Notes under the pieces: generated by a model
Seen by the model: the letters and a program-made list of their open reading frames with translations, nothing else
Told to the model about the DNA's origin: nothing
Database searches by the model: none
Part shown: positions 1 through 64,000 of the stretch, piece by piece
How positions within the stretch are numbered: the stretch's first letter is position 1
Layout of the letters: every line of letters begins with the position of its first letter
Position numbers and translations under genes: made by a program
NCBI RefSeq assembly: GCF_032341995.1
Contig: NZ_CP135439.1
Span: 124,001 to 188,000 of the forward strand
DNA from: Domibacillus sp. DTU_2020_1001157_1_SI_ALB_TIR_016
GTDB taxonomy: Bacteria > Bacillota > Bacilli > Bacillales > Domibacillaceae
Direction: 5' to 3'
DNA length: 64,000 bases

Positions 1-643
1 CCGTTTGTTCAGTAATGCGGATGTGATCAAATTGAACAGTGGCGCCCGATGCCTGAAAACCGATTCGGCCGTTTTGAAGCGATGTTGCCGCATCTGTGTT
101 GATAACGAGCTGGCCATTTATAAATTGCTGTACGCGGTTTCCTTTTGAGATGATTTTCAGCTTGTACGTTTTGTTGTAAGCAAAAGCCTCGCTGTAAGGG
201 GCTTTGTTCAGCACAGACCATTGATTGTTTGCATTACGAAGGGCAAATTCAACGCCATTTAGCGCCTGGGCACCGCGGCGGACAGCCATTTGATAATAAG
301 GATAGTCATTGCCCTGTACGCGATACATAATCGATGCCCAGCGTGTATCTTCAACAGCGGATAAAAACGTCATATCGGCTTCAATCACATAGTCACCGCC
401 AGAAACAGACGAAGGCGCAAGCACGCGAGCGGGCTTTGAAGAAGAAGGAGATGATAAAACAAGGGCACCGTTTTGAACAGAAGCTTGCCCCTGAATCACT
501 TCCCAGCCAGCCGGCAGTGAAGACGCATCGAAGGATTCCTGTAAAACAGGCTCTGCTGCCAGCGTCTGGACGGGTGCCCACTCATTGGCGCTTAATAAAA
601 AACCAGAAGCTAAAAACAAGGGAACAATTTTTTTCTTTTTCAT
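1..643 (-). CDS. Secreted protein, N-terminal part (runs off the left edge)
   Basis: The reading frame opens with ATG at 643, seven bases after a GGAGG, and stays open to base 1, giving about 214 codons; the rest lies outside the window. A Lys-rich N-terminus, a hydrophobic stretch and an A-E junction near residue 30 look like a Sec signal peptide. The mature part has the alternating beta-strand pattern of a concanavalin-like (DUF1080/LamG-type) domain, with phrases such as GRIGFQASG and VQFDHIRI. This kind of domain is often an N-terminal carbohydrate- or surface-binding module of a larger exoenzyme; the catalytic part, if any, is not visible. Exported location is likely, the function unknown. 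Confidence 0.7.
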   Translation of the reverse strand, partial: MKKKKIVPLFLASGFLLSANEWAPVQTLAAEPVLQESFDASSLPAGWEVIQGQASVQNGALVLSSPSSSKPARVLAPSSVSGGDYVIEADMTFLSAVEDTRWASIMYRVQGNDYPYYQMAVRRGAQALNGVEFALRNANNQWSVLNKAPYSEAFAYNKTYKLKIISKGNRVQQFINGQLVINTDAATSLQNGRIGFQASGATVQFDHIRITEQT

Positions 644-794
644 CCTAATCCCTCCTCAAATAAACTGCTTCTTTATTTTGGCAGGGGATTATTAACAGAG
701 TGTGGAGGAAAAAATAAGTTAACAAAAAAGACGAAAAATTCGTTCTTTTTTCCTGATAAATAAAAAAGAAACGCCGCAGGAAAGGATATTCACA

Positions 795-862
795 TGTGGA
801 TAGTATGATAAAATAAGGATGAGCAAAAGGAATGTTAATATGTGGATAACTTCTGTGGATAA
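795..862 (+). promoter_or_regulatory. DnaA-box cluster upstream of rlmH
   Basis: Three 9-mers in one orientation: TGTGGATAG at 795-803 (one mismatch) and TGTGGATAA at 841-849 and 854-862 (both perfect complements of TTATCCACA). The last two are 13 bp apart. In B. subtilis a DnaA-binding cluster lies near yydA (rlmH) and helps restrain initiation; the same role is inferred here from position and sequence. The boxes also lie just ahead of the rlmH start and could affect its transcription. Confidence 0.75.
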
Positions 863-898
863 GCTGTTCGTAAATTGTTTGTAAAGTGGGGTCAAATT

Positions 899-1378
899 GT
901 GAATATCTCGATTATAACAGTAGGAAAATTAAAAGAGAAGTACTTGAAGCAAGGCATAGATGAATATGTGAAACGATTATCTGCTTATGCAAAAATCGAT
1001 ATCATCGAAGTTCCGGATGAAAAAGCACCGGAAATATTAAGTGAAGCGGAAATGAAACAGGTGAAAGAAAAGGAAGGCGAGCGCATTCTTGCCAAAATCG
1101 GCCAGGACACCTACGTGATCGCTTTGGCCATCAATGGAAAAATGAAATCTTCTGAACAGCTTGCTGCCGATCTTGATAAGCTCGCTACTTATGGCAAAAG
1201 CAAGATTGCTTTCGTGATCGGCGGATCACTCGGACTGAGTGACGCCGTTTTAAAGCGGGCAGATGACAAGCTATCATTTTCTCCGATGACTTTTCCACAT
1301 CAGCTTATGAGACTCGTTTTGGTTGAGCAGATATACCGGAGTTTTCGGATAAACCGCGGTGAACCGTATCACAAATAG
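899..1378 (+). CDS. rlmH: 23S rRNA (pseudouridine(1915)-N(3))-methyltransferase RlmH
   Basis: RlmH methylates N3 of pseudouridine 1915 in helix 69 of 23S rRNA on assembled 70S ribosomes, using SAM in a SPOUT knot. The 159-residue product from the GTG at 899 has the exact family length and begins like other RlmH proteins ([19 protein letters not shown]); an in-frame TTG at 875 would add eight residues not found in the family. The knot region has [13 protein letters not shown] and the C-terminus is [10 protein letters not shown]. The gene stands alone, and its last 20 bases are nearly repeated at 1551-1570, as at SCC integration sites. Confidence 0.97.
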
Positions 1379-1570
1379 TGGTAAAGCAGCCAGTAGAAGT
1401 AACTCTAGATAAGGAAATATTAAAGAGGCTAACTCAAACTAAAGGAGACCGACTATAACATATACGGTCTCCTTTAGTTTTCTTTAACCTGTATAACTTT
1501 ATTATACATAATGATGAAAAACAAGTTTGTATATATTATCAATGAATGTAGTGAACCGTATCATAAGTGA
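1359..1570 (+). repeat. Direct-repeat pair at the rlmH 3' end, SCC-like attachment sites
   Basis: Copy 1 (1359-1378) is the last 20 bases of rlmH including its stop; copy 2 (1551-1570) matches it at 16 of 20 positions, with the first 13 identical, and the differences are mostly third-codon-position or stop-codon changes (both copies read E-P-Y-H-K-stop). This is the pattern left where large serine recombinases of staphylococcal SCC elements integrate at the rlmH 3' end. The 172 bp between the copies hold only a hairpin at 1438-1478 and no gene, so the element, if there was one, is now empty. Confidence 0.6.
1438..1486 (+). terminator. Rho-independent terminator downstream of rlmH
   Basis: A 14 bp perfect stem, 1438-1451 with 1465-1478, has a 13 nt loop and is followed by TTTTCTTT. 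It lies between the two rlmH-end repeats. Confidence 0.8.
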
Positions 1571-1614
1571 AAGAAAAGGCAAACTCGGCGACAATCCGCA
1601 GCTTCTATGAAATA

Positions 1615-1655
1615 AAAACTCTTCCTGACCTACACGAAAAGTCAGGAAGAGTTTT
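1615..1655. terminator. Bidirectional terminator
   Basis: The stem AAAACTCTTCCTGAC (1615-1629) pairs with 1641-1655; A and T runs on the two sides let it work in both directions. It ends the minus-strand BCCT gene whose stop is at 1682. Confidence 0.85.
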
Positions 1656-1681
1656 ATTTACCTTTTAAAAAGTGCGCTGTT

Positions 1682-3187
1682 TCACTTACGGCTATTTTGT
1701 GTGTCATACTCGCTCTTTAAACCTTTGAGCAGAGAGAAGGACATCAAAACCAAGATAATAGCAAATGGGAGAGCGGCTGCGAGAGATGCGGATTGCAGGA
1801 CATTTAGTCCGCCAGCGAAAAGCAATACAGCTGCTACAGCAGATTGAATAATGCCCCATGTTACTTTGATTCTGTTGGAAGGGTTCAATGTGCCGCCTTC
1901 GCTTAGCATTCCCAGCACAAAGGTTGCAGTATCGGCAACTGTTATATAGTAAATGGCTACAACGGTAAAACCAATGACGCTTAACAGAAAACCTAATGGA
2001 AGCTGATCAAAAAATGTAAAGATAGACAAATCTACGTTATTTGCGATGGATGCTGCCAGATCATCGTTTCCTTGTACAAGATCCAGCGCAGAGCCGCCAA
2101 AAATAGACATCCACAAGCATGTTCCAAGGGTTGGAACAATCAACACACCAATAACAAACTCCCTGACGGTGCGTCCTCTTGAAACGCGTGCGATAAACAT
2201 ACCGACGAAGGGTGCCCAGGCGATCCACCATGCCCAGTAGAATAATGTCCAGGAGGCAATCCAGCCGTCTCCTTCACTGAATGGTGTTAGTCTTAAGCTT
2301 AGATGCAGAAAATCACTAAGATAAAGACCCGTTGTATTAAAGAAGACTTTAACAATAGTCAGGGTAGGGCCGACAATCAAAACAAGCAGCATGATCAAAA
2401 AGGATAGGATCATAGCGCCATTAGACAAGTATTGGATCCCTTTGTCTAACCCTGTATTGATTGAAATGATAAAAATGACCGTTGCAACAGCAATAACAAT
2501 CAGCTGCACGAATAATTCATTCGGAACTCCGAATATGTGATGCATTCCGGCCGTTATCTGCATGGCACCAAGGCCTAAAGATGTTGCGATACCGAAGACC
2601 GTTGCAAAAATGGACAGGATATCAATTGTTTTTCCGATCGGTCCATAAATTCTGTCACCCAATACAGGATAGAATGCGGAACTGATCGCTGCCGGAAGCT
2701 TTTTGTTGTATTGGAAAAAGGCAAGTGCCAACCCAATTACAGTGTAGATCGCCCATGGATCCAAACCCCAGTGGAAGAATGTATATTTCATGGCGGTATT
2801 GGCTGCTTCAGCTGTAAACCCTTCCCCAGTGGGAGGATTTGTGTAATGGGTTACTGGTTCGGCAACACTCCAGTAAACAATCCCAACTCCCATTCCAGCT
2901 CCAAACAGCATAGCAAGCCAAGATCCGGTGTTGAAATCCGGCTTGTCTGTTTTTTTACCAAGACGGATACTGCCGTATTTAGAGAAGAGTATATAGATGG
3001 AGAAGATTACAAAGAACAGGGTCGCACTAAGATAAACCCACCCAAAGTAGTCAATTGCCCCAGTATAAATGATATTCGTTACATCGGTGAGGCTGTCTTT
3101 AAAAAAGACGCCCCAGATAATAAAGATTAGCGTGATTAATAAAGAAATAATAAAAACAGTATTACCCGTTTGTTTTTTACTGCCCAT
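1682..3187 (-). CDS. BCCT-family osmolyte transporter (OpuD-like)
   Basis: Twelve-helix secondary transporter that probably takes up glycine betaine or a related trimethylammonium compound with Na+ for osmoprotection. The 501-residue product carries the glycine-rich GAGMGVGIVYW segment of TM3 (residues 96-106) and the aromatic WTLFYWAWWIAWAPF segment (313-327) that forms the betaine cation box in BetP/OpuD. An AGGAGGT precedes the ATG at 3187. The next gene upstream on the same strand begins 50 bp away and may be co-transcribed. Substrate cannot be fixed from sequence: choline or carnitine carriers share these motifs. Confidence 0.92.
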   Translation of the reverse strand: MGSKKQTGNTVFIISLLITLIFIIWGVFFKDSLTDVTNIIYTGAIDYFGWVYLSATLFFVIFSIYILFSKYGSIRLGKKTDKPDFNTGSWLAMLFGAGMGVGIVYWSVAEPVTHYTNPPTGEGFTAEAANTAMKYTFFHWGLDPWAIYTVIGLALAFFQYNKKLPAAISSAFYPVLGDRIYGPIGKTIDILSIFATVFGIATSLGLGAMQITAGMHHIFGVPNELFVQLIVIAVATVIFIISINTGLDKGIQYLSNGAMILSFLIMLLVLIVGPTLTIVKVFFNTTGLYLSDFLHLSLRLTPFSEGDGWIASWTLFYWAWWIAWAPFVGMFIARVSRGRTVREFVIGVLIVPTLGTCLWMSIFGGSALDLVQGNDDLAASIANNVDLSIFTFFDQLPLGFLLSVIGFTVVAIYYITVADTATFVLGMLSEGGTLNPSNRIKVTWGIIQSAVAAVLLFAGGLNVLQSASLAAALPFAIILVLMSFSLLKGLKSEYDTQNSRK

Positions 3188-3236
3188 AGAAACCTCCTAG
3201 TAGTTAACAGGCCTTAATCTCAGCTTGTGAGACTAA

Positions 3237-3905
3237 TCACATATTGAGGAGATGATAAACAACTTCCCATTTATTTGAGTCCGACAACTCATCCAGCGGA
3301 ACTTCTAAACCGCCTCCAAGATATATCGTTTGGCCCTTGATTGCGATAACCATCGCTTCCAATAACTCATCGTCGACTTTCTTTCGATAAATGCTTCCTA
3401 CTCTTGGCAGCTGCTCAATGCTGGTGGTCACGACAGGACCAAGCGCGCTGTCATCTAAGTTCTCCTTATCCACACCTTCCATACTCTGGTAATCGATAGG
3501 ATTGCTGTTATCAGCACGGCCAGGTTCCATTACAAGGTATTCATAATGCTTGAGCCCGTGGGAATTATTCGTAGTGACCCCATATTTGTCTGATGATTCC
3601 ACCACATCAATTTCATTCAACGAGTATGTGTCCAAGGAATCAGGCTTCGGATTATGTATTAAAACATGATCGCCTTCCTCAGCAGTCCTTTTGCTGAGCG
3701 TATAGACATGACGATTGAAGACAAAGCTGTCATGTTCCTTTGGTTTGTATTTTTCTACACTTGCTGCCGTCGTTAACACCTGTGTTAAATCCCTCAGTCT
3801 GATAGCGTGAACGGATTGCTTATACATCTGTTTAACCCCGTATATCCGATGTAGCTCATTGTTATAATATACAAACTGTCCTTTTCTTATTTGATAAAGT
3901 TTCAC
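3237..3905 (-). CDS. Conserved hypothetical protein upstream of the BCCT gene
   Basis: 222 residues from a GTG at 3905 preceded by AAGGGAGA; a longer TTG start at 3923 would swallow this site. There is no signal peptide or membrane segment. The N-terminus (KGQFVYYNNELHRIYGVKQ) and the C-terminal 50 residues (GSIYRKKVDDELLEAMVIAI) each look like a small beta-barrel of SH3 or KOW type, joined by an acidic polar middle with many D and N residues. I do not recognise a named family. The close tandem position to the transporter suggests a linked role in osmotic adaptation, but that is only context. Confidence 0.75.
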   Translation of the reverse strand: MKLYQIRKGQFVYYNNELHRIYGVKQMYKQSVHAIRLRDLTQVLTTAASVEKYKPKEHDSFVFNRHVYTLSKRTAEEGDHVLIHNPKPDSLDTYSLNEIDVVESSDKYGVTTNNSHGLKHYEYLVMEPGRADNSNPIDYQSMEGVDKENLDDSALGPVVTTSIEQLPRVGSIYRKKVDDELLEAMVIAIKGQTIYLGGGLEVPLDELSDSNKWEVVYHLLNM

Positions 3906-3923
3906 GGATAATTCTCCCTTCAA

Positions 3924-4321
3924 GCTTATTTCTTAAGTCAGGATTATAAAAACATGAGGATTGCACAACCTCCATCATCATTAGGGTCTCTTTATACCCG
4001 AAAATTATGATGCATAAAAGTAATAGGTAAATACATTACGAAAAACTGAAAGATATAGTATTTTATGCTCACTACAATTTTATATCCTCTTGAGAGCGTT
4101 CATTGGTCCTAAAAGTAGTGCCCGCCAATGAATCATGGATTATAAAACCAATTTTTCACAAGAACCCTTCTCTTAAAATAAAATTAGGATTAGGGTTCAT
4201 ATATATATGGAAATAAAAATTTTGTATTCAACTACACATTCAGCAAAACGATAGGGCTTTTACATTGTTTTACTTAAAGAGGGAACGTACAGGAATCGGC
4301 GCTTAACCGGAAAAAACAACA
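3924..4321. other. AT-rich intergenic region, no gene seen
   Basis: About 400 bp between doxX and the minus-strand 3905 gene. It should carry the promoter for the 3905-1682 pair. An inverted repeat (TTCATTGG at 4099-4106 with CCAATGAA at 4125-4132) lies in the middle and could be an operator or a remnant; no open frame with a ribosome binding site was found. Confidence 0.5.
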
Positions 4322-4349
4322 AAAAGCTGACCTTTTTCGGTCAGCTTTT
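4322..4349. terminator. Terminator downstream of doxX
   Basis: AAAAGCTGACC (4322-4332) pairs with GGTCAGCTTTT (4339-4349); A/T runs on both sides. Read on the minus strand it closes the doxX transcript. Confidence 0.85.
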
Positions 4350-4352
4350 TTA

Positions 4353-4754
4353 TTACGGAGTATAAATTAAAACGTACTCACCCGGCCCGATTAAAGCCAC
4401 GCCCATGGCTGCTGCAATCAAAACGAGATTGTATTCAAACCCGCCGTTTGTCATCCAATAGCCGTTTTTGCCATGAACCGCAAAAATGGCATCAATCATT
4501 ACAATGACAATCATAATTGCGCCGAGCCAGGTAAGAAAGCCGGCAGCAAACAGCAGGCCGCCAATGAATTCAAACAGTCCTGCCAAGGCAGCCCACACCT
4601 TTGCGCCCTCTTTGATACCGATTGACTCGAGCCAGCTTCCCGTTCCGGTAATACCCGTACCTCCGAACCAGCCGAACAGCTTTTGGGCACCGTGTCCGAC
4701 AAAAGTTAATCCAATGACAAGTCGAATGATTAATAGTCCAAGATCTGCCGCCAT
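4353..4754 (-). CDS. DoxX-family membrane protein
   Basis: 133-residue four-helix membrane protein of the DoxX family. It shows the family's first helix with GHGAQKLFGWFGG (residues about 20-32), then an amphipathic segment and three more helices ending in GEYVLIYTP. DoxX relatives in Bacillus (CatD, MhqP) accompany catechol or quinone stress enzymes and related proteins elsewhere are linked to thiol redox balance; a substrate is not known. The start ATG at 4754 follows GAAGGAAGAAG. The gene appears monocistronic, with a terminator directly downstream. Confidence 0.88.
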   Translation of the reverse strand: MAADLGLLIIRLVIGLTFVGHGAQKLFGWFGGTGITGTGSWLESIGIKEGAKVWAALAGLFEFIGGLLFAAGFLTWLGAIMIVIVMIDAIFAVHGKNGYWMTNGGFEYNLVLIAAAMGVALIGPGEYVLIYTP

Positions 4755-4856
4755 ACTTCTTCCTTCTTTCAGTCAATGTATTTTCAAAAGACATAATGGT
4801 TCTGATCAAAAACAAACAGATAACTTATTGTGAGGAAGCAAGACAATGTTTATGCC

Positions 4857-5801
4857 CTACATCAATAAAGAGATGTAAACCGGCAAGGAAACTAGGGATA
4901 AAACAGTACTAATAACAAAAGAAGAAGCCGTTTCTGTACTCAACGAATCAAAACGGGTTGAAATCATGGCTGCCACAGCGGAACCCGGGAATGACACAAG
5001 CAAAATGGCTTTGACTGTATCTGCATGATTAATACCAACCATATGGGCTACGGCAATCATGAATAATGGAATCGCCACAACCTTTAAAATAGAAATGCCA
5101 AATGAAATGGCTTTAAAGCTGATTTTGCGGATACCAACTGTGACACCGACAGCAAATAGCGCAACGCCGGATGTAACAGATCCAATCTGGTCAAGGGCAT
5201 CCTTTACGAGATCCGGTGACTGGAAGCCGAATAATGTCAGCACGACGGCAGCAAGCGGGATACAGGCAAGCGGTTCGCTCAGGCCATGAAGAATAATGCC
5301 AAGCGTACTTGATTTCTCCTCTCCAGATGCGCTGCTGCCTTGTCCGATTGTCCCCACGATTGTCGCTAAAGGATCCAGGAGGGCATTCACGACAATTCCC
5401 GTCACAGCAATGGGAATCGCCACTTCCTGGGCTCCAAATAAGCTTCCCAGCACAGAGATGCCCATAAAAGCAAATGCCGGCTGGGTTGAGTTGAGTGAAA
5501 ACATGGATGCTTTTGTTAAATCATACTTAAACCCAAAACGAGCAATCAATAAAAGAATCATATAAAAGCCGATAATACCAATTGTCATCGTTAAGAAGAA
5601 AGGCCACTGGTCTATCAGCGTTTGTTTAGGCGTTGATGTGATGCCAATAAAGAGATGGGCCGGCAGGGCAAACTTCGTTACCAATGTATTCAGGCCTTTA
5701 GAGGAATCGGCATTAAATACTCGAAAATAACCGCCTAAATAACCGAGTATAATCGTAAAAAAGATAGGAACCAACGTTAAGAAAATACTGCTAATACTCA
5801 T
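4857..5801 (-). CDS. AEC-family (auxin efflux carrier-like) transporter, possible malate permease
   Basis: About 314 residues, with the ten-helix pattern of the AEC/MleP family: N-terminal TLVPIFFTIILGYLGGYF, a polar mid-loop (GQGSSASGEEKS) between the two halves, and the C-terminal helices. Family members in Firmicutes move malate or malonate. The gene follows NAD-malic enzyme on the same strand with a 117 bp gap, which supports malate uptake or malate/lactate exchange. The start is uncertain: the ATG at 5801 and an in-frame GTG at 5810 both have weak Shine-Dalgarno sequences. Confidence 0.85.
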   Translation of the reverse strand: MSISSIFLTLVPIFFTIILGYLGGYFRVFNADSSKGLNTLVTKFALPAHLFIGITSTPKQTLIDQWPFFLTMTIGIIGFYMILLLIARFGFKYDLTKASMFSLNSTQPAFAFMGISVLGSLFGAQEVAIPIAVTGIVVNALLDPLATIVGTIGQGSSASGEEKSSTLGIILHGLSEPLACIPLAAVVLTLFGFQSPDLVKDALDQIGSVTSGVALFAVGVTVGIRKISFKAISFGISILKVVAIPLFMIAVAHMVGINHADTVKAILLVSFPGSAVAAMISTRFDSLSTETASSFVISTVLSLVSLPVYISLLM

Positions 5802-5918
5802 TCTATACACACTTCACTTTCAGAATTTCTCTTTAAACAGGCACTTGATCGGCCTGCTCGAAAGGAAAGAGCTTGTTCATCTTTCCTCTTTTATGAGCAT
5901 CCGGATCAATAAAACTTT

Positions 5919-7616
5919 TTACTTTTTGTAAATAATTTCTTTGTACTCAGGCTTCCATACATCTTCTATGACTGCTTTTTCAATCGCAGCCATATCCGCT
6001 CCAGCTATTCCTTCCGTTACAGCCGTTTTGGCTACCTCGAGCGCCACAGATCGAGAGACCTCCTGCAGCTGATCGATAGAAGGCAAAAGAGAAGCGCCAG
6101 GCTTGCTTGTATTTGATGATTGGGCGACTGCGGCTGCGGCTGCAGCAAGCATTCCTTTGGAGATTTTGGCTGCTTTGGCCGCAATCGCGCCTAATCCAAG
6201 TCCAGGGAACACAAAAGCATTGTTGGATTGCCCGATTTCATACGTTACACCGTTATAGGATATATCCTCAAAGGGGCTTCCTGTTGCGATCAAAGCTCTG
6301 CCTTCCGTCCAGGCAAGTAAATCTGCCGGTACAGCTTCTGCTAAAGGAGTCGGGTTCGACATCGGCATAATAATCGGACGCTCCACATGCTTGGCCATTT
6401 CCTGAATGATTTCTTTTGAAAAAGCGCCGGCTTGTCCGGAAGTACCAATTAAAATGGTTGGCTTGACCTGTTTAATCACTTCCATAAGCGGGATGATGCC
6501 ATCTTCGCTGCGCACCCAGGTTTTTACTTCTTCTGCTTTTCGTGTGTATGGCTGTTGGAATGGAAAAACATCCGTCATAAGATCGGTTAACAAGCCGCGG
6601 TAGTCAATAGCCCAGAATTGATTGTATGCCTCTTCTTTAGACATGCCCTCCAGCACCATTGCTTCTGCCATTTGATCGGCGTTTCCAATTCCTGCAGCGC
6701 CAGGGCCGAATACAACAACCCGCTGTTCGGTTAACGGAACACCTGTTACCTTCAGGGCAGACATTACAGCAGCAAGGGTTACCGCACCAGTACCTTGTAT
6801 ATCATCGTTAAACGTTAAAATGGAATCACCATACTGATCGATAATATTGCGTGCGTTCACGTTTCCAAGGTCTTCCCAGTGAATGAGCGCTTCAGGGAAG
6901 AATTGCTGGCAATTGGAAACAAACAGATCAATCAATTTGGCGTACGTTTCACCGCGGACACGGCTAAATTTGTTGCCAACATAAAGCTCATCATGAAGAA
7001 GGCTTTCGTTATCCGTTCCAACGTCGAGTACAACAGGAAGAACGCGGCTTGGATCGATACCGGCCGCCGCAGTGTAAACAGCCAATTTACCAATCGCAAT
7101 ATTAATTCCGCCTACACCTTGATCTCCAATACCAAGAATGCTCTCAGAATCTGTTGCCACAATTAAATCGATGTCATTTGCAGCGCAGTGAAGGTTTTGA
7201 AAGGCTTCTTCCATTTCTTCCATATTATCAACCGATAAGTATAATCCCCCTGGACGGTGATATTCGTGGGAATACTTTTGAATCGATTCACCGACAGTCG
7301 GCGTGTAAATGATTGGCAGCATTTCGCTGAGGTGATCTTTCAGCAGACGGTAAAACAGAACAACGTTACGGTTATATAAATCATGAAGCAGGCCGTTTTT
7401 GCGAATGCTGCTTGATTGAGCAGCAAATTGTGTATACGCCCGCTTTGCCTGCTGATCAAGTGTCAGTACCTGAGGGGGAAGTAATCCCTCAAGCCCAAGT
7501 TCTTTTCTCTCTTTCTTTGTAAAAGCCACCCCTTTATTGATAAAAGGGTTTAAAAGAACCTCTTTTCCTCTCAAAGAGGTTTCCCATTTCATATTTGTTT
7601 TTACTTCCGTGGTCAT
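5919..7616 (-). CDS. NAD-dependent malic enzyme
   Basis: Oxidative decarboxylation of L-malate to pyruvate with reduction of NAD+. The 565 residues match the length of B. subtilis MaeA and MalS, and the key features are present: the catalytic-tyrosine segment [10 protein letters not shown] (101-110), metal-ligand segment HWED (246-249), the NDDIQGTG signature (270-277) and the dinucleotide-binding GPGAAGIG (304-311). ATG at 7616 follows GGAAGAAGGAAT. With the AEC carrier downstream it forms a malate use module. Which of the MaeA/MalS/MleA paralogues it represents cannot be told. Confidence 0.95.
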
Positions 7617-8007
7617 TTCTATTCCTTCTTCCTATCTGTTTGGCGGCAGTGTCCATTTCTGTCTTCAGGCACGCTGGCTTTTCGTGCATCCAATGAGCCG
7701 GGCCTTACTCCTACTTTTCGGAAGCCTTTTTCCTTGCTTTTATGTATGCCTTCCATTTTAACCAGCGTTATGAAAAGTGAGCCAGCTTGGGTACGGGGCT
7801 GTAAACCAATTTAATGGTCAGTAAGTAGTAAAGGAAATTTTCTTAAAATGCTCATATTCCAATTGTTTGATCTTAAAGCCAAAACGAGTGCACGACAGCA
7901 GCCGGCCTTTTTAAAAAGTGCCGCCTTTAAGTACTATTATGAACCCCAGGATAAAATTTGTGAAGTAGTAACACTTTTTTATCCTTGTTTCTTTTATATA
8001 CTTATAT
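7617..8007. other. Divergent intergenic region between malic enzyme and the HxlR gene
   Basis: About 390 bp with no supported gene. The left end should hold the minus-strand malic enzyme promoter; the right end is AT-rich and leads into the plus-strand promoter at 8008. No riboswitch-like structure or clear operator palindrome was recognised. Confidence 0.5.
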
Positions 8008-8036
8008 TTGAAAACGATTCCAAGTTATGATATGAT
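8008..8036 (+). promoter_or_regulatory. SigA promoter of the tandem HxlR gene
   Basis: TTGAAA (8008-8013), 17 bp spacer, TATGAT (8031-8036). The predicted transcript start near 8043 rules out the upstream TTG at 8008 as translation start, although the frame is open there. Confidence 0.8.
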
Positions 8037-8085
8037 CGATACAAGATGGACAGGTATGTTTAAAAAAGTTAAAGCAGGTGGAAAA

Positions 8086-8739
8086 TTGGATTACAAGGAT
8101 CAAGTTTGTATAGAATTGACACCATTGGAGATGATGGTCGGAAAGTGGAAGCCCATTATTGTTTTACATTTGATAAGAGAAGGAACAAAGAGATTTAGCG
8201 AACTGCAAAAGTTAATACCCGAGATTAACAAAAGAACACTCACGCTTCACTTGCGTGAATTAGAAGAGCAGGACATCGTGCAGCGGGTCGTTTTTCCAGA
8301 GGTTCCGCCCCGCGTAGAATATTCAATTACAGAGCATGGAAAAACACTCCATCCGGTTTTGCTTCAAATATATGAGTCGGAAGTAAAGCGTATCGGGGAT
8401 ACTGAAGCCGAAAGAGATATAAGCAAAATATTTACGGCCCTTGAAGCAAGAGTGGGGAAATGGAAGCCGATTCTGCTTTTACATCTGCTAAAAGGAGGCA
8501 CAAAAAGGTTTAATGAATTACATAAACTGGTGCCTGACATAAGCAAAAGAATGCTGACCGTGCAGCTGCGAGAATTAGAAAGCAGGGATATTGTCCTTCG
8601 GGTTGTGTATCCTCAAGTTCCGCCTAAAGTGGAATACTCCATTACAGAACACGGAAGAGAACTTCAGCCCGTTTTAGAAGCCATGCATACGTGGGGAAAA
8701 GCTCATATCGAACATATGAAAAACAAGGCTTTTCAATAG
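8086..8739 (+). CDS. Transcriptional regulator with two fused HxlR domains
   Basis: 217 residues containing two complete HxlR-type winged-helix domains in tandem, each with the pattern [24 protein letters not shown]. The domains are alike throughout ([20 protein letters not shown] against [20 protein letters not shown]), so a duplication and fusion is clear. HxlR proteins normally bind DNA as dimers of one-domain chains, and HypR of B. subtilis senses disulfide stress through an N-terminal Cys. Here Cys8 is kept in domain 1 but domain 2 has none. The TTG at 8086 is chosen because AGGTGG lies four bases upstream and ATG 8056 is too close to the transcript start. It converges on a HypO-like nitroreductase, a probable target. 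Confidence 0.9.
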
Positions 8740-8908
8740 AAGAGATAAAAAAAGTTTTTGCGCATTAATGGCAGAATTTAATGGAAAAGCATCATCTTTT
8801 CTGGTAATTTTTCAGACTGTTGGAAAAGTTCTTTCGACGCTTTTCATTGTGTTGTATAAAAAAATAATCGGCCATCCTTATATAAAGTCAAGAGTGCACT
8901 CCAATAGG

Positions 8909-8946
8909 AAGCCGCCTGTGGAAGAAAATCCACAGGCGGCTTTTTG
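8909..8946. terminator. Convergent-gene terminator
   Basis: GCCGCCTGTGGA (8911-8922) pairs with TCCACAGGCGGC (8929-8940), followed by TTTTTGC; it lies between the convergent HxlR and nitroreductase genes. Confidence 0.85.
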
Positions 8947-8959
8947 CTGCACAGCTTTT

Positions 8960-9637
8960 TTATTCAATCCACTGAACAATATCATTCATGTCTTTTCTTG
9001 TTTTTGGACGCGGCTCGTTCTTGCGGTAGCCGAATGAGACCATAACAGAAATCGCTAAATGATCATCTTCAAGCAGATTTTCTTCTTTAAGCAGCTTTTG
9101 TACTTTTTCAAAATGGAAGCCTTCAATCGGACATGAATCAATGCCGATCAAAGCGGCAGTCGTCATCATATTGGCCATCGCAATATACGTTTGTTTCCCA
9201 GCCCAGTCCAGCATGGTACGCTCGTTTTCTAAAAGGTTAAGATCTTCTTCCTGAAAAGATTTGTACCGTTCTTTAATTTTGTCAAAGAGCTCAGGCGGAA
9301 ATTTCTTTACGTTCAGCATTTGATTCTTCACATAGTCTGAATCATACTTTGTATCTTTGATCGTTCTTGCCAAAATCACGACAAAGTGGCTTGCGGTCGG
9401 CAGCTGCCCTTGTGCTCCCCAGGAAAATTCACGCAGTTTTTCACGCAGCTCTGGATTTTGGATCACTAAAAACTTCCAAGGTTCATAGCCGACAGAGCTT
9501 GGAGATAAGCGGGCTGCTTCTAAAATCAGTTCAAAATCTTCTTTCGGTATTTTTTTCGTTGGATCAAATTCTTTTGTGGCATGTCTAAATTCGAAAGCCT
9601 TTAAAATGTCCTGGTGTGTAATAGAAGAGTGGCTCAT
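8960..9637 (-). CDS. NAD(P)H-dependent nitroreductase (YfkO/HypO-like)
   Basis: 225-residue FMN nitroreductase-family protein, probably a homodimer that reduces nitroaromatics or quinones with NAD(P)H. The family start FRHATKEFDP (17-26), the FMN-binding RLSPSSVGYEPWKF and the PIEGF segment near residue 170 closely follow B. subtilis YfkO (HypO), which HypR activates on hypochlorite or diamide stress. ATG at 9637 is preceded by AAAAGGAGTATTC. The adjacent HxlR-type regulator makes a HypR/HypO-like pair likely. Confidence 0.92.
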   Translation of the reverse strand: MSHSSITHQDILKAFEFRHATKEFDPTKKIPKEDFELILEAARLSPSSVGYEPWKFLVIQNPELREKLREFSWGAQGQLPTASHFVVILARTIKDTKYDSDYVKNQMLNVKKFPPELFDKIKERYKSFQEEDLNLLENERTMLDWAGKQTYIAMANMMTTAALIGIDSCPIEGFHFEKVQKLLKEENLLEDDHLAISVMVSFGYRKNEPRPKTRKDMNDIVQWIE

Positions 9638-9954
9638 ATACTTGAATACTCCTTTTTATAGCATGTTTTTTACCCACATATTGTGCCCGTGAGTGGATGG
9701 ATTATGATGATGATCAGTATAAATAATGAACGGGCGAAAGGAAAATAGTTTGCTCAAAAGAGAAGGGATGGAAAGGGAGGACGGAGAAAAGAAAAGGAGT
9801 GGGCTGTCAGTATCTCTTGGCGTAAATTTCCTTGTGAAAACAAAAGAGAATATAAGTTTATGTCCACAGAAAAGAGGGTAGGTAAAGACAGGCCTATTTT
9901 ACTCAATCAAGGACAGGCTTACAAGCGTTATAGACTGAAAAAGGACGTGGAAAC
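9638..9954. other. Divergent intergenic region, purine-rich middle
   Basis: 317 bp between nitroreductase and yhcX starts. A purine-rich tract runs from about 9752 to 9805, and two near repeats (AGACAGGCCT and GGACAGGCTT, about 9888 and 9911) lie before yhcX. No gene was recognised. Confidence 0.4.
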
Positions 9955-11502
9955 GTGTCAGAGACCGATATGTCAAAATACGAGAAAAAAATTATCGTGC
10001 GAAATATACGTTATGAAGATATTGATGAAATTATGAAGCTGTGGGGCCGCTGTTTCCCGGGCATGGAGCCATGGAAGCGGGAGCAGCTGGAAAGTCATAT
10101 CCACATTTTTCCTGAAGGTCAGTTTTGTGTAGAATATGAGGATAAAATTGTGGGCTCCTGCTCAAGCCTGATTGTTAATTTTGACGAGTACGACGATCAG
10201 CACACGTGGAACACGATTACAGACAATGGATATATTACAAACCATGATCCCAATGGTTTTAACTTATACGGTATTGAAGTGATGGTAGATCCTGAATACC
10301 GCCGGATGAAAATCGGGCACCGTCTTTATGAAGCGCGGAAAGAGCTCGCCCGCCAGTTAAATCTTCAAAGCATCATTATTGGAGGGCGAATTCCGAATTA
10401 TCATAAATACAAGTCGGAGATGACACCGCGTCAGTATGTGGCGGCTGTTGAAAAGCACAGCATTTATGATCCGGTTTTATCTTTCCAGCTTCTTGAAGGA
10501 TTTACGATTAAGCGTATTAATACGCGATATCTTCCGGACGATGCAGCGTCCGATTCTTTTGCTACATTAATGGAATGGAACAACATTGACTACCTGGCCA
10601 AGTCGCGGCGTGTATACCGCGCGTCTTTCCCGGTAAGAATTTGCGCGATCCAATATATGATGAAAAAAATTGATTCCTTCGAGGATTTTGCCCGCCAGGT
10701 AGAGTACTACGTAGATGTGGCTGCTGATTTCGGGTCTGACTTCGCTGTTTTTCCTGAGCTGTTTACGACACAATTAATGTCGTTTCTCGAAGAAAAGCGG
10801 CCGGACCGCGCTGTCCGCCGTCTGGCTACGTACACAGACCAGTACATCGAATTGTTTACGGAGCTGGCTGTCCGCTATAACGTAAACATTATTGGCGGCT
10901 CCCACTTCGTTGAAAGCGAAGGCAATATTTACAACGTAGCTTATTTATTCCGCCGCGACGGAACCATTGAAAAACAGGAAAAAATTCATGCAACGCCAAA
11001 TGAGCAAAAGTGGTGGGGAATTGCGGAAGGAAACAAAATTGAAGTATTCGATACGGATTGTGGAAAAATTGCCATCCAAATTTGTTATGATATTGAATTT
11101 CCAGAGCTTGCCCGCATTGCCGTTGACCAGGGAGCCAACATTATTTTTGTTCCGTTCTGTACAGACGACCGCCAAGGATATCTTCGTGTCCGCTATTGCG
11201 CCCAGGCACGGGCTGTCGAGAACCAGGCCTACATTTGTATTGCCGGAACGGTCGGCAACTTAACCCATGTAGAAAATATGGACATTCAGTACGCACAATC
11301 GGCCATTTTCTCTCCTTCTGATTTCGGATTTGCAAGAGACGGAATTGTAGGAGAATGTGATGCGAACGTAGACACGGTTGTGGTAGGGGATGTGGATCTG
11401 GAAAAGCTGAGAAGATCCCGGAACGCCGGGTCGGTCAGACAGCTGCGCGACCGGCGCCGTGACTTATACCGAATTGAACTGAATCAATTAGAATCAGAGT
11501 GA
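9955..11502 (+). CDS. GNAT acetyltransferase fused to carbon-nitrogen hydrolase (YhcX-like)
   Basis: 515-residue two-domain protein. Residues about 14-200 form a GNAT fold with the acetyl-CoA loop RRMKIGHRLY (116-125); residues about 226-495 form a nitrilase-superfamily amidohydrolase with the Glu-Lys-Cys triad at E268, K343 and C377 (IQICYDIEFPE). The same fusion exists in B. subtilis YhcX, whose substrate is unknown. The GTG start at 9955 follows AAGGA with nine bases between and gives the family N-terminus. Monocistronic, with a terminator 26 bp downstream. A role in amide or N-acyl metabolism is inferred. Confidence 0.93.
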   Translation: MSETDMSKYEKKIIVRNIRYEDIDEIMKLWGRCFPGMEPWKREQLESHIHIFPEGQFCVEYEDKIVGSCSSLIVNFDEYDDQHTWNTITDNGYITNHDPNGFNLYGIEVMVDPEYRRMKIGHRLYEARKELARQLNLQSIIIGGRIPNYHKYKSEMTPRQYVAAVEKHSIYDPVLSFQLLEGFTIKRINTRYLPDDAASDSFATLMEWNNIDYLAKSRRVYRASFPVRICAIQYMMKKIDSFEDFARQVEYYVDVAADFGSDFAVFPELFTTQLMSFLEEKRPDRAVRRLATYTDQYIELFTELAVRYNVNIIGGSHFVESEGNIYNVAYLFRRDGTIEKQEKIHATPNEQKWWGIAEGNKIEVFDTDCGKIAIQICYDIEFPELARIAVDQGANIIFVPFCTDDRQGYLRVRYCAQARAVENQAYICIAGTVGNLTHVENMDIQYAQSAIFSPSDFGFARDGIVGECDANVDTVVVGDVDLEKLRRSRNAGSVRQLRDRRRDLYRIELNQLESE

Positions 11503-11527
11503 GTAGAATCATATGAACACTTCAAAA

Positions 11528-11566
11528 AACAAGCTGATCAATTTCACCTGTCAGCTTGTTTTTTTA
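11528..11566 (+). terminator. Terminator of yhcX-like gene
   Basis: AACAAGCTGA (11528-11537) pairs with TCAGCTTGTT (11551-11560), followed by a T run. Confidence 0.85.
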
Positions 11567-11858
11567 TGTTGTTAACATGAAATTGAAGGGAAAATTGATT
11601 GGGAAATAGGATATTTTTTCAATAAATAAATAAAGAATAAATAAACAAAGGACAAATTTACTAAATTTTCTATATAGTTTGACTCTTATAGTTTTTAAGA
11701 TTAAAATTAGCACTTATAAAGAAATTACATATAAGTCAAAAAAAGGATAAAACTTTTTTATCTACATATAAACTTGTTTTTTTGTAATTGGATTTTATCT
11801 AGAAAAGCTTTACTGCCTGCTGCCAGGCATAAAAAATAAACAGCCAGGAGGTTCTTTT
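11567..11858. other. AT-rich leader region of the dipeptidase gene
   Basis: About 290 bp, very AT-rich, with phased A/T tracts and a short tandem AATAAATAAATAAAG-like stretch near 11620-11645. It presumably contains the dipeptidase promoter; several TATAAT-like hexamers are possible and none stands out. Confidence 0.4.
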
Positions 11859-13271
11859 ATGAAAAAGTTGTTTTATGTTCTCTCTGTGTTTCTTTTGTTT
11901 TCGCTGTCAAACGGAGCTGCTTCTGCTCAAGCTTTGAATGCAGCAGATCTTCATTTCAGCTCCACCGTTGTGGATGGCCATAATGATACCATGATGAAAG
12001 TGGTAGACCCCGATACATGGCTGCCGGTCACGAACATTCAAAACAGCACAGATTTTCAAGTAGACATTCCTAAAATTCAAGCGGGCGGCTTGGACGTGCC
12101 GTTTTTTGCAGCTTATACGTCTGGTTATTATGGAAATACCCCGCGCAGTCTCAGCAGAACGCTGGCGCTCATTAACGCTCTTTACTGGACCCAAAAACAA
12201 AACAGCGATGTTCTGCACATTACTTCATCTTTCAAGGATATTCAAACAGCGGTCAAAGGAGGAAAAATTGCGGCTTTCCCCACGATTGAGGGGGCATATT
12301 CTCTTGAAGAGAAAAATGCCATTGAATTGCTGCACCAATATTATGATTTGGGAATTCGGGCGGTGGGCTTCACATGGAATTACTCGAACGCGCTCGGAGA
12401 AGGAGCCAACAAAGTCTACGGAGATCCAGCCAAAACCCCTTCCTCAGGCGGCTTAACGGAGCTTGGTGAAGAAGTAGCACGGGAAATGAATAAACTTGGT
12501 ATGATCATCGATGCTTCCCATATGTCTGAAAATACATTCTGGGACGTAATCAAGGTGTCCCAAGCACCGATTATTGCCAGCCATTCCGGTGCTTATTCAT
12601 TAAGAAATCATCAGCGCAACTTGACGGATGATCAGCTAAAAGCGCTGGCCGAAAATGGTGGTGTTGTAGGAGTCGTCCTTTACCCGGAGTTTTTAACAGA
12701 CCGGTACCCGAATGAACCAGCTTCTATTAAAGACTATGTGGACCACATTGACCACGTTGTAAAGGTGGCTGGCATTGATCATGTGGCCCTTGGATCCGAT
12801 TTTGACGGCGGACCGCTGCCGGCCGATTTAAAAGATTCTTCCCAGTTACCTAAAATCACAGAAGAACTAGTAAGCCGGGGCTATTCCAAGCAGGGCCTTC
12901 AAAAATTGCTTGGTGAAAATATGCTGCGTGTTTTAAGAGAAGTAGAAAAAGCAGCAGATTATAAGCCGGCAGACGATAGCAAAAATCTGAAATTGGTTCC
13001 TTCCCTACAAATGGGTGAAATCATCGCAAGCAATACGCCTTTGTTAACAGCGAAAGTGGAAGGAAAGCAGCTTGCACAAATGAAGGAAGAAAGCCTGCAG
13101 ATTGTGGTGGATGGCATTCCATATACTCCACATTTCGATCCGGAAACCTCGACTGTTTCAGTCCAGCTTCAAGAACCACTCAAAGAAAAATTCCATGTGG
13201 CAACATTTGAAGCAAAAACGAGCACAGGGAAAGCCGCAAAAGAAACAAGAATTTTTTATATCAATCAATAA
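11859..13271 (+). CDS. Secreted membrane-dipeptidase family (M19) protein
   Basis: 470 residues: Sec signal peptide (1-25, ending ASAQA), an M19 renal-dipeptidase TIM barrel to about residue 360, and a C-terminal beta-rich extension of about 100 residues. The zinc ligands of the family are seen as H41-x-D43 (DGHND), E144 (TIEGAY), H220 (DASH) and H241 (ASHS), with D313 in GSDFDGG. The enzyme should cleave dipeptides, possibly D-amino-acid containing wall peptides, outside the cell. CAGGAGG precedes the ATG. The extension, absent from the shortest members, may anchor it or bind the wall. Confidence 0.93.
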   Translation: MKKLFYVLSVFLLFSLSNGAASAQALNAADLHFSSTVVDGHNDTMMKVVDPDTWLPVTNIQNSTDFQVDIPKIQAGGLDVPFFAAYTSGYYGNTPRSLSRTLALINALYWTQKQNSDVLHITSSFKDIQTAVKGGKIAAFPTIEGAYSLEEKNAIELLHQYYDLGIRAVGFTWNYSNALGEGANKVYGDPAKTPSSGGLTELGEEVAREMNKLGMIIDASHMSENTFWDVIKVSQAPIIASHSGAYSLRNHQRNLTDDQLKALAENGGVVGVVLYPEFLTDRYPNEPASIKDYVDHIDHVVKVAGIDHVALGSDFDGGPLPADLKDSSQLPKITEELVSRGYSKQGLQKLLGENMLRVLREVEKAADYKPADDSKNLKLVPSLQMGEIIASNTPLLTAKVEGKQLAQMKEESLQIVVDGIPYTPHFDPETSTVSVQLQEPLKEKFHVATFEAKTSTGKAAKETRIFYINQ

Positions 13272-13299
13272 ATAACATAGTCCTGACGATGAAAAACGA

Positions 13300-13346
13300 A
13301 ACCTCGAATGACCGGCTTTTGATGAGTCTCATTCGGGGTTTTTTGC
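13300..13346 (+). terminator. Terminator of dipeptidase gene
   Basis: AACCTCGAATGA (13300-13311) pairs with TCATTCGGGGTT (13329-13340) with one G-T pair, then TTTTGC. Confidence 0.8.
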
Positions 13347-13457
13347 TTTTGTATAAACAGGGCTCAAAATAACTTGTTAGATTTTCTGACATAGAAAGTG
13401 ACGATTTATCAGAATTTTTATACGATAAACAAAAGAATAAACAGCAGGTGAAGAACG

Positions 13458-13808
13458 GTGAATGCCTCTTTTAAAAAACAGCTGTCTCAGCTGTACAATG
13501 AAGTGAATCAAGAAATTTACAGTACAGGCGTAAGCAAGCAAAAAATAGACGTTGTAGAAAACCGCATTGTCATTTTTGCTCAAACAAAACGTTCGCCTTT
13601 GATTTCCGCTTTAGGCAGGCGCTATCCGGAGTTAACACTGTCTGTCGACGGGGCTTTAGCAATGGAATACAAACACAGCTTAAAAGAACGGATTGAAGAA
13701 CAGTTTGGACTGACAGTGACAGCTATTTTTAAAGATTACGACGCGGTAAGCCAGCATGCCTGCACCGTCATTTATGTAAAAGAACCACTTGATACATCCC
13801 ATAAATAA
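13458..13808 (+). CDS. DUF2294 (MpsC-like) domain protein
   Basis: 116 residues with the DUF2294 pattern: N-terminal helix (FKKQLSQLYNEVNQEIY), then a beta-alpha unit with G...D.VENRIVIFAQ and a KRSPLIS segment, and a C-terminal VTAIFKDYDAVS. The family, named MpsC after a subunit of a Na+-translocating system in staphylococci, has no settled biochemical role. GTG at 13458 follows AGGTGAAGA. It is first in line with the urate genes; such pairing with purine-degradation or formate genes occurs in Bacillaceae, but a function in the pathway is not known. Confidence 0.85.
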   Translation: MNASFKKQLSQLYNEVNQEIYSTGVSKQKIDVVENRIVIFAQTKRSPLISALGRRYPELTLSVDGALAMEYKHSLKERIEEQFGLTVTAIFKDYDAVSQHACTVIYVKEPLDTSHK

Positions 13809-13898
13809 TGAAACTGCTGGAGAAATTTGATTTATCATTTTTCTTCACCAGTATTCTTTTAAAAAGCCGGAAGCTTACATGTCGTTATACGTCATATA

Positions 13899-13951
13899 AG
13901 AGCCGTAGAAACAGAAGGAGAAGTCTCCTTTTATTTCTACGGCTCTTTTTT
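13899..13951 (+). terminator. Strong hairpin just ahead of the urate permease; terminator or attenuator
   Basis: A 13 bp perfect stem, AGAGCCGTAGAAA (13899-13911) with 13934-13946, encloses an inner AAGGAGA/TCTCCTT hairpin and is followed by six T. The T run ends about seven bases before the permease Shine-Dalgarno (AGGAGG), so any transcript from upstream must pass it to express the permease operon. A second, weaker stem (about 13817-13855) lies upstream. No purine-riboswitch core was recognised. Confidence 0.75.
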
Positions 13952-13972
13952 ATAGAAAAGGAGGAGCAACAA

Positions 13973-15280
13973 ATGAATTCAAAAGTCATATCGTTAGGAT
14001 TTCAGCATGTAATGGCCATGTATGCAGGAGCAATTCTCGTTCCACTGCTGGTCGGAAGAGCGTTAAATCTTTCTTCCGAGCAGCTGGCTTATCTCGTAGC
14101 CATCGACTTATTAACGTGCGGCATCGCTACACTGCTGCAGGCATGGAAAAACAAGTATTTTGGAATCGGCCTTCCCGTCGTGCTTGGTGCCTCTTTCGTC
14201 GCTCTTTCGCCCATGATTGCCATCGGTTCTGAGTACGGCCTTCAAGCTATTTATGGATCGATTATAGCGACAGGCCTTTTTATTCTTCTGTTTGCCCGTT
14301 ATCTTGGCAAGCTCGTCAAGTTTTTTCCGCCTGTTGTAACCGGAACAGTGGTAACCATTATCGGTTTGTCACTTATTCCATCCGGCATTCGAAACATGGC
14401 GGGCGGTGCAGGAAGCCCGGAATTTGGGAGCCTGGAAAACCTGGTGCTGTCCATGGGTGTTATCGGGATCATTCTTTTGGCTAACCGCTTTTTAAAAGGC
14501 TATCTTCGCTCTCTTTCTGTGCTGCTCGGCATTGTGGCAGGCACCATAGCTGCAGTGCTTATGGGAAGAGTTCATTTTCAGGAAGTAGCAGAAGCGTCCT
14601 GGTTTCACTTACCGCAGCCCTTTTATTTCGGTATGCCTGTTTTTGAAATTGGACCGATTTTGACAATGCTTATTGTCGGCCTGGTCATTATTGTGGAATC
14701 AACAGGCGTCTTTTTCGCTTTAGGAAAAATTTGTGACCGACCCGTTACGCAGGCAGACCTTGTCCGGGGATACCGGGCAGAAGGCCTGGCGATTATGATT
14801 GGCGGAATCTTTAATGCTTTTCCGTACAATACGTTTGCTCAAAATGTAGGGCTTGTACAGCTGTCAAGGAACAAATCAGCAAATGTCGTTGTGGCAGCTG
14901 GCTTTATTCTTGTTTTGCTTGGATTAATTCCGAAAGTAGCTGCCCTGGCGACGATTATTCCTGCTCCTGTGCTGGGCGGCGCGACGGTTGTGTTATTTGG
15001 AATGGTCGTCTCCTCTGGCATTAAAATGTTAAGTTCAGTGGATTTCAGCGATCAGCAAAACGGACTGATTGTCGCCTGCTCGATTTCACTGGGGCTTGGG
15101 GCGACGGTTGTACCCGAGTTGTTCAGCCAGCTGCCCGATGCATTGCGCATTCTAGTGAGTGACGGTGTGATAACCGGCAGCCTGTGCGCTATTTTGCTGA
15201 ATGTGTTTTTTCATTTCCGGAGCGTTTTAGGTTCAGATGCTGCCCGCCAGGAGGAAGCGGATAAAGCACGTATTTCATAA
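13973..15280 (+). CDS. NCS2-family urate/xanthine permease (PucJ/PucK-like)
   Basis: 435 residues from ATG 13973 (AAGGAGGAGCAACAA upstream); the frame is open for 55 more codons but they run through the hairpin at 13899. NCS2 markers are present: QHVMAMYAGAILVPLL in TM1, and the substrate motif region NAFPYNTFAQNVGLVQLS near residues 280-297 typical of urate/xanthine carriers. About 13 or 14 helices. Proton-coupled uptake of urate is inferred from the two urate-pathway genes that follow at 24 bp and 4 bp spacing. Confidence 0.93.
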   Translation: MNSKVISLGFQHVMAMYAGAILVPLLVGRALNLSSEQLAYLVAIDLLTCGIATLLQAWKNKYFGIGLPVVLGASFVALSPMIAIGSEYGLQAIYGSIIATGLFILLFARYLGKLVKFFPPVVTGTVVTIIGLSLIPSGIRNMAGGAGSPEFGSLENLVLSMGVIGIILLANRFLKGYLRSLSVLLGIVAGTIAAVLMGRVHFQEVAEASWFHLPQPFYFGMPVFEIGPILTMLIVGLVIIVESTGVFFALGKICDRPVTQADLVRGYRAEGLAIMIGGIFNAFPYNTFAQNVGLVQLSRNKSANVVVAAGFILVLLGLIPKVAALATIIPAPVLGGATVVLFGMVVSSGIKMLSSVDFSDQQNGLIVACSISLGLGATVVPELFSQLPDALRILVSDGVITGSLCAILLNVFFHFRSVLGSDAARQEEADKARIS

Positions 15281-15304
15281 CAAAGAAAAGGACGGTAGGA
15301 AGAA

Positions 15305-15811
15305 ATGGTGACCATAGAAGCGTTAAACAACATGTCAAAACAGGTGTTTACCGAAACATTAAAAGACTTGGCTGAGCACTCCCCATGGGTAATTCAAAGA
15401 GTCGGAGAGCATCGGCCGTTTGGATCCCGCGAAGCTCTTTATCAGCAAATCGTGACGATTATTCAAACAGCGGATGAAGAAGAAAAAATGACCTTAATTC
15501 AGGCACATCCTCATTTGGGAACACGAAAAAAAATGACCTCGTTTTCCGAAAGTGAGCAAAAAGGCGCCGGGTTAAATGAGCTGTCGGAAGCTGAATACGA
15601 TCAATTGCTGGAATTAAACAAAGCGTATGTGGAGCGGTTTGCTTTTCCTTTTATCCTGGCAGTCCGGGGCAAAAACAAAGAAGAGATTTTCGCCTCTATA
15701 CAAGAAAGGCTGCAGCATTCAAAGCAACAGGAACGCGACCGGGCGCTGGCCGAGATCAGCCACATTATCCGCTTTAGAATAGAAGACCAAATAAAAGAAG
15801 AAGGAAGCTGA
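15305..15811 (+). CDS. OHCU decarboxylase (2-oxo-4-hydroxy-4-carboxy-5-ureidoimidazoline decarboxylase)
   Basis: Third step of urate breakdown: decarboxylates OHCU to S-allantoin. The 168-residue, all-helical product has the family's catalytic His in AHPHLGT (H68) and the N-terminal HSPWVIQRV segment. In B. subtilis this domain is the N-terminal half of PucL, fused to uricase; here it stands alone and no uricase domain follows. GGTAGGAAG lies just before ATG 15305. It is four bases ahead of the HIU hydrolase start, so translation is probably coupled. Confidence 0.95.
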   Translation: MVTIEALNNMSKQVFTETLKDLAEHSPWVIQRVGEHRPFGSREALYQQIVTIIQTADEEEKMTLIQAHPHLGTRKKMTSFSESEQKGAGLNELSEAEYDQLLELNKAYVERFAFPFILAVRGKNKEEIFASIQERLQHSKQQERDRALAEISHIIRFRIEDQIKEEGS

Positions 15812-15815
15812 TTTG

Positions 15816-16169
15816 ATGACTGGATTAACCACCCACATATTAGACCTGGCGCATGGCCGCCCTGCTGAGAGTGTAAAGATTGAGCTTTTTGAACTCAACG
15901 GCTCCGAAAAGCAGTTTTTAAACCGTGCACAGACCAACTCAGACGGCCGTCTGGATGCTCCGCTTCTTTCCTCGGACAGCATGCGGACAGGAGAATACGA
16001 ACTGTTGTTTTGGATTGGCGATTATTTTAGAAAAAAAGGGCTCGAGCTGCCGCAGCCTGCTTTTTTGGAAAAGGTCTCCGTACGAATCGGGCTCGATCAT
16101 TCATCGCCGCATTATCATGTTCCTCTGCTTGTTTCGCCATGGGGCTATCAAGTGTACCGCGGAAGCTGA
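15816..16169 (+). CDS. 5-hydroxyisourate hydrolase
   Basis: Transthyretin-like HIUase, second step of urate breakdown (5-hydroxyisourate to OHCU). The 117 residues include the N-terminal LTTHILD segment with H7, a mid-chain LFWIGDYF, HYHVPLL (His ligand) and the hallmark C-terminus YRGS. ATG 15816 is preferred to TTG 15813; AAGGAAG precedes it. Corresponds to B. subtilis PucM. It lies between OHCU decarboxylase and a flavoprotein, all on the same strand. Confidence 0.96.
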   Translation: MTGLTTHILDLAHGRPAESVKIELFELNGSEKQFLNRAQTNSDGRLDAPLLSSDSMRTGEYELLFWIGDYFRKKGLELPQPAFLEKVSVRIGLDHSSPHYHVPLLVSPWGYQVYRGS

Positions 16170-16205
16170 CGATTTCGTTTTAATCATTTAAAGGAGATGA
16201 GAACC

Positions 16206-17636
16206 ATGAGTATAGAAGCGTTGAATAAACGAGTAAAAACAGATCTTTCTTATTTGGCATTTGGCAGAGAGGGCTGGGTGCATCCGGTCCGTCGTTCTGA
16301 AGGCCACGTGTATGATGCTGTCATTGTGGGCGGCGGGCAAAGCGGGTTAGGAATTGCTTTTGGCCTTTTACGCGAGCGTATCTCTAATATTTTGATTATC
16401 GATGAAAACAAAGAAGGATATGAGGGACCATGGGTCACATATGCACGGATGATGACGCTGCGGACACCAAAGCATTTAACATCCATTGACCTTGGCGTTC
16501 CTTCTTTAACGTTCCGTTCCTGGTGGGAAGCGCAATTCGGGCCGGAGGGCTGGGAAGCTGTCGATAAAATTCCCCGAAGCGACTGGATGAATTATTTACG
16601 CTGGTACCGGAAAGTTTTGCAGCTGCCCGTGATAAACGAAGTGAAGCTTAAGCTCATCGAGCCAATGGAGGAAGGGATTCACCGGATGCATATTGAAGGT
16701 GCCGGCGCCCCTTCAAACGCCCTGCTCGCACGCAAGGTTATTTTAGCGACAGGGATTCAAGGCGGCGGTGAGTGGCATGTGCCGCCGATGATTTCTGAGA
16801 AGCTGCCCCCTGATCTTTATGCCCACACGTCCCAAACGATTGATTTTAACGCACTGAAAGGAAAGAAAGTAGCCGTTTTAGGAGGCGGTGCTTCTGCTTT
16901 TGATAATGCAAACTTTGCCCTAACGGAAGGAGTGGCCGAGGCTCATATATTTGTCCGCCGTAAAGAAATGCCAAGAATTAATCCGATTCGCCAGATGGAA
17001 GGCTCCGGGATCATTGAGCGCTTCCATGCGTTATCGGACAAACAAAAATACGCGGTGATGGCTCATTTTTTCAAGCATAATCAGCCGCCGACCAACGATA
17101 CATTCCAGCGTGCCGCTTCATGGCCGGGATTTCATTTGCATCTTGAATCACCCTGGCTTGAGGTGGAAAGCAAAGAAAACAAAGCGTTGGTCACAACACC
17201 GCATGGCACGTTTTCGTTTGATTATTTGATCATCAGCACCGGTCTTGTGACCGATCCGGCGCTGCGCCCGGAGCTGAAGCTTGTGGAAAACGGAATTGCC
17301 CGCTGGAGCGATTATTATAAAGCGCCTGATGAACGCGCAAACCCGCTTATTGATGCGCATCCGTATCTCAGCCCCGGCTTTGCGTTTATGGGACGGGATG
17401 AAGACGCACAAAAAAAGCTGCACGGCCTTTTTGTTTTTAATTATGCAGCGTTAATCAGCTGCGGTATTTCAGCTTCTGCTCTTTCCGGTATGAAATATGG
17501 GATTCCTAAAATTGTCTCCGCGGTAGCTGACCAGCTTTTTCTTGATGATCAAGATACGATTTTAAAACGCTTTTTTGCTTACAATGAAGTGGAATTTACA
17601 GGAGAATGGACCGGAAAAACCGTGCTGGAAGCGTAA
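16206..17636 (+). CDS. FAD/NAD(P)-binding flavoprotein in urate operon, candidate urate hydroxylase
   Basis: 476 residues with two Rossmann nucleotide sites, GGGQSG (42-47, FAD) and GGGAS (226-230, NAD(P)H), the layout of flavin monooxygenase-type or HpyO-type enzymes. Start ATG 16206 is used because the AAAGGAG at 16190-16196 overlaps the earlier ATG 16197. The operon has a urate carrier, HIUase and OHCU decarboxylase but no cofactor-free uricase, so the missing first step, urate to 5-hydroxyisourate, is assigned here by inference; HpyO is a known non-homologous FAD-type urate hydroxylase. It might instead act on another N-heterocycle. Confidence 0.75.
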   Translation: MSIEALNKRVKTDLSYLAFGREGWVHPVRRSEGHVYDAVIVGGGQSGLGIAFGLLRERISNILIIDENKEGYEGPWVTYARMMTLRTPKHLTSIDLGVPSLTFRSWWEAQFGPEGWEAVDKIPRSDWMNYLRWYRKVLQLPVINEVKLKLIEPMEEGIHRMHIEGAGAPSNALLARKVILATGIQGGGEWHVPPMISEKLPPDLYAHTSQTIDFNALKGKKVAVLGGGASAFDNANFALTEGVAEAHIFVRRKEMPRINPIRQMEGSGIIERFHALSDKQKYAVMAHFFKHNQPPTNDTFQRAASWPGFHLHLESPWLEVESKENKALVTTPHGTFSFDYLIISTGLVTDPALRPELKLVENGIARWSDYYKAPDERANPLIDAHPYLSPGFAFMGRDEDAQKKLHGLFVFNYAALISCGISASALSGMKYGIPKIVSAVADQLFLDDQDTILKRFFAYNEVEFTGEWTGKTVLEA

Positions 17637-17730
17637 ACTGCTTAAAGAAATTGAAGAAATGATTTCAAAGCTTCTCTTTTAGGCCGGAAAACGTTGCATT
17701 ATGACCGGCTTCTCTTTTTTCCGGCCATAC

Positions 17731-17781
17731 AAAAAGGAGGTCTCAGCAGTCGGTTTTTCCGGCTTAGAGACCTCCTTTTTT
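17731..17781. terminator. Bidirectional terminator, urate operon / lrgAB
   Basis: AAAAAGGAGGTCTC (17731-17744) pairs with GAGACCTCCTTTTT (17767-17780). A weaker GCCGG/CCGGC hairpin lies just before it (about 17682-17705). It separates the convergent urate operon and lrgB. Confidence 0.85.
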
Positions 17782-17791
17782 GCATGTTGGT

Positions 17792-18484
17792 TTAAATTTG
17801 AAAGAGCCAGACGACAATTGGCCCAAACAGGGAGCCCAGCACAGCGCTGAGCGTCATAGAGACCGAACTCATGGACACGGCAAGTTCCCCGTATTCAAAT
17901 GCTTTTGAAGTGCCTAAAGCGTGAGAGGCGCTCCCGAAGGCGATCCCCTTTCCCAACGAACTGCGAATACGCACCCACTTTAAAACCATCGGTCCGAGCA
18001 AAACACCGGAAAATCCGGCAATCATTACAAATACAACGGTCATAGACGGCACACCGCCAATTCCGGTGGCGATTTGAATCGCAACGGGTGTGGTAATAGA
18101 TTTCGGTATAATCGAAAGAATTAAATCACGGTCCACTCCGAGTACCTCGGCAAATAAAAGCCCGCTGACCATTCCTGAAAAAAGTCCGACCAGTACGCCC
18201 CCGAGAATGGGAAAGCCGTATTGAAGCAGCACATGACGCTGCTTGTAAAGTGGATACGCAAGGGCCACAACGGCTGGGCCAAGCAGGGAACTAATCCACT
18301 GGCCGCCGACCATATAGCCGTTATACGAGATGTGAAACGCTGTCAGCAGCACAATAATCAACACAGTCGTTGTCAGGACTGGGAGAAAAAATGGATAAGG
18401 AAACCGCTGATACACCTTCATCATTACTAAATAAGCAGCAACGGTAAGTAAAATGATCAGGACTGCGAGAAAGAATTGCGGCAT
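17792..18484 (-). CDS. lrgB: LrgB/CidB-family membrane protein
   Basis: 230 residues and about seven helices; typical LrgB segments are seen (FGSASHALGTSKAFEYGE, PKSITTPVAIQIATGIGG). LrgB works with the holin-like LrgA and is linked to murein hydrolase control, programmed lysis and, in several Firmicutes, export or import of pyruvate or glycolate. ATG 18484 lies inside the end of lrgA (28 bp overlap) behind AAGGAG, so translation is coupled. The 230 residues match the usual length. Confidence 0.95.
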   Translation of the reverse strand: MPQFFLAVLIILLTVAAYLVMMKVYQRFPYPFFLPVLTTTVLIIVLLTAFHISYNGYMVGGQWISSLLGPAVVALAYPLYKQRHVLLQYGFPILGGVLVGLFSGMVSGLLFAEVLGVDRDLILSIIPKSITTPVAIQIATGIGGVPSMTVVFVMIAGFSGVLLGPMVLKWVRIRSSLGKGIAFGSASHALGTSKAFEYGELAVSMSSVSMTLSAVLGSLFGPIVVWLFQI

Positions 18485-18858
18485 GTTTTTTTCTCCTTTC
18501 GTTTATTGGCCCGCGTTTCCAGCAGCTGGCTGACAATTCCTGCTGCGGCCATGGTAACAATTGTGCTCAGCACTACAACGAAAAGAAGCACAGCGCCGCT
18601 GCTGGAAAAAAGAGACGGATAATTGATGACACCCGTCATGGCCGGAATAAACAAAAGAGGAAGAAACGACAACAAAAAACCAGCGCCATTTTCAATCATT
18701 TTAACCGGGATGATGTTAAACATTAAACAAAGAAGCATCAGTACTAAACCGATAATACTTCCTGGAATCGGTATATGAAACAGCTGATGAATGGTTTCTC
18801 CGAGTGCGGAAAAGACATATAAAATGGCGATCTGCAACACAACTTTTATAGCTTTCAA
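18457..18858 (-). CDS. lrgA: LrgA/CidA-family holin-like protein
   Basis: 133 residues, four helices, with the signature GETIHQLFHIPIPGSIIGL near residues 20-38. The chain ends with a charged KRKEKK tail. The TTG at 18858 gives the usual N-terminus; the Shine-Dalgarno there is weak. First gene of lrgAB, divergent from a MarR regulator across 199 bp with a perfect palindrome, rather than beside lytSR or cidR. Confidence 0.93.
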   Translation of the reverse strand: MKAIKVVLQIAILYVFSALGETIHQLFHIPIPGSIIGLVLMLLCLMFNIIPVKMIENGAGFLLSFLPLLFIPAMTGVINYPSLFSSSGAVLLFVVVLSTIVTMAAAGIVSQLLETRANKRKEKKTCRNSFSQS

Positions 18859-18977
18859 TGTAAGATGCTGCTCTTTAGATGAAGAACAACGTCCTCCTTT
18901 CCGGCCGTCCAGGCCTTTGAATTATAATGTGAGAATTTTCTTTACTTTCTGTTTATTTACTTGTACGATACAAATAT

Positions 18978-19002
18978 ATATAGTTGTATTATACAACTAT
19001 AT
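18978..19002. promoter_or_regulatory. Probable MarR operator between lrgA and marR
   Basis: A perfect inverted repeat, ATATAGTTGTA (18978-18988), three bases, and its complement (18992-19002). A smaller TTGTA-cga-TACAA repeat abuts it at 18961-18973. The site ends seven bases before the -35 of the marR promoter and lies upstream of lrgA, so it can control both directions. Size and AT-richness suit a MarR dimer. Confidence 0.8.
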
Positions 19003-19008
19003 AACGCT

Positions 19009-19036
19009 TTGTCAACGAAGGGAAAGCCTGTATACT
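19009..19036 (+). promoter_or_regulatory. Promoter of the marR gene
   Basis: TTGTCA (19009-19014), 16 bp, TATACT (19031-19036); the palindrome lies immediately upstream. Confidence 0.65.
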
Positions 19037-19057
19037 CAGGGAGGGGAGTGAAGAAAA

Positions 19058-19489
19058 GTGGAAAAGCGAAACCCGGTTGAACGCATCGAGTACGAACTGA
19101 CTACATTTATCCGGCGGGCGGTTTATCTCGATAACTCGGAAAAGAAAATCGGAAACCTGGAGCGGTCTGCTTACTTATTATTAAGGCACTTGGATGAGTT
19201 TGGTCCGGCACGTGTAAAAGAGCTGGCAGAATCATTTAAATTAGATATTTCAACCGTTTCAAGGCAGGCAGCGGCTTTAGAAGCAAAGGAGCTGATCATT
19301 CGTTTTTCGGATCCTGCAGACGGTAGAGTCAGTTTATTTACGGTTACCAAGCTTGGCAAGCAAAAATTGAAAGCGGATAAAAAAATGCGGCTGAAGAGAT
19401 TTGAAAGCATCACGAGTGAGTGGTCAGCCGATGAAAGACAACTATTTGGTGATCTGCTTATCCGTATGAACGAAGCGTTTTTTGATTAA
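19058..19489 (+). CDS. MarR-family transcriptional regulator
   Basis: 143 residues with a winged-helix MarR core: recognition helix region FKLDISTVSRQAAALEAKEL (about 65-85) and wing DPADGRVSLFTVT (about 88-100). GTG 19058 follows GGAGTGAAGA. It faces lrgAB across the palindrome at 18978, so it most likely represses itself and lrgAB; the ligand is unknown. The single Cys-free chain argues against thiol sensing of the OhrR type. Confidence 0.92.
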   Translation: MEKRNPVERIEYELTTFIRRAVYLDNSEKKIGNLERSAYLLLRHLDEFGPARVKELAESFKLDISTVSRQAAALEAKELIIRFSDPADGRVSLFTVTKLGKQKLKADKKMRLKRFESITSEWSADERQLFGDLLIRMNEAFFD

Positions 19490-19505
19490 TAAAGATGAGA
19501 AAAGG

Positions 19506-19554
19506 AAGCCTGTTTTGCACTTTTTTCGACTGCAGGCAGGCTTTATTTTTTTCT
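19506..19554 (+). terminator. Terminator of marR
   Basis: AAGCCTG pairs with CAGGCTT across a long loop (about 19506-19545) and is followed by ATTTTTTT. Confidence 0.65.
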
Positions 19555-19608
19555 CAATAAAAATGAATTTGCCTATTGCACGGCAAGAATTCCTGTAGTA
19601 CAATCTAA

Positions 19609-19626
19609 TTGTGAAATGATTCACAA
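19609..19626. promoter_or_regulatory. Rex operator 1 upstream of ldh
   Basis: TTGTGAA-ATGA-TTCACAA, a perfect match to the Rex consensus. Rex lets go of DNA when NADH rises, derepressing fermentation genes. Confidence 0.92.
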
Positions 19627-19665
19627 TGAATTTTGAAGAAACAAATTATATTTTTTTATCAGTTT

Positions 19666-19683
19666 ATGTGAAAAACTTCACAA
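19666..19683. promoter_or_regulatory. Rex operator 2 upstream of ldh
   Basis: ATGTGAA-AAAC-TTCACAA; one position off the TTGTGAA half-site consensus. Confidence 0.85.
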
Positions 19684-19763
19684 AATTTAAAGAAAAGGAA
19701 CGGCTGATCATTTTTCAGGTCAACCATTCAAAAAAGCGATCATACCATTTTTTATACAAAAAC

Positions 19764-20750
<987 letters not shown>

Positions 20751-20776
20751 GTATTTTACACAAGGGAGTCCTTCTT

Positions 20777-22348
20777 ATGTTAGTCAGCACGTTTGATCCG
20801 TTTCATAATCTGGCACTTTCCGCTTTTGTTGCTGCAATTCCGATTTTATTGTTTTTACTATGCTTGACTGTCTTAAAGATGAAAGGCATTCATGCAGCGC
20901 TGGTGAATTTAGCAGTAACCTTTTTGATCGCCCTGTTTGTTTTCAAGCTTCCCATCGGCGAGTCTGTTGGCAGTGTGATTCAAGGCATTATTCAGGGCAT
21001 TTGGCCGATTGGCTATATTATCGTCATGGCGGTCTGGCTGTATAAAATTGCTGTGAAATCAGGAAAGTTTGATGTGCTGCGCGGCAGTATCGTCGGGATT
21101 TCGCAGGACCAGCGCATTCAGCTGCTGCTGATCGGCTTTTGTTTTAACGCCTTTTTGGAAGGAGCGGCAGGGTTTGGCGTTCCGATTGCCATCTGTGCCG
21201 TGCTGCTCGTTTCACTCGGCTACAAGCCTCTGCAGGCAGCGATGCTCTGCTTGATCGCAAATGGGGCTTCCGGCGCTTTTGGCGCCATCGGTATCCCTGT
21301 TGGCATTGTCGGCACCTTTGGCCTTGACGGGGTAACATCCATGAATGTATCGATGATGACAGCTCTGACACTGCCTATCATCAACTTTACGATTCCATTT
21401 CTTTTGATCTGGCTGATCGATGGTTTTAAGGGAATTAAAGAAGTACTGCCGGCTATTTTGGTTACTTCAACGGTGTATACCGTCGCGCAGGCACTGATGA
21501 CGGTTTTTGTAGGACCGGAGCTTGCTGATATTATTCCATCTTTACTTGCAATGGGCTTACTCGCTTTATTCCTGCAAAAATGGCAGCCAAAACACATTTT
21601 TCTCCTGAACGGCCGGGAAATGAAAGCAGAAAAGCATTCTGCAGGTGAAGTGATCAAAGCGTGGTCGCCATTTTACTTATTAACGATTTTTGTCCTGATA
21701 TGGAGCCTGCCTGTTTTTAAAGGTTTGTTTGCCGAAGGAGGAATGCTGGCCCAATCGGTCTTGAAGTTTGTGATACCAGGATCATCTATTGGAATGAGTG
21801 TTGATTTGATTGGTGCAACAGGGACAGCAATTCTGCTCGCTGGATTAACAACAACCGCTTCAACAGGAGCGATTTCATTAAAAGAAAGTGTGGGGCTGTT
21901 ACGTAAAACAGTAGCTGAATTTTGGATTCCCATTTTGATGATCTGTGCCATTATTGGGATTGCCAAGCTGATGACATACGGAGGCTTAACGGTGGCACTG
22001 GGGGAAGCGGTGGCAACAACCGGCCAGGTGTTCCCGCTGTTATCGCCTATACTGGGCTGGGTCGGCGTGTTTATGACAGGATCTGTTGTAAACAACAACA
22101 CATTGTTTGCGCCGATTCAAGCTACAGCCGGCCATATTATTGGAACAAATCCATCTCTGCTCGTTTCAGCAAACACAGCGGGCGGAGTCATGGCAAAACT
22201 TGTGTCGCCACAATCCATTGCGATTGCAACAGCTGCGGTTGGTGAAACAGGGAATGAAGCCGCACTGACAAAAATGACGATCAAATACAGCTTCGGCCTG
22301 CTGGCATTTGTCTGCATCTGGACATTTGTACTCTCACTAATTTTTTAA
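20777..22348 (+). CDS. lctP: L-lactate permease
   Basis: 523 residues, about 13 helices, LctP family; carries L-lactate with protons. Typical features: GAAGFGVPIAICAVLLVSLG (about 130-149) and the conserved C-terminal GSVVNNNTLFAPIQ region. Co-transcribed with ldh under the Rex sites, so it probably releases fermentation lactate when oxygen is short. Confidence 0.96.
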   Translation: MLVSTFDPFHNLALSAFVAAIPILLFLLCLTVLKMKGIHAALVNLAVTFLIALFVFKLPIGESVGSVIQGIIQGIWPIGYIIVMAVWLYKIAVKSGKFDVLRGSIVGISQDQRIQLLLIGFCFNAFLEGAAGFGVPIAICAVLLVSLGYKPLQAAMLCLIANGASGAFGAIGIPVGIVGTFGLDGVTSMNVSMMTALTLPIINFTIPFLLIWLIDGFKGIKEVLPAILVTSTVYTVAQALMTVFVGPELADIIPSLLAMGLLALFLQKWQPKHIFLLNGREMKAEKHSAGEVIKAWSPFYLLTIFVLIWSLPVFKGLFAEGGMLAQSVLKFVIPGSSIGMSVDLIGATGTAILLAGLTTTASTGAISLKESVGLLRKTVAEFWIPILMICAIIGIAKLMTYGGLTVALGEAVATTGQVFPLLSPILGWVGVFMTGSVVNNNTLFAPIQATAGHIIGTNPSLLVSANTAGGVMAKLVSPQSIAIATAAVGETGNEAALTKMTIKYSFGLLAFVCIWTFVLSLIF

Positions 22349-22355
22349 AAATAAG

Positions 22356-22396
22356 ACCAATAAAAAAAGGAGCGGAGCCGCTCCTTTTTTTATTGG
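22356..22396. terminator. Bidirectional terminator after lctP
   Basis: A near-perfect palindrome of about 20 bp arms (ACCAATAAAAAAAGGAGCGG and its complement) with A and T runs on both sides; shared by lctP and the convergent oxidoreductase, whose last codons lie in the right arm. Confidence 0.9.
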
Positions 22397-23616
22397 TTAC
22401 CAAGCAGGGGCCGATCCTGCCGGTACAGGTCTAAATCAGCACTGTGGCCATCCCGTATATCCTCGGCAATCAGTTTAGCGAGCAGCTGGCTGTATACAGT
22501 TCCGTTGTCGCCAAAGGCGAATAAAAAGTAGCTGTCCGGGTAATCATCGTATCGGCCGACAATCGGCAGACCATCGACCGTTCCTCCATAAAAAGCCGTG
22601 GAATAATACTCAGGCTTTACATTCAGGCCTGGGAATAATGTTTCCAGCTCCTCAATCAGCTTTTTCTTTTTATGCACCAGCTTGCTGTCACGGTCTTCGG
22701 AATACGTTGTATTGTCATCGAGACCGCCGATCAAAACCCGGTTATCCGCTGTTGTACGCAGGTACAAGTAGGGACGGGCGGTTTCCCAAATCAGCGTACG
22801 ATTATGCCAGGTGGATAAGTCATCGACCGGGCTGGTTGTCACGGTATAGGTGCTTACGAAAGAAGCTTTTTTCTCCTTTTTCACGTCTATTCCGTCGTAT
22901 CCCGCTGCGAAAATAACGCGGCGTGCCCGGATCGAGTGTCCCGTTTTTGTCGACACAACCATGCGTTTTTGCTCACGGTCGTAATAATGGCCATTCACTT
23001 CTGTTTCTTCGTAAACCTCAGCGCCTCTTTTCGCTGCCCACCCAAGCAGGGCGTGGGTAAATTTAAATGGATTCAGTTCGCCGTCGTCGTAAGAATAAAT
23101 CGCGGCTTCCCGGCTGAACGGATAGTGAGCTTTGATTTTATTTTGATCCCAAAAATCCAGTTTAAAGCCTTGCTGCTTCAGCCATTCATATTCCTTCTTT
23201 AAGGGTGAAACATCTTCTTTGGAGCTGGCGGAATATAAAGTGTCCCGCCGGCTGAATTCAAAATCAAGGTCGACCGTTTTGGAGGCTTCCTCGATTTCAT
23301 CAATGGCTTCTTTCAGCAAGCGGGCATGCCGGCTGATGTATTCTTCTCCGAATGTATGAATCAGGTCCGTAAACATTTTTTCGCCTGAATATTGAATCAG
23401 GGCTGTATTCGTAATCGTGCTGCCGAAGCCGATTTTTCCTTTTTCCACCACCACTACATCTAAACGGTGGGAAGCAAGGTAGTAAGCGCACTGGGCACCA
23501 GAGCTTCCGCCTCCGATAATTAAGACATCACAGTTAAGATCCTGGTCCAGAGAAGGATAGGACGGGGCATCAGGGAAAGTGGCCGGCCAGTAATACGTTC
23601 CAGAATGTAAGTTCAT
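22390..23616 (-). CDS. FAD-dependent amine/amino-acid oxidoreductase (DAO family)
   Basis: 408 residues from ATG 23616 (GGAGGAAACAA just upstream; the frame is open further but without a start signal). N-terminal Rossmann motif GGGSSGAQCAYYL (35-47) after CDVLII, and C-terminal FYGGTVDGLPIVGRYDD...FAFGDNGTVYSQLLA typical of gamma-glutamylputrescine oxidase or glycine oxidase relatives. Probably oxidises a secondary or primary amine substrate in the cytoplasm; the substrate is not known. Separate transcript from its right-hand neighbour by the terminator at 23692. Confidence 0.88.
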   Translation of the reverse strand: MNLHSGTYYWPATFPDAPSYPSLDQDLNCDVLIIGGGSSGAQCAYYLASHRLDVVVVEKGKIGFGSTITNTALIQYSGEKMFTDLIHTFGEEYISRHARLLKEAIDEIEEASKTVDLDFEFSRRDTLYSASSKEDVSPLKKEYEWLKQQGFKLDFWDQNKIKAHYPFSREAAIYSYDDGELNPFKFTHALLGWAAKRGAEVYEETEVNGHYYDREQKRMVVSTKTGHSIRARRVIFAAGYDGIDVKKEKKASFVSTYTVTTSPVDDLSTWHNRTLIWETARPYLYLRTTADNRVLIGGLDDNTTYSEDRDSKLVHKKKKLIEELETLFPGLNVKPEYYSTAFYGGTVDGLPIVGRYDDYPDSYFLFAFGDNGTVYSQLLAKLIAEDIRDGHSADLDLYRQDRPLLGNQ

Positions 23617-23691
23617 TTGTTTCCTCCTGCGTGTAAAAACGATACTCTTACTATTTCCAACCTGTTCAGGTCCATACAACGTATATGTAAT

Positions 23692-23728
23692 AAAAAATAG
23701 AGCAGAAAGCATCCGCTCAATCTGCTCT
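23692..23728 (-). terminator. Terminator of the sulfite oxidase-like gene
   Basis: On the minus strand AGAGCAGA (23728-23721) pairs with TCTGCTCT (23706-23699) and is followed by ATTTTTT. Confidence 0.75.
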
Positions 23729-23748
23729 ATTAACTTGTAAGCAGCTCA

Positions 23749-24816
23749 TTATTCGACCTTCACTTTAATTTGATCAATGGCATTGTATCCGTAGCCTTTC
23801 CGGTTCCAAAACGGGGAGGCCGGCTGTGTTCGTCCGTAGGAGTCAACCGCTCTTGACATGATCGTATATTCTCCTTTTTTCTGTGCTTTCCATTCATATG
23901 ACCAGGAAACCCATCCATAACCCGTCTGGGCAGCCTCCTTTTTTGCCGTCAGCCATGTTCGCCCGCAGTCGAAGCTGATTTCTACTTTTGTAATCACGCC
24001 TTTGCCGGTCCAGGCAATTCCTCGTATCATATGTGTTCCAGTATTTAAAATATCCATATTCAATGGTTTTTGAATCGTTGAATTGACATTGATATGGGTA
24101 ACGGGGAACGCATCTTTGTTTGTTTCTTTGTGCGGATAATACACATAGTCGACGGATTGAAAAGGACCTGTATAGTGATCGTCTATAACGGTGATTTGTT
24201 TGATCCATTTAACGGAAGCCATCGCATACCATTGTGGAACGATAAGCCGCAATGGATACCCGTGCTTAAAAGGAATCGGCTGATGATTATATTCATAAGC
24301 AATAAGCGTATCCGGATGAAGGGCCTTTTCAATAGGCAGGCTCCGCGCGTACGTATACACTTTGTCTAAGTCGGTTCTTTTCCCGTAGTCATAACCTTCC
24401 ACGACTACTTCTTTCGCTCCTTTTTTCAATCCGGCTGCCTCAAGCAGCATGCGCAGCGGAACACCCTTCCACATACCCTGACTGATCGCTCCTTTTTCCC
24501 ATTGCTCACCGAATACTTTAGGATGGAATAAACTTCGTTTGTTCCCTGAGCACTCCAGCACGACCTGAACCGTTTTAGATGGAAGATGAAGAAGATCTTG
24601 TATGGAAAGAAGGGCAGGTTTAGCCACACATCCATTTATAGAGAGCCAGTAATTAGAATAGGAAAGGGAAGGATAAGAAAAATGGTTCCGCCGGTAAAAC
24701 AATGGATCAGGTACCGTGTCGGTTTTGACAAATTGAACGGGTACTTCCTGGTTTTCCGGCCGCAGGCGATGCGTCCGCAAATAGAGCTTAGCTGCAGGCT
24801 TTTTCGCATTAAACAT
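23749..24816 (-). CDS. Sulfite oxidase-family molybdopterin oxidoreductase
   Basis: 355 residues: an oxidoreductase molybdopterin domain with the Mo-coordinating Cys in LECSGN (C89), and a C-terminal Ig-like Mo-co dimerisation domain (KVEISFDCGRTW). No signal peptide or heme domain is present, so it should be cytoplasmic and use an unknown electron acceptor. Sulfite oxidation is the best guess; other small S- or N-oxo substrates are possible. GAGGAGG precedes ATG 24816. It needs molybdopterin but, as a sulfite oxidase type, not the guanine dinucleotide made by MobA. Confidence 0.88.
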   Translation of the reverse strand: MFNAKKPAAKLYLRTHRLRPENQEVPVQFVKTDTVPDPLFYRRNHFSYPSLSYSNYWLSINGCVAKPALLSIQDLLHLPSKTVQVVLECSGNKRSLFHPKVFGEQWEKGAISQGMWKGVPLRMLLEAAGLKKGAKEVVVEGYDYGKRTDLDKVYTYARSLPIEKALHPDTLIAYEYNHQPIPFKHGYPLRLIVPQWYAMASVKWIKQITVIDDHYTGPFQSVDYVYYPHKETNKDAFPVTHINVNSTIQKPLNMDILNTGTHMIRGIAWTGKGVITKVEISFDCGRTWLTAKKEAAQTGYGWVSWSYEWKAQKKGEYTIMSRAVDSYGRTQPASPFWNRKGYGYNAIDQIKVKVE

Positions 24817-24927
24817 AAGTTCCTCCTCATGAAAAGTAGTCGCTTATCTATATGCCGCGCACTTTTTCATTAAGCTATTTGTATTCATCGATTGTGACAA
24901 GCAGGGAGCTTAAAGGAGAAATGAAAA

Positions 24928-24952
24928 GCCGAACTCTTATAAAGAGTTCGGC
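24928..24952 (-). terminator. Hairpin, possible secondary terminator
   Basis: AGCCGAACTCTT pairs with AGAGTTCGGCT across a very short loop; TTTTCATTT follows on the minus strand. It lies in the 315 bp between the yfnA-like gene and the sulfite oxidase-like gene, which holds no other gene. Confidence 0.55.
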
Positions 24953-25066
24953 TACGGTTACGATTCTCTTTTAACAGTCTTTACGTAAAAACCGTCACTT
25001 TAAATTCAGCCTTTATCCTACCCGCTCGTTTTTCCTTTCATTGTTTCTGGCGGGAAAGAGGGATAT

Positions 25067-25114
25067 AAAAAAACAGCCCGGCCTGCAGCGGTTAAGCTGC
25101 AAGGCCAGACTGTT
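25067..25114 (-). terminator. Terminator of the amino-acid permease gene
   Basis: Stem AACAG...GGCCTGCAGC with GCTGCAAGGCC...CTGTT (25072-25114), and a run of seven A on the plus strand (T on the minus). Confidence 0.85.
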
Positions 25115-25131
25115 ATGCATTTTTGTATTTC

Positions 25132-26523
25132 TTATTTTGTATTCAACGTGCTGTGTTTGCGGCCATAAGCGAAATAAATCAACAGACCGATGACAAACCA
25201 GATGCCGCATGCGATCCATGTAAGGCCAGAAAGCTGGGTCATAAGGAACAAGCACAAAAAGAAAGAAAGAATCGGCAAGACCGGGTAGAACGGTACTTTA
25301 AAGCCGCCAGATGGAATGTTTTTGTTTTTTCTCAAATACAAAATACCGAGTGATACGATCGTGAACGCAACGAGCGTACCCATGTTGACAAGCTCTGCCA
25401 ATTTAGAAAGTGGTGTAACGCCTGCACAAAACGCGATAATGATGGCGAAAACCCATGTGTTTTTCACTGGTGTTTTGGAAATCGGATCGACTTCAGACAG
25501 CATTTTCGGAAGCAAGCCGTCGCGGCTGAACGCGTAAAGAAGACGCGTTCCGCCATACATCATTACAAGAATAACGGTAATCATCCCGATAACGGCACCG
25601 AGTGAAATCACACCGGCTGCCCAATCCTGGTTGACAAGCTGCATGGCAAAGCTGACCGGGTCACTTACATTTAACGTCGTATAAGGCGTCATGCCTGTCA
25701 GGACAAGTGAAACAGATACGTAAAGCAGTGTACAAACGAACAGGGAACCAATAATACCTATTGGCATGTTCCGCTGTGGATTTTTCACTTCTTCCGCTGC
25801 AGACGATACGGCATCGAATCCTAGATACGCAAAGAATACGAGTGCAGCACCGGTCATAATGCCACCCACGCCAAACGGCATAAACGGCTGCCAGTTGGCA
25901 GGTTCTACGTAAAATACACCAACAAAGATAAACAGCAAGATAACCGCCACTTTAATAAATACCATCACCTGATTTAAGCGGGCAGATTCTTTTACACCCC
26001 GCGACAGCAGAACGGCAATAATGAAAATAATTGCCATAGCTGGAACGTTTACGTACGTTCCTTCTGCCGGATTAAAGGAACCTGAAATCGCTTTTGGCAG
26101 ATGAATATTAAATCCTTCTAAAAGCGCGGAGAAGTAAGCAGACCAGCCGGTTGCGACTGCTGCCACAGCCAATCCATACTCCAATACTAATGCCCAGCCG
26201 ACAAGCCAGGCGACCAATTCTCCAAAGACAATATAGCTATATGTGTACGCACTGCCCGTTACCGGTACAGCCGAAGAAAACTCTGAATAACACATAGCTG
26301 CCAAAGCACAAACAATTGCAGCAACGACAAAGGAAAAGATGATAGCCGGTCCAGCGTGGGTAGCAGCTACTGTTCCGGGAAGGATAAAGATTCCTGTTCC
26401 GACGATAGCACCTATACCCATCAACGTCAGATCGAACGCTCCAAGCGTCTGCTGAAGCTGCCCAGGGCCATTTTTCCCTAACAACGATTCGACACTTTTC
26501 TTTCTAAATACTGTATTTTTCAC
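25132..26523 (-). CDS. APC-family amino acid permease (YfnA-like)
   Basis: 463 residues, about 12 helices. The TM1 motif GIGAIVGTGIF (36-46), YSYIVFGELVAWLVGW, and AYLGFDAVSSAAEEVKNPQ (the TM6-7 loop signature) place it in the cationic amino-acid/YfnA branch. The length and sequence follow B. subtilis YfnA. Substrate unknown; such carriers import neutral or basic amino acids with protons. It has its own promoter region (26524-26720) and terminator. Confidence 0.92.
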   Translation of the reverse strand: MKNTVFRKKSVESLLGKNGPGQLQQTLGAFDLTLMGIGAIVGTGIFILPGTVAATHAGPAIIFSFVVAAIVCALAAMCYSEFSSAVPVTGSAYTYSYIVFGELVAWLVGWALVLEYGLAVAAVATGWSAYFSALLEGFNIHLPKAISGSFNPAEGTYVNVPAMAIIFIIAVLLSRGVKESARLNQVMVFIKVAVILLFIFVGVFYVEPANWQPFMPFGVGGIMTGAALVFFAYLGFDAVSSAAEEVKNPQRNMPIGIIGSLFVCTLLYVSVSLVLTGMTPYTTLNVSDPVSFAMQLVNQDWAAGVISLGAVIGMITVILVMMYGGTRLLYAFSRDGLLPKMLSEVDPISKTPVKNTWVFAIIIAFCAGVTPLSKLAELVNMGTLVAFTIVSLGILYLRKNKNIPSGGFKVPFYPVLPILSFFLCLFLMTQLSGLTWIACGIWFVIGLLIYFAYGRKHSTLNTK

Positions 26524-26722
26524 GCTTAACCCTCATTCTTTCTACAAACATGTAAAGATTCTAACGGTTTCTGCCGCCTAGGTCAACTGCTTTTTTTAAA
26601 TAGTAAGATATTTTCAAATAGTAAGCGTTATCAATATTTCAGGTAAGTGAAAACGTCTTTTTTTGTCGAAATTTGTCAAAGTTTTATACCCGGCTCAGCC
26701 GCATGCTGGAGAGTAGTGCGTG

Positions 26723-26731
26723 TGGTATAAT
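26723..26731 (+). promoter_or_regulatory. Extended -10 promoter of the Fic module
   Basis: TGGTATAAT, a consensus extended -10 (-10 hexamer 26726-26731); no good -35 is seen 17 bp upstream, as is common for this class. It sets the transcript start near 26738, so the antitoxin must start at ATG 26751 or later. Confidence 0.7.
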
Positions 26732-26750
26732 AGAGGGAAATAAACTGGAT

Positions 26751-26942
26751 ATGGCGGGTTGTGAAAAAGTGAAAAAGCTAAGCGCAACATCAAAGGAATT
26801 TAACCGCATTTTAAAAAACTTGTCTCTTGAAAATTTAGAGCTGAGCAAACATCTGCAGGAAAAGGCTCTTCAGCTGGTAAATTCAAAAAAAGAAATTACA
26901 AGTGAATCGGTCAAGGAACAATTTCATGGGAAAGTACTTTGA
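26751..26942 (+). CDS. FicA/VbhA-type antitoxin
   Basis: 63 residues. The C-terminal 45 residues follow the VbhA antitoxin layout: a helix with LKNLSLENLELS, then a helix ending with EITSESVKEQF. The inhibitory motif (S/T)xxxE(G/N) appears as N23-x3-E27-N28, that is, with Asn in place of Ser/Thr but the key Glu kept. That Glu pushes into the Fic ATP pocket and blocks AMPylation. The gene overlaps the fic start by 17 bp, the usual antitoxin-toxin order with translational coupling. The start codon is somewhat uncertain (GTG 26769 is an alternative). Confidence 0.75.
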   Translation: MAGCEKVKKLSATSKEFNRILKNLSLENLELSKHLQEKALQLVNSKKEITSESVKEQFHGKVL

Positions 26943-27507
26943 CGGGCTCAACGACGAGTATCTGCTTCAAAACAATGTAATCGGCGCAAGAACGCTGGAG
27001 GAACTGGGCAGTGCCGAAGCTTTTGCGTTTACGGTACGCGCTGCTCAAATGGAAAGAGGCGGCTTCGTCCTGAAGCATTTTACAGAAGAGGAATTTAAAC
27101 AGCTTCATCATTTCCTGTTTCAAGATGTTTATCCGTTTGCCGGCATATACCGGAATGTGAACATTTCAAAAGGAACGACGGTTTTTTGCCACGCTTCTTA
27201 CCTGGGCAGCATGGCCGCTCACATTTTCAATGAGTTAACGAATGATTCGCTGCAGGGGCTGACGACGGCCCAGGCGGCCAAACGTCTCGCTTATTACAAA
27301 GCCGAATTAAACATGCTGCACCCGTTCCGCGAGGGAAATGGGCGGACGGCCCGTATTTTTTTATTTCATTATGCAAAGCGTTTCGGCTTCGAATGGGCTT
27401 ACGAAAAGCTTGACTATGATGAATATATGCAGGCGATGATCCAGTCGGTAACGAACTCATCAGGCCTGGAGGTAATTTTTGAAAAAACGCTTGCCCGTTT
27501 AAAATAG
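26926..27507 (+). CDS. Fic-domain protein, probable AMPylating toxin (class I)
   Basis: 193 residues from ATG 26926, with AAGGA seven bases upstream. It has the complete active-site motif HPFREGNGRTAR (H132 catalytic base, E136, R140, R143) and the flap region GIYRNVNISKG. Fic enzymes transfer AMP from ATP to a Ser, Thr or Tyr hydroxyl; class I FicT toxins act on topoisomerase IV and gyrase in known cases. It carries no inhibitory helix of its own, consistent with inhibition by the small gene before it. A terminator follows at 27521. Confidence 0.92.
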   Translation: MGKYFDGLNDEYLLQNNVIGARTLEELGSAEAFAFTVRAAQMERGGFVLKHFTEEEFKQLHHFLFQDVYPFAGIYRNVNISKGTTVFCHASYLGSMAAHIFNELTNDSLQGLTTAQAAKRLAYYKAELNMLHPFREGNGRTARIFLFHYAKRFGFEWAYEKLDYDEYMQAMIQSVTNSSGLEVIFEKTLARLK

Positions 27508-27520
27508 ATGAAAGAATGGA

Positions 27521-27554
27521 AAAATCCTGCTCTGATTTTCAGAGCAGGATTTTA
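27521..27554. terminator. Bidirectional terminator after fic
   Basis: AAAATCCTGCTCTGA (27521-27535) pairs with TCAGAGCAGGATTTT (27539-27553); serves fic and the convergent bceB-type gene. Confidence 0.88.
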
Positions 27555-27559
27555 TGATA

Positions 27560-29509
27560 TTAAAGCGCATCTTTGATCACTTTTTTGCTATAGAGAACGG
27601 ACAGAATACCGAATACTGAGTAAAGCACCGTATATAAAAGCATGACAATAAGCATCGGTGTCCACAGCTCGCCGCCGAAGAAAAACCAGCCGGATTGTAC
27701 AGCAAAGTAGCTGTGCAAAAGACCAATCAGAAGCGGAATGCCGAAGCTGAAAAACTGCTTCATGCGGATCCCCTGCACAAGGTCACCGGGCGTAAAGCCA
27801 AGCTTGCGTAAAATGGTGTAGCTGCCCCGTTCTTCTTCGCTTTCATCCATTTGCTTAAAGTATAAAATACAGCCGGAGGTCACGAGAAACGTTAAGCCCA
27901 GGAAGCCAACGATAAACATCATCAGCCCCATATTTTGTTTTTGAATCTCGGCTGTCTGTGACTGGGAAAGCTCTGTGCCGAAAGCCGGATTGTAAGATCC
28001 TTGAGAAAATACGTCACTCGCTTTGTCCAGCTGCGATTCGTCGGTTACATCCAGTCCAATATAAAGAGAAGTACCATACTGAAGAGATGGATCAGCGTCC
28101 TGCTTTAAGCGGTTAAATACCGTATCATCCACCACTGCAGTCGGCAGGCCGCCGCTTGTAAAGGTGTACGGAAGCAAGAAATCCCGCTCAAGACCGATAT
28201 AGTTTTGCGGAATGGTTTCTGTTTTGCCAAGCAGCTCAATAGAACCGGAATCTTCAAGCGGCATCACCTTGCTGAGCATATCTACATAACCGGAAAAAAG
28301 AGTGTCATCTGGTGAAAGATTCATACCTTTTACGCTTTTATCGCTAATGATAGGCATTTGCATTTTATCGGCATCAAACGTTGTTTCATCCAGCGTGGTA
28401 CTGAGAATATCAGACGTATTCACTACTGCCTGTATAACCTCGATCCGTTTCTCTTCATAGGTAATATTTTCTGCGTCAAACGCCTGCTTTAGCTTTGTGG
28501 CCTCCTGGTCATTCGGAACGACAAAATCATTCGGTACCTGCTGCTGCGCTGATTTTTCCGCCGAGTAGTACGATATGTAGCTGAGTGACAGCAGGCCAAT
28601 CGCCAGTGCCGACAACGTTGTAATAACCGTCAGCATGAGGGCGTTTGATTTCATTCGGAACATAATAGAAGAAAGCGACAGCACGTCTTTCACATGTAAA
28701 TAGCCATTTTTCCGTTTGCGGACAAGATGAAACAGAAAACGGACAGACCCTTTATAGAACAAATAAGTTCCGATAATGACCGAAGCGAGAATAAACGCCA
28801 TCGCTGCAAACAGCTCGTTCATTGAAGTAAAGTCGCCGCCGAACAATTTAGAGGAAATAAAGTAGCCGGCTGCGATAAAAAGGATACCAAGAAGCCCAAT
28901 GAAAATTTCCCAAATCGAAATACGTCTTCCTTTTTCTTCTCTTGTACCTGTCACCCGGAAGAGGGATAAAATATTTTGCCGCTTTAAAAACAGCCCGTTC
29001 ACCGCCAAAATACATCCATAAATTATCGTAAAGACAATTAAGGTCTGCAAAAGTGCCTGTGATGAAAAATACAGGGAAGCCACAGCGCCTACACCCGTTA
29101 TTTTAAACAAAATCATCGTGACAAGCCTTGAAGCCGCAAATCCGACAAACAAGCCAATCACGAGGGAGCCGAAATAAAGCAGCAGGTTTTCGGCACTTAA
29201 CAGCTTGAAAATCTGCCCTTTCGTCAGCCCAATCAGCTGCAGGAGGCCGATTTCTTTACTGCGGCGCTTAATGAAAATCGCATTGGCATACAAAATAAAA
29301 ACCGTCACGATGGCAATCAGAAGAATAGAAGCCGTCCGAATAGCTGCAGCTCCTTTCATACTGCCTTTTAGTTCGTCCATCGCCGGATCATATTGAAGCG
29401 TAACGAACGCAAAGTAAAGTGCGGCACTGAACACGAGGGCAAACACGTATAAATAGTAGTTTTTTACATTCTTTTTTAAATTTCGGAGAATCAGTCCATT
29501 AATGCTCAT
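27560..29509 (-). CDS. BceB-type ABC transporter permease
   Basis: 649 residues with ten predicted helices and a large extracellular domain of roughly 200 residues between helices 7 and 8 (from about residue 315 to 520), the hallmark of BceB/PsdB permeases. These bind lipid II-cycle antimicrobials such as bacitracin, free the target and signal to the BceS-type kinase. FtsX folds are present at both ends ([32 protein letters not shown]). It overlaps the ATPase gene by 11 bp. Which peptide it handles cannot be told. Confidence 0.93.
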
Positions 29510-30260
29510 GCTGCACCCCGCTCAGTAAACCCTGCGTTTTCATAATATCCTGGAAAAAAGCCTGCCTTGACTGCTCTCCTTTATTAAGCTGGGTATACAT
29601 TTTTCCGTCTTTAATAAAGATAACCCGGCTTCCAAAGCTTGCCGCGGTCGGATCATGTGTAACCATCATAATCGTAGCGGTTCGTTTCTTATTAAGTGCC
29701 GTTAATTTATTTAAAAGGTCAGAGGCCGATTTAGAATCAAGGGCACCGGTCGGCTCGTCCGCAAAAATCATGCTCGGTTCATGAATAAATGCCCGTGCTG
29801 CGGATGTCCGCTGTTTTTGCCCGCCGGAAATCTCATTTGGATATTTATCCCGGATTTCATAGATGCCAAGCTCATTGGCAATGACATTAAACCGCTCTGT
29901 CGCTTCTTTTGGACCGGTTTTGGCAATCGTCAGCGGCAGCAGGACATTTTCTTTGACCGTCAATGTATCGAGCAGGTTATAGTCTTGAAAAATAAAGCCA
30001 AGGTGGTGCTTGCGGAACTCGGCCAGCCCTTTTTCTTTCATCCCAGTCATTTCATGGCCGTCAATCCAGATCGTTCCCTGGCTTGCCTGGTCAATGGAGG
30101 ACAGGACATTTAAAAGCGTTGTTTTACCAGAACCGGATGCACCCATGATACTGACGAACTCGCCTTTTTCCACATTCATATCAATGCCTTTTAACACTTC
30201 CTGGCGATTGAATTTGTTTCCGTAGCTTTTGCGAAGCTTCGCCGCTTTTAACATACTCAT
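29499..30260 (-). CDS. BceA-type ABC transporter ATP-binding protein
   Basis: 253-residue ATPase of the MacB/BceA group: Walker [10 protein letters not shown] (40-48), signature SGGQKQR (145-151), Walker B ending FADEP (166-170). ATG 30260 follows GGAG by nine bases. It overlaps bceB and lies 99 bp after the kinase gene, separated from it by a palindrome at 30342-30369 that may be its regulator binding site. Confidence 0.95.
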
Positions 30261-30341
30261 ATCGATTCACTCCTTTAGTTGATACATTTATTGTAAAAAG
30301 AGGAGAGGAGAAAGTCCTTTCATTTGACGAACAAAAAGCAA

Positions 30342-30369
30342 AAGCATGTGACATTTTCGTCACATGCTT
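30342..30369. promoter_or_regulatory. Palindrome between kinase and bceA genes: BceR-type operator and/or terminator
   Basis: Arms of 11 bp, AAGCATGTGAC (30342-30352) and its complement (30359-30369), six-base loop. On the minus strand the core TGACG-N4-TGTCA resembles the BceR box TNACA-N4-TGTAA, upstream of a TACAAT -10-like hexamer near 30290. A T-rich tail follows too, so it could end the bceRS transcript. It overlaps the kinase stop codon. Confidence 0.6.
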
Positions 30370-31367
30370 GTCAGGCGGACAAACGCATTCGGCTCAGGAA
30401 ACGTAAGTGTAAAGGTTGTGCCGGAGCCGGGATGGGAAATGGCTTCTAATTCAATCAATAGAGAATCAGCCGCTTTTTTGGCTAAATAAAGTCCCATCCC
30501 CGTGGCAGAATCGTTTTGATGAAAGCTGCCGGTTGCCGTAAATCCTTTATCAAAAATACGTGGAAGATCCTGTGGCGAAATGCCGCGGCCAAAGTCGGTA
30601 ACCGCAACGGCTGTTTGATTTCCTCTTTGGATACTGCGAATCATAATATCACCTGAATCGCTGTATTTCACCGCGTTTGTCAGCAGCTGCCGAAAAATAA
30701 ACGCCAGCCATTTTGCATCGCTCAGTACAGGCGGACCGGTTATCTCAACATCAAAGCCGATGCCTTTTTGCAGGCACCAGGACTGGAGAGACCGTATTTC
30801 GGTAAATAGGATCGGCTCCAGCACCACGTGCTCAACATACAAGTCATTTTTAATAAATGGCATCCGTTTTTGATGCAGCTGCTGGTCTAAAAGCAGATGA
30901 ACGCGCAGCCATTCGTACGTAAGCTGCGCTTTCATCCTCTCGTCCTCTATCCGGTCTATCATTAAATGCATGGCGGTTAAAGGGGTTTTCACTTCATGAA
31001 CCCAGGACATCAGATCGTCTTTTTCCTGTTCAAGCTCTGTCCGATGGCGGGAAGCGTCCTGTTTGTACTGTTCAACCTGCTTTGTGAAGTACGTGTGAAC
31101 GATTTTTTGGAATGGGCTTTCCGCCTCAGCCAGCGGTTCTCCGTCCAGTGAGGTGTCCCGTTCCTGCAGCTCCCGGTAAAAAGCCGATTCTTTTTGAAAG
31201 CGGAAAAAGAAGAAAACGAGGAAAAGAAGGGCAGACAAGAAGTTTACATATAAAATAGATGAAAAGGGAATGGTTGTATCGACGAATACAACCAGAAACA
31301 GGAGCAGTTGCTGAACGAGAAAAAAGCCAATCCAGCTGCGCCGTTCTTTTATGTAGGTTCCGATCAT
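30360..31367 (-). CDS. BceS-type intramembrane-sensing histidine kinase
   Basis: 335 residues: two N-terminal helices (about 13-31 and 37-56) with almost no extracellular loop, then a DHp domain with the phospho-accepting H124 in SWVHEVKTPL and an HATPase domain with N- and G-boxes (LTNAVKYS, TDFGRGISP, GMGLYLAK). Such kinases do not sense the drug directly but read flux through the BceAB transporter. Its start overlaps the response regulator stop by 4 bp. Confidence 0.94.
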   Translation of the reverse strand: MIGTYIKERRSWIGFFLVQQLLLFLVVFVDTTIPFSSILYVNFLSALLFLVFFFFRFQKESAFYRELQERDTSLDGEPLAEAESPFQKIVHTYFTKQVEQYKQDASRHRTELEQEKDDLMSWVHEVKTPLTAMHLMIDRIEDERMKAQLTYEWLRVHLLLDQQLHQKRMPFIKNDLYVEHVVLEPILFTEIRSLQSWCLQKGIGFDVEITGPPVLSDAKWLAFIFRQLLTNAVKYSDSGDIMIRSIQRGNQTAVAVTDFGRGISPQDLPRIFDKGFTATGSFHQNDSATGMGLYLAKKAADSLLIELEAISHPGSGTTFTLTFPEPNAFVRLTSM

Positions 31368-32053
31368 ACGCTTTCCTCTTCAACTGCCATGTATCCCTGG
31401 CCGACTTTTGTTTCAATAAAATGGCCGATCCCGAGTTCATCCAGCTTTTTTCGCAGCCGGTTTACATTAACCGTCAATGTATTGTCGCTGACGAACCGCT
31501 CATCGTCCCACAGACTTTTAATCAGCTTTTCCCGGCTGACAATGTTGTTTTTTTGTTCAATGAGCTGTTTTAAAATAAACATTTCATTTTTCGTTAGTTC
31601 GACTGACCCGTACTCATTTTGAAGAAGGTTTTTATCGTAATCGACTGTAGCACCGCACCAGGCTTTAAGAAGGGACGGGGCAGTGCTGTAATTATAGGCA
31701 CGCCGCAGCACGGCTTGTATTTTGGCAACCAGTACGTCAAAATGAAACGGCTTCTGAATAAAATCATCCGCTCCAAGCTGCATAGACATGACCATGTCAG
31801 TCGGGTGGTCGCGTGAAGACAGGAATAAAATCGGCACGTTGGAATGGGTGCGAATCATTCGGCACCAATGAAAACCGTCAAATTTCGGCAGCTGGATATC
31901 AATAATGACCAAATCAGGCTTTAAAGCTGTGAATTCTTTCATCACCTGTCCAAAATCGGTAACCCCGTAAACATCATATGACCATTGCGTCAGCCGTTCC
32001 TTCGTTTCTTTAAACAGCGTTTCATCATCTTCAATCAGCAGCAGTTTAAACAA
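31364..32053 (-). CDS. BceR-type OmpR-family response regulator
   Basis: 229 residues: receiver domain with acidic pocket EDD (8-10) and phosphorylation site D52 (IIDIQLPKF), and a C-terminal OmpR winged helix (about 130-225). Gene order regulator-kinase-ATPase-permease on one strand is the classical Bce arrangement. It should activate the bceAB promoter when the transporter is working against a peptide antibiotic. Confidence 0.94.
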   Translation of the reverse strand: MFKLLLIEDDETLFKETKERLTQWSYDVYGVTDFGQVMKEFTALKPDLVIIDIQLPKFDGFHWCRMIRTHSNVPILFLSSRDHPTDMVMSMQLGADDFIQKPFHFDVLVAKIQAVLRRAYNYSTAPSLLKAWCGATVDYDKNLLQNEYGSVELTKNEMFILKQLIEQKNNIVSREKLIKSLWDDERFVSDNTLTVNVNRLRKKLDELGIGHFIETKVGQGYMAVEEESV

Positions 32054-32269
32054 AGAATCACCACACTTTTCCAGTTGTCTTTCTTTTATTGTATCGAAAA
32101 GCGGCGGGCAGTTGAACGTTTTTTTAAACGGAACGAACGATGTGGGGCTCCTTCACCTGCTTTAATTCTGCAACGGTATGGTTTCTCCGTTTCTTTCAAT
32201 TAGAGATTCACTCGCATCTATTTTACAGGATAAAAAGTAAAAAAGGAGAAAAAACCCAATTGGTCATAT

Positions 32270-33349
32270 TTATTTTGTAACCTGAAAAGTCATACTTTCT
32301 TTTGAGATTCCGTTTACGAGAATGACAAGAGTGTGTTCACCTGCATAGTGCTTGCGAGTTGTCATATCGCGAAAAGATTGGGTACGGACTATTACTTTGG
32401 ATTGTCCGGCTGCAAGGTGAGTGTCCGAAAGCTGAAATACTTTCCGGCTTGGACGGCCGTTTTTTTTCATATAGTCAATCGCATATTCAACCCGTACTTT
32501 TGTATCTTGTGCAGCATGGAGTTCTACTGAAAAATGCAGCGATTCACCAATCGCAACCGTCTGTTTTTCAAGGGTGAGCCGTTGAACGGAAACGTGCTCA
32601 CTGTCTGGATAACCGAACAGGCGGAGGACATCCGCATTTCCCTGCTTGAGCAATGTACGGGCGGCATGGCGCAGGATCCAGTCGGTATGGGGATGCTGTC
32701 CATGCTGCTGGCGGATAAACTCAATAACAAGGTCCGGGTGCGTTTTCGAAATATCATTTAAATGGTTCGCGACACTTTTTCGTACATACAGTGAATCATC
32801 CTGCATAAGCGGCTCAAGCAGTGCAAAAAGCGGAGCGGGGTCTTGTTTAAAAGCTGGAATCGACTGTGCCCACGGCAGCTGCGGGCGGGCGCCTTCGCTT
32901 GCGAGCCGGCGTATATGTTCATTGCTGTTTTTTGTCCATTTCATCATCTGAGAAAGCATGCGTTCTTGATCCTGCAGCAGAAAAGGCCGGACGGCAAACT
33001 CAGAAGTGGAGTATACGGTTAACTGGGCAAGCGCGTCCATCGATTTCTCCCAGAAGGAAAGCCCATACTGCTCTACATAATCCGGAAATACAAGTCCTGC
33101 CAGCTGTTTGAACGAAGGAGCTGCATCCAGCAGCACAGGGAGCGCTTTTGGAAAAGGTTTATTGATTCCCATATACATCGCAGTTGATAACTGGCGAATG
33201 CGTTGTTTAAGAGCCAGAGACTCCCATTCTTCTTGATACACACAGTTTAAGAATGCTTTTCGGTTAAAGGACAAGTCAGCCCGCTCAAGCGCATCGGCTA
33301 ATGAATTGATAAAGTTATCATTATATATATCTTTTAAATCTGCCATCAT
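32270..33349 (-). CDS. AlkC-type DNA glycosylase (HEAT-like repeats plus Ig-like domain)
   Basis: 359 residues. Residues about 1-250 are HEAT-like helical repeats of the AlkC/AlkD alkylpurine glycosylase family (NEHIRRLASEGARPQLPWA, DDSLYVRKSVANHLNDISK are typical). Residues about 255-359 form a beta-rich Ig-like domain, as in the longer AlkC subgroup. The enzyme should excise 3-methyladenine and related cationic lesions without base flipping. ATG 33349 follows AAAGGAG; an in-frame ATG lies one codon later. Confidence 0.9.
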   Translation of the reverse strand: MMADLKDIYNDNFINSLADALERADLSFNRKAFLNCVYQEEWESLALKQRIRQLSTAMYMGINKPFPKALPVLLDAAPSFKQLAGLVFPDYVEQYGLSFWEKSMDALAQLTVYSTSEFAVRPFLLQDQERMLSQMMKWTKNSNEHIRRLASEGARPQLPWAQSIPAFKQDPAPLFALLEPLMQDDSLYVRKSVANHLNDISKTHPDLVIEFIRQQHGQHPHTDWILRHAARTLLKQGNADVLRLFGYPDSEHVSVQRLTLEKQTVAIGESLHFSVELHAAQDTKVRVEYAIDYMKKNGRPSRKVFQLSDTHLAAGQSKVIVRTQSFRDMTTRKHYAGEHTLVILVNGISKESMTFQVTK

Positions 33350-33606
33350 TCGTCAGCTCCTTTCTGCCAGTATAACATATCAGCGAATGTATGTTCTTTT
33401 TGGTGAAACACCGGGTCGGCTAATTCGTGTCCGAATCCTGGCAAACTATAGTGAATGGCAGTCTTTTTTGCTTGTATAAGCTCCTTTTTTATGACGAATG
33501 ATCACCAGCGGGAAACGGACAGGGTAAAAAGAAACAGATGTAAAGTACGTTTAAGGGTTCTCACCAAAAGGATAAGAATATAGGGGAAAGATTTTTTAGA
33601 CTATGT

Positions 33607-33624
33607 TTGTGAAATATTTTACAA
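33607..33624. promoter_or_regulatory. Rex-like operator upstream of the DASS transporter
   Basis: TTGTGAA-ATAT-TTTACAA, 17 of 18 against the Rex palindrome, 22 bp before the start codon at 33646. The remaining 33350-33606 has no gene. Confidence 0.78.
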
Positions 33625-33645
33625 TGTAAGAAGAAAGGAGAGAGA

Positions 33646-35088
33646 ATGATGAGTAAAAACAAGATGCCTGCCCGGGGAAAGGGAGAAGTAAGGCTTGGTC
33701 TTCTTTTTTTAACGCTTTTAATCGGAGCACTTATTTGGTTCGTTCCTGCACCGTCTGGACTCTCGTCTCAGGCATGGCATTTATTCGCTATTTTTGTAGC
33801 CACAATTATTGGGCTTGTAGTTAAGCCCATGCCAATGGGCAGTGTGGCTGTTTTAGCCCTGACCGCAACGGTTTTAACACAGACACTGACTATTGAAGAA
33901 GCGCTCAGTGGGTTTCAAAACACGACGATCTGGCTGATTGTCATTGCTTTTTTTATTTCAAGAGGATTTATCAAAACCGGTCTTGGCACCCGGGTTGCGT
34001 ATATGTTTGTCCAAAAGTTCGGTAAAAAAACACTTGGCTTGTCTTATTCGCTTGTGGCAAGTGATCTTATTCTGTCTCCGGCGATGCCGTCCAACACAGC
34101 TAGAGCCGGCGGTATTTTGCTTCCAATTGTCCGGTCGCTGTCTGAAGCGTATGGTTCCCGGTCAGGAGACGGAACGGAACGAAAGGTAGGGGCGTTTTTA
34201 ACAACGGTTTCCTTTCATGGAGATATGGTAACATCCGCCATGTTTTTAACAGCGATGGCAGCCAATCCGCTTGCGGCACAAATTGCTGGAGACATTACCG
34301 GTGAACCAATTTCATGGGTCGGCTGGGCCGCAGCTGCGTCTGTGCCAGGTCTGCTCAGCCTGCTGCTTGTTCCATATGTGCTGTACAAGCTGTACCCGCC
34401 GGAAGTGAAAGAAACACCGGCTGCCCCCCAAATGGCCGCCCAAAAATTAAAAGAGATGGGTCCTTTAAAAAGAGAAGAGTGGTTTATGATCGGTGTGTTT
34501 GTCCTGATCTTAGCTTTGTGGATTTTCGGAACAAATTTTGGCATCAGCGCTACGACAACGGCTTTTATCGGACTTGTCGCGCTGCTGATCACTCAAGTGC
34601 TGAGCTGGTCGGATATTAAAAAAGAAGAAGGCGCATGGGACACGCTCGTCTGGTTTGCGGTTTTGGTTATGATGGCCGGCTTCTTAAACGATCTCGGTAT
34701 GATTCCATGGTTTACGGATACAATGAGAGGGGCCGTCAGCGGCATGTCCTGGCTATGGACACTGGTCGTTTTGGCTGTCGTTTATTTTTACTCTCATTAT
34801 CTTTTTGCGAGCAACACGGCTCATGTCAGTGCTATGTACGCCGCTTTTCTGGCTGTGATCGTGGCTGCCGGAGCTCCGCCGGTCGCCTCTGCTCTTTTGC
34901 TCGGTGTATTCAGTAATTTGTTCGGCTGCTTAACCCATTACAGCAGCGGGCCGGCACCTGTATTTTTTGGTGCGGGTTATGTAACACAAAGTAAATGGTG
35001 GACGCTCGGGCTGATCATTTCTATTGTTCATTTAATTGTCTGGCTTGGAGTCGGCGGTGCCTGGTGGAAAGTGCTTGGTCTTTGGTAA
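33646..35088 (+). CDS. DASS (SLC13)-family di/tricarboxylate transporter
   Basis: 480 residues, about 12 helices, with the conserved loops MPSNTARAGGI (near residue 145) and, in the second half, ASNTAHVSAMYAAF (near 390), the two S-N-T substrate motifs of the CitT/SODiT branch. Related proteins exchange or symport 2-oxoglutarate, malate, citrate or succinate. AAAGGAGAGAG precedes ATG 33646 (a second ATG follows directly). The upstream Rex-like operator suggests expression when NADH is high, which fits an anaerobic dicarboxylate exchanger. Overlaps the methyltransferase by one base. Confidence 0.92.
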   Translation: MMSKNKMPARGKGEVRLGLLFLTLLIGALIWFVPAPSGLSSQAWHLFAIFVATIIGLVVKPMPMGSVAVLALTATVLTQTLTIEEALSGFQNTTIWLIVIAFFISRGFIKTGLGTRVAYMFVQKFGKKTLGLSYSLVASDLILSPAMPSNTARAGGILLPIVRSLSEAYGSRSGDGTERKVGAFLTTVSFHGDMVTSAMFLTAMAANPLAAQIAGDITGEPISWVGWAAAASVPGLLSLLLVPYVLYKLYPPEVKETPAAPQMAAQKLKEMGPLKREEWFMIGVFVLILALWIFGTNFGISATTTAFIGLVALLITQVLSWSDIKKEEGAWDTLVWFAVLVMMAGFLNDLGMIPWFTDTMRGAVSGMSWLWTLVVLAVVYFYSHYLFASNTAHVSAMYAAFLAVIVAAGAPPVASALLLGVFSNLFGCLTHYSSGPAPVFFGAGYVTQSKWWTLGLIISIVHLIVWLGVGGAWWKVLGLW

Positions 35089-35708
35089 TGGACGAGAAGC
35101 ATCTAGAAAAAGCGTATGATGAGCAGCTGTCCATTCAGACAACGGGTGATCAGCAGGGGTTTCCCCAGCTTGCCCACTATCATCGCTACGAGCCGACACC
35201 CTATGAGGGACTTGATGAGCTTTTCGAACGCTGTACCTTGGATGCAAGTGACGGATTTGTTGACGTCGGCTGCGGAAAAGGGCGGGTCGCCTTTTACGTG
35301 CATGACCGCTTCCGGGCTTCGGTTACGGGGATTGAAATGAACCCTGCTTTTTTTGATGTGTGTCTTCAAAACAAAATAGGGTATATGAGAAAAAGAAAGC
35401 GCCGGCACGGATTGATCGATTTTCAATGTGTGATGGCGCAGGAGTATGAAGTAAAAGCAGAAGATACTGTTTTTTACTTTTTCAATCCGTTCTCAGTGCA
35501 AATTTTCATGCGCGTCGTACAGCGGATTCTGGCGTCAATGGAAGCCTTCCCGCGCCAGGTGACACTGATTTTGTATTATCCATCAGACGAATACCTGTAT
35601 TATTTGGAGCATCAGACGGTATTTGACTGGCTCGATGAAGTGAAATTGGGCGGGATGTACGAAAAAAACGAACATGAACGGTTTGTTCTTTTTCAATACC
35701 AATCATAA
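35088..35708 (+). CDS. Class I SAM-dependent methyltransferase
   Basis: 206 residues from ATG 35088, which shares its A with the transporter stop codon (TAATG), so translation is coupled. SAM-binding motif I FVDVGCGKGRVAFY (about 63-76), acidic motif II GIEMNP, and a NPF segment (FYFFNPFS) where the catalytic motif IV usually lies. I do not recognise the substrate; the cysteine- and charge-rich chain does not match a named family. Its coupling to a carboxylate transporter is unusual and unexplained. Confidence 0.82.
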   Translation: MDEKHLEKAYDEQLSIQTTGDQQGFPQLAHYHRYEPTPYEGLDELFERCTLDASDGFVDVGCGKGRVAFYVHDRFRASVTGIEMNPAFFDVCLQNKIGYMRKRKRRHGLIDFQCVMAQEYEVKAEDTVFYFFNPFSVQIFMRVVQRILASMEAFPRQVTLILYYPSDEYLYYLEHQTVFDWLDEVKLGGMYEKNEHERFVLFQYQS

Positions 35709-35722
35709 AGGAGTGCTTGAAC

Positions 35723-35953
35723 ATGAGCGAATGCAGCATTGACCATTCACATGCAGATGTGATCAAAAAAGTGGAAAGCCAGAAAACATTTCTTCCGGCA
35801 TATCTCTATGAAAGCTTGTACAATTACCTGCAGGAAGAGCGGACGCAGGATTTGTTAAATGATTTGTTTCATCTCCTGAAAAAATATGATCTTGTATCCG
35901 AAGAAGAGCGGGACGTGCGAAACAAGCGGCTTGCGCTCATTGTAAACAACTAA
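35723..35953 (+). CDS. Small conserved hypothetical protein
   Basis: 76 residues from ATG 35723, nine bases after AAAGGAG; mostly helical and charged, with one Cys and a His-rich N-terminus (SECSIDHSHADVIKKVES). No membrane segment or signal peptide. It follows the methyltransferase by 14 bp and ends the transcript before the terminator at 35968. Family not recognised. Confidence 0.75.
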   Translation: MSECSIDHSHADVIKKVESQKTFLPAYLYESLYNYLQEERTQDLLNDLFHLLKKYDLVSEEERDVRNKRLALIVNN

Positions 35954-35967
35954 CTCGTATAACAGAG

Positions 35968-36009
35968 AGCCTCCTGTATAACTTACCACTTGTGCAGGAG
36001 GCTTATTTG
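35968..36009 (+). terminator. Terminator of the DASS-methyltransferase operon
   Basis: AGCCTCCTG (35968-35976) pairs with CAGGAGGCT (35995-36003), then TATTTG. Confidence 0.75.
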
Positions 36010-36067
36010 CGTTATTTTTGAAGGTAGGACATTTTCAATTTAAGCAACGAAAAGAGGCTATAAATAC

Positions 36068-37126
36068 ATGAACAAAAAATCCATTTACGGATTGACGCTT
36101 GAGCAGCTGGAGGCATGGCTTCTGCCATTTGGACATAAGAAATTCCGAGCGCAGCAAGTGTGGGACTGGCTGTACCGGAAACGGGTAACCGATTTTGACG
36201 AGATGACAGACGTAAATGCGGACTGCATCGCACTGCTGAAAGAGCATTTTGTTCTTCATACCCTAAAAGAACACGTGAAGCAGGAATCAGCAGACGGAAC
36301 GATTAAATTTTTGTTTAAATTAACAGACGGCAACTTAATTGAAACGGTGATGATGCGCCATAAATTCGGCTTATCTGTTTGTGTAACGACGCAGGTCGGC
36401 TGCAACATTGGCTGCAGTTTTTGTGCAAGCGGCTTATTAAAGAAAACGCGTGACTTATCGAGCGGTGAAATCGTGGAGCAGATTATGAATGTGCAGCATG
36501 CACTGGATGAAGCAGGCAACGGAGAAAAAGTAAGCCATATCGTCGTGATGGGGATTGGGGAGCCGTTTGATAACTTTGACAATCTGATCGATTTCTTAAA
36601 AGTCGTCATCGATCAAAAAGGATTGGGCATTGCAGCCCGCCATATTACCGTTTCAACGAGCGGCCTGGCGAATAAAATTTACGACTTTACCGATACAAAA
36701 ATTCCGGTTAACCTCGCGATTTCCCTGCATGCACCGAACAACGAGCTGCGGACAAAAATTATGAAAATCAACCGGGCGATTCCGATTGAAAAGCTGATGG
36801 AAGCGGTCGATTACTACCTGGAAAACACAAATCGCCGTATCACCTTTGAATATATCCTGTTAAAAGACGTGAATGACCGGGTGGAAGATGCACTTGAGCT
36901 GGCAGAATTAATTGGCGATAAAAAACAGTATGTGAATTTAATTCCGTACAATCCAGTTGATGAACACAGCCAGTATCAGCGGAGCACGCCGGAAGCGATT
37001 ATGGCATTTTATGATACGCTGAAGAAAAAAGGTTTGAACTGTGTTGTACGCCAGGAACATGGAACAGATATTGATGCAGCATGCGGGCAGCTGCGAAGCA
37101 AACAAATCCAAAAAGCATCCCAATAA
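36068..37126 (+). CDS. RlmN-family radical SAM rRNA/tRNA adenine C2-methyltransferase
   Basis: Methylates C2 of A2503 in 23S rRNA (and A37 of some tRNAs) by a ping-pong radical SAM mechanism. 352 residues with the cluster motif C112-x3-C116-x2-C119 and the C-terminal methyl-carrying Cys in DIDAACGQL (C339). The body follows RlmN rather than Cfr in length and N-terminus ([17 protein letters not shown]). In B. subtilis rlmN lies far away beside prpC-prkC, so this may be a relocated or second copy. GAGG lies ten bases before ATG. Confidence 0.9.
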
Positions 37127-37240
37127 AAAACCGCTAAAAAAGCAGTATGATGAATGTTCTCTAGACCTGGTTCTTTTTGTAAAGCTGTTAAGTGCCAAAT
37201 AAGCGCGGCTTTCTATATAACATGAATAGTGATGAGATAT

Positions 37241-37277
37241 AAAAAAGCTGAACCTTTTATTGGGTTCAGCTTTTTTT
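37241..37277. terminator. Terminator of the rlmN-family gene
   Basis: AAAAAAGCTGAACC (37241-37254) pairs with GGTTCAGCTTTTTT (37263-37276). The rest of 37127-37431 has only a TATGAT-like -10 near 37378 ahead of the GNAT gene. Confidence 0.85.
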
Positions 37278-37431
37278 ATGAAATGGCGCGCTTTTTAGCA
37301 GCGATGAAGAAAAGAAAGTAAACAGCTATATGAAAAATGAATAAGCAAAAATATCCAGAGGGTATCTAGATTTATGGTATGATTGGTGGCAGCAAAACTG
37401 TCATTTTGATAAACAAAAAGGAGGTATTGAC

Positions 37432-38103
37432 ATGGAATATGTACAAGTGAACAGCATTGACGATCCAATGTTTGCACGCCTGCATAAAACAATGCAGGAT
37501 GTGTTTCCACCGGAGGAAGTACTGGAGTATGAATTATGGGCGGAGCCGCTGAAAGACCCAACAATTCGTGTATTTCTGGCAGTTCAGGACGATGAAGTAG
37601 CAGGAATAACGGAGTATCGGTACAATAAAGAATTAAACGTGGCGATGACGGATTTTACGATTATCGTAAAAGAAGGGCGTGGGGTCGGGCCGTTTTTAGC
37701 AAAAAAACGCCATGAAGATTTAATGCGCCTGGCGGAAGAAAACGACCTTGATTTAACGGGCATGTTTGCGGAAATTTATGACCCGTACCGTATGAAAGAT
37801 CATGCCTTTGCCAGCATTAAAGTGATGGACCCATTTGTACGGCGCGAAGTGCTTTCCCACCTCGGCTACATGCGTCTTGATTTCCCGTATGTTCATCCTG
37901 CATGGACCAATGAGGGAGAAGCGGTCAGTCATTTGGACCTTTGTTTCCAGCCATTCAAAGAAAATATTCAGTTACTTAAAGCAAGTTTGATCCGCGATTT
38001 TATCACCAGTTATTATTCCGTTTTATCGAATAAGCCTCAGGAATGGCACGATATGGTGGCAAACCTTGAAAAGAAAGACGAAATATTATTAAAGCCTTTA
38101 TAA
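37432..38103 (+). CDS. GNAT-family N-acetyltransferase-like protein
   Basis: 223 residues; beta strands with FLAVQDDEVAGITEYRYN and a VKEGRGVGPFLAKKRHEDL segment occupying the position of the acetyl-CoA pyrophosphate loop (R/QxxGxG/A). The C-terminal half is longer than a plain GNAT and of unclear fold. Substrate unknown. A strong AAAGGAGGT precedes the ATG. The parS site follows its stop codon by 13 bp. Confidence 0.78.
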   Translation: MEYVQVNSIDDPMFARLHKTMQDVFPPEEVLEYELWAEPLKDPTIRVFLAVQDDEVAGITEYRYNKELNVAMTDFTIIVKEGRGVGPFLAKKRHEDLMRLAEENDLDLTGMFAEIYDPYRMKDHAFASIKVMDPFVRREVLSHLGYMRLDFPYVHPAWTNEGEAVSHLDLCFQPFKENIQLLKASLIRDFITSYYSVLSNKPQEWHDMVANLEKKDEILLKPL

Positions 38104-38115
38104 GAATCTAGAAAA

Positions 38116-38131
38116 TGTTTCACGTGAAACA
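38116..38131. other. parS, ParB (Spo0J) binding site
   Basis: TGTTTCACGTGAAACA, a perfect 16 bp palindrome identical to the universal chromosomal parS consensus. ParB loads and spreads from such sites to recruit SMC and segregate the origin region; they cluster around oriC. It lies between a stop codon and a terminator, outside any gene. Confidence 0.96.
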
Positions 38132-38173
38132 CCTGCTGTTTTTGAATCGGTATTTTAATTGAAAGCAAACTAT

Positions 38174-38212
38174 AAAAATCCCGGGCTGTTATTTGAACAG
38201 GCCGGGATTTTT
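38174..38212. terminator. Bidirectional terminator, GNAT / cotD-like
   Basis: AAAAATCCCGG at 38174-38184 pairs with CCGGGATTTTT at 38202-38212; A and T runs at both sides. Confidence 0.85.
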
Positions 38213-38217
38213 CTTTC

Positions 38218-38439
38218 TTAACGTTTGCAGCCGCAGCCGCAACCCCAGCCTTTTCCTGGATAACCAGGATCCACAACTTCGTTTCTTGTGATCGGCTGAT
38301 AAATGTGGCGTGGCACATTGACGATATGCTGGCGATTAATCGTAACAACTGGATGAATAACTGGAATTTCGCGCTTAATATACGTATCTTTTACAATACA
38401 CTGCGGCGGGCAGACGATCGGACGAACATGACGACGCAT
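38218..38439 (-). CDS. CotD-family spore coat protein
   Basis: 73 residues, rich in His, Val, Pro and Ile, beginning MRRHVRPIVCPPQC and ending in a Cys/Gly tail (GWGCGCGCKR). The alternation of PIV.P, REIPVIHP and NVPRH segments follows the CotD coat family. ATG 38439 has GGAGGTG before it; the open frame extends to 38466 without a better start. Coat proteins of this kind are made in the mother cell late in sporulation; a CAT-N3-CTA element around 38468 could be a sigma-K -10 but is weak evidence. Confidence 0.8.
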   Translation of the reverse strand: MRRHVRPIVCPPQCIVKDTYIKREIPVIHPVVTINRQHIVNVPRHIYQPITRNEVVDPGYPGKGWGCGCGCKR

Positions 38440-38525
38440 ATTTTTCACCTCCACGCTTCTATACAACTAGTAAATGCATCTGCTGTCCCCTCCGCAACGG
38501 CAAACATCCAATTATTCAAATAAAC

Positions 38526-39407
38526 TTAAATAATATCAAGTGGTACTTTTCGATCAGGAGCTGAAAATCGCTCGTTCAGCTCGTTCAGCTCCTGTTCTGT
38601 TAACACAATTTGGGCAGCTCTTGCGTTAGCGGCTGTATGCTCCTCCTGCGCGGATTTGGGGATGGCTATCATGCCGGGAAAGCGAATCGTCCAGGCAAGC
38701 ATAATTTGAAGGGGAGATGCTCCGTGCGCCCGCGCCATTTTTTGAACAACAGAATCATTCATCAGCTCTTTTCGCAGCGAGCCGCCCTGTGCAAGCGGAC
38801 TGTAAGCCATAACGGGTATCCCCTGTTCCTTATGCCATGGAAGCAGGTCGAATTCAATACCGCGCGAACCAAGATGATAGAGAACTTGATTAACAGCGCA
38901 TCCATTTCCGCCCGGTTTTTGCAGAAGCTCCTTCATATCAGCTGTGTCAAAGTTTGAAACACCCCAGCGGATGATTTTCCCTTCTTTCTTCAACCGCTCC
39001 ATTCCTTCAATCGTTTCTTCAAGCGGCACCCGTCCACGCCAGTGAAGCAGATACAAATCGAGCCGGTCTGTTTGAAGCCGCTGTAAGCTTTTTTCACATG
39101 AAGCAGCAATCTGTTCCAGCCCTGCGTTATGCGGATAAACCTTTGATACTAAAAACACTTCATCCCGGATGCCTCGAATGGCTTCGCCGACGACCCGTTC
39201 CGACCGGCCATCTCCGTACATCTCTGCCGTATCAATCAGTGACATGCCGAGATCAACACCGAGTCGCAGCGCCCTCATCTCCGCTTCTTTTTTGGCTGGA
39301 TCATCTCCGATATGCCACGTTCCCTGCCCGAGCGCCGGAACGGCTGCCCCGTCCGGCAGTGTAACAGCCCGTTTTCTTAATGCTTCTTTAACAGATTGCT
39401 TTTCCAA
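38526..39407 (-). CDS. Aldo/keto reductase
   Basis: 293 residues from a TTG at 39407 nine bases after AAAGGG; the frame continues open into nasA antisense sequence, which is spurious. The AKR tetrad is complete: D59, Y64 (DTAEMYGDGRSE), K89 (VSKVYPH) and H122 (LYLLHW). C-terminal NADPH-binding IPKSAQEEH. Reduces aldehydes or ketones with NADPH; the substrate is unknown. It lies 107 bp downstream of nasA on the same strand, probably as a separate function. Confidence 0.9.
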   Translation of the reverse strand: MEKQSVKEALRKRAVTLPDGAAVPALGQGTWHIGDDPAKKEAEMRALRLGVDLGMSLIDTAEMYGDGRSERVVGEAIRGIRDEVFLVSKVYPHNAGLEQIAASCEKSLQRLQTDRLDLYLLHWRGRVPLEETIEGMERLKKEGKIIRWGVSNFDTADMKELLQKPGGNGCAVNQVLYHLGSRGIEFDLLPWHKEQGIPVMAYSPLAQGGSLRKELMNDSVVQKMARAHGASPLQIMLAWTIRFPGMIAIPKSAQEEHTAANARAAQIVLTEQELNELNERFSAPDRKVPLDII

Positions 39408-39514
39408 AAAATCAAACCCTTTCCTTATTATATGAATCTGTTCCCACTGTAACATGGAACCAAAACAAAAAAAGGCTAAGCCTATGACAGGCCAGCCAGT
39501 ATTGGAAAAGGTGA

Positions 39515-40714
39515 TTAAGCAGATTCTTCTTTTAAAGCATAGGCTTTGCGCCATGAAATTTGCGCCACGGTTAAAAGAATAAGAGCAGCGATACCAATTA
39601 CTGCATAAACAGTAAATCCAGCCGCATATGTTCCGGTCATTTGCTTGAGTGTACCCAAAATATTTGGAACAAAAAAGCCGCCTACACCGCCGGCTGCCCC
39701 GACAACCCCCGTCACCATGCCAATTTCTTTTTGAAAACGCTGCGGAACAAGCTGGAATACCGCCCCATTGCCCATGCCAAGGCACATCATGCCGACAAAC
39801 AGCATCATTGTCACGACTGTTAAAGAAGGCAGCGTGCTAACGCCGAACATCATCAACGCTACACCAATAAACAAGAACTTAAGAAGTGCTGCTCCGCCGA
39901 TTTTATCGGCAATCATGCCGCCGACCGGACGGAACAAGCTGCCTGCAATCACGCAGAGTGTCACAAAATCACCTGCACGGACGCTGGTCAACCCATACTG
40001 GTCGACAAAGAAAATACTTAAAAAACTAGTCAGCCCAACAAATCCACCGAACGTTACACTATAAAGCAAGCAGAAATACCAGGTGTCACGCTGTTTAAAC
40101 ACTTTAAAATAATTAACTAAAGGCTGTGGCTCCGGCTGCGTAGGAGCGTCCTTGGCAATCAGCACGTACGTAATAAAAACAAGTGTAAGAGGAATAAGGG
40201 CAAGACCCATCACGCCATTCCAGCCGAATACTTCTGCCAGGCGCGGACCAAACAGTGTAGCAAGCACTGTACCGCTGTTTCCAGCACCGGCAATTCCCAT
40301 TGCGAGCCCCTGAAGATGCGGCGGGTACCAGCGGCTTGCCATTGGAAGGGCAACAGAAAAGCTTGCGCCGGCAACGCCAAGCAGAATACCAATGAAGTAA
40401 AGCTCTGTCATGGAATTTCCGAAAAGCCATCCCCATAAAAGAGGCACCATAGTGACGATCATGCCGCCTATTGCCGTTTTACGCGGGCCAATCCGATCCG
40501 TACAGATTCCGAGAATAATTCGGAAAAAAGAACCAGCCAAAATAGGAATCGCTACAATTAATCCCTTTTGAGAAGGAGAAAGGCCGAAATCCTGTGTAAT
40601 ATACACACCAAGAGCCCCAAGCATAACCCAAATCATAAAGCTGATATCAAAATACAAAAATGACGCCAATAGAGACGGCGCGTGGCCGCTTTTTCGCAAT
40701 TCCGCTAGTTTCAT
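39515..40714 (-). CDS. nasA: Nitrate transporter NasA (NNP family)
   Basis: 399-residue, 12-helix major facilitator; nitrate uptake for assimilation. The nitrate-signature Gly-rich helices are present in both halves ([20 protein letters not shown] about 135-155, and [15 protein letters not shown] about 313-327), with the conserved Arg in the first half ([14 protein letters not shown] segment). Closely follows B. subtilis NasA through its length. Divergent from nasBC with a TnrA-type box between; AAAGGAGAGG precedes ATG 40714. Confidence 0.95.
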
Positions 40715-40841
40715 GTGTTCCTCTCCTTTGCATTCAATGAGTGATATGTTGCTTACCGTTAGTGTAGGGTGGTGAAAAGATACTTTCCATATACTTGTTA
40801 GAAAACCTTACGAACTATTTCAAAAAATCAAAAAAATCTGA

Positions 40842-40886
40842 TTGACTTTCCAAAAAACGTTTTATATTGTGTTAGTTAAGCTGACA
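40842..40886. promoter_or_regulatory. nasB: nasA-nasB control region with TnrA/GlnR box
   Basis: TGTTAGTTAAGCTGACA at 40870-40886 fits the TnrA/GlnR pattern TGTNA-N7-TNACA. TTGACT (40842-40847) with TATATT or TATTGT (40863-40870) could be the promoter for the rightward operon; the box then overlaps the start site, an arrangement better suited to repression than to the usual activation near -50, so which gene it serves is unclear. Nitrogen control of the locus is inferred. Confidence 0.75.
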
Positions 40887-40908
40887 CGAAATAAAAGGAG
40901 TGATCGCT

Positions 40909-41037
40909 ATGAAAATCACAACGGTTATACTGGCACGGACAACGAATAGGGGCGCCCGCAAAGAGCCAGCCAAATCAATGCATATACCGTTTGCGGGGAA
41001 CGAAGCGGATGAGAACCCGGCCTTCAAAGCGGACTAA
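40909..41037 (+). CDS. Small ORF of 42 codons at the head of the nasBC operon
   Basis: ATG 40909 lies eight bases after AAAAGGAGTGA, one of the best ribosome binding sites in the window; the frame ends with TAA at 41035, 22 bp before nasB. The product is soluble-looking, basic then acidic (KITTVILARTTNRGARKEP ... NEADENPAFKAD), with no Cys or membrane helix. It lies entirely between the TnrA-type box and nasB, on the operon transcript. It may be a small partner of the nitrate reductase or a leader peptide; no family is recognised. Confidence 0.7.
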   Translation: MKITTVILARTTNRGARKEPAKSMHIPFAGNEADENPAFKAD

Positions 41038-41059
41038 AAAGAAGGAAGGGGACTTTTCT

Positions 41060-43324
41060 ATGAATAAACGAAAACTGGTTGTGATCGGAAATGGGATGGC
41101 GGGTGTCCGTGCAGTTGAAGAAATCTTAAAGATTCAGCCGAATGAATTTGAGATCACGATATTTGGGAAAGAGCCGCATCCAAACTATAATCGGATTTTA
41201 CTGTCTAAAGTCCTTCAAGGCGATACAACGGTTGAAAGCATTACCTTAAATGACTGGGCATGGTATGAAGCAAACGGCATTACTCTTTATACGGGAGAGT
41301 CGGTTGTTCAAATTCACACAAGCGAAAAATATGTGGTGACCTCTAAAGAACGCATCGTATCCTATGATGAATTGGTAATTGCCACAGGTTCACTGCCATT
41401 TATGCTGCCGCTTCCAGGTGCAAAAAAAGAAGGAGTAACGGCGTTCCGGGACATATATGATTGTGAGAAAATGGTCGAAGCATCCAAAAAGTACGAAAAA
41501 GCCATTGTAATCGGCGGCGGGCTGCTTGGGCTGGAAGCGGCCCGTGGTCTTCTTAATTTAGGAATGAAAGTGGATGTTGTGCATATCGGGGAGTACATTA
41601 TGGACCGGCAGCTTGATCCTGTTGCGGCTCGCATGCTTCAACGGGATTTAGAAGCACAGGGGATGAATTTTCTGCTGCAAAAAAATTCAGCAGAAATTAC
41701 CGGCCATAAACGGGTAAAAGGCTTACGCTTCTCAGATGGAAGCTGGCGTGAAGCGGATTTGATCGTCATGGCGGTTGGTGTCCGCCCGAATACACAAGTG
41801 GCTGCCGGTACAGACATCGAAGTAAACCGGGCTATTGTCGTAGACGACTATATGCGCACAAGCGTCCCACATGTATACGCAGTTGGAGAATGTGCAGAGC
41901 ATCGCGGCTTTGTTTACGGCCTTGTCGCGCCTTTGTATGAACAGGGAAAAGCATTGGCAGCTGCTTTGTGCAAAGAGGAACATCCGGGCTATCAAGGCTC
42001 GGTGCTGTCTACTCAATTGAAAGTGTCCGGTGTGGACGTTTTTTCAGCGGGAGAATTTATGGACAGTGATGAAACGCAGTCCATGCAATGGATAGATGGA
42101 ATAAACAACACATACAAAAAAATCGTCGTAAGAGATGGCAAAATCGCAGGTGCCGTGCTATTTGGCGACATTACTGAAGGCGCTAAGCTGTTCGGGATGA
42201 TTCAAAAGAAAGACCATTATGCCGTACTGGAAAAAGAAATGGCCCAGGGCAGCGGCAGCAAAGATGAACGCATTGCTTCTATGGCGGATCATGACACAGT
42301 GTGCGCGTGCAATGGTGTATCGAAAGGAGCCATTGTAAGGGCTGTTTGCGAGCAGGCGCTCGAAAGCGTGGAGGATGTGAAGGCCTGCACGAAAGCTTCA
42401 AGCTCCTGCGGCGGCTGTCGCCCGGTTGTAGCGGATATTTTGGACTTTATTAAAAGAAACGGAGTCGAAGAGGAAGCGGAAAAAGCATCGATCTGCGCTT
42501 GTACAGACGCGGATCACGGAGATATCATCCAGGCGGTTCAAGCTCATCCAAATGAAGGGATGGCGCAGCTGATGCACCGGCTTGGATGGAAAACAGAAGG
42601 CTGCGCGGTATGCCGGCCGGCTCTTTACTATTACATGGGTGTGCACAGCAGCTGCGTGCCGGATATTTTAGAAGAACAGACAGCGGACGGTACGTACATG
42701 GCCGCTCCGCGCATGTACGGCGGTATAACAGGAGCAGACCAGCTTCGAACGATTGCGGATGTGGTAGAAAAGTACAGCATTCCACTCGTCAAGCTGGCAG
42801 CTGGACCCCGAATGGAGCTGTATGGCATTAAAGAAGAGAAAATTTCTGAGGTGAGAGCAGCTCTTTCTGCTTCCATGCCTTCCTATGGCGCATCTCTTCG
42901 CGCTGTCGGTACATGTGCCGGCATCCGATATGCAAAATACGCTTTTCACGACTCGCTGGCTCTTGGCAGGAAGCTGGAAGAACGGCTGGAATCATTCGTT
43001 TTCCCGGCAGAGGTAACAGTCGCCGTTTCCTCAGGTCTTGAGGATGAAGCGGGATCACTCGGGGAAAACGTCGGCTTGATCGGGGCACCGGGCGGCTGGG
43101 AATTGTACGTGTCGGGTGAGCGGCTTTACGCATCAATGAAGCCGGACGATGCTGTCTGTATGACGGAAGCGCTGCTTGCTTATTATCGTATATCCGCTTT
43201 TTATGGAGAAGAGATGGACAGCTGGGCCGGGCGGCTTGGCTTAACGTCGATTCGAGAAGAAGTATTAAAAAGAAAACGACAAGGGATATCCATTCAAAAT
43301 CAACAGGCAGCCGCTGCCTTGTAA
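41060..43324 (+). CDS. nasB: Assimilatory nitrate reductase electron-transfer subunit NasB
   Basis: 754 residues; passes electrons from NAD(P)H through FAD and iron-sulfur clusters to NasC. Domains: FAD/NAD(P) pyridine nucleotide oxidoreductase with GNGMAG (10-15) and IGGGLLG (151-157); two BFD-like [2Fe-2S] domains with C416, C418, C451, C454 and C480, C482, C516, C519; and a C-terminal half-domain resembling the nitrite/sulfite reductase ferredoxin-like fold but lacking the siroheme-Fe4S4 cysteines. Start ATG 41060 follows AAGGAAGGGG. nasC follows by 13 bp. Confidence 0.94.
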   Translation: MNKRKLVVIGNGMAGVRAVEEILKIQPNEFEITIFGKEPHPNYNRILLSKVLQGDTTVESITLNDWAWYEANGITLYTGESVVQIHTSEKYVVTSKERIVSYDELVIATGSLPFMLPLPGAKKEGVTAFRDIYDCEKMVEASKKYEKAIVIGGGLLGLEAARGLLNLGMKVDVVHIGEYIMDRQLDPVAARMLQRDLEAQGMNFLLQKNSAEITGHKRVKGLRFSDGSWREADLIVMAVGVRPNTQVAAGTDIEVNRAIVVDDYMRTSVPHVYAVGECAEHRGFVYGLVAPLYEQGKALAAALCKEEHPGYQGSVLSTQLKVSGVDVFSAGEFMDSDETQSMQWIDGINNTYKKIVVRDGKIAGAVLFGDITEGAKLFGMIQKKDHYAVLEKEMAQGSGSKDERIASMADHDTVCACNGVSKGAIVRAVCEQALESVEDVKACTKASSSCGGCRPVVADILDFIKRNGVEEEAEKASICACTDADHGDIIQAVQAHPNEGMAQLMHRLGWKTEGCAVCRPALYYYMGVHSSCVPDILEEQTADGTYMAAPRMYGGITGADQLRTIADVVEKYSIPLVKLAAGPRMELYGIKEEKISEVRAALSASMPSYGASLRAVGTCAGIRYAKYAFHDSLALGRKLEERLESFVFPAEVTVAVSSGLEDEAGSLGENVGLIGAPGGWELYVSGERLYASMKPDDAVCMTEALLAYYRISAFYGEEMDSWAGRLGLTSIREEVLKRKRQGISIQNQQAAAAL

Positions 43325-43337
43325 AGCAGGTGAAAAA

Positions 43338-45437
43338 ATGGAAACAGCCGTAAAAACAGTGATGGAAACACAGTGCCCTTTTTGCAGTGTTCAATGTAAA
43401 ATGACGGTTACAGAAACAGAAGAGCAGGGACATACAACCTATCATGTGGCGCCCAAGCAAAATGCAGCCTCAGAGGGCCGTCTTTGTATTAAAGGAATGA
43501 ACGCTTATCAGCATGCGCTGACCGGCGAGAGAATCACGGAACCTTTAATGAAAAAAAACGGTGAATTTGTACCCGTTTCATGGGAGGAAGCGTACAAGCA
43601 AATTGCCGAGCGGTTTACCGCTCTGCAGCATCAATTTAACCGGGATACGATCGGGGTGTATGGAGGCGGCTCGCTTACAAATGAAACGTCCTATACACTC
43701 GGTAAGTTTGCGCGTGTGGCCCTGCAGACAAAGTACATTGATTACAATGGACGGTTTTGCATGTCTGCGGCTGCAGCGGCCGGCAATCAAGCATTTGGCA
43801 TTGACCGGGGATTAACAAATCCGCTTTCGGAAGTAAGAGAATCAGACTGTTTAATTCTCGCAGGAACCAACATTGCCGAATGCCAGCCGACACTGATGCC
43901 GTACTTTAGAGATGCAAAAGAAAATGGCGCTTTTATCATTGTAATCGACCCGCGCAGCACGGCTACAGCAGAGATGGCCGATATGCATCTGAAAGTCAAG
44001 CCGGGTACAGATGCAGCGCTTGCCAATGGACTGCTGAAAGTGATTATAGATAACGGGTATATCGACAAAGTATTTCTGGCGGCACGCACTACAGGATTTG
44101 AGGAAGTAAAAGCACATATCGATTCATGTAAAATCGAAGAGATCGCCGCCTTAACAGGTGTGCCCCAAGAAGATATCGAACGAGCAGGGCGGAAATTTGG
44201 GCAGGCGGCATCGGGAATGATTTTAACTGCCCGTGGTGTAGAGCAGCAAACAGACGGATCTCTGGCTGTACGTAATTTTATCAATCTATTGCTTGCCACA
44301 GGTAAAATCGGCAAGAGAGGAAGCGGCTACGGAGCAGTTACAGGCCAGGCGAACGGACAGGGCGGACGCGAGCATGGCCAAAAAGCAGACCAGCTGCCCG
44401 GATACCGGTCGATTGAAAATGAAGAGCATCGCGCGTACATCGCGAAAATATGGGGCGTTGACGCGGAGAGTCTTCCAGGTAAAGGTGTATCTGCATACGA
44501 AATGATGGAAAAAGTACATGCGCAGGAAATCCGGGGGCTGTTTTTAATGGGGTCTAACCCGATCGTTTCCAACCCCAATGCAAACTTCGTAGAAGAAGGT
44601 CTGCGGAAGCTGGATTTTCTTGTTGTGGCCGATATGCTTTTTTCGGAGACGGCCCAGCTGGCTGATGTTATTTTGCCTACGGCGGCTTACTTGGAAAATA
44701 CCGGAACGTTAACGAATCTGGAAGGCCGCGTGTTGCTTCGGGAAGCAGCTCGGCCGGCACCGGGTCTTGCAAAGCAGGATTGGGAGATTTTATCTGATAT
44801 TGCTGCTTCTCTAGGAAAAGCCGCTCATTTTTCGTATACAGATGCCGAAGGGATTTTTGAAGAGCTTCGCCTGGCAAGCAAGGGCGGCATTGCGGATTAT
44901 TACGGAATTACGTACGACCGGCTTCGAAAAGAAGAAGGGGTTTATTGGCCTTGTCCTTCCCCGGAGCATCCAGGTGAGGCTCGTTTGTTCGAAGCATCGT
45001 TTCCTCGTCCGGATGGGAGAGCCGCCATGGTGCCGGTGCCGAATGAGTTTCCGAAAGAACAGGCGGGAGGAGACTATCCCCTTTATTTAACGACCGGCCG
45101 GGTGCTGGGGCACTATTTAACGGGTGTGCAGACACATCAAAGCCCGACGCTTGAAGCCCAACAGTTTGAATCCTTCGTGGAGATTCACCCGAAAACAGCA
45201 AGGCGTTTGAAGATAAAAGATGATTCGCTTGTAAAGGTGCGGTCCCGCCGGGGGGAAGTCGTTGTTCGCAGCAAGCTGACCGCATCCATTCGTGAGGATA
45301 CAATTTTCATGCCGATGCACTGGGACGGCATTCAAAACGTCAATAAACTGACCAGTGAAGCCTTGGACCCGGCCTGTAAAATGCCCGGCTTCAAAGTTTG
45401 TGCCGCAATGGTAACGCCCTTGTCCGCCCAGTATTAA
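43338..45437 (+). CDS. nasC: Assimilatory nitrate reductase catalytic subunit NasC
   Basis: 699-residue molybdopterin oxidoreductase reducing nitrate to nitrite in the cytoplasm. The N-terminal [4Fe-4S] motif is C13-x2-C16-x3-C20...C50 (CPFCSVQC, GRLCIKG), followed by molybdopterin domains (VYGGGSLTNETSY; MGSNPIVSNPN) and a C-terminal molybdopterin dinucleotide-binding domain (LTTGRVLGHYLTGVQT). It needs Mo-bis-MGD, matching mobA and mobB nearby. No nitrite reductase genes (nasD, nasE, nasF) follow in the window; a noncoding inverted-repeat element lies 20 bp after the stop. Confidence 0.96.
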   Translation: METAVKTVMETQCPFCSVQCKMTVTETEEQGHTTYHVAPKQNAASEGRLCIKGMNAYQHALTGERITEPLMKKNGEFVPVSWEEAYKQIAERFTALQHQFNRDTIGVYGGGSLTNETSYTLGKFARVALQTKYIDYNGRFCMSAAAAAGNQAFGIDRGLTNPLSEVRESDCLILAGTNIAECQPTLMPYFRDAKENGAFIIVIDPRSTATAEMADMHLKVKPGTDAALANGLLKVIIDNGYIDKVFLAARTTGFEEVKAHIDSCKIEEIAALTGVPQEDIERAGRKFGQAASGMILTARGVEQQTDGSLAVRNFINLLLATGKIGKRGSGYGAVTGQANGQGGREHGQKADQLPGYRSIENEEHRAYIAKIWGVDAESLPGKGVSAYEMMEKVHAQEIRGLFLMGSNPIVSNPNANFVEEGLRKLDFLVVADMLFSETAQLADVILPTAAYLENTGTLTNLEGRVLLREAARPAPGLAKQDWEILSDIAASLGKAAHFSYTDAEGIFEELRLASKGGIADYYGITYDRLRKEEGVYWPCPSPEHPGEARLFEASFPRPDGRAAMVPVPNEFPKEQAGGDYPLYLTTGRVLGHYLTGVQTHQSPTLEAQQFESFVEIHPKTARRLKIKDDSLVKVRSRRGEVVVRSKLTASIREDTIFMPMHWDGIQNVNKLTSEALDPACKMPGFKVCAAMVTPLSAQY

Positions 45438-45457
45438 AGGACGCTTGTCTGTACATC

Positions 45458-45897
45458 AAAGCACTTACATCGCGCGAGTGCTTTCAGACTGTAGACAAAT
45501 GATATGGATGACCGTGCACATGAATGGGATAGCTCGGCGGCATCCAGGCAGCTCCGCTTTCCATGAGGCAGGCGCTGAGCCCGACTTCGCCTGGCGGCTC
45601 CACCGGTCACAGCTGCCCCGCTAGTCCCACAGGAGTCTGCGCCGCCCTCCCGCCGCCAAGTGGCTTGCGACAAGATTGTACAGAGCTAATAAGGTTGTAC
45701 CTTTCTGTTTAAAAAAGAGAAATTTCTATTCGGTCTTTGCTTATTGATTTTCCACACCACTTAGTGAAGCCTGCCGGACGAAGACTCCCGCACTGCCCTA
45801 AGGGGCGCGAAGTCCGGCCGGCTTCACTTTTCGGCTCTTTTTAAAAGCGAAAGACTTTGTCTACACACTGAAAGCACTCACGTTGCGTGAGTGCTTT
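45458..45897. mobile_element. 440 bp noncoding element with ~42 bp terminal inverted repeats
   Basis: The ends 45458-45499 and 45856-45897 are imperfect inverted repeats: about 33 of 42 positions agree, including AGTGCTTTCAG and TGTAGACAAA in full. Each end also folds on itself (AAAGCACT/AGTGCTTT). The interior is GC-rich, without an open frame, and contains blocks such as CCCACAGGAGTCTGCGCC and AAGACTCCCGCA that recall interspersed intergenic repeats of Bacillaceae. No clear target duplication was seen. The right-end hairpin, followed by T, probably also serves as a terminator. Similar to a MITE. Confidence 0.65.
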
Positions 45898-45898
45898 T

Positions 45899-46474
45899 TT
45901 AGTTGCTTTTGTTATGTTTTTGGAAGTCAAGCTGTGTGTTAATGTTGATAAAGGATGGTTCGTTCTCAAACGAAACGGTCTTGAATGGAATCTTGTGTAA
46001 CAGCGCCATTAAACTTCTTCTTCCTTCACCGAGCGCTTCGTTCATATAAGGAAGGCAGCGTCTATGGTAAAGAGCGAGAAGCGGCTGCAGTTTTTCTCCT
46101 TCTGCCGGCACAACCGCGTTATAATCGGGGTGGCAGTGCAGGAGCAGCTGATCAATAAAAGCTTCTCTTACAAATGGGATATCGGCAGAAAGCACAAAAA
46201 ACCACTCCGGTTCCCCAAATTGTGAGATGGCGTGATGCAGGGCAAAAAGTGGTCCTTGATGAGGAGTGGGCTCCACGATCAACTCAACGCCGGATAAATC
46301 AAACCTATCAGCAAGAAAGCGGTTTGTCGAAAGAATAATAGGATGCAGCCCGTTGGCGCTAAGGACGTCTACGCTATGCTGGTAAAACGGCTTTTCTTTA
46401 TACTGTTCAAACATTTTAGGGCGGCCGTATCGTGATGACTGGCCGCCGGCAAGTACAATGCCGGCTGTTTTCAT
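45899..46474 (-). CDS. mobA: Molybdenum cofactor guanylyltransferase MobA
   Basis: 191 residues from ATG 46474 (AGGAGTGATAAAG upstream). GTP-binding signature LAGGQSSRYGRPK (8-20) and the metal-binding LSADIPF. Joins GMP to molybdopterin to give the MGD form used by NasC. It is divergent from mobB with only 42 bp between starts, an arrangement differing from the usual mobA-moeB-moeA-mobB order of B. subtilis. Its end abuts the inverted-repeat element. Confidence 0.94.
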   Translation of the reverse strand: MKTAGIVLAGGQSSRYGRPKMFEQYKEKPFYQHSVDVLSANGLHPIILSTNRFLADRFDLSGVELIVEPTPHQGPLFALHHAISQFGEPEWFFVLSADIPFVREAFIDQLLLHCHPDYNAVVPAEGEKLQPLLALYHRRCLPYMNEALGEGRRSLMALLHKIPFKTVSFENEPSFININTQLDFQKHNKSN

Positions 46475-46516
46475 CTTTATCACTCCTGGAGCTATTATAA
46501 CGCGGAGGTTGTTGTC

Positions 46517-47011
46517 ATGGAAAATGTATTTCAAGTAGTGGGTTATCAAAACAGCGGCAAAACAACACTGATGGCAAAACTAATACAAGCGGCCGCAAAG
46601 CAGGGAGCGCGCGTTGCAGCGATTAAGCACCACGGGCACGGGGGCGCACCGGACGGGCAAAAAGACAGCGACAGACACCGGCAGGCCGGCGCCGTTCTGG
46701 CTGGTGTAGAAGGAGACGGGATTTTGCAGGTATCCATTACGCGGGATCAGTGGGCGCTTGAGGATATCCTCGCTTTGTACCGTTCTCTTTCAGTGGACTG
46801 CATCTTTGTGGAAGGATACAAACAGGAAGCATACCCAAAAGCAGTTTTAATTCGCACACCGGAGGACTTGCCGCTTTTAAAGCTTCAAAATATTCAATGT
46901 GCGATCAGCTGGATTGATCTGCCCCAAACGGATGTTGCTTATCCTGTGTTCCAGCTTGAGGAGGAACCACAGTATACGGCATTTATTCTTCAAAAAGCCG
47001 GACTTTTATAA
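46517..47011 (+). CDS. mobB: Molybdopterin-guanine dinucleotide biosynthesis adaptor MobB
   Basis: 164-residue P-loop GTPase; Walker A GYQNSGKTT (9-17), then AIKHHGHGG and VEGYKQE, both typical of MobB. It helps MobA in MGD assembly. ATG 46517 follows GCGGAGG. Its promoter must lie in the 42 bp gap or within the start of mobA, so the two are probably controlled together. Confidence 0.94.
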   Translation: MENVFQVVGYQNSGKTTLMAKLIQAAAKQGARVAAIKHHGHGGAPDGQKDSDRHRQAGAVLAGVEGDGILQVSITRDQWALEDILALYRSLSVDCIFVEGYKQEAYPKAVLIRTPEDLPLLKLQNIQCAISWIDLPQTDVAYPVFQLEEEPQYTAFILQKAGLL

Positions 47012-47022
47012 AAAGCCGGCTT

Positions 47023-48018
47023 TTACTCAGGTAACGCGATCTCCTGCTTGTTTGAGCCGTCACGATCCATTTTAAATAAATGATAATCCGCTTCTCCATT
47101 TCCAAAGTTAGGATCTGTCATAAAGTAAATGGTTTTGCCGGAAGGATGAAAAACAGGAGATCCCGCGTACGTGCCAAAAGATGTCAGCGCCTGTCTTTGT
47201 TTCATCTGATTGTTGTAGCGGAACAGCTCATATTCAAAAATACCGGTGGTTTCTTCGTTTGCTACAGCCTGATAAGCCATATCGCCGTTTTGTTCATGGA
47301 AAGCATAACCGGTCACTTCAAGGTGTGTTGCAGGCTTTGTATATGGCTTCAGGACGGATTTTCCATCAAGTGAAACTGTGTAAACAGATGCTTTGCCTTG
47401 AAACATGTCTACGGATTCATCCTGCATCAGTATAAAAGCCGATGTTCCGTCTGAACGGACATGAAGGCTGCTCATGCTGTATGAGTTCAATGCAGTCAGC
47501 CGTTTTTTCGTTCTGTCAGCCAAGTTGTACCGAAAAATGTCCAAATTGGCTCTTTCACTGGCTAAGCCAATATAGTAAAGGCTGGTTCCATCTTTGGAGA
47601 ACTGGAGACTTGAAGCAGCCTGGTTTCCTTCCAGTAAAAGTTCTCTTCTGCCGCTGGAAAGATTCAGTATATACACCTCGGTTCTAATGTTCCCCGTTTC
47701 AATCACATCGCCTTCACGAATGGAAATAAATGCAACAGCTGACCCGTCGGGTGACACGTCTATATCCGTGATCAGCCGGTCGGCTGGCAAGCTTGTGATT
47801 TCCTCGTCTTTTTGGGTGTTTTCTGAAAAGCTTCGCAAGGAAGGAATACCGTTTATATGTTTCACATAAAATATATTTTCAGCAGGTGAAAGATCAAACA
47901 CATCCGTCAAGCCGTTCTGTTTCTCGTCATCTGTTTTTTGAAAAGCCACGCCAGCCGAAATTAAGGCAGCCCATGCTGTGAAAAAAACACCTAACACCCA
48001 TCCTGTTTTTCTTTTCAA
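47023..48018 (-). CDS. Membrane-anchored TolB-like beta-propeller protein
   Basis: About 331 residues from TTG 48018, which has AAGAAGG before it; longer starts exist (to 48135) but overlap the upstream gene. One N-terminal helix (about 7-27) is followed by WD40/PD40-type repeats (DIDVSPDGSAVAFIS, SLQFSKDGTSLYYIG, SPVFHPSGKTIYFMT). The propeller should face outside the membrane and may bind peptides or wall components; no enzyme motif is seen. Downstream of a membrane protein on the same strand. Confidence 0.78.
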   Translation of the reverse strand: MKRKTGWVLGVFFTAWAALISAGVAFQKTDDEKQNGLTDVFDLSPAENIFYVKHINGIPSLRSFSENTQKDEEITSLPADRLITDIDVSPDGSAVAFISIREGDVIETGNIRTEVYILNLSSGRRELLLEGNQAASSLQFSKDGTSLYYIGLASERANLDIFRYNLADRTKKRLTALNSYSMSSLHVRSDGTSAFILMQDESVDMFQGKASVYTVSLDGKSVLKPYTKPATHLEVTGYAFHEQNGDMAYQAVANEETTGIFEYELFRYNNQMKQRQALTSFGTYAGSPVFHPSGKTIYFMTDPNFGNGEADYHLFKMDRDGSNKQEIALPE

Positions 48019-48101
48019 TCCATCGCCTTCTTTCTGGGGGAATAGCCGGGAAACAAAAGCGGTCATTGAGCTGGACATGAAATACAGCCAACGGAAAGCC
48101 A

Positions 48102-48647
48102 TCAGCCAATCCGTGAACCTTTCTTTTTTTCCCAAGCAGACAGCCGTATTTTATAAAGCACAGCCCAGAGCAGAAAAGGAATAAGAAACAAGACAAGGAT
48201 AATGGAAGGACCTGCCATGATCCAAAAGCTGAATGCAACAAAAAGTGTGACCGCGCCGACCAAAAGCCCTGCTGTAATATAAAAAGCATGGATTCGCTTT
48301 AATTCCTTTTCCTTTCTTCCAGCTACATTCAACCGATATAAAAGAAAAACGCCAAACCCAATAAAGATCCAAACGAGGATTGACAGGGCAAGCCTGCTGA
48401 AATGGTCTAAAAAAAGCAAAGAAAACCACCCATAAAGAAACAAAATGATCTGCATAATCAGTAAAGCATTCACCCGTTTTCTCCTTGGACTTGTCAGCAG
48501 AAAGGAAGCAGCACTTAAAAATGAAAGTGTCATCCAATAAAAAAGAGCTTCACCATTCCATAGGAGAATAGCTGTATACAGAACAGCTGTTAAAAGTGCA
48601 GAGGACAAGCCAAAGAAAACCGTCGTTTTCACAGGGAAGGCATTCAT
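48102..48647 (-). CDS. Integral membrane protein of unknown function
   Basis: 181 residues from ATG 48647, six bases after AAAGGGG; five or six hydrophobic helices with short charged loops (SPRRKRVN, GRKEKELKRI) and a basic C-terminus. No family recognised. It lies 83 bp upstream of the beta-propeller gene on the same strand, so the two may form a unit in the membrane. Confidence 0.75.
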   Translation of the reverse strand: MNAFPVKTTVFFGLSSALLTAVLYTAILLWNGEALFYWMTLSFLSAASFLLTSPRRKRVNALLIMQIILFLYGWFSLLFLDHFSRLALSILVWIFIGFGVFLLYRLNVAGRKEKELKRIHAFYITAGLLVGAVTLFVAFSFWIMAGPSIILVLFLIPFLLWAVLYKIRLSAWEKKKGSRIG

Positions 48648-48796
48648 ACGTACCCCTTTCACCAATCCTTATATTTCCATAAATAAGTATATATCCACAT
48701 GTTTCCTTATGCAAATTCTTACAAATGTTCTATTTAAAGCAGAGAATAAAGTACTTCTTTTCGGGATATCCTCTTGTTAAAAAGGAGATGGATGAA

Positions 48797-49267
48797 ATGT
48801 GGAAATGGATTATTGCGGTTACTCTGCTGGCAGGCTGTATGGCAGATGAAGAACCAGAAGAAATGTCAGCACCCATGAATGAAGCGCAGGACGCTGCTCA
48901 AAACCCAACAGGTCAGCTTCGTGTTATGAAGAAAGAAGAAACGGGCCAGTACCTGGCAGATTCGGCCGGTATGACACTTTACTTTTCCATAGAGGATAAA
49001 GAAGGAGTTTCTACTTGCACGAATCATTGTCTGGAAGAATGGCCGCCTTTTTATCTTGGATCAAGTAAAGTGCCGGAAGGGTTCAGTTCGAGTGATTTTG
49101 GCGAGATTACACGTGAGGATACAGGGAAAAAGCAGTCCACGTACAAAGGATACCCGCTTTATTACTTTTCACGTGACCAGGTGGCGGGACAGACAAACGG
49201 ATACAGTGCAGACGACAAATGGTATACGGTCAATAACGCGATCGACCGTATGGCGCAGGCTAATTAA
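48797..49267 (+). CDS. Lipoprotein with secreted-repeat (Lipoprotein_15-like) domain
   Basis: 156 residues from ATG 48797, nine bases after AAAGGAG. Lipobox LLAGC puts the lipidated Cys at C14. The mature part has two copies of the secreted repeat of the PF03640 kind: GMTLYFSIEDKEGVSTCTNHCLEEWPPF (written here as a region, about 75-102) and YPLYYFSRDQVAGQTNG. Two Cys in CTNHC may bind a metal or form a disulfide. Surface-attached; function unknown. Confidence 0.85.
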   Translation: MWKWIIAVTLLAGCMADEEPEEMSAPMNEAQDAAQNPTGQLRVMKKEETGQYLADSAGMTLYFSIEDKEGVSTCTNHCLEEWPPFYLGSSKVPEGFSSSDFGEITREDTGKKQSTYKGYPLYYFSRDQVAGQTNGYSADDKWYTVNNAIDRMAQAN

Positions 49268-49305
49268 AAAACGGCTGTCCTTTAACAATGGGGCAGCCGT
49301 TTTTC
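49267..49305 (+). terminator. Terminator of the lipoprotein gene
   Basis: AAAAACGGCTG (49267-49277) pairs with CAGCCGTTTTT (49294-49304); also read by the convergent decayed gene, whose stop falls inside it. Confidence 0.82.
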
Positions 49306-51280
49306 TATTTCTTCAGGAGAAAGCGGCTTTGCATACAAATAGCCCTGTGCCTCGGTACAATTAAGTGCCAGCAGCAGCTCCGCCTGCTCATTTGATTCTA
49401 CGCCTTCCGCAATCACTTTTAAATTTAAATTTTGCGCCAGATCGATGATGGCTTTTACGATCGCCTGGCGATTCTCGGTTAAATCCCGGACGAAAGACTG
49501 GTCAATTTTCAGCTTTGTAATAGGAAAGCGGCTTAAATAGCTGAGTGAACTGTAGCCGGTGCCAAAATCATCAATACTCACCTGAATGCCGATGCTGCGC
49601 AGCCGGTCTAAAATCTGCAGGGCGTGAGCTACATCAGCCGTCATGCTCTCCGTAATTTCAATTGTCAGCCACTCGGGTGAAAGGCCGGTTTGCTCTAAAA
49701 ATCCGCTCAACTTGTTCAGCAAAATCTAACTGCATAAACTGCCGAAGCGACACGTTCACACTCACACAAATAGGCGGGAGGCCTGCTTCCTGCCATGCTT
49801 TGTTTTGGGCGCAGGCGGTTTCCATCACCCATGTGCCGATCGGAAGAATTAAGCCTGTTTCTTCTGCGAGTGGAATAAATTCTGCTGGAGAAACTGGCCC
49901 AATTTTAGGATGATTCCAGCGAATCAGCGCTTCAACACCGTTGATTTGATTGGTTCTTATGTCGATCTGGGGCTGGTAATGCACATGAAAAAGTTTTTCT
50001 TCAAGGGCCCGATGCATTTCCCGCTCAAGCATCATTTTGTTGCTCATATCGCGATGCAGATCGTTTGTAAAAAACCTGTAGGTGTTTTTGCCGCTTTCTT
50101 TGGCGAAATACATGGCAGCATCCGCAGTGCGAATCAGTGTTTCTGCGTCCAGCCCATCCTCAGGAAACATGCTGATACCGATGCTTGTGCTGATGAAAAT
50201 ATCCAGATTTTCAATCAGAAAACAGTGACTTAGCTCTTCTTGTATTCGTTCGGCAATGCGCTGGGCCGATTCACGTGAAATCGCTGGAAGCAAAATCGCA
50301 TATTCATCACCGCCAAGCCGGGCAGCTACTTTGCTGAGTAAAAGATCTCCCGTATTGTGGCCTAAAGTATCGTTTACATTTTTAAATCGGTCCAAATCAA
50401 GAAACATGAGGGCGAAAGACTGATTATATCGGGACGAAGAGGAAAGAGCTTCATCCAGTTTTTTTTGAAACTGACGCCGGTTGGCAAGCCCCGTTAAATC
50501 ATCATAATGAGCCATTTTTTGTACTTGTCTTTCTGTTTCTTTCCGCTCGGTAATATCGGTGGCCGTGCCGATTACTTCTGTGACTTCTTCACCTTCAAAA
50601 AGAGGAGAAAGATGAACGAGAAGAGAGAAATGAAGTATATTTACCTCGAAATTAACTTGTTCACCGGTAAAAGCGCGCTCCACATAACCGGATATGTATG
50701 TAGATGCTTGTTTTGAAACGATATCTTTAAGCTGGCTTTTGTCGGCCCGATCAGCTGCAAGCCCCATTTTCTCTAACAGCTTTCCTTCAAGCATCGTCAA
50801 CACAATCTGCCCGTCTTCATTTTTTCTATACTTGAATACAGCATTTTGCAAATGTCTGGCTGTCATTTGAAATTCGTTTTTTAATGCTTGTTTTAAAGCG
50901 GCTTCTGCTTGAATTTTATCGGTAATATCCACATCAATCGAAAGAAAGTTTGCAAGGCGTCCATTTTCATCCTAGATCGGTACAACCGTTGCATGAATGC
51001 TGTAAATAGACTCATCCTTTGCACGGTTATGCAATTCACTCTGCCAAACTTGTCCCCGCTCTAACATATGCCACATCTCATCAAAATAATCGTCCGGATG
51101 CAGACCTGAGTCAAATAAGGAATGCTTTTGGCCAATAATTTCTTCCTGCTCGTATTTACAAAGCGTGCAAAAACGGTCATTCACATACAAAATAATGCTG
51201 TCTCGACCGGTAACGGAAATGGAAAAGTGCTGGTCTAGAGCCCGGACGATTGACGAAAAATCATGCAAATGGTTTAACAA
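49282..51280 (-). pseudogene. Decayed PAS-PAS-GGDEF-EAL c-di-GMP turnover gene
   Basis: Three lesions split one original gene. (1) PAS1 (51280-50975, TTG start after GGAG) ends at an in-frame TAG at 50972-50974, and the frame goes on as DENGRLANFLSIDVDIT. (2) In the GGDEF domain DLLLSKVA runs directly into ARLGGDEYAIL, so about 13 residues including the RxxD inhibitory site are missing. (3) In the EAL domain a run of five T near 49697-49701 has one base too many; taking one out restores ...QVERILEQTGLSPEWL. The EAL motif (VEALIRW) and GGDEY remain. Loss of function is likely, unless the frameshift is a sequencing error. Confidence 0.85.
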
Positions 51281-51459
51281 TGGACTCCAATCCTTTCACT
51301 CGCTACTTTTTGTAGGTCTATTGTACCTATCAGTTCCATTTTTTTTAATGATCTTGTCGGTCCCTCTTTGATCTTAATCTTGTTTTTATCAGTGAAATCT
51401 TTATTTTTTGGACTGAAATGGGTATAGAGCACATAATATATAAAATCGGAGGGATTTAC

Positions 51460-51729
51460 ATGAGATGGAAATATTGGAAGGTGGTTTTACGCTATGGTCA
51501 TGTAGGCAAGCGAAATGAGGTTAGTGTAGCACGATATTTATTAACAGAAGCTCACTATACACCGGTGCTGGTTATGGATCAGGCTGCTCATATGCCGGGT
51601 GTGAAGCATAATGGGGTTGCGTCTGTGAAAGAAATTAGCCGGGATACATTTTTAGAGGGGAAAAGAAGGGAACAGGAGAACTTTTTTCTTCAAAAAATGA
51701 AAGCGTTCCATAAAGAGCTTCCAGCTTAA
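51460..51729 (+). CDS. Small conserved hypothetical protein
   Basis: 89 residues from ATG 51460 (GGAGGGATTTAC upstream). Basic N-terminus rich in Trp and Arg (RWKYWKVVLRYGHVGKRNE), then a helix and a short alpha/beta part; no membrane helix or signal peptide. Family not recognised. It lies 72 bp ahead of the ribokinase gene with no terminator between. Confidence 0.65.
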   Translation: MRWKYWKVVLRYGHVGKRNEVSVARYLLTEAHYTPVLVMDQAAHMPGVKHNGVASVKEISRDTFLEGKRREQENFFLQKMKAFHKELPA

Positions 51730-51801
51730 ACAAGTGGTCTCGTCTGCCTCCTTGTGGCATTTGAGGCCGCTTTCTTTTATGCTTACATAGAGGTGAATAA
51801 A

Positions 51802-52725
51802 ATGGGGCGAGTAACCGTAGTAGGCAGTTACGTAACAGATGTCATGATCCGGACGCCGCATCTGCCGGCACCGGGGGAAACCGTTCTGGGAGGTCCTTTT
51901 CAAATCGGTCCTGGCGGCAAGGGGGGCAATCAAGCAACAGCAGCGGCGAGAAGCGGGTCAAATGTGATGTTTGTAACCAAAATTGGCACAGACATCTTTG
52001 GACAGGAAGCGGTCCAGCACTTCGAGCGGGAAGGGCTTGATATTCGGTTTATCCAGAGAAGCGAAAAAGAAGCAACAGGAACGGCTCTTATTTCCGTTGA
52101 TGACGCAGGGGAAAATAATATTGTCATCGCACCGGGCGCATGTGGAGCGATGAGCGGTGCAGATGTAGAAAGGGCAGAAGAAGCAATCGAACGGGCGGAT
52201 CTTTTGGTGCTTCAGCTTGAAATTCATTTTGAGGCGATTGGGGCGGCCATTCAAAAAGCCGCCCGCTGCGGTGTGCCCATTCTATTAAATCCTGCTCCCT
52301 ATACGGCTTTTCCAATGGAGTGGCTTCAGCATGTTACATACGTAACACCAAATGAAACAGAAGCCCGCGGTTTAACGGGAATTGCTGTAGAAGATGAAGC
52401 ATCCGCCCAGCGCGCAGCCGATATCCTGCATGAAAAAGGCGCCAGCGTGGTCATGATTACCATGGGCAAAAAAGGGGTGTTTTTATCGCAGGGAACGGGT
52501 AAAGGCCGGCAAATGGAAGGGTTTTCGGTTAAAGCGGTCGATACAACTGGCGCAGGCGACGCTTTTAACGGCGGATTTGCGCATGCCATCACCAGCGGTA
52601 TGAATATCGAAGAAGCCGTTCAATTTGGACAGGCTGCTGCGGCTCTTTCTGTTACGAAAGCAGGCACTGCTGTGTCTATGCCATCTAGTAAAGAAATAAA
52701 AGCGTTTTTAAAGACGGTGTTTTAG
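51802..52725 (+). CDS. rbsK: Ribokinase
   Basis: 307-residue PfkB-family sugar kinase; phosphorylates D-ribose at O5. Signature 1 GPGGKGGNQA (36-45) and signature 2 DTTGAGDAF with catalytic D253. ATG 51802 follows AGAGGTGA. No ribose transporter or RbsR is nearby, so it may salvage intracellular ribose. An EIIA-Glc gene follows by 29 bp. Confidence 0.92.
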   Translation: MGRVTVVGSYVTDVMIRTPHLPAPGETVLGGPFQIGPGGKGGNQATAAARSGSNVMFVTKIGTDIFGQEAVQHFEREGLDIRFIQRSEKEATGTALISVDDAGENNIVIAPGACGAMSGADVERAEEAIERADLLVLQLEIHFEAIGAAIQKAARCGVPILLNPAPYTAFPMEWLQHVTYVTPNETEARGLTGIAVEDEASAQRAADILHEKGASVVMITMGKKGVFLSQGTGKGRQMEGFSVKAVDTTGAGDAFNGGFAHAITSGMNIEEAVQFGQAAAALSVTKAGTAVSMPSSKEIKAFLKTVF

Positions 52726-52754
52726 GGAATACAAACAAAAAAGGAGGGTTCTGT

Positions 52755-53276
52755 ATGGGTTTTTTAAGCAAGCTTTTTGGCGGTAAAGAAGAAGGCAATA
52801 CAGCACAAAATACGGGTGAAATCATTCTTGTCTCTCCGATGAGCGGGGATGTGATCAGTTTGGAAGAAGTACCAGACCCGGTATTCTCACAAAAAATGAT
52901 GGGTGACGGCATAGCGGTGAATCCATCGGAAGGAAAAGTAGTGGCGCCGGCTGACGCAAAAGTACTGAATGTGTTTCCGACAAAGCATGCAATTGGCCTG
53001 GAAACAGCAGGAGGCCTCGAGCTTCTTATTCATGTTGGGCTTGATACGGTTAACATGAAAGGTGAAGGGTTCGATGTAAAAGTGTCGGAAGGAGACCAAG
53101 TAAAGAAGGGGGATGTGCTGCTTACATACAGCCTGGAACTCGTTCGTGAAAAAGCAGCGAGCACCATCACCCCGCTGATCATCTCCAATGGAGATCTTGT
53201 AAAGCAAATGGAAAAGCATGAACATGTAAAAGCCGTCGCCGGCGAAACGCCTGTGATGACGGTCAAGATAAAATAA
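52755..53276 (+). CDS. PTS glucose-type EIIA component
   Basis: 173 residues, one EIIA-Glc domain with its two active-site His: H78 (FPTKHAIG) and H93 (ELLIHVGLDTV, the phosphorylated one). The length and lack of EIIB/EIIC match free-standing EIIA proteins such as B. subtilis YpqE, which pass phosphate from HPr to EIIBC parts coded elsewhere. AAAAAGGAGGG precedes the ATG. Follows ribokinase closely; ends at a terminator. Confidence 0.94.
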   Translation: MGFLSKLFGGKEEGNTAQNTGEIILVSPMSGDVISLEEVPDPVFSQKMMGDGIAVNPSEGKVVAPADAKVLNVFPTKHAIGLETAGGLELLIHVGLDTVNMKGEGFDVKVSEGDQVKKGDVLLTYSLELVREKAASTITPLIISNGDLVKQMEKHEHVKAVAGETPVMTVKIK

Positions 53277-53309
53277 AAAGGAAGCCCTTGTATATGGGGC
53301 TTCCTTTTT
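53275..53309 (+). terminator. Terminator of rbsK-EIIA
   Basis: AAAAAGGAAGCCC (53275-53287) pairs with GGGCTTCCTTTTT (53297-53309). Confidence 0.88.
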
Positions 53310-53630
53310 GCATGCATGCAGTCTAAGCATTTAAAAGGAGCAGACCGCGTCATGAGCAAGCCAGTGCCTTTAAAAATGAGTGCGGCCAGCATAATAAAAT
53401 AAACAATGGCTAAAGCAGAAATGAAGATCAAAGCACGAAGAAAACCATTAACAATGGGCGCAGAGACACCGATCATTGTAGAAAGAATGACGAATAACAT
53501 AAACGCATATTTTAAGTAAAGTGAGTGGTATCGCTAAAAATGGATTTTGCACGGACAAAGGAGCGTAAAAGCATCATTGCTGTGCAGACAGCCAAAGAAA
53601 GCGTCTGCCTCCGAGCCCAAACTGATTTAT
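53310..53630. other. Intergenic region with a doubtful minus-strand membrane ORF
   Basis: About 320 bp. A minus-strand frame starting at 53500 would encode two hydrophobic helices (FVILSTMIGVSAPIVNG, LIFISALAIVYFIMLAALIF) in its first 60 codons but has no ribosome binding site and runs on antisense into the EIIA gene; it may be a gene fragment. A weak GCAGAC/GTCTGC stem lies near 53586-53610. Confidence 0.4.
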
Positions 53631-54617
53631 TTAAGCCTGGCCTTGAGCGTTTTCGCCAACAGCGCCATCTCCCTCAGATTGCTGCTTGTTTAAAATGTGG
53701 CCGGCGAGCGCATATAACACAATAGTTGAAGACAAATGAGCAGAAAGCTGTGAAGGGTCTTGCTGTGGGTATACTTCTACAAAATCCATGCCGGCAATGC
53801 CCTGTTTGGCAATTTCATGAACAAGCGTTAACAATTCATAGGATGTCAGCCCGTTTCCATCAACCGGACCGCCTGGATTAAACGCATAATCCAGAACATC
53901 GCTGCAAATGCTCAAATAAACACAGTCCACTTCTCTAGATGCAAGCTCATGCAGACGGCGTGCCAGTGCCCTTAAGTCTGGATGCTCCCGAATATCGTTA
54001 ATCGTAATGGTGAGGGCCCCTGCATCGCGGGCATTCCGGCCGCTTTCAGGCTTGTTGCGGGGACCGTGAATACCGGTATGAATGATGCTTTCGTTTCGTA
54101 CACCTTCCTGTTCATACAGCCGCATAAACGGACTGCACCGTGCATATGGATCGCCTTCATGAGACGGCAGGTTATCATAATGGGCGTCTAAATGAATAAT
54201 GCCTACTTTTTTTCCTTGATTCGTCAGGGACCGTACAATTGGAAATGTGACGCCATGATCACCGCCAAGCCCGATTAAAAACTTGCCGCTTTTCCATAGC
54301 GGATCGGTAAACTGCGTGATCCGGTTCATCGTTTCTTCTACATCGGCTGGTACAACATCTACATCTCCTATATCTCCGAGCTTCACATGTTCAAACACAT
54401 CTATATGATCAAGTTCAGGCAAATAGCCGCTATAGCGGCCCGAACTTAACCGCATTACTTTTGGCCCAAGTTCACACCCCGTGTAATCGCCCCATGTTAC
54501 AGCGCCTTCCCACGGCACGCCGTACACAACAGCGTCAACTTCACCCAAAAGGTTTTTAGCTGTTAAATTTTGTGACCCTAAAAAACAAGGCGTATTTCCG
54601 TAAATGGTCTCACTCAT
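53631..54617 (-). CDS. Ureohydrolase-family (agmatinase-like) protein with altered metal motif
   Basis: 328 residues from ATG 54617 (AAAGGACTG before it). Arginase fold with metal ligands H121 (GGDHG) and D144, H146, D148 (HLDAHYD). The last motif, normally S-x-D-x-D, reads S-I-C-S-D: the first bridging Asp is Cys238, while D240 is kept. The family removes urea from guanidino compounds (agmatine, arginine, guanidinobutyrate, guanidine); the C-terminal part is longer than in HutG. Substrate and activity are uncertain because of the substitution. It faces away from its neighbours. Confidence 0.85.
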   Translation of the reverse strand: MSETIYGNTPCFLGSQNLTAKNLLGEVDAVVYGVPWEGAVTWGDYTGCELGPKVMRLSSGRYSGYLPELDHIDVFEHVKLGDIGDVDVVPADVEETMNRITQFTDPLWKSGKFLIGLGGDHGVTFPIVRSLTNQGKKVGIIHLDAHYDNLPSHEGDPYARCSPFMRLYEQEGVRNESIIHTGIHGPRNKPESGRNARDAGALTITINDIREHPDLRALARRLHELASREVDCVYLSICSDVLDYAFNPGGPVDGNGLTSYELLTLVHEIAKQGIAGMDFVEVYPQQDPSQLSAHLSSTIVLYALAGHILNKQQSEGDGAVGENAQGQA

Positions 54618-54725
54618 CCAAACAGTCCTTTCTCCATAAGATCTGGTTTTTCTTTTCCCTAACACGGCGGAAGAAAACCGGTAATTTGGAATAAAGCAGT
54701 GGTAAAATAGAACAGGGGTGATAAG

Positions 54726-54860
54726 GTGAAGCAGTTATTCGATATTTTTCTAACCTTTTTTAAGCTGTCACCCATTACATTTGGCGGCGGTTACGCTTTG
54801 ATTCCAGTAATTCAACGGGAAATTTTAGAAGAAACTTGCCGGCATGGCTTTTATTCATAA
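54726..54860 (+). pseudogene. Truncated chromate transporter (chrA) 5' stub
   Basis: GTG 54726 after AGGGGTGATAAG opens a 44-codon frame KQLFDIFLTFFKLSPITFGGGYALIPVIQREILEE, shown here in two blocks: KQLFDIFLTFFKLSPITFGG and GYALIPVIQREILEE. This is the conserved first helix region of ChrA (about 180 or 390 residues in full proteins). It breaks off into CRHGFYS-stop; a strong terminator follows 17 bp later. An internal deletion that left the gene's two ends and its terminator is likely. Confidence 0.75.
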
Positions 54861-54876
54861 ATACAATGCAGCGGTT

Positions 54877-54933
54877 AAAAAAACCGGGCAGACAGCAGGA
54901 AAAGGAGAATCTGGCTGTCTGCCCGGTTTTTTT
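54877..54933 (+). terminator. Terminator after the chrA stub
   Basis: A 20 bp perfect stem: 54877-54896 pairs with 54914-54933, 17 nt loop, T run inside the right arm. Works in both directions. The surrounding 54618-55022 has no intact gene. Confidence 0.9.
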
Positions 54934-55022
54934 AATGTAAAAAGACCATATCATTTCCTTGCTCAAACCGATCATGGTACTTTAAAAGGAGAGAGCTAGA
55001 TGCAGCGGAAGGAAGGTTTTTT

Positions 55023-56081
55023 ATGGAAATTGGAATCAGCACATTTGTTGAAACCACACCGGATGTGGAGACAGGCAGTGTCATCAGTCACGCTGAGCGG
55101 CTGCGCCAGGTAGTAGAGGAAATTGTGTTAGCCGATCAGGTCGGTCTTGATGTGTTTGGTGTAGGGGAACATCATCGTGAAGATTACGCGGCGTCTTCTC
55201 CGGCTGTGGTCCTGGCTGCAGCGGCACCCCAGACCCAAAAAATCCGGCTGACGAGTGCGGTGACGGTGTTGTCTTCGGCCGATCCGGTACGCGTATTTCA
55301 GGACTTTGCTACGCTTGACGCCCTGTCAAACGGACGGGCAGAAATTATGGCCGGGCGGGGGTCATTTATTGAGTCTTTTCCTTTGTTTGGATATGATTTA
55401 AAGGATTACAACGAACTATTTGATGAAAAGCTGGATCTGCTGCTGAACATTCGGAGTGCTGAAAAAGTAACGTGGCAGGGAAAACACCGGCCGGCGATTC
55501 AAAATCTCGGCATATACCCGCGCCCGGTGCAAAACCCGCTTCCAGTCTGGATCGGCAGCGGCGGCAATTCTGAATCGGTCGTTCGCGCCGGGCTTCTCGG
55601 CCTGCCGCTTGTGCTCGCCATTATCGGCGGCAGCCCGGTTCAATTTGCTCCGCTTGTAGAGCTGTATAAAAAGGCGGCGGTGCATGCCGGGCATGATCCG
55701 GCTGTTCTGCCAGTAGCGTCGCATTCGCACGGCTTTTTAGCCCAAAGCACAAAGGAGGCGGCTGATTTATTTTTCCCGTCTACACAGGCAGCGATGAATA
55801 AACTGGGCAGGGAGCGCGGATGGGGGCCATACAATCGGGCAAGCTTTGATGCCGCCCGCAGCTTTGAGGGTGCTTTGTATGTAGGAGATCCGAAAACAGT
55901 CGCCCAAAAAATCATTCATCTTCGCAAAAAAGTCGGAATTACCCGCTTTATGCTGCATGTTCCGGTTGGCACAATGCCGCATGATTTAGTAATGAATGCG
56001 ATCGAACTGCTTGGCAGAGAAGTGGCGCCGGTTGTACGTGAAGAAATCGCTCAATGGGAAGCGGATGGGCAGCCGCAATAA
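55023..56081 (+). CDS. LLM-class flavin-dependent oxidoreductase (luciferase-like)
   Basis: 352-residue TIM-barrel, bacterial luciferase superfamily, using reduced flavin (FMNH2) and O2. Markers: GVGEHHREDY (about 46-55), ALSNGRAEIMAGRGSF (about 101-116) and PVWIGSGGNSESV. Belongs to the group annotated in many genomes as putative oxidoreductases (Atu2307/SP_0267-like); substrate unknown. GGAAGG lies before ATG 55023. The aldose epimerase gene follows 16 bp after the stop, so the two are probably co-transcribed. Confidence 0.9.
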   Translation: MEIGISTFVETTPDVETGSVISHAERLRQVVEEIVLADQVGLDVFGVGEHHREDYAASSPAVVLAAAAPQTQKIRLTSAVTVLSSADPVRVFQDFATLDALSNGRAEIMAGRGSFIESFPLFGYDLKDYNELFDEKLDLLLNIRSAEKVTWQGKHRPAIQNLGIYPRPVQNPLPVWIGSGGNSESVVRAGLLGLPLVLAIIGGSPVQFAPLVELYKKAAVHAGHDPAVLPVASHSHGFLAQSTKEAADLFFPSTQAAMNKLGRERGWGPYNRASFDAARSFEGALYVGDPKTVAQKIIHLRKKVGITRFMLHVPVGTMPHDLVMNAIELLGREVAPVVREEIAQWEADGQPQ

Positions 56082-56097
56082 GGAAAGGAGCCTTGAA

Positions 56098-56976
56098 ATG
56101 ATTGTTCTCGAAAATGAACTGCTGACCGTGCACATTTCTCCATCTGGAGCGGAAGTGCGGAAGGTGTTTCACAAAAAAACAGGTCTGGATTATATGTGGA
56201 GCGGAGACAGCCAGTATTGGGGACGTGTGTCACCGGTTCTGTTTCCAATTGTCGGCCGTCTGAAACGAGACCGGTATGCGCTTGATAGCAGATCTTACAG
56301 AATGCCGCAGCATGGTTTTCTGCGGGATGTGGAGTTTACCGTGCAGGATCAGGAAAAAGAGTATGCGGCTTTTTGTTTTGACCCGCTTGATTCATTTTTA
56401 GATATTTACCCGTTTCGATTTCAAGTGGTGATTTATTACACGTTAAAAGAGGACTCTTTAAATGTCCGCTGGGAAATTAAAAACGAGCATCAAGAAAAGA
56501 TGTATTTCTCGATCGGGGCCCACCCAGCTTTTAACGTACCGCTTCAAGCGGAAGAAAAAGCGGAAGACTATACTTTGAATTTTACACCGGCCGCAGGCAG
56601 ACAGGTAACGCAATATGAGCTGGTAAATTCAATGGCAAAGGAAAAAAAGACGGTTCAAACCATCGAGCCGATCCCCATTCAGTCCTCCTTGTTTGAACAG
56701 GACGCCTTTATATACAGCCATATTGACCGCGTTTCACTTCGCTCAAACCGGACCGGCCACGGGGTAGAAGTGGACCTGGCTGGATTTCCCTTCGTCGGCA
56801 TTTGGTCCAGCTACAACAAAAAAAACGGCACGATGGCACCGTTTGTGTGTATCGAACCATGGTACGGCATCGCTGATACAGTTGATGCCAGCGGCAAGCT
56901 GGATGAAAAGCTGGGCATAAACGAGCTTGAACCAGGCGGCCGATTCGAAGCCAACTACACCATTTCATTTATATAA
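56098..56976 (+). CDS. Aldose 1-epimerase family (LacX-like) protein
   Basis: 292 residues from ATG 56098 behind AAAGGAGCC. Galactose-mutarotase beta-sandwich; catalytic elements appear as RMPQHGFLRD (His) and GAHPAFNVP (His), with a Glu late in the chain (CIEPWYGI). LacX/YihR-type proteins interconvert anomers of hexoses or hexose phosphates. Operon partner of the luciferase-like gene; ends at a terminator. Confidence 0.9.
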   Translation: MIVLENELLTVHISPSGAEVRKVFHKKTGLDYMWSGDSQYWGRVSPVLFPIVGRLKRDRYALDSRSYRMPQHGFLRDVEFTVQDQEKEYAAFCFDPLDSFLDIYPFRFQVVIYYTLKEDSLNVRWEIKNEHQEKMYFSIGAHPAFNVPLQAEEKAEDYTLNFTPAAGRQVTQYELVNSMAKEKKTVQTIEPIPIQSSLFEQDAFIYSHIDRVSLRSNRTGHGVEVDLAGFPFVGIWSSYNKKNGTMAPFVCIEPWYGIADTVDASGKLDEKLGINELEPGGRFEANYTISFI

Positions 56977-57015
56977 AAAAAACGATCTGGCTGGTCAACA
57001 GCCGGATTGTTTTTT
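56975..57015. terminator. Terminator of the epimerase gene
   Basis: Stem AACGATCTGGCTG with CAGCCGGATTGTT (about 56981-57011), A run before and T run after. Confidence 0.8.
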
Positions 57016-57152
57016 ATCGGCGAAGAAAATGAATGTTGAAATATTCTGCCGGATTTACGGATGAAACAGCAAGGCAGCTGCTGCCATAAGAACTTGTTGA
57101 AAATGATTCACCAGACCCGATTAAGGTTTTAAGGAAGATAAAAACAACCCGA

Positions 57153-57196
57153 TTAAAAAGAGGAGCGGTCTTGCACAAGACCGCTCCTCTTTTTAA
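57153..57196. terminator. Terminator of tlp
   Basis: Long palindrome of about 21 bp arms (57153-57173 with 57176-57196), containing GAGGAGCGGTCTTG; T runs on both strands. Confidence 0.9.
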
Positions 57197-57206
57197 CCTA
57201 TTCTGT

Positions 57207-57437
57207 TTAGTCTTTTCTGCGTGCAGCCGCTTCGTCTTGGATTTCTTCGCGCATTCCTTCAATGCTTTCTTCGCGGCGTTCATTTTTCGCTTTGATGGCC
57301 GCCCGCTCTTTCCCGTTTGCAAAAACCATTGTTTCTTCCGCTGCCTCGATGTTTCCAATTGTGTTTTGCACCATTTCCTGAAGCTTTTGAACGTTGTCGG
57401 AACGGTTATCTGGTTTTGGACGGTTGTTGCGTGTCAT
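57207..57437 (-). CDS. tlp: Small acid-soluble spore protein Tlp
   Basis: 76 residues from ATG 57437 (AGGAGGAATATAC before it). The core [20 protein letters not shown] and the tail with ARR and [10 protein letters not shown] match Tlp, a minor spore core protein made in the forespore under sigma-G. Highly charged, no Cys, helical. An upstream in-frame start to 57503 has no ribosome binding site. Confidence 0.96.
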
Positions 57438-57554
57438 GTATATTCCTCCTTTGAAGTCTCGAGCAGTACAGTCCGTAGACTGCCCTTTATTTCTTCTGTC
57501 CATTCAAAAAGAAAATATGTACAGCTATTTGATTTAAAAATTCTGACAATATTC

Positions 57555-57588
57555 CCGACTTGACTTATCGGAATTAAGGAGTTAAAGT
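57555..57588 (+). promoter_or_regulatory. tcyP: tcyP promoter with CymR-like box
   Basis: TTGACT (57560-57565), 17 bp, TAAAGT (57583-57588). TTATCGGAATTAAGG (57565-57579) between the hexamers resembles the CymR core ending GGAATT, with an upstream ATTCC half at 57551. CymR represses cystine uptake genes when cysteine is plentiful. Confidence 0.6.
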
Positions 57589-57623
57589 AAGAATCTACAT
57601 TTTAGTTATTAGGGGGCTTTTTT

Positions 57624-59015
57624 ATGGAAAACGGGTTTATCCTTTTAAATATCATCGGCCTTCTGATTCTCGTTGCTCTTTTGTTTTTCATGCAGCGCCG
57701 CCACGTTTCGTTTTCGAAACGGGTATTTACCGGACTTGGTCTCGGTATCGTGTATGGACTTATTTTGCACTTTGCATATGGAACAGAATCAGAAACGCTG
57801 GCAAGTTCTACAGCCTGGTTTGATTTAATTGGAACAGGCTATGTACGTTTGCTTCAGATGATCGTGATGCCGCTCGTATTTATTTCAATTTTAGGAGCGT
57901 TCACAAAAATTACGATCGGAAAGAACTTTGCCAAGATGGCGACGCTTATTCTTGGTATTCTTCTTGGCACAACGGCTGTAGCAGCAGCGGTTGGAATTGC
58001 ATCTGCTATCGGCTTTAACCTGGATGCATCTCAAATTGTCCAGGGAACGGCAGAAACAGAACGCGGCCAGTCTATTGCGGATCAATCGACTGAAGTGGCA
58101 GATAAACCGCTGCCGTCTCAAATTGTAGACCTGCTTCCGCAAAATCCATTTTTGGATTTTACAGGCGCGCGTCCGACTTCGACGATTGCCGTTGTCATTT
58201 TCGCTGCCTTTTTGGGCTTTGCATACTTAACGGTAGCCCGGAAAGAGCCTGAGCATGCCGCTTTACTAAAACGAGGCATTGATGCTCTTTATTCGCTCGT
58301 GATCAATGTGGTGAAGATCGTGCTCCGTTTGACGCCATATGGCATTTTGGCTATTATGGCCCGTACGGTTGCATTGTCTGACTTTGGGGCTATTTATAAT
58401 CTTGGCAAGTTCGTCATCGCTTCTTATGTAGCGCTGATTGTGATGTTTATTATTCACTTGTTGATTTTGACTTTATCCGGCTTGAGCCCGGCTACTTACG
58501 TGAAAAAAGTAGGGGAAACACTCAGCTTTGCTTTTACGTCACGTTCAAGTGCAGGAACACTGCCAATGACATTAAACACGCAAACGACGCGCCTTGGCGT
58601 GCCGGAAGGAGTAGCCAATTTTGCCGGCTCATTTGGTTTGTCCATTGGACAAAATGGCTGCGCTGGTATTTACCCAGCAATGCTTGCCGTAATGATTGCT
58701 CCTTCAGCAGGCATTAACCCGCTTGATCCTGGTTTTATCGTGACGTTAATCGCGGTTGTCGTGATCAGCTCATTCGGTGTAGCAGGTGTAGGCGGCGGTG
58801 CCACATTTGCGGCTATTTTGGTTCTATCTGCGATGAACCTTCCTGTCGCGCTTGCTGGTGTGCTCATTTCAGTTGAACCGCTTATCGATATGGGACGGAC
58901 AGCTCTTAACGTAAACGGCGCGATTACAGCAGGTGTCACAACTGCACGCGTAACAGGAGAGCTGGACAAAGGGATATTTAACGAAGACCTGGCTAAGCAA
59001 ACAGCCGATGTATAA
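57624..59015 (+). CDS. tcyP: L-cystine symporter TcyP
   Basis: 463 residues, the exact length of B. subtilis TcyP; Na+ or H+ coupled dicarboxylate/amino-acid symporter fold with eight helices and two re-entrant loops. Hairpin motif FTSRSSAGTLP (about 307-317) and the C-terminal GVAGVGGGATFAAILVLS. Imports L-cystine. AGGGGGC lies before ATG 57624; a CymR-like box sits in the promoter. Monocistronic with its own terminator. Confidence 0.94.
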   Translation: MENGFILLNIIGLLILVALLFFMQRRHVSFSKRVFTGLGLGIVYGLILHFAYGTESETLASSTAWFDLIGTGYVRLLQMIVMPLVFISILGAFTKITIGKNFAKMATLILGILLGTTAVAAAVGIASAIGFNLDASQIVQGTAETERGQSIADQSTEVADKPLPSQIVDLLPQNPFLDFTGARPTSTIAVVIFAAFLGFAYLTVARKEPEHAALLKRGIDALYSLVINVVKIVLRLTPYGILAIMARTVALSDFGAIYNLGKFVIASYVALIVMFIIHLLILTLSGLSPATYVKKVGETLSFAFTSRSSAGTLPMTLNTQTTRLGVPEGVANFAGSFGLSIGQNGCAGIYPAMLAVMIAPSAGINPLDPGFIVTLIAVVVISSFGVAGVGGGATFAAILVLSAMNLPVALAGVLISVEPLIDMGRTALNVNGAITAGVTTARVTGELDKGIFNEDLAKQTADV

Positions 59016-59016
59016 A

Positions 59017-59049
59017 CAAAAGCACCTCCACAGCTGGAGGTGCTTTTTT
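59017..59049 (+). terminator. Terminator of tcyP
   Basis: AAAAGCACCTCCA pairs with TGGAGGTGCTTTT (59018-59046), T run after. Confidence 0.9.
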
Positions 59050-59173
59050 GTTATCCATCGTTTTTAGATTTTTTGGACAAATTAGCATGAAGACTTATTT
59101 ACGGTTCATAGTATATAATAGAAGTGTCGTATACATAGACAAGAGGAGCGACTTACGAAACGGAGGCACTTTC

Positions 59174-60223
59174 ATGACGATCTATACAGGGTTTGTAGGA
59201 ACGTACACAAAGCAGGACGGAAAAGGAATTCATACGTTCGAGCTTGATACAGAAAAAGCCGAACTCTTACATGCTGCGGTGGCAGCAGAAGTAAACAATT
59301 CAACATACATCACGATTAGTGAAAACGAACAATTTTTATACGCGGTAGAGAAAGGCGGAAAAGGCGGCGGCCTTGCAGCTTTTTCAATTCAGAATGGAAA
59401 GCTTCACAAACTGAATGACGTACTCGACAGCGAAGGCGTGCCTTGTCACGTATCCCTGAATAAAAATGGCACGCGTGCTTTCACAGCTCAGTACCATACG
59501 GGGACAGCGGAAATGTACAGCATCAATGCAGAAACAGGCGAATTAATTGATTTGCTTGATGTGGCGACTCATGAAGGGACAGGCCCGAATCCAGATCGCC
59601 AGGAAAAAGCGCATACTCACTTTTTCGGTACGACAAAAGATGAGCGTTTTGTTGTGGCGGTGGATCTTGGAACGGATGAAATTATCACCTATGAAGTGGC
59701 TGGAGAAGACCTATTGAAAAAAGCGGTTTTCAAAACAGAGCCGGGAGCAGGTCCGCGCCATATCGTGTTTCACCCGACGGAGTGCGTAGCTTATGTGATG
59801 ACAGAGCTGAGCAACGAAGTACTTGTTCTGGAACTTAACGAGCAGGATGGGACGTTTGAACAATTGTACGCCCACAAAACAATCCCGGCTGATTTTACAG
59901 CAAACAGCCAGGGCAGTGCCATCCGTATTTCATCAGACGGCCGTTTTGTTTATGCAGGCAACCGCGGCCACAACAGTATCGCGGTATTTGAAACAACTGA
60001 AAATGGACGCCGTCTTCAGCTGGTAGAGATCGTGTCCACAAAAGGCGATTGGCCTCGTGATTTTGATTTAGACCCAACTGAAATGTTTTTAATCGTAGCA
60101 CACGAGAAAACACATAATGTAGTCCTGTTTAAGCGTGAAGCGAAAACCGGCCGGCTGACGCCCGCACATTCAGAAGTGACTGTACCCGAAGGAGTCTGTG
60201 TGACCTTTTTAAAAGGAAACTAA
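59174..60223 (+). CDS. 6-phosphogluconolactonase (YkgB-like lactonase)
   Basis: 349-residue seven-bladed beta-propeller lactonase, the same length as B. subtilis Pgl/YkgB. Typical segments: FVGTYTKQDGKGIHTFELDT near the start, QEKAHTHFFG, PGAGPRHIVFHP and VYAGNRGHNSIAVF. Hydrolyses 6-phosphogluconolactone in the oxidative pentose phosphate pathway. ATG 59174 follows CGGAGGC; the frame upstream is open but spurious. The TerC gene starts 20 bp after its stop. Confidence 0.92.
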   Translation: MTIYTGFVGTYTKQDGKGIHTFELDTEKAELLHAAVAAEVNNSTYITISENEQFLYAVEKGGKGGGLAAFSIQNGKLHKLNDVLDSEGVPCHVSLNKNGTRAFTAQYHTGTAEMYSINAETGELIDLLDVATHEGTGPNPDRQEKAHTHFFGTTKDERFVVAVDLGTDEIITYEVAGEDLLKKAVFKTEPGAGPRHIVFHPTECVAYVMTELSNEVLVLELNEQDGTFEQLYAHKTIPADFTANSQGSAIRISSDGRFVYAGNRGHNSIAVFETTENGRRLQLVEIVSTKGDWPRDFDLDPTEMFLIVAHEKTHNVVLFKREAKTGRLTPAHSEVTVPEGVCVTFLKGN

Positions 60224-60242
60224 TTGAAAGAAGGCCTTCTAT

Positions 60243-60986
60243 TTGAATGCAATCGAACGTATCGTTCAGACGTACGCCTCCTTTTTTGACTGGGACATGT
60301 GGGTTCATGTCCTGACAGACCCAGTCAGCTGGGGATTGATTGGGACACTTGTCGTGATGGAAGGGCTTCTTTCAGCGGATAACGCCTTGGTGCTGGCCGT
60401 AATGGTTCGTCACCTGCCTGAAAATAAGCGGAAAAAAGCACTGTTTTACGGACTTTTAGGCGCATATACATTTCGGTTTGTGGCGATTGGGCTTGGTGTC
60501 TGGCTGATGGAAATTCGATGGGTCAAAATTCTGGGCGCTATTTATTTAGCATGGCTCGTTTGGGATCATTTAAAAGAGCCCAATAAAGAAGAACAGCCTG
60601 TTGAAACGACGAAAACCGGCGTACTGATTCGGATGTTTGGCCCGTTTTGGGGAACGGTTGCAGCGGTAGAACTGATGGATATTGCTTTTTCTGTCGACAG
60701 CGTTCTGGCGGCGTTTGGGATCAGCAAAGAAGTATGGATCCTGCTTTTGGGCGGTATGTTCGGTGTTCTGATGATGCGGACAGTAGCAGGCCTGTTTATG
60801 AAGCTGATTGACCGGGTGCCGGAGCTTGAGACGACTGCTTATATTTTAATTGGGATCATCTCCATTAAAATGATGCTGAGTATTGCATATATAGAAATAA
60901 GCCATACCATTTTCTTTGTGGTTTTAGCGATGGCGTTTGTAGGAACATTCGTTGTTCATATTTTTCGAAGAAACCCTGTCAATTAG
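60243..60986 (+). CDS. TerC-family integral membrane protein (YceF/YkoY-like)
   Basis: 247 residues, seven helices, TerC signature with EGLLSADNALVLAVMVRHLP (about 40-59) and ELMDIAFSVDSVLAAF (about 142-157), each carrying conserved metal-site Asp residues. Relatives in Bacillus export manganese to serve membrane and secreted enzymes. TTG 60243 is the start (GAAAGAAGG before it). No manganese riboswitch is present upstream; it is in line with the lactonase gene. Confidence 0.9.
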   Translation: MNAIERIVQTYASFFDWDMWVHVLTDPVSWGLIGTLVVMEGLLSADNALVLAVMVRHLPENKRKKALFYGLLGAYTFRFVAIGLGVWLMEIRWVKILGAIYLAWLVWDHLKEPNKEEQPVETTKTGVLIRMFGPFWGTVAAVELMDIAFSVDSVLAAFGISKEVWILLLGGMFGVLMMRTVAGLFMKLIDRVPELETTAYILIGIISIKMMLSIAYIEISHTIFFVVLAMAFVGTFVVHIFRRNPVN

Positions 60987-61035
60987 CGGCAGGGTTTTCT
61001 TTATGGAGATAAGAAAAGGAGAAAGGAAACAGAAA

Positions 61036-62265
61036 ATGAGCAGTCTAAGAAATGAGATAGAACAACAGCGGTCAAGGACCGGACAGCTTTTGTTGCTGTT
61101 CAGTATTATCCTGCTGGCGTTAAATATGCGGTCACCGATCACCTCGGTCGGACCGCTCACAACAATGATTCAAAATGACCTGCAGCTATCAAGTGCCGCA
61201 GCAGGGGCGCTGACAACGATTCCGCTGCTCGCTTTTGCCGTATTATCACCGTTTGCGTCAACGTTAGCGCGTGCATTTGGCATAGAGCGAGTGCTGTTTA
61301 GCGCATTGCTGCTTTTAACAATCGGCTTGATGCTGAGGCCGGCGGGAAGTGTAACGGGATTGTTTTCCGGTACGATGCTGATCGGGCTGGCGATTGCTCT
61401 TTGCAATGTGCTTACACCGGCTGTTGTAAAGCTGAATTTTCCTCATAAAATCGGTGTTATGACAGGCTTTTATGCAATGTCTATGAATTTATCAGGAGCC
61501 TTTGCGTCTGGATTCAGTATTCCAATGGCGGCATTCAGTTCTTTTGGCTGGCGGGCTTCATTAGGGGTTTGGATCATACCGGCAGGTGCGGCTATCCTTG
61601 TTTGGATGACGCAGTGGCGCTACATTCGGCATCCGTTAAAAGCAGGACGGCGCACAGGCCAAAAAACATCCCTTAAGCGCTCGGTACTGGCCTGGAAAAT
61701 CACCGCTTTTATGGGCATTCAGTCTCTTCTGTTTTATTCACTTGTAGCCTGGCTGCCTGACATTCTGCATGAACAGGGGCTGAGTGTGGAATCAGCAGGG
61801 TGGATGCTGTCCGCCATTCAATTCACACAGCTGCCGTTTACGTTCATTGTTCCGATCATCGCCGATCGAGTGCAGAATCAGCAGCCGCTTGTGATCGCGG
61901 CCGCCTTCTTTATGGCCGCCGGCTTGAGTGGTATTTTATTCGCCTGGACAGAATGGATCGTTCTTTGGGTTATCTTGATTGGGATTGCTGGAGGGATTTC
62001 TTTTAGCCTTGCCATGATGTTTTTTACACTCCGGACGAGAACATCGCTGGAAGCGGCTGACCTGTCGGGAATGGCGCAATCAGCCGGCTATTTGTTTGCT
62101 GCATTGGGGCCAGCCTTGTTTGGTGCGATTCATGATATATTAAATGGATGGACGGTGCCTCTTCTGCTATTAATAGCGGCTGTGATCGGCCTTTTTATCG
62201 CCGGTATGGGTGCCGGAAAGAACCAGTATGTAATGGGGGATCCGGATCCTCACTCCATGAAATAA
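61036..62265 (+). CDS. MFS transporter, CynX/NimT family (YycB-like)
   Basis: 409 residues, 12 helices; begins LALNMRSPITSVGPL, the CynX/NimT signature, and keeps the family's central loop (RTGQKTSLKRSVLAWKIT) and second half GIAGGISFSLAMMF. Members carry cyanate, nitroimidazoles or unknown solutes. Similar in length to B. subtilis YycB. ATG 61036 has GGAGAAAGGAAAC upstream; 49 bp after terC. Confidence 0.9.
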   Translation: MSSLRNEIEQQRSRTGQLLLLFSIILLALNMRSPITSVGPLTTMIQNDLQLSSAAAGALTTIPLLAFAVLSPFASTLARAFGIERVLFSALLLLTIGLMLRPAGSVTGLFSGTMLIGLAIALCNVLTPAVVKLNFPHKIGVMTGFYAMSMNLSGAFASGFSIPMAAFSSFGWRASLGVWIIPAGAAILVWMTQWRYIRHPLKAGRRTGQKTSLKRSVLAWKITAFMGIQSLLFYSLVAWLPDILHEQGLSVESAGWMLSAIQFTQLPFTFIVPIIADRVQNQQPLVIAAAFFMAAGLSGILFAWTEWIVLWVILIGIAGGISFSLAMMFFTLRTRTSLEAADLSGMAQSAGYLFAALGPALFGAIHDILNGWTVPLLLLIAAVIGLFIAGMGAGKNQYVMGDPDPHSMK

Positions 62266-62310
62266 AAGCTGCACGATAAGGAGTCTTGCTTCTTATCGTG
62301 CAGCTTTTTT
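62264..62310. terminator. Bidirectional terminator, yycB-like / shikimate kinase
   Basis: AAAAGCTGCACGATAAG (62264-62280) pairs with CTTATCGTGCAGCTTTT (62292-62308). Confidence 0.92.
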
Positions 62311-62878
62311 ACTTATGATTCGGTTCGTATAATTCCCATGTGTATTTAAGAGAATCAACAATAAAGTCGGCTACTTCTTCTGCGGAACGATGACGAACCG
62401 GCAGTGTAGAATGGTGAATGGCGTACGCGCTCTGCCGTTTGTAAAACAGCTCTTTAATTTCATCTATGCTTTTGCTTTGAAGAACAGGACGGGTATCGAC
62501 CAAAAGATCAAGGCGTTCTTTCCATTCTTCCCAATCTACATCCAGATAAAAAACGATGCAATGATCCAGGCATGCTTTTCGGATTTCAGGGTTTAAAAAA
62601 GCACCACCGCCGATAGACAGAACTTTTAGCTTTTCCTGGGCAAGAGAGCATGTTTTCTTCTGTTCATATTCCCGAAAAAACGGCTCGCCTTGCTCGGCAA
62701 AAATTTGGGGAATGGTCATGCCAAAATCTTTTTCAATTTCCTGATCTACGTCAATAAATGTTCGGTAGAGTTTTTTTGCAACCAGTTCGCCGATCGTCGT
62801 TTTGCCGACGCCCATAAAACCGATCAATACAATGGATTTCTGTCTTGCCGGTATCTGTAAATGGTTCAATCGAAACAC
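62309..62878 (-). CDS. aroK: Shikimate kinase
   Basis: 189 residues; P-loop GFMGVGKTT (20-28), DVDQEIEKDFG (shikimate/Mg binding), GGGAF and the lid Arg in DTRPVL. Phosphorylates shikimate at O3 in the chorismate pathway. The start is either GTG 62878 or TTG 62869, both near AAAGGAAAGA. It is alone on the minus strand, away from other aro genes. Some 15 residues longer than the usual 170 at the C-terminus. Confidence 0.93.
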   Translation of the reverse strand: MFRLNHLQIPARQKSIVLIGFMGVGKTTIGELVAKKLYRTFIDVDQEIEKDFGMTIPQIFAEQGEPFFREYEQKKTCSLAQEKLKVLSIGGGAFLNPEIRKACLDHCIVFYLDVDWEEWKERLDLLVDTRPVLQSKSIDEIKELFYKRQSAYAIHHSTLPVRHRSAEEVADFIVDSLKYTWELYEPNHK

Positions 62879-63015
62879 TCTTTCCTTTGTTTAAATTACT
62901 TTTTAGTATAGTACAGCTGTGAAGCGCCGTAAACATGTTTCAATACAGGATAGAAGAAGGCTTTCCGATCGTTTCATGCTACACTAGAAGAAAATGTAAA
63001 GAAAGGATGATTTAA

Positions 63016-63975
63016 TTGAAGCCAGTTGTTGTGGTGTACAAGCCTTTGTATGAGGAAGCGCTCCAGTATATTCAGTCCCTATGCCAGGTTGAATATTTCC
63101 CGGGATATGAACGAACCGATCCAGCTTTCGTGGAAGCGCTCGGCCGTGCGGACGGCTTGATCGGTTCAGGTTTAAAAGTGGATGAGGCACTCTTGGATAA
63201 AGCGCCAAATCTAAAAGTAATCGCCAACAAATCAGTAGGCTACGATAATCTCGATATTGGGCTTTTAAAAAAGCGTGGCATACAAGCAGCGAATACGCCG
63301 GGTGTTTTAGACGACACAGTCGCAGATACCATTATGGCGCTCGTGCTGGCCGCTGCACGGCGGGTAACCGAATTGGACCGGTTCGTTAAAACAGGCGACT
63401 GGGCTGAAAAGGGATTTCATGAGGACCAATTCGGTGTGGATGTGCACCATAAAACACTTGGTATTATCGGCATGGGGGGGATCGGGCGGACCGTTGCCAA
63501 GCGGGCACATTTTGGCTTTGATATGAACATTCTCTATCATAACCGCTCACGCCAGGAAGAAGAAGAGCATACATACGACGCTGTTTATTGTACGATGGAT
63601 GAGCTGCTTGAACAGTCGGATTTTGTTTGTGTGATGACACCGCTGACCGAACAAACGAGGGGAATGATCGGCCGGGAAGCGTTTGAGAAAATGAAGGAAA
63701 CAGCTGTTTTTATCAATGCATCACGCGGCCCAGTCGTAGATGAAAAAGCACTGATCCATGCCTTACAGTCCAAGCAAATCCGGGCTGCAGGACTCGATGT
63801 ATTCGAGCAGGAGCCGGTCCGCTCCGACAACCCGCTTTTACAAATGGACAACGTTGTTACGCTGCCGCATATCGGCTCGGCAACCGAAGAAACACGTAAA
63901 AAAATGGCGATGCTTGCGGCCGAAAACGTGGTTGCCGGCGTTATAGGACAAACACTAAAAACGCCTATTTATTAA
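63016..63975 (+). CDS. D-isomer-specific 2-hydroxyacid dehydrogenase
   Basis: 319 residues; NAD(P) Rossmann motif GMGGIG (152-157) and the catalytic Arg-Glu-His set in NASRGPVVDE, DVFEQEP and LPHIGSAT. Sequence is close to glyoxylate/hydroxypyruvate and 2-ketogluconate reductases (GyaR/YvcT group), so reduction of a small 2-keto acid is expected. TTG 63016 follows AAAGGATGA. The window ends 25 bp after its stop. Confidence 0.92.
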   Translation: MKPVVVVYKPLYEEALQYIQSLCQVEYFPGYERTDPAFVEALGRADGLIGSGLKVDEALLDKAPNLKVIANKSVGYDNLDIGLLKKRGIQAANTPGVLDDTVADTIMALVLAAARRVTELDRFVKTGDWAEKGFHEDQFGVDVHHKTLGIIGMGGIGRTVAKRAHFGFDMNILYHNRSRQEEEEHTYDAVYCTMDELLEQSDFVCVMTPLTEQTRGMIGREAFEKMKETAVFINASRGPVVDEKALIHALQSKQIRAAGLDVFEQEPVRSDNPLLQMDNVVTLPHIGSATEETRKKMAMLAAENVVAGVIGQTLKTPIY

Positions 63976-64000
63976 TATTTTATACTTTACTGTTTTAATT

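Follow-up and report, generated by a model that had tools for sequence, protein, structure and literature searches.

Staphylococcal cassettes (SCC), some of which carry antibiotic resistance, have their ccr recombinase genes in internal positions. The crossover made by large serine recombinases (LSRs) takes place inside an attachment core and swaps the core halves. Comparable elements have also been described in other genera. The Enterococcus cassette chromosome (ECC) occupies the rlmH 3′ site with a TATCATAA core, has ccrAB-type recombinases and an average size of 42 kb, and a remnant with both attL and attR is present in BM4105-RF, according to the portion of that report used here (PMC6222049). 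Islands with LSR, helicase, and Pol-SSB genes are located downstream of rlmH in Bacillus and other Bacillota, and their second ends were located via the last ~12 bp of rlmH (PMC10061031). Composites are noted in the portion of that article used here, and the same portion mentions neither a core inside a recombinase gene nor gene-less units (PMC10061031). The original prediction for the locus described below points to its occurrence outside staphylococci, which is not new as such, given these two reports for Enterococcus (PMC6222049) and Bacillota (PMC10061031). The locus lies in a 64,000-nucleotide stretch of a Domibacillus genome (hereafter the window).

Repeated rlmH ends in the window

The last 20 bp of rlmH recur 192 bp downstream, and the gene and the two copies are positioned as follows.

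899–1378, + strand: rlmH, the host gene with the insertion site at its 3′ end (Pfam SPOUT_MTase PF02590, E 7e-62, residues 1–158)
1359–1378, + strand: copy 1, the rlmH-proximal attachment core, TATCACAA variant
1551–1570, + strand: copy 2, the distal attachment core, TATCATAA variant, the form of most surveyed rlmH genes

Copy 1 reads GTGAACCGTATCACAAATAG (1359–1378) and copy 2 reads GTGAACCGTATCATAAGTGA (1551–1570). They are identical at 16 of 20 positions, and at 15 of the 16 over the first 16 bp, and each encodes EPYHK-stop in the rlmH frame. The letters, spacing, and identity reported in the original prediction are all confirmed. When the 500 bp 3′ of rlmH were Markov-shuffled 20,000 times, 16/20 over 20 bp was attained in seven shuffles and 15/16 over the first 16 bp in one. 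The unit is inserted at the rlmH 3′ end and is bounded by direct rlmH-end repeats with the TATCAxAA core, as this core is given in the portion of the ECC report used here (PMC6222049). The protein encoded by rlmH shares 98% identity with that of Domibacillus sp. PGB-M46 (G008), the nearest named rlmH.

A larger SCC-like island, extending from 1551 to 62309, was considered and dropped; its second site is inverted, and genome-wide matches are near the control level. This second site (62309–62326, minus strand) has two mismatches to a pattern derived from copy 2, and the same pattern has 17 genome-wide matches with up to three mismatches, compared with 10 for the reversed control. It looks like a chance match, located within an unrelated gene or at its end.

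rlmH-end cores in other genomes

A degenerate codon pattern of EPYHK-stop was used to scan the first 20 kb (or the available contig) after rlmH. At the 57 loci (of 61) for which 1.5 kb or more was available, 27 exact distal cores were found on the rlmH strand and none on the other strand, and reversed and complemented control patterns had no exact matches. With up to one mismatch, the counts were 44 and 1, respectively. A further 75 named loci, most of them covering 10 kb of downstream sequence, brought the survey to 136 genomes including the window (five of 80 were dropped as identical to genomes already present). This larger set has 48 exact cores on the rlmH strand and none on the other (78 and 1 with up to one mismatch). 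Tandem rlmH-end cores are common in the order, as at least one exact distal core is present in 35 of the 136 genomes surveyed, the window among them. The original prediction named, as a result that would refute it, that relatives all share the 192-bp spacing. This is not so; the 78 core-to-core intervals have a median of 3,477, and all but that of the window are longer than 192 bp.

Arms with the left end motif TGGTAAA, as found in the window, are referred to as class A. A third arm type, with [AG]TG[AC]GGTTTTT on the left, is present in many rlmH downstream regions (L074, L099, L064, L131), and AAACC[TG]CA is found at most 40 nt before 25 of the 78 distal cores; this type looks like the SCCmec inverted repeats. 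Many surveyed Bacillaceae sites have arms of the TGAGGTTTT/AAACCTCA type, the type of SCCmec, and the window arms differ from these.

Recombinases at rlmH

Of 61 genomes, seven have a PF07508 gene no more than 20 kb downstream of rlmH (G008, G019, G024, G027, G041, G052, and G060), and the one in G024 has an internal stop. In G008, the closest relative, the rlmH core and a distal core enclose 5.4 kb with a CcrB-like LSR inside. Insertions of this kind, between the repeats and with a large serine recombinase, are what the original prediction had proposed to look for in relatives. Its reading of the repeats as SCC-like attachment cores is supported. The G008 protein is a 569-residue serine recombinase with Resolvase, Recombinase, and zinc-ribbon domains. 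Its best NCBIfam model is CcrB (335 bits, cut-off 900), which is also the best match of all five further recombinases (270–411 bits). The recombinases at rlmH are CcrB-like, and not CcrB by the NCBIfam equivalog cut-off. Of 397 genomes of the order, 55 contain a match to the CcrB-like query with an E-value of at most 1e-60.

In 24 of 30 LSR loci, the 3′ end of the recombinase gene itself coincides with an rlmH-end core. These 30 are the ones most similar to the G008 protein among 58 listed places, with no control set of unrelated recombinases. The other six have no core within the limits. L243 was scored on the neighbouring recombinase, as the query match there is broken. The core is on the gene strand in five of the 24 loci, of which four stop at the core's own TAA and G008 reads on, and on the opposite strand in 19. 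A second recombinase class (L070, L071, L069, L072, and L073) lies on the opposite strand, facing rlmH, with the 3′ end over the core. L072 has class A and class B elements in tandem.

Contents of the 192-bp unit

The original prediction held that nothing but a hairpin lies between the two copies. The hairpin is real; the interval also contains a recombinase-tail frame and a right arm, both common to other genomes. Among the loci compared below, L148 is Bacillus sp. NTK074B, and G290 denotes the same genome.

1379–1385, + strand: TGGTAAA, left end motif of class A arms, common to arms of other genera
1378–1458, + strand: tail (C-terminal end) of a CcrB-like serine recombinase, comprising 26 codons plus a stop, without any recombinase body (from the profile of other genomes' arms)
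1436–1480, no strand: terminator-like hairpin, apparently kept from a fuller cassette (from its fold, z −7.3, and the stem sequence in other loci)
1493–1499, no strand: putative deletion junction, where both cargo genes seen in the fuller cassette are absent (from the ends of L148 homology)
about 1499–1550, + strand: right arm of the cassette, with a degenerate end motif TTATCAA at 1536–1542 (from L148 and G067 matches)

Copy 1 is followed by TGGTAAAGCAG and then by the same frame as in the arm adjoining rlmH in other genera. The reading frame of the tail is open from 1363 and crosses the core in frame (ACC GTA TCA CAA ATA GTG ...), and its translation resembles the tails of other arms. Arm profiles were built from other genomes, with the window left out. 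A profile of eight such arms matches window positions 1363–1455 with E 1.2e-13, core residues included, and an 11-arm profile without the core-encoded residues gives E 1.2e-6, with the next best window segment at E 6. Codon positions 1, 2, and 3 of the tails have 3,460, 2,252, and 4,096 pairwise differences, respectively, a modest third-position excess only. No recombinase gene is present in the interval; where SCC would have ccr, the tail alone is found. The window's own 5.1-Mb genome has no PF07508 match. A remnant of a recombinase body to the right of copy 2 was considered and dropped, as class B and class C arm profiles have no significant match in 1379–1800.

The hairpin folds with an MFE of −28.2 kcal/mol over 1420–1500 (z −7.3), and its stem sequence is common to the window, L148, G067, and G162, and largely to G349. 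Rfam has no matches in window positions 1–4000. The end motifs, TGGTAAA at 1379 and TTATCAA at 1536 (TTACCAA in L148), are candidates for the terminal inverted repeats of an SCC-type cassette; they are short, with one base degenerate.

Copy 1 has CACAA, and copy 2 has CATAA, the usual rlmH form. The base that distinguishes these forms is C in 26 of 35 class A arms compared with 14 of 123 other rlmH ends, a contrast biased by the sample, as some 20 of the 35 arms were gathered by similarity to the window. In the 136-genome survey alone, it is C in 9 of 15 class A arms. These letters fit an element-derived copy 1 and an old rlmH end in copy 2.

A fuller cassette in other genomes

In L148, a 1.5-kb interval at rlmH contains glyoxalase-family and AraC-family genes without a recombinase, and G067 has the same cassette at rlmH with both cargo genes present. 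The left arms of the window and L148 are identical at 122 of 152 positions, 20 nt of rlmH context included, and the rlmH genes themselves are 72.5% identical. Overall, the left arm is 79–81% identical to those of G290, G162, G067, and G349. In G162 and G349, it (79–80%) precedes genes similar to the cassette cargo, and rlmH was not found beside these two arms by tblastn in the stretches covered.

For the right arm, 77 distal right arms from elsewhere were compared with that of the window; L148 scores 28 and the next best 14. With the targets cut to their final 100 bp, the match is firm, as the observed score was reached in none of 5,000 shuffles for L148 and in five of 5,000 for G067. Against the whole cassette, the match is marginal (28 versus a best of 27 in 1,000 shuffles for L148; 24 versus 23 for G067). 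The right arm was independently recovered by a whole-genome search (E 4.6e-10 in G290 and 1.5e-6 in G067), and its location at the very end of the cassette provides a further argument that the match is probably genuine. The left part of the L148 homology stops at about 1493 and the right part starts at about 1499. Of the fuller cassette, the left end survives in the window as far as the bases just past the hairpin, and about 50 bp survive at the right end. In four loci of other genomes, this hairpin and the stretch beyond it recur at the cargo operon's end and 3′ flank. Compared with the L148/G067 kind of cassette, the unit has the shared left arm and a shared right arm, the latter weaker in the whole-cassette control, and the glyoxalase-family and AraC-family cargo genes are absent from the window.

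Between L148 and G067, identity is 91% for the cassettes (1,454 of 1,599 columns) and 71% for the rlmH genes, which implies that the cassette has probably moved between lineages through transfer between hosts. The same cassette with cargo was not found in a close relative; a 220-bp query matched none of the eight other same-genus genomes drawn, apart from G008, in which the match covers the first 34 bases only.

Genes beyond copy 2

Directly after copy 2, window positions 1645–4029 contain a BCCT transporter gene (PF02028) and a second gene without a Pfam match. This 2.4-kb unit is 92% identical in G010, where it is on a different contig from rlmH, and has no match in G008. It may have been brought to rlmH. 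The possibility that it is a core-bounded cassette was considered and dropped, as no third core was seen by eye before 4305; the pattern scan, which covered 20 kb from the end of rlmH, also found none. In the region 4305–11500, synteny with G008 and G010 is back at about 4305–4342 and again at 8955–8959, and the intervening window genes are either absent from G008 and G010 or located elsewhere in them. In L050, a degenerate core GAGCCCTGCCATAAATAA with one mismatch (6490–6507) lies 15 bases before the synteny between G008 and the window resumes.

A probable gutted cassette and its rivals

The best explanation for window positions 1359–1570, in which we have considerable confidence, is a gutted, non-autonomous SCC-like cassette. 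By sequence, the 173 bp between the cores consist of both ends of a cassette that occurs elsewhere at rlmH with two cargo genes and no recombinase. A CcrB-like recombinase supplied in trans would have inserted this cassette by crossing the rlmH 3′ end with a matching core on a circle. The core half 3′ of the crossover and the recombinase tail would have stayed at rlmH, with EPYHK-stop preserved, and the native rlmH end would have been pushed outward to become copy 2. The cargo would later have been lost through an internal deletion that spared both ends; alternatively, the ancestral cassette may never have held cargo. The unit is presumably unable to move unaided because the genome has no PF07508 gene. 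Both cores keep the TATCA centre, and they might still serve an incoming recombinase. The original prediction had suggested the scar of an excised or deleted Ccr-type element. Clean excision is disfavoured, because one core would be expected and two are present; what stands is a probable gutted cassette with both of its ends.

A different origin, as the remnant of an autonomous G008-like element that lost its recombinase body and kept its ends, is unlikely. Such an element is present in the closest relative, and the recombinase tail is encoded by the left arm. However, the best match of the right arm is the L148 cassette, which lacks a recombinase (28, with 14 for the next of 77), and not the G008 and G052 body ends at the distal core, and the left tail is by eye closer to L148 than to G008. 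Somewhat less likely again is a cassette that was minimal and without cargo from the start, namely a two-end miniature moved in trans, MITE-like but with serine recombinase cores. Although the two cores and two arms, which are all that is needed, fit within the shortest of the 78 intervals, the unit has no second copy in its own genome and no equally short counterpart in the 136 genomes, and its hairpin and the stretch beyond are shared with the cargo-operon end and 3′ flank in four loci of other genomes. Chance, or a simple local duplication of the rlmH end without recombination, is scarcely credible given the shuffles, the strand-specific recurrence of cores in many genomes, and the homologous arms, despite the shortness of the repeat and its 4 mismatches in 20 positions.

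A gutted cassette at this locus would extend SCC-like cassettes at rlmH to Domibacillus and would represent a concrete case with identifiable fuller relatives. It would also provide a non-pathogenic setting for SCC-type cassette movement without an own recombinase.

A core inside the recombinase gene

It is conceivable, if somewhat doubtful, that the rlmH-targeting CcrB-like family has its own attachment core in the 3′ end of its gene, such that the integration state is written into the C-terminus and possibly acts as a direction switch. Because the G008 and G052 bodies end at the distal core in matching phase, the tail is probably the far end of a recombinase gene split from its body by integration. 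In the circle form, the core would read CAA (Gln), and the protein would be extended by a conserved tail some 20 residues long. Upon integration, the chromosomal TATCATAA would supply an in-frame TAA, and the tail would be severed and left beside rlmH. The tail in the window would then be half of a gene of this kind, orphaned from the rest. No uninterrupted gene with both body and tail was found, and the full-length form is inferred. A core at the recombinase gene's own 3′ end is possibly new; a literature search for serine integrases with attP inside their own gene found no relevant title, as judged by titles. If the core belongs to the gene, integration would alter the recombinase C-terminus, and these loci would offer a testable case of such an alteration.

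Comparison with known systems

Staphylococcal SCC, including composite and pseudo-SCC elements, are similar in their insertion at the rlmH 3′ end, the direct rlmH-end copies with a TATCAxAA core, the tandem cores, and the existence of recombinase-less versions. In addition, the recombinases of the related loci are most similar to NCBIfam CcrB. Unlike SCC, the window has no ccr or cargo gene, the recombinases of the related loci reach 270–411 bits against the CcrB cut-off of 900, and their gene lies at the element end, over the core. The ECC, as described in the portion of its report used here, is similar in its rlmH 3′ site, its TATCATAA core, its ccrAB-type recombinases, and the existence of a remnant, whereas it averages 42 kb with ccrAB and the window unit has no genes in its 192 bp (PMC6222049). 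The LSR/helicase/Pol-SSB islands share the site downstream of rlmH and differ in having primase and helicase genes, again according to the portion of that article used here (PMC10061031). Taken together, these comparisons place the window unit as a new, extreme variant of SCC-like rlmH elements.
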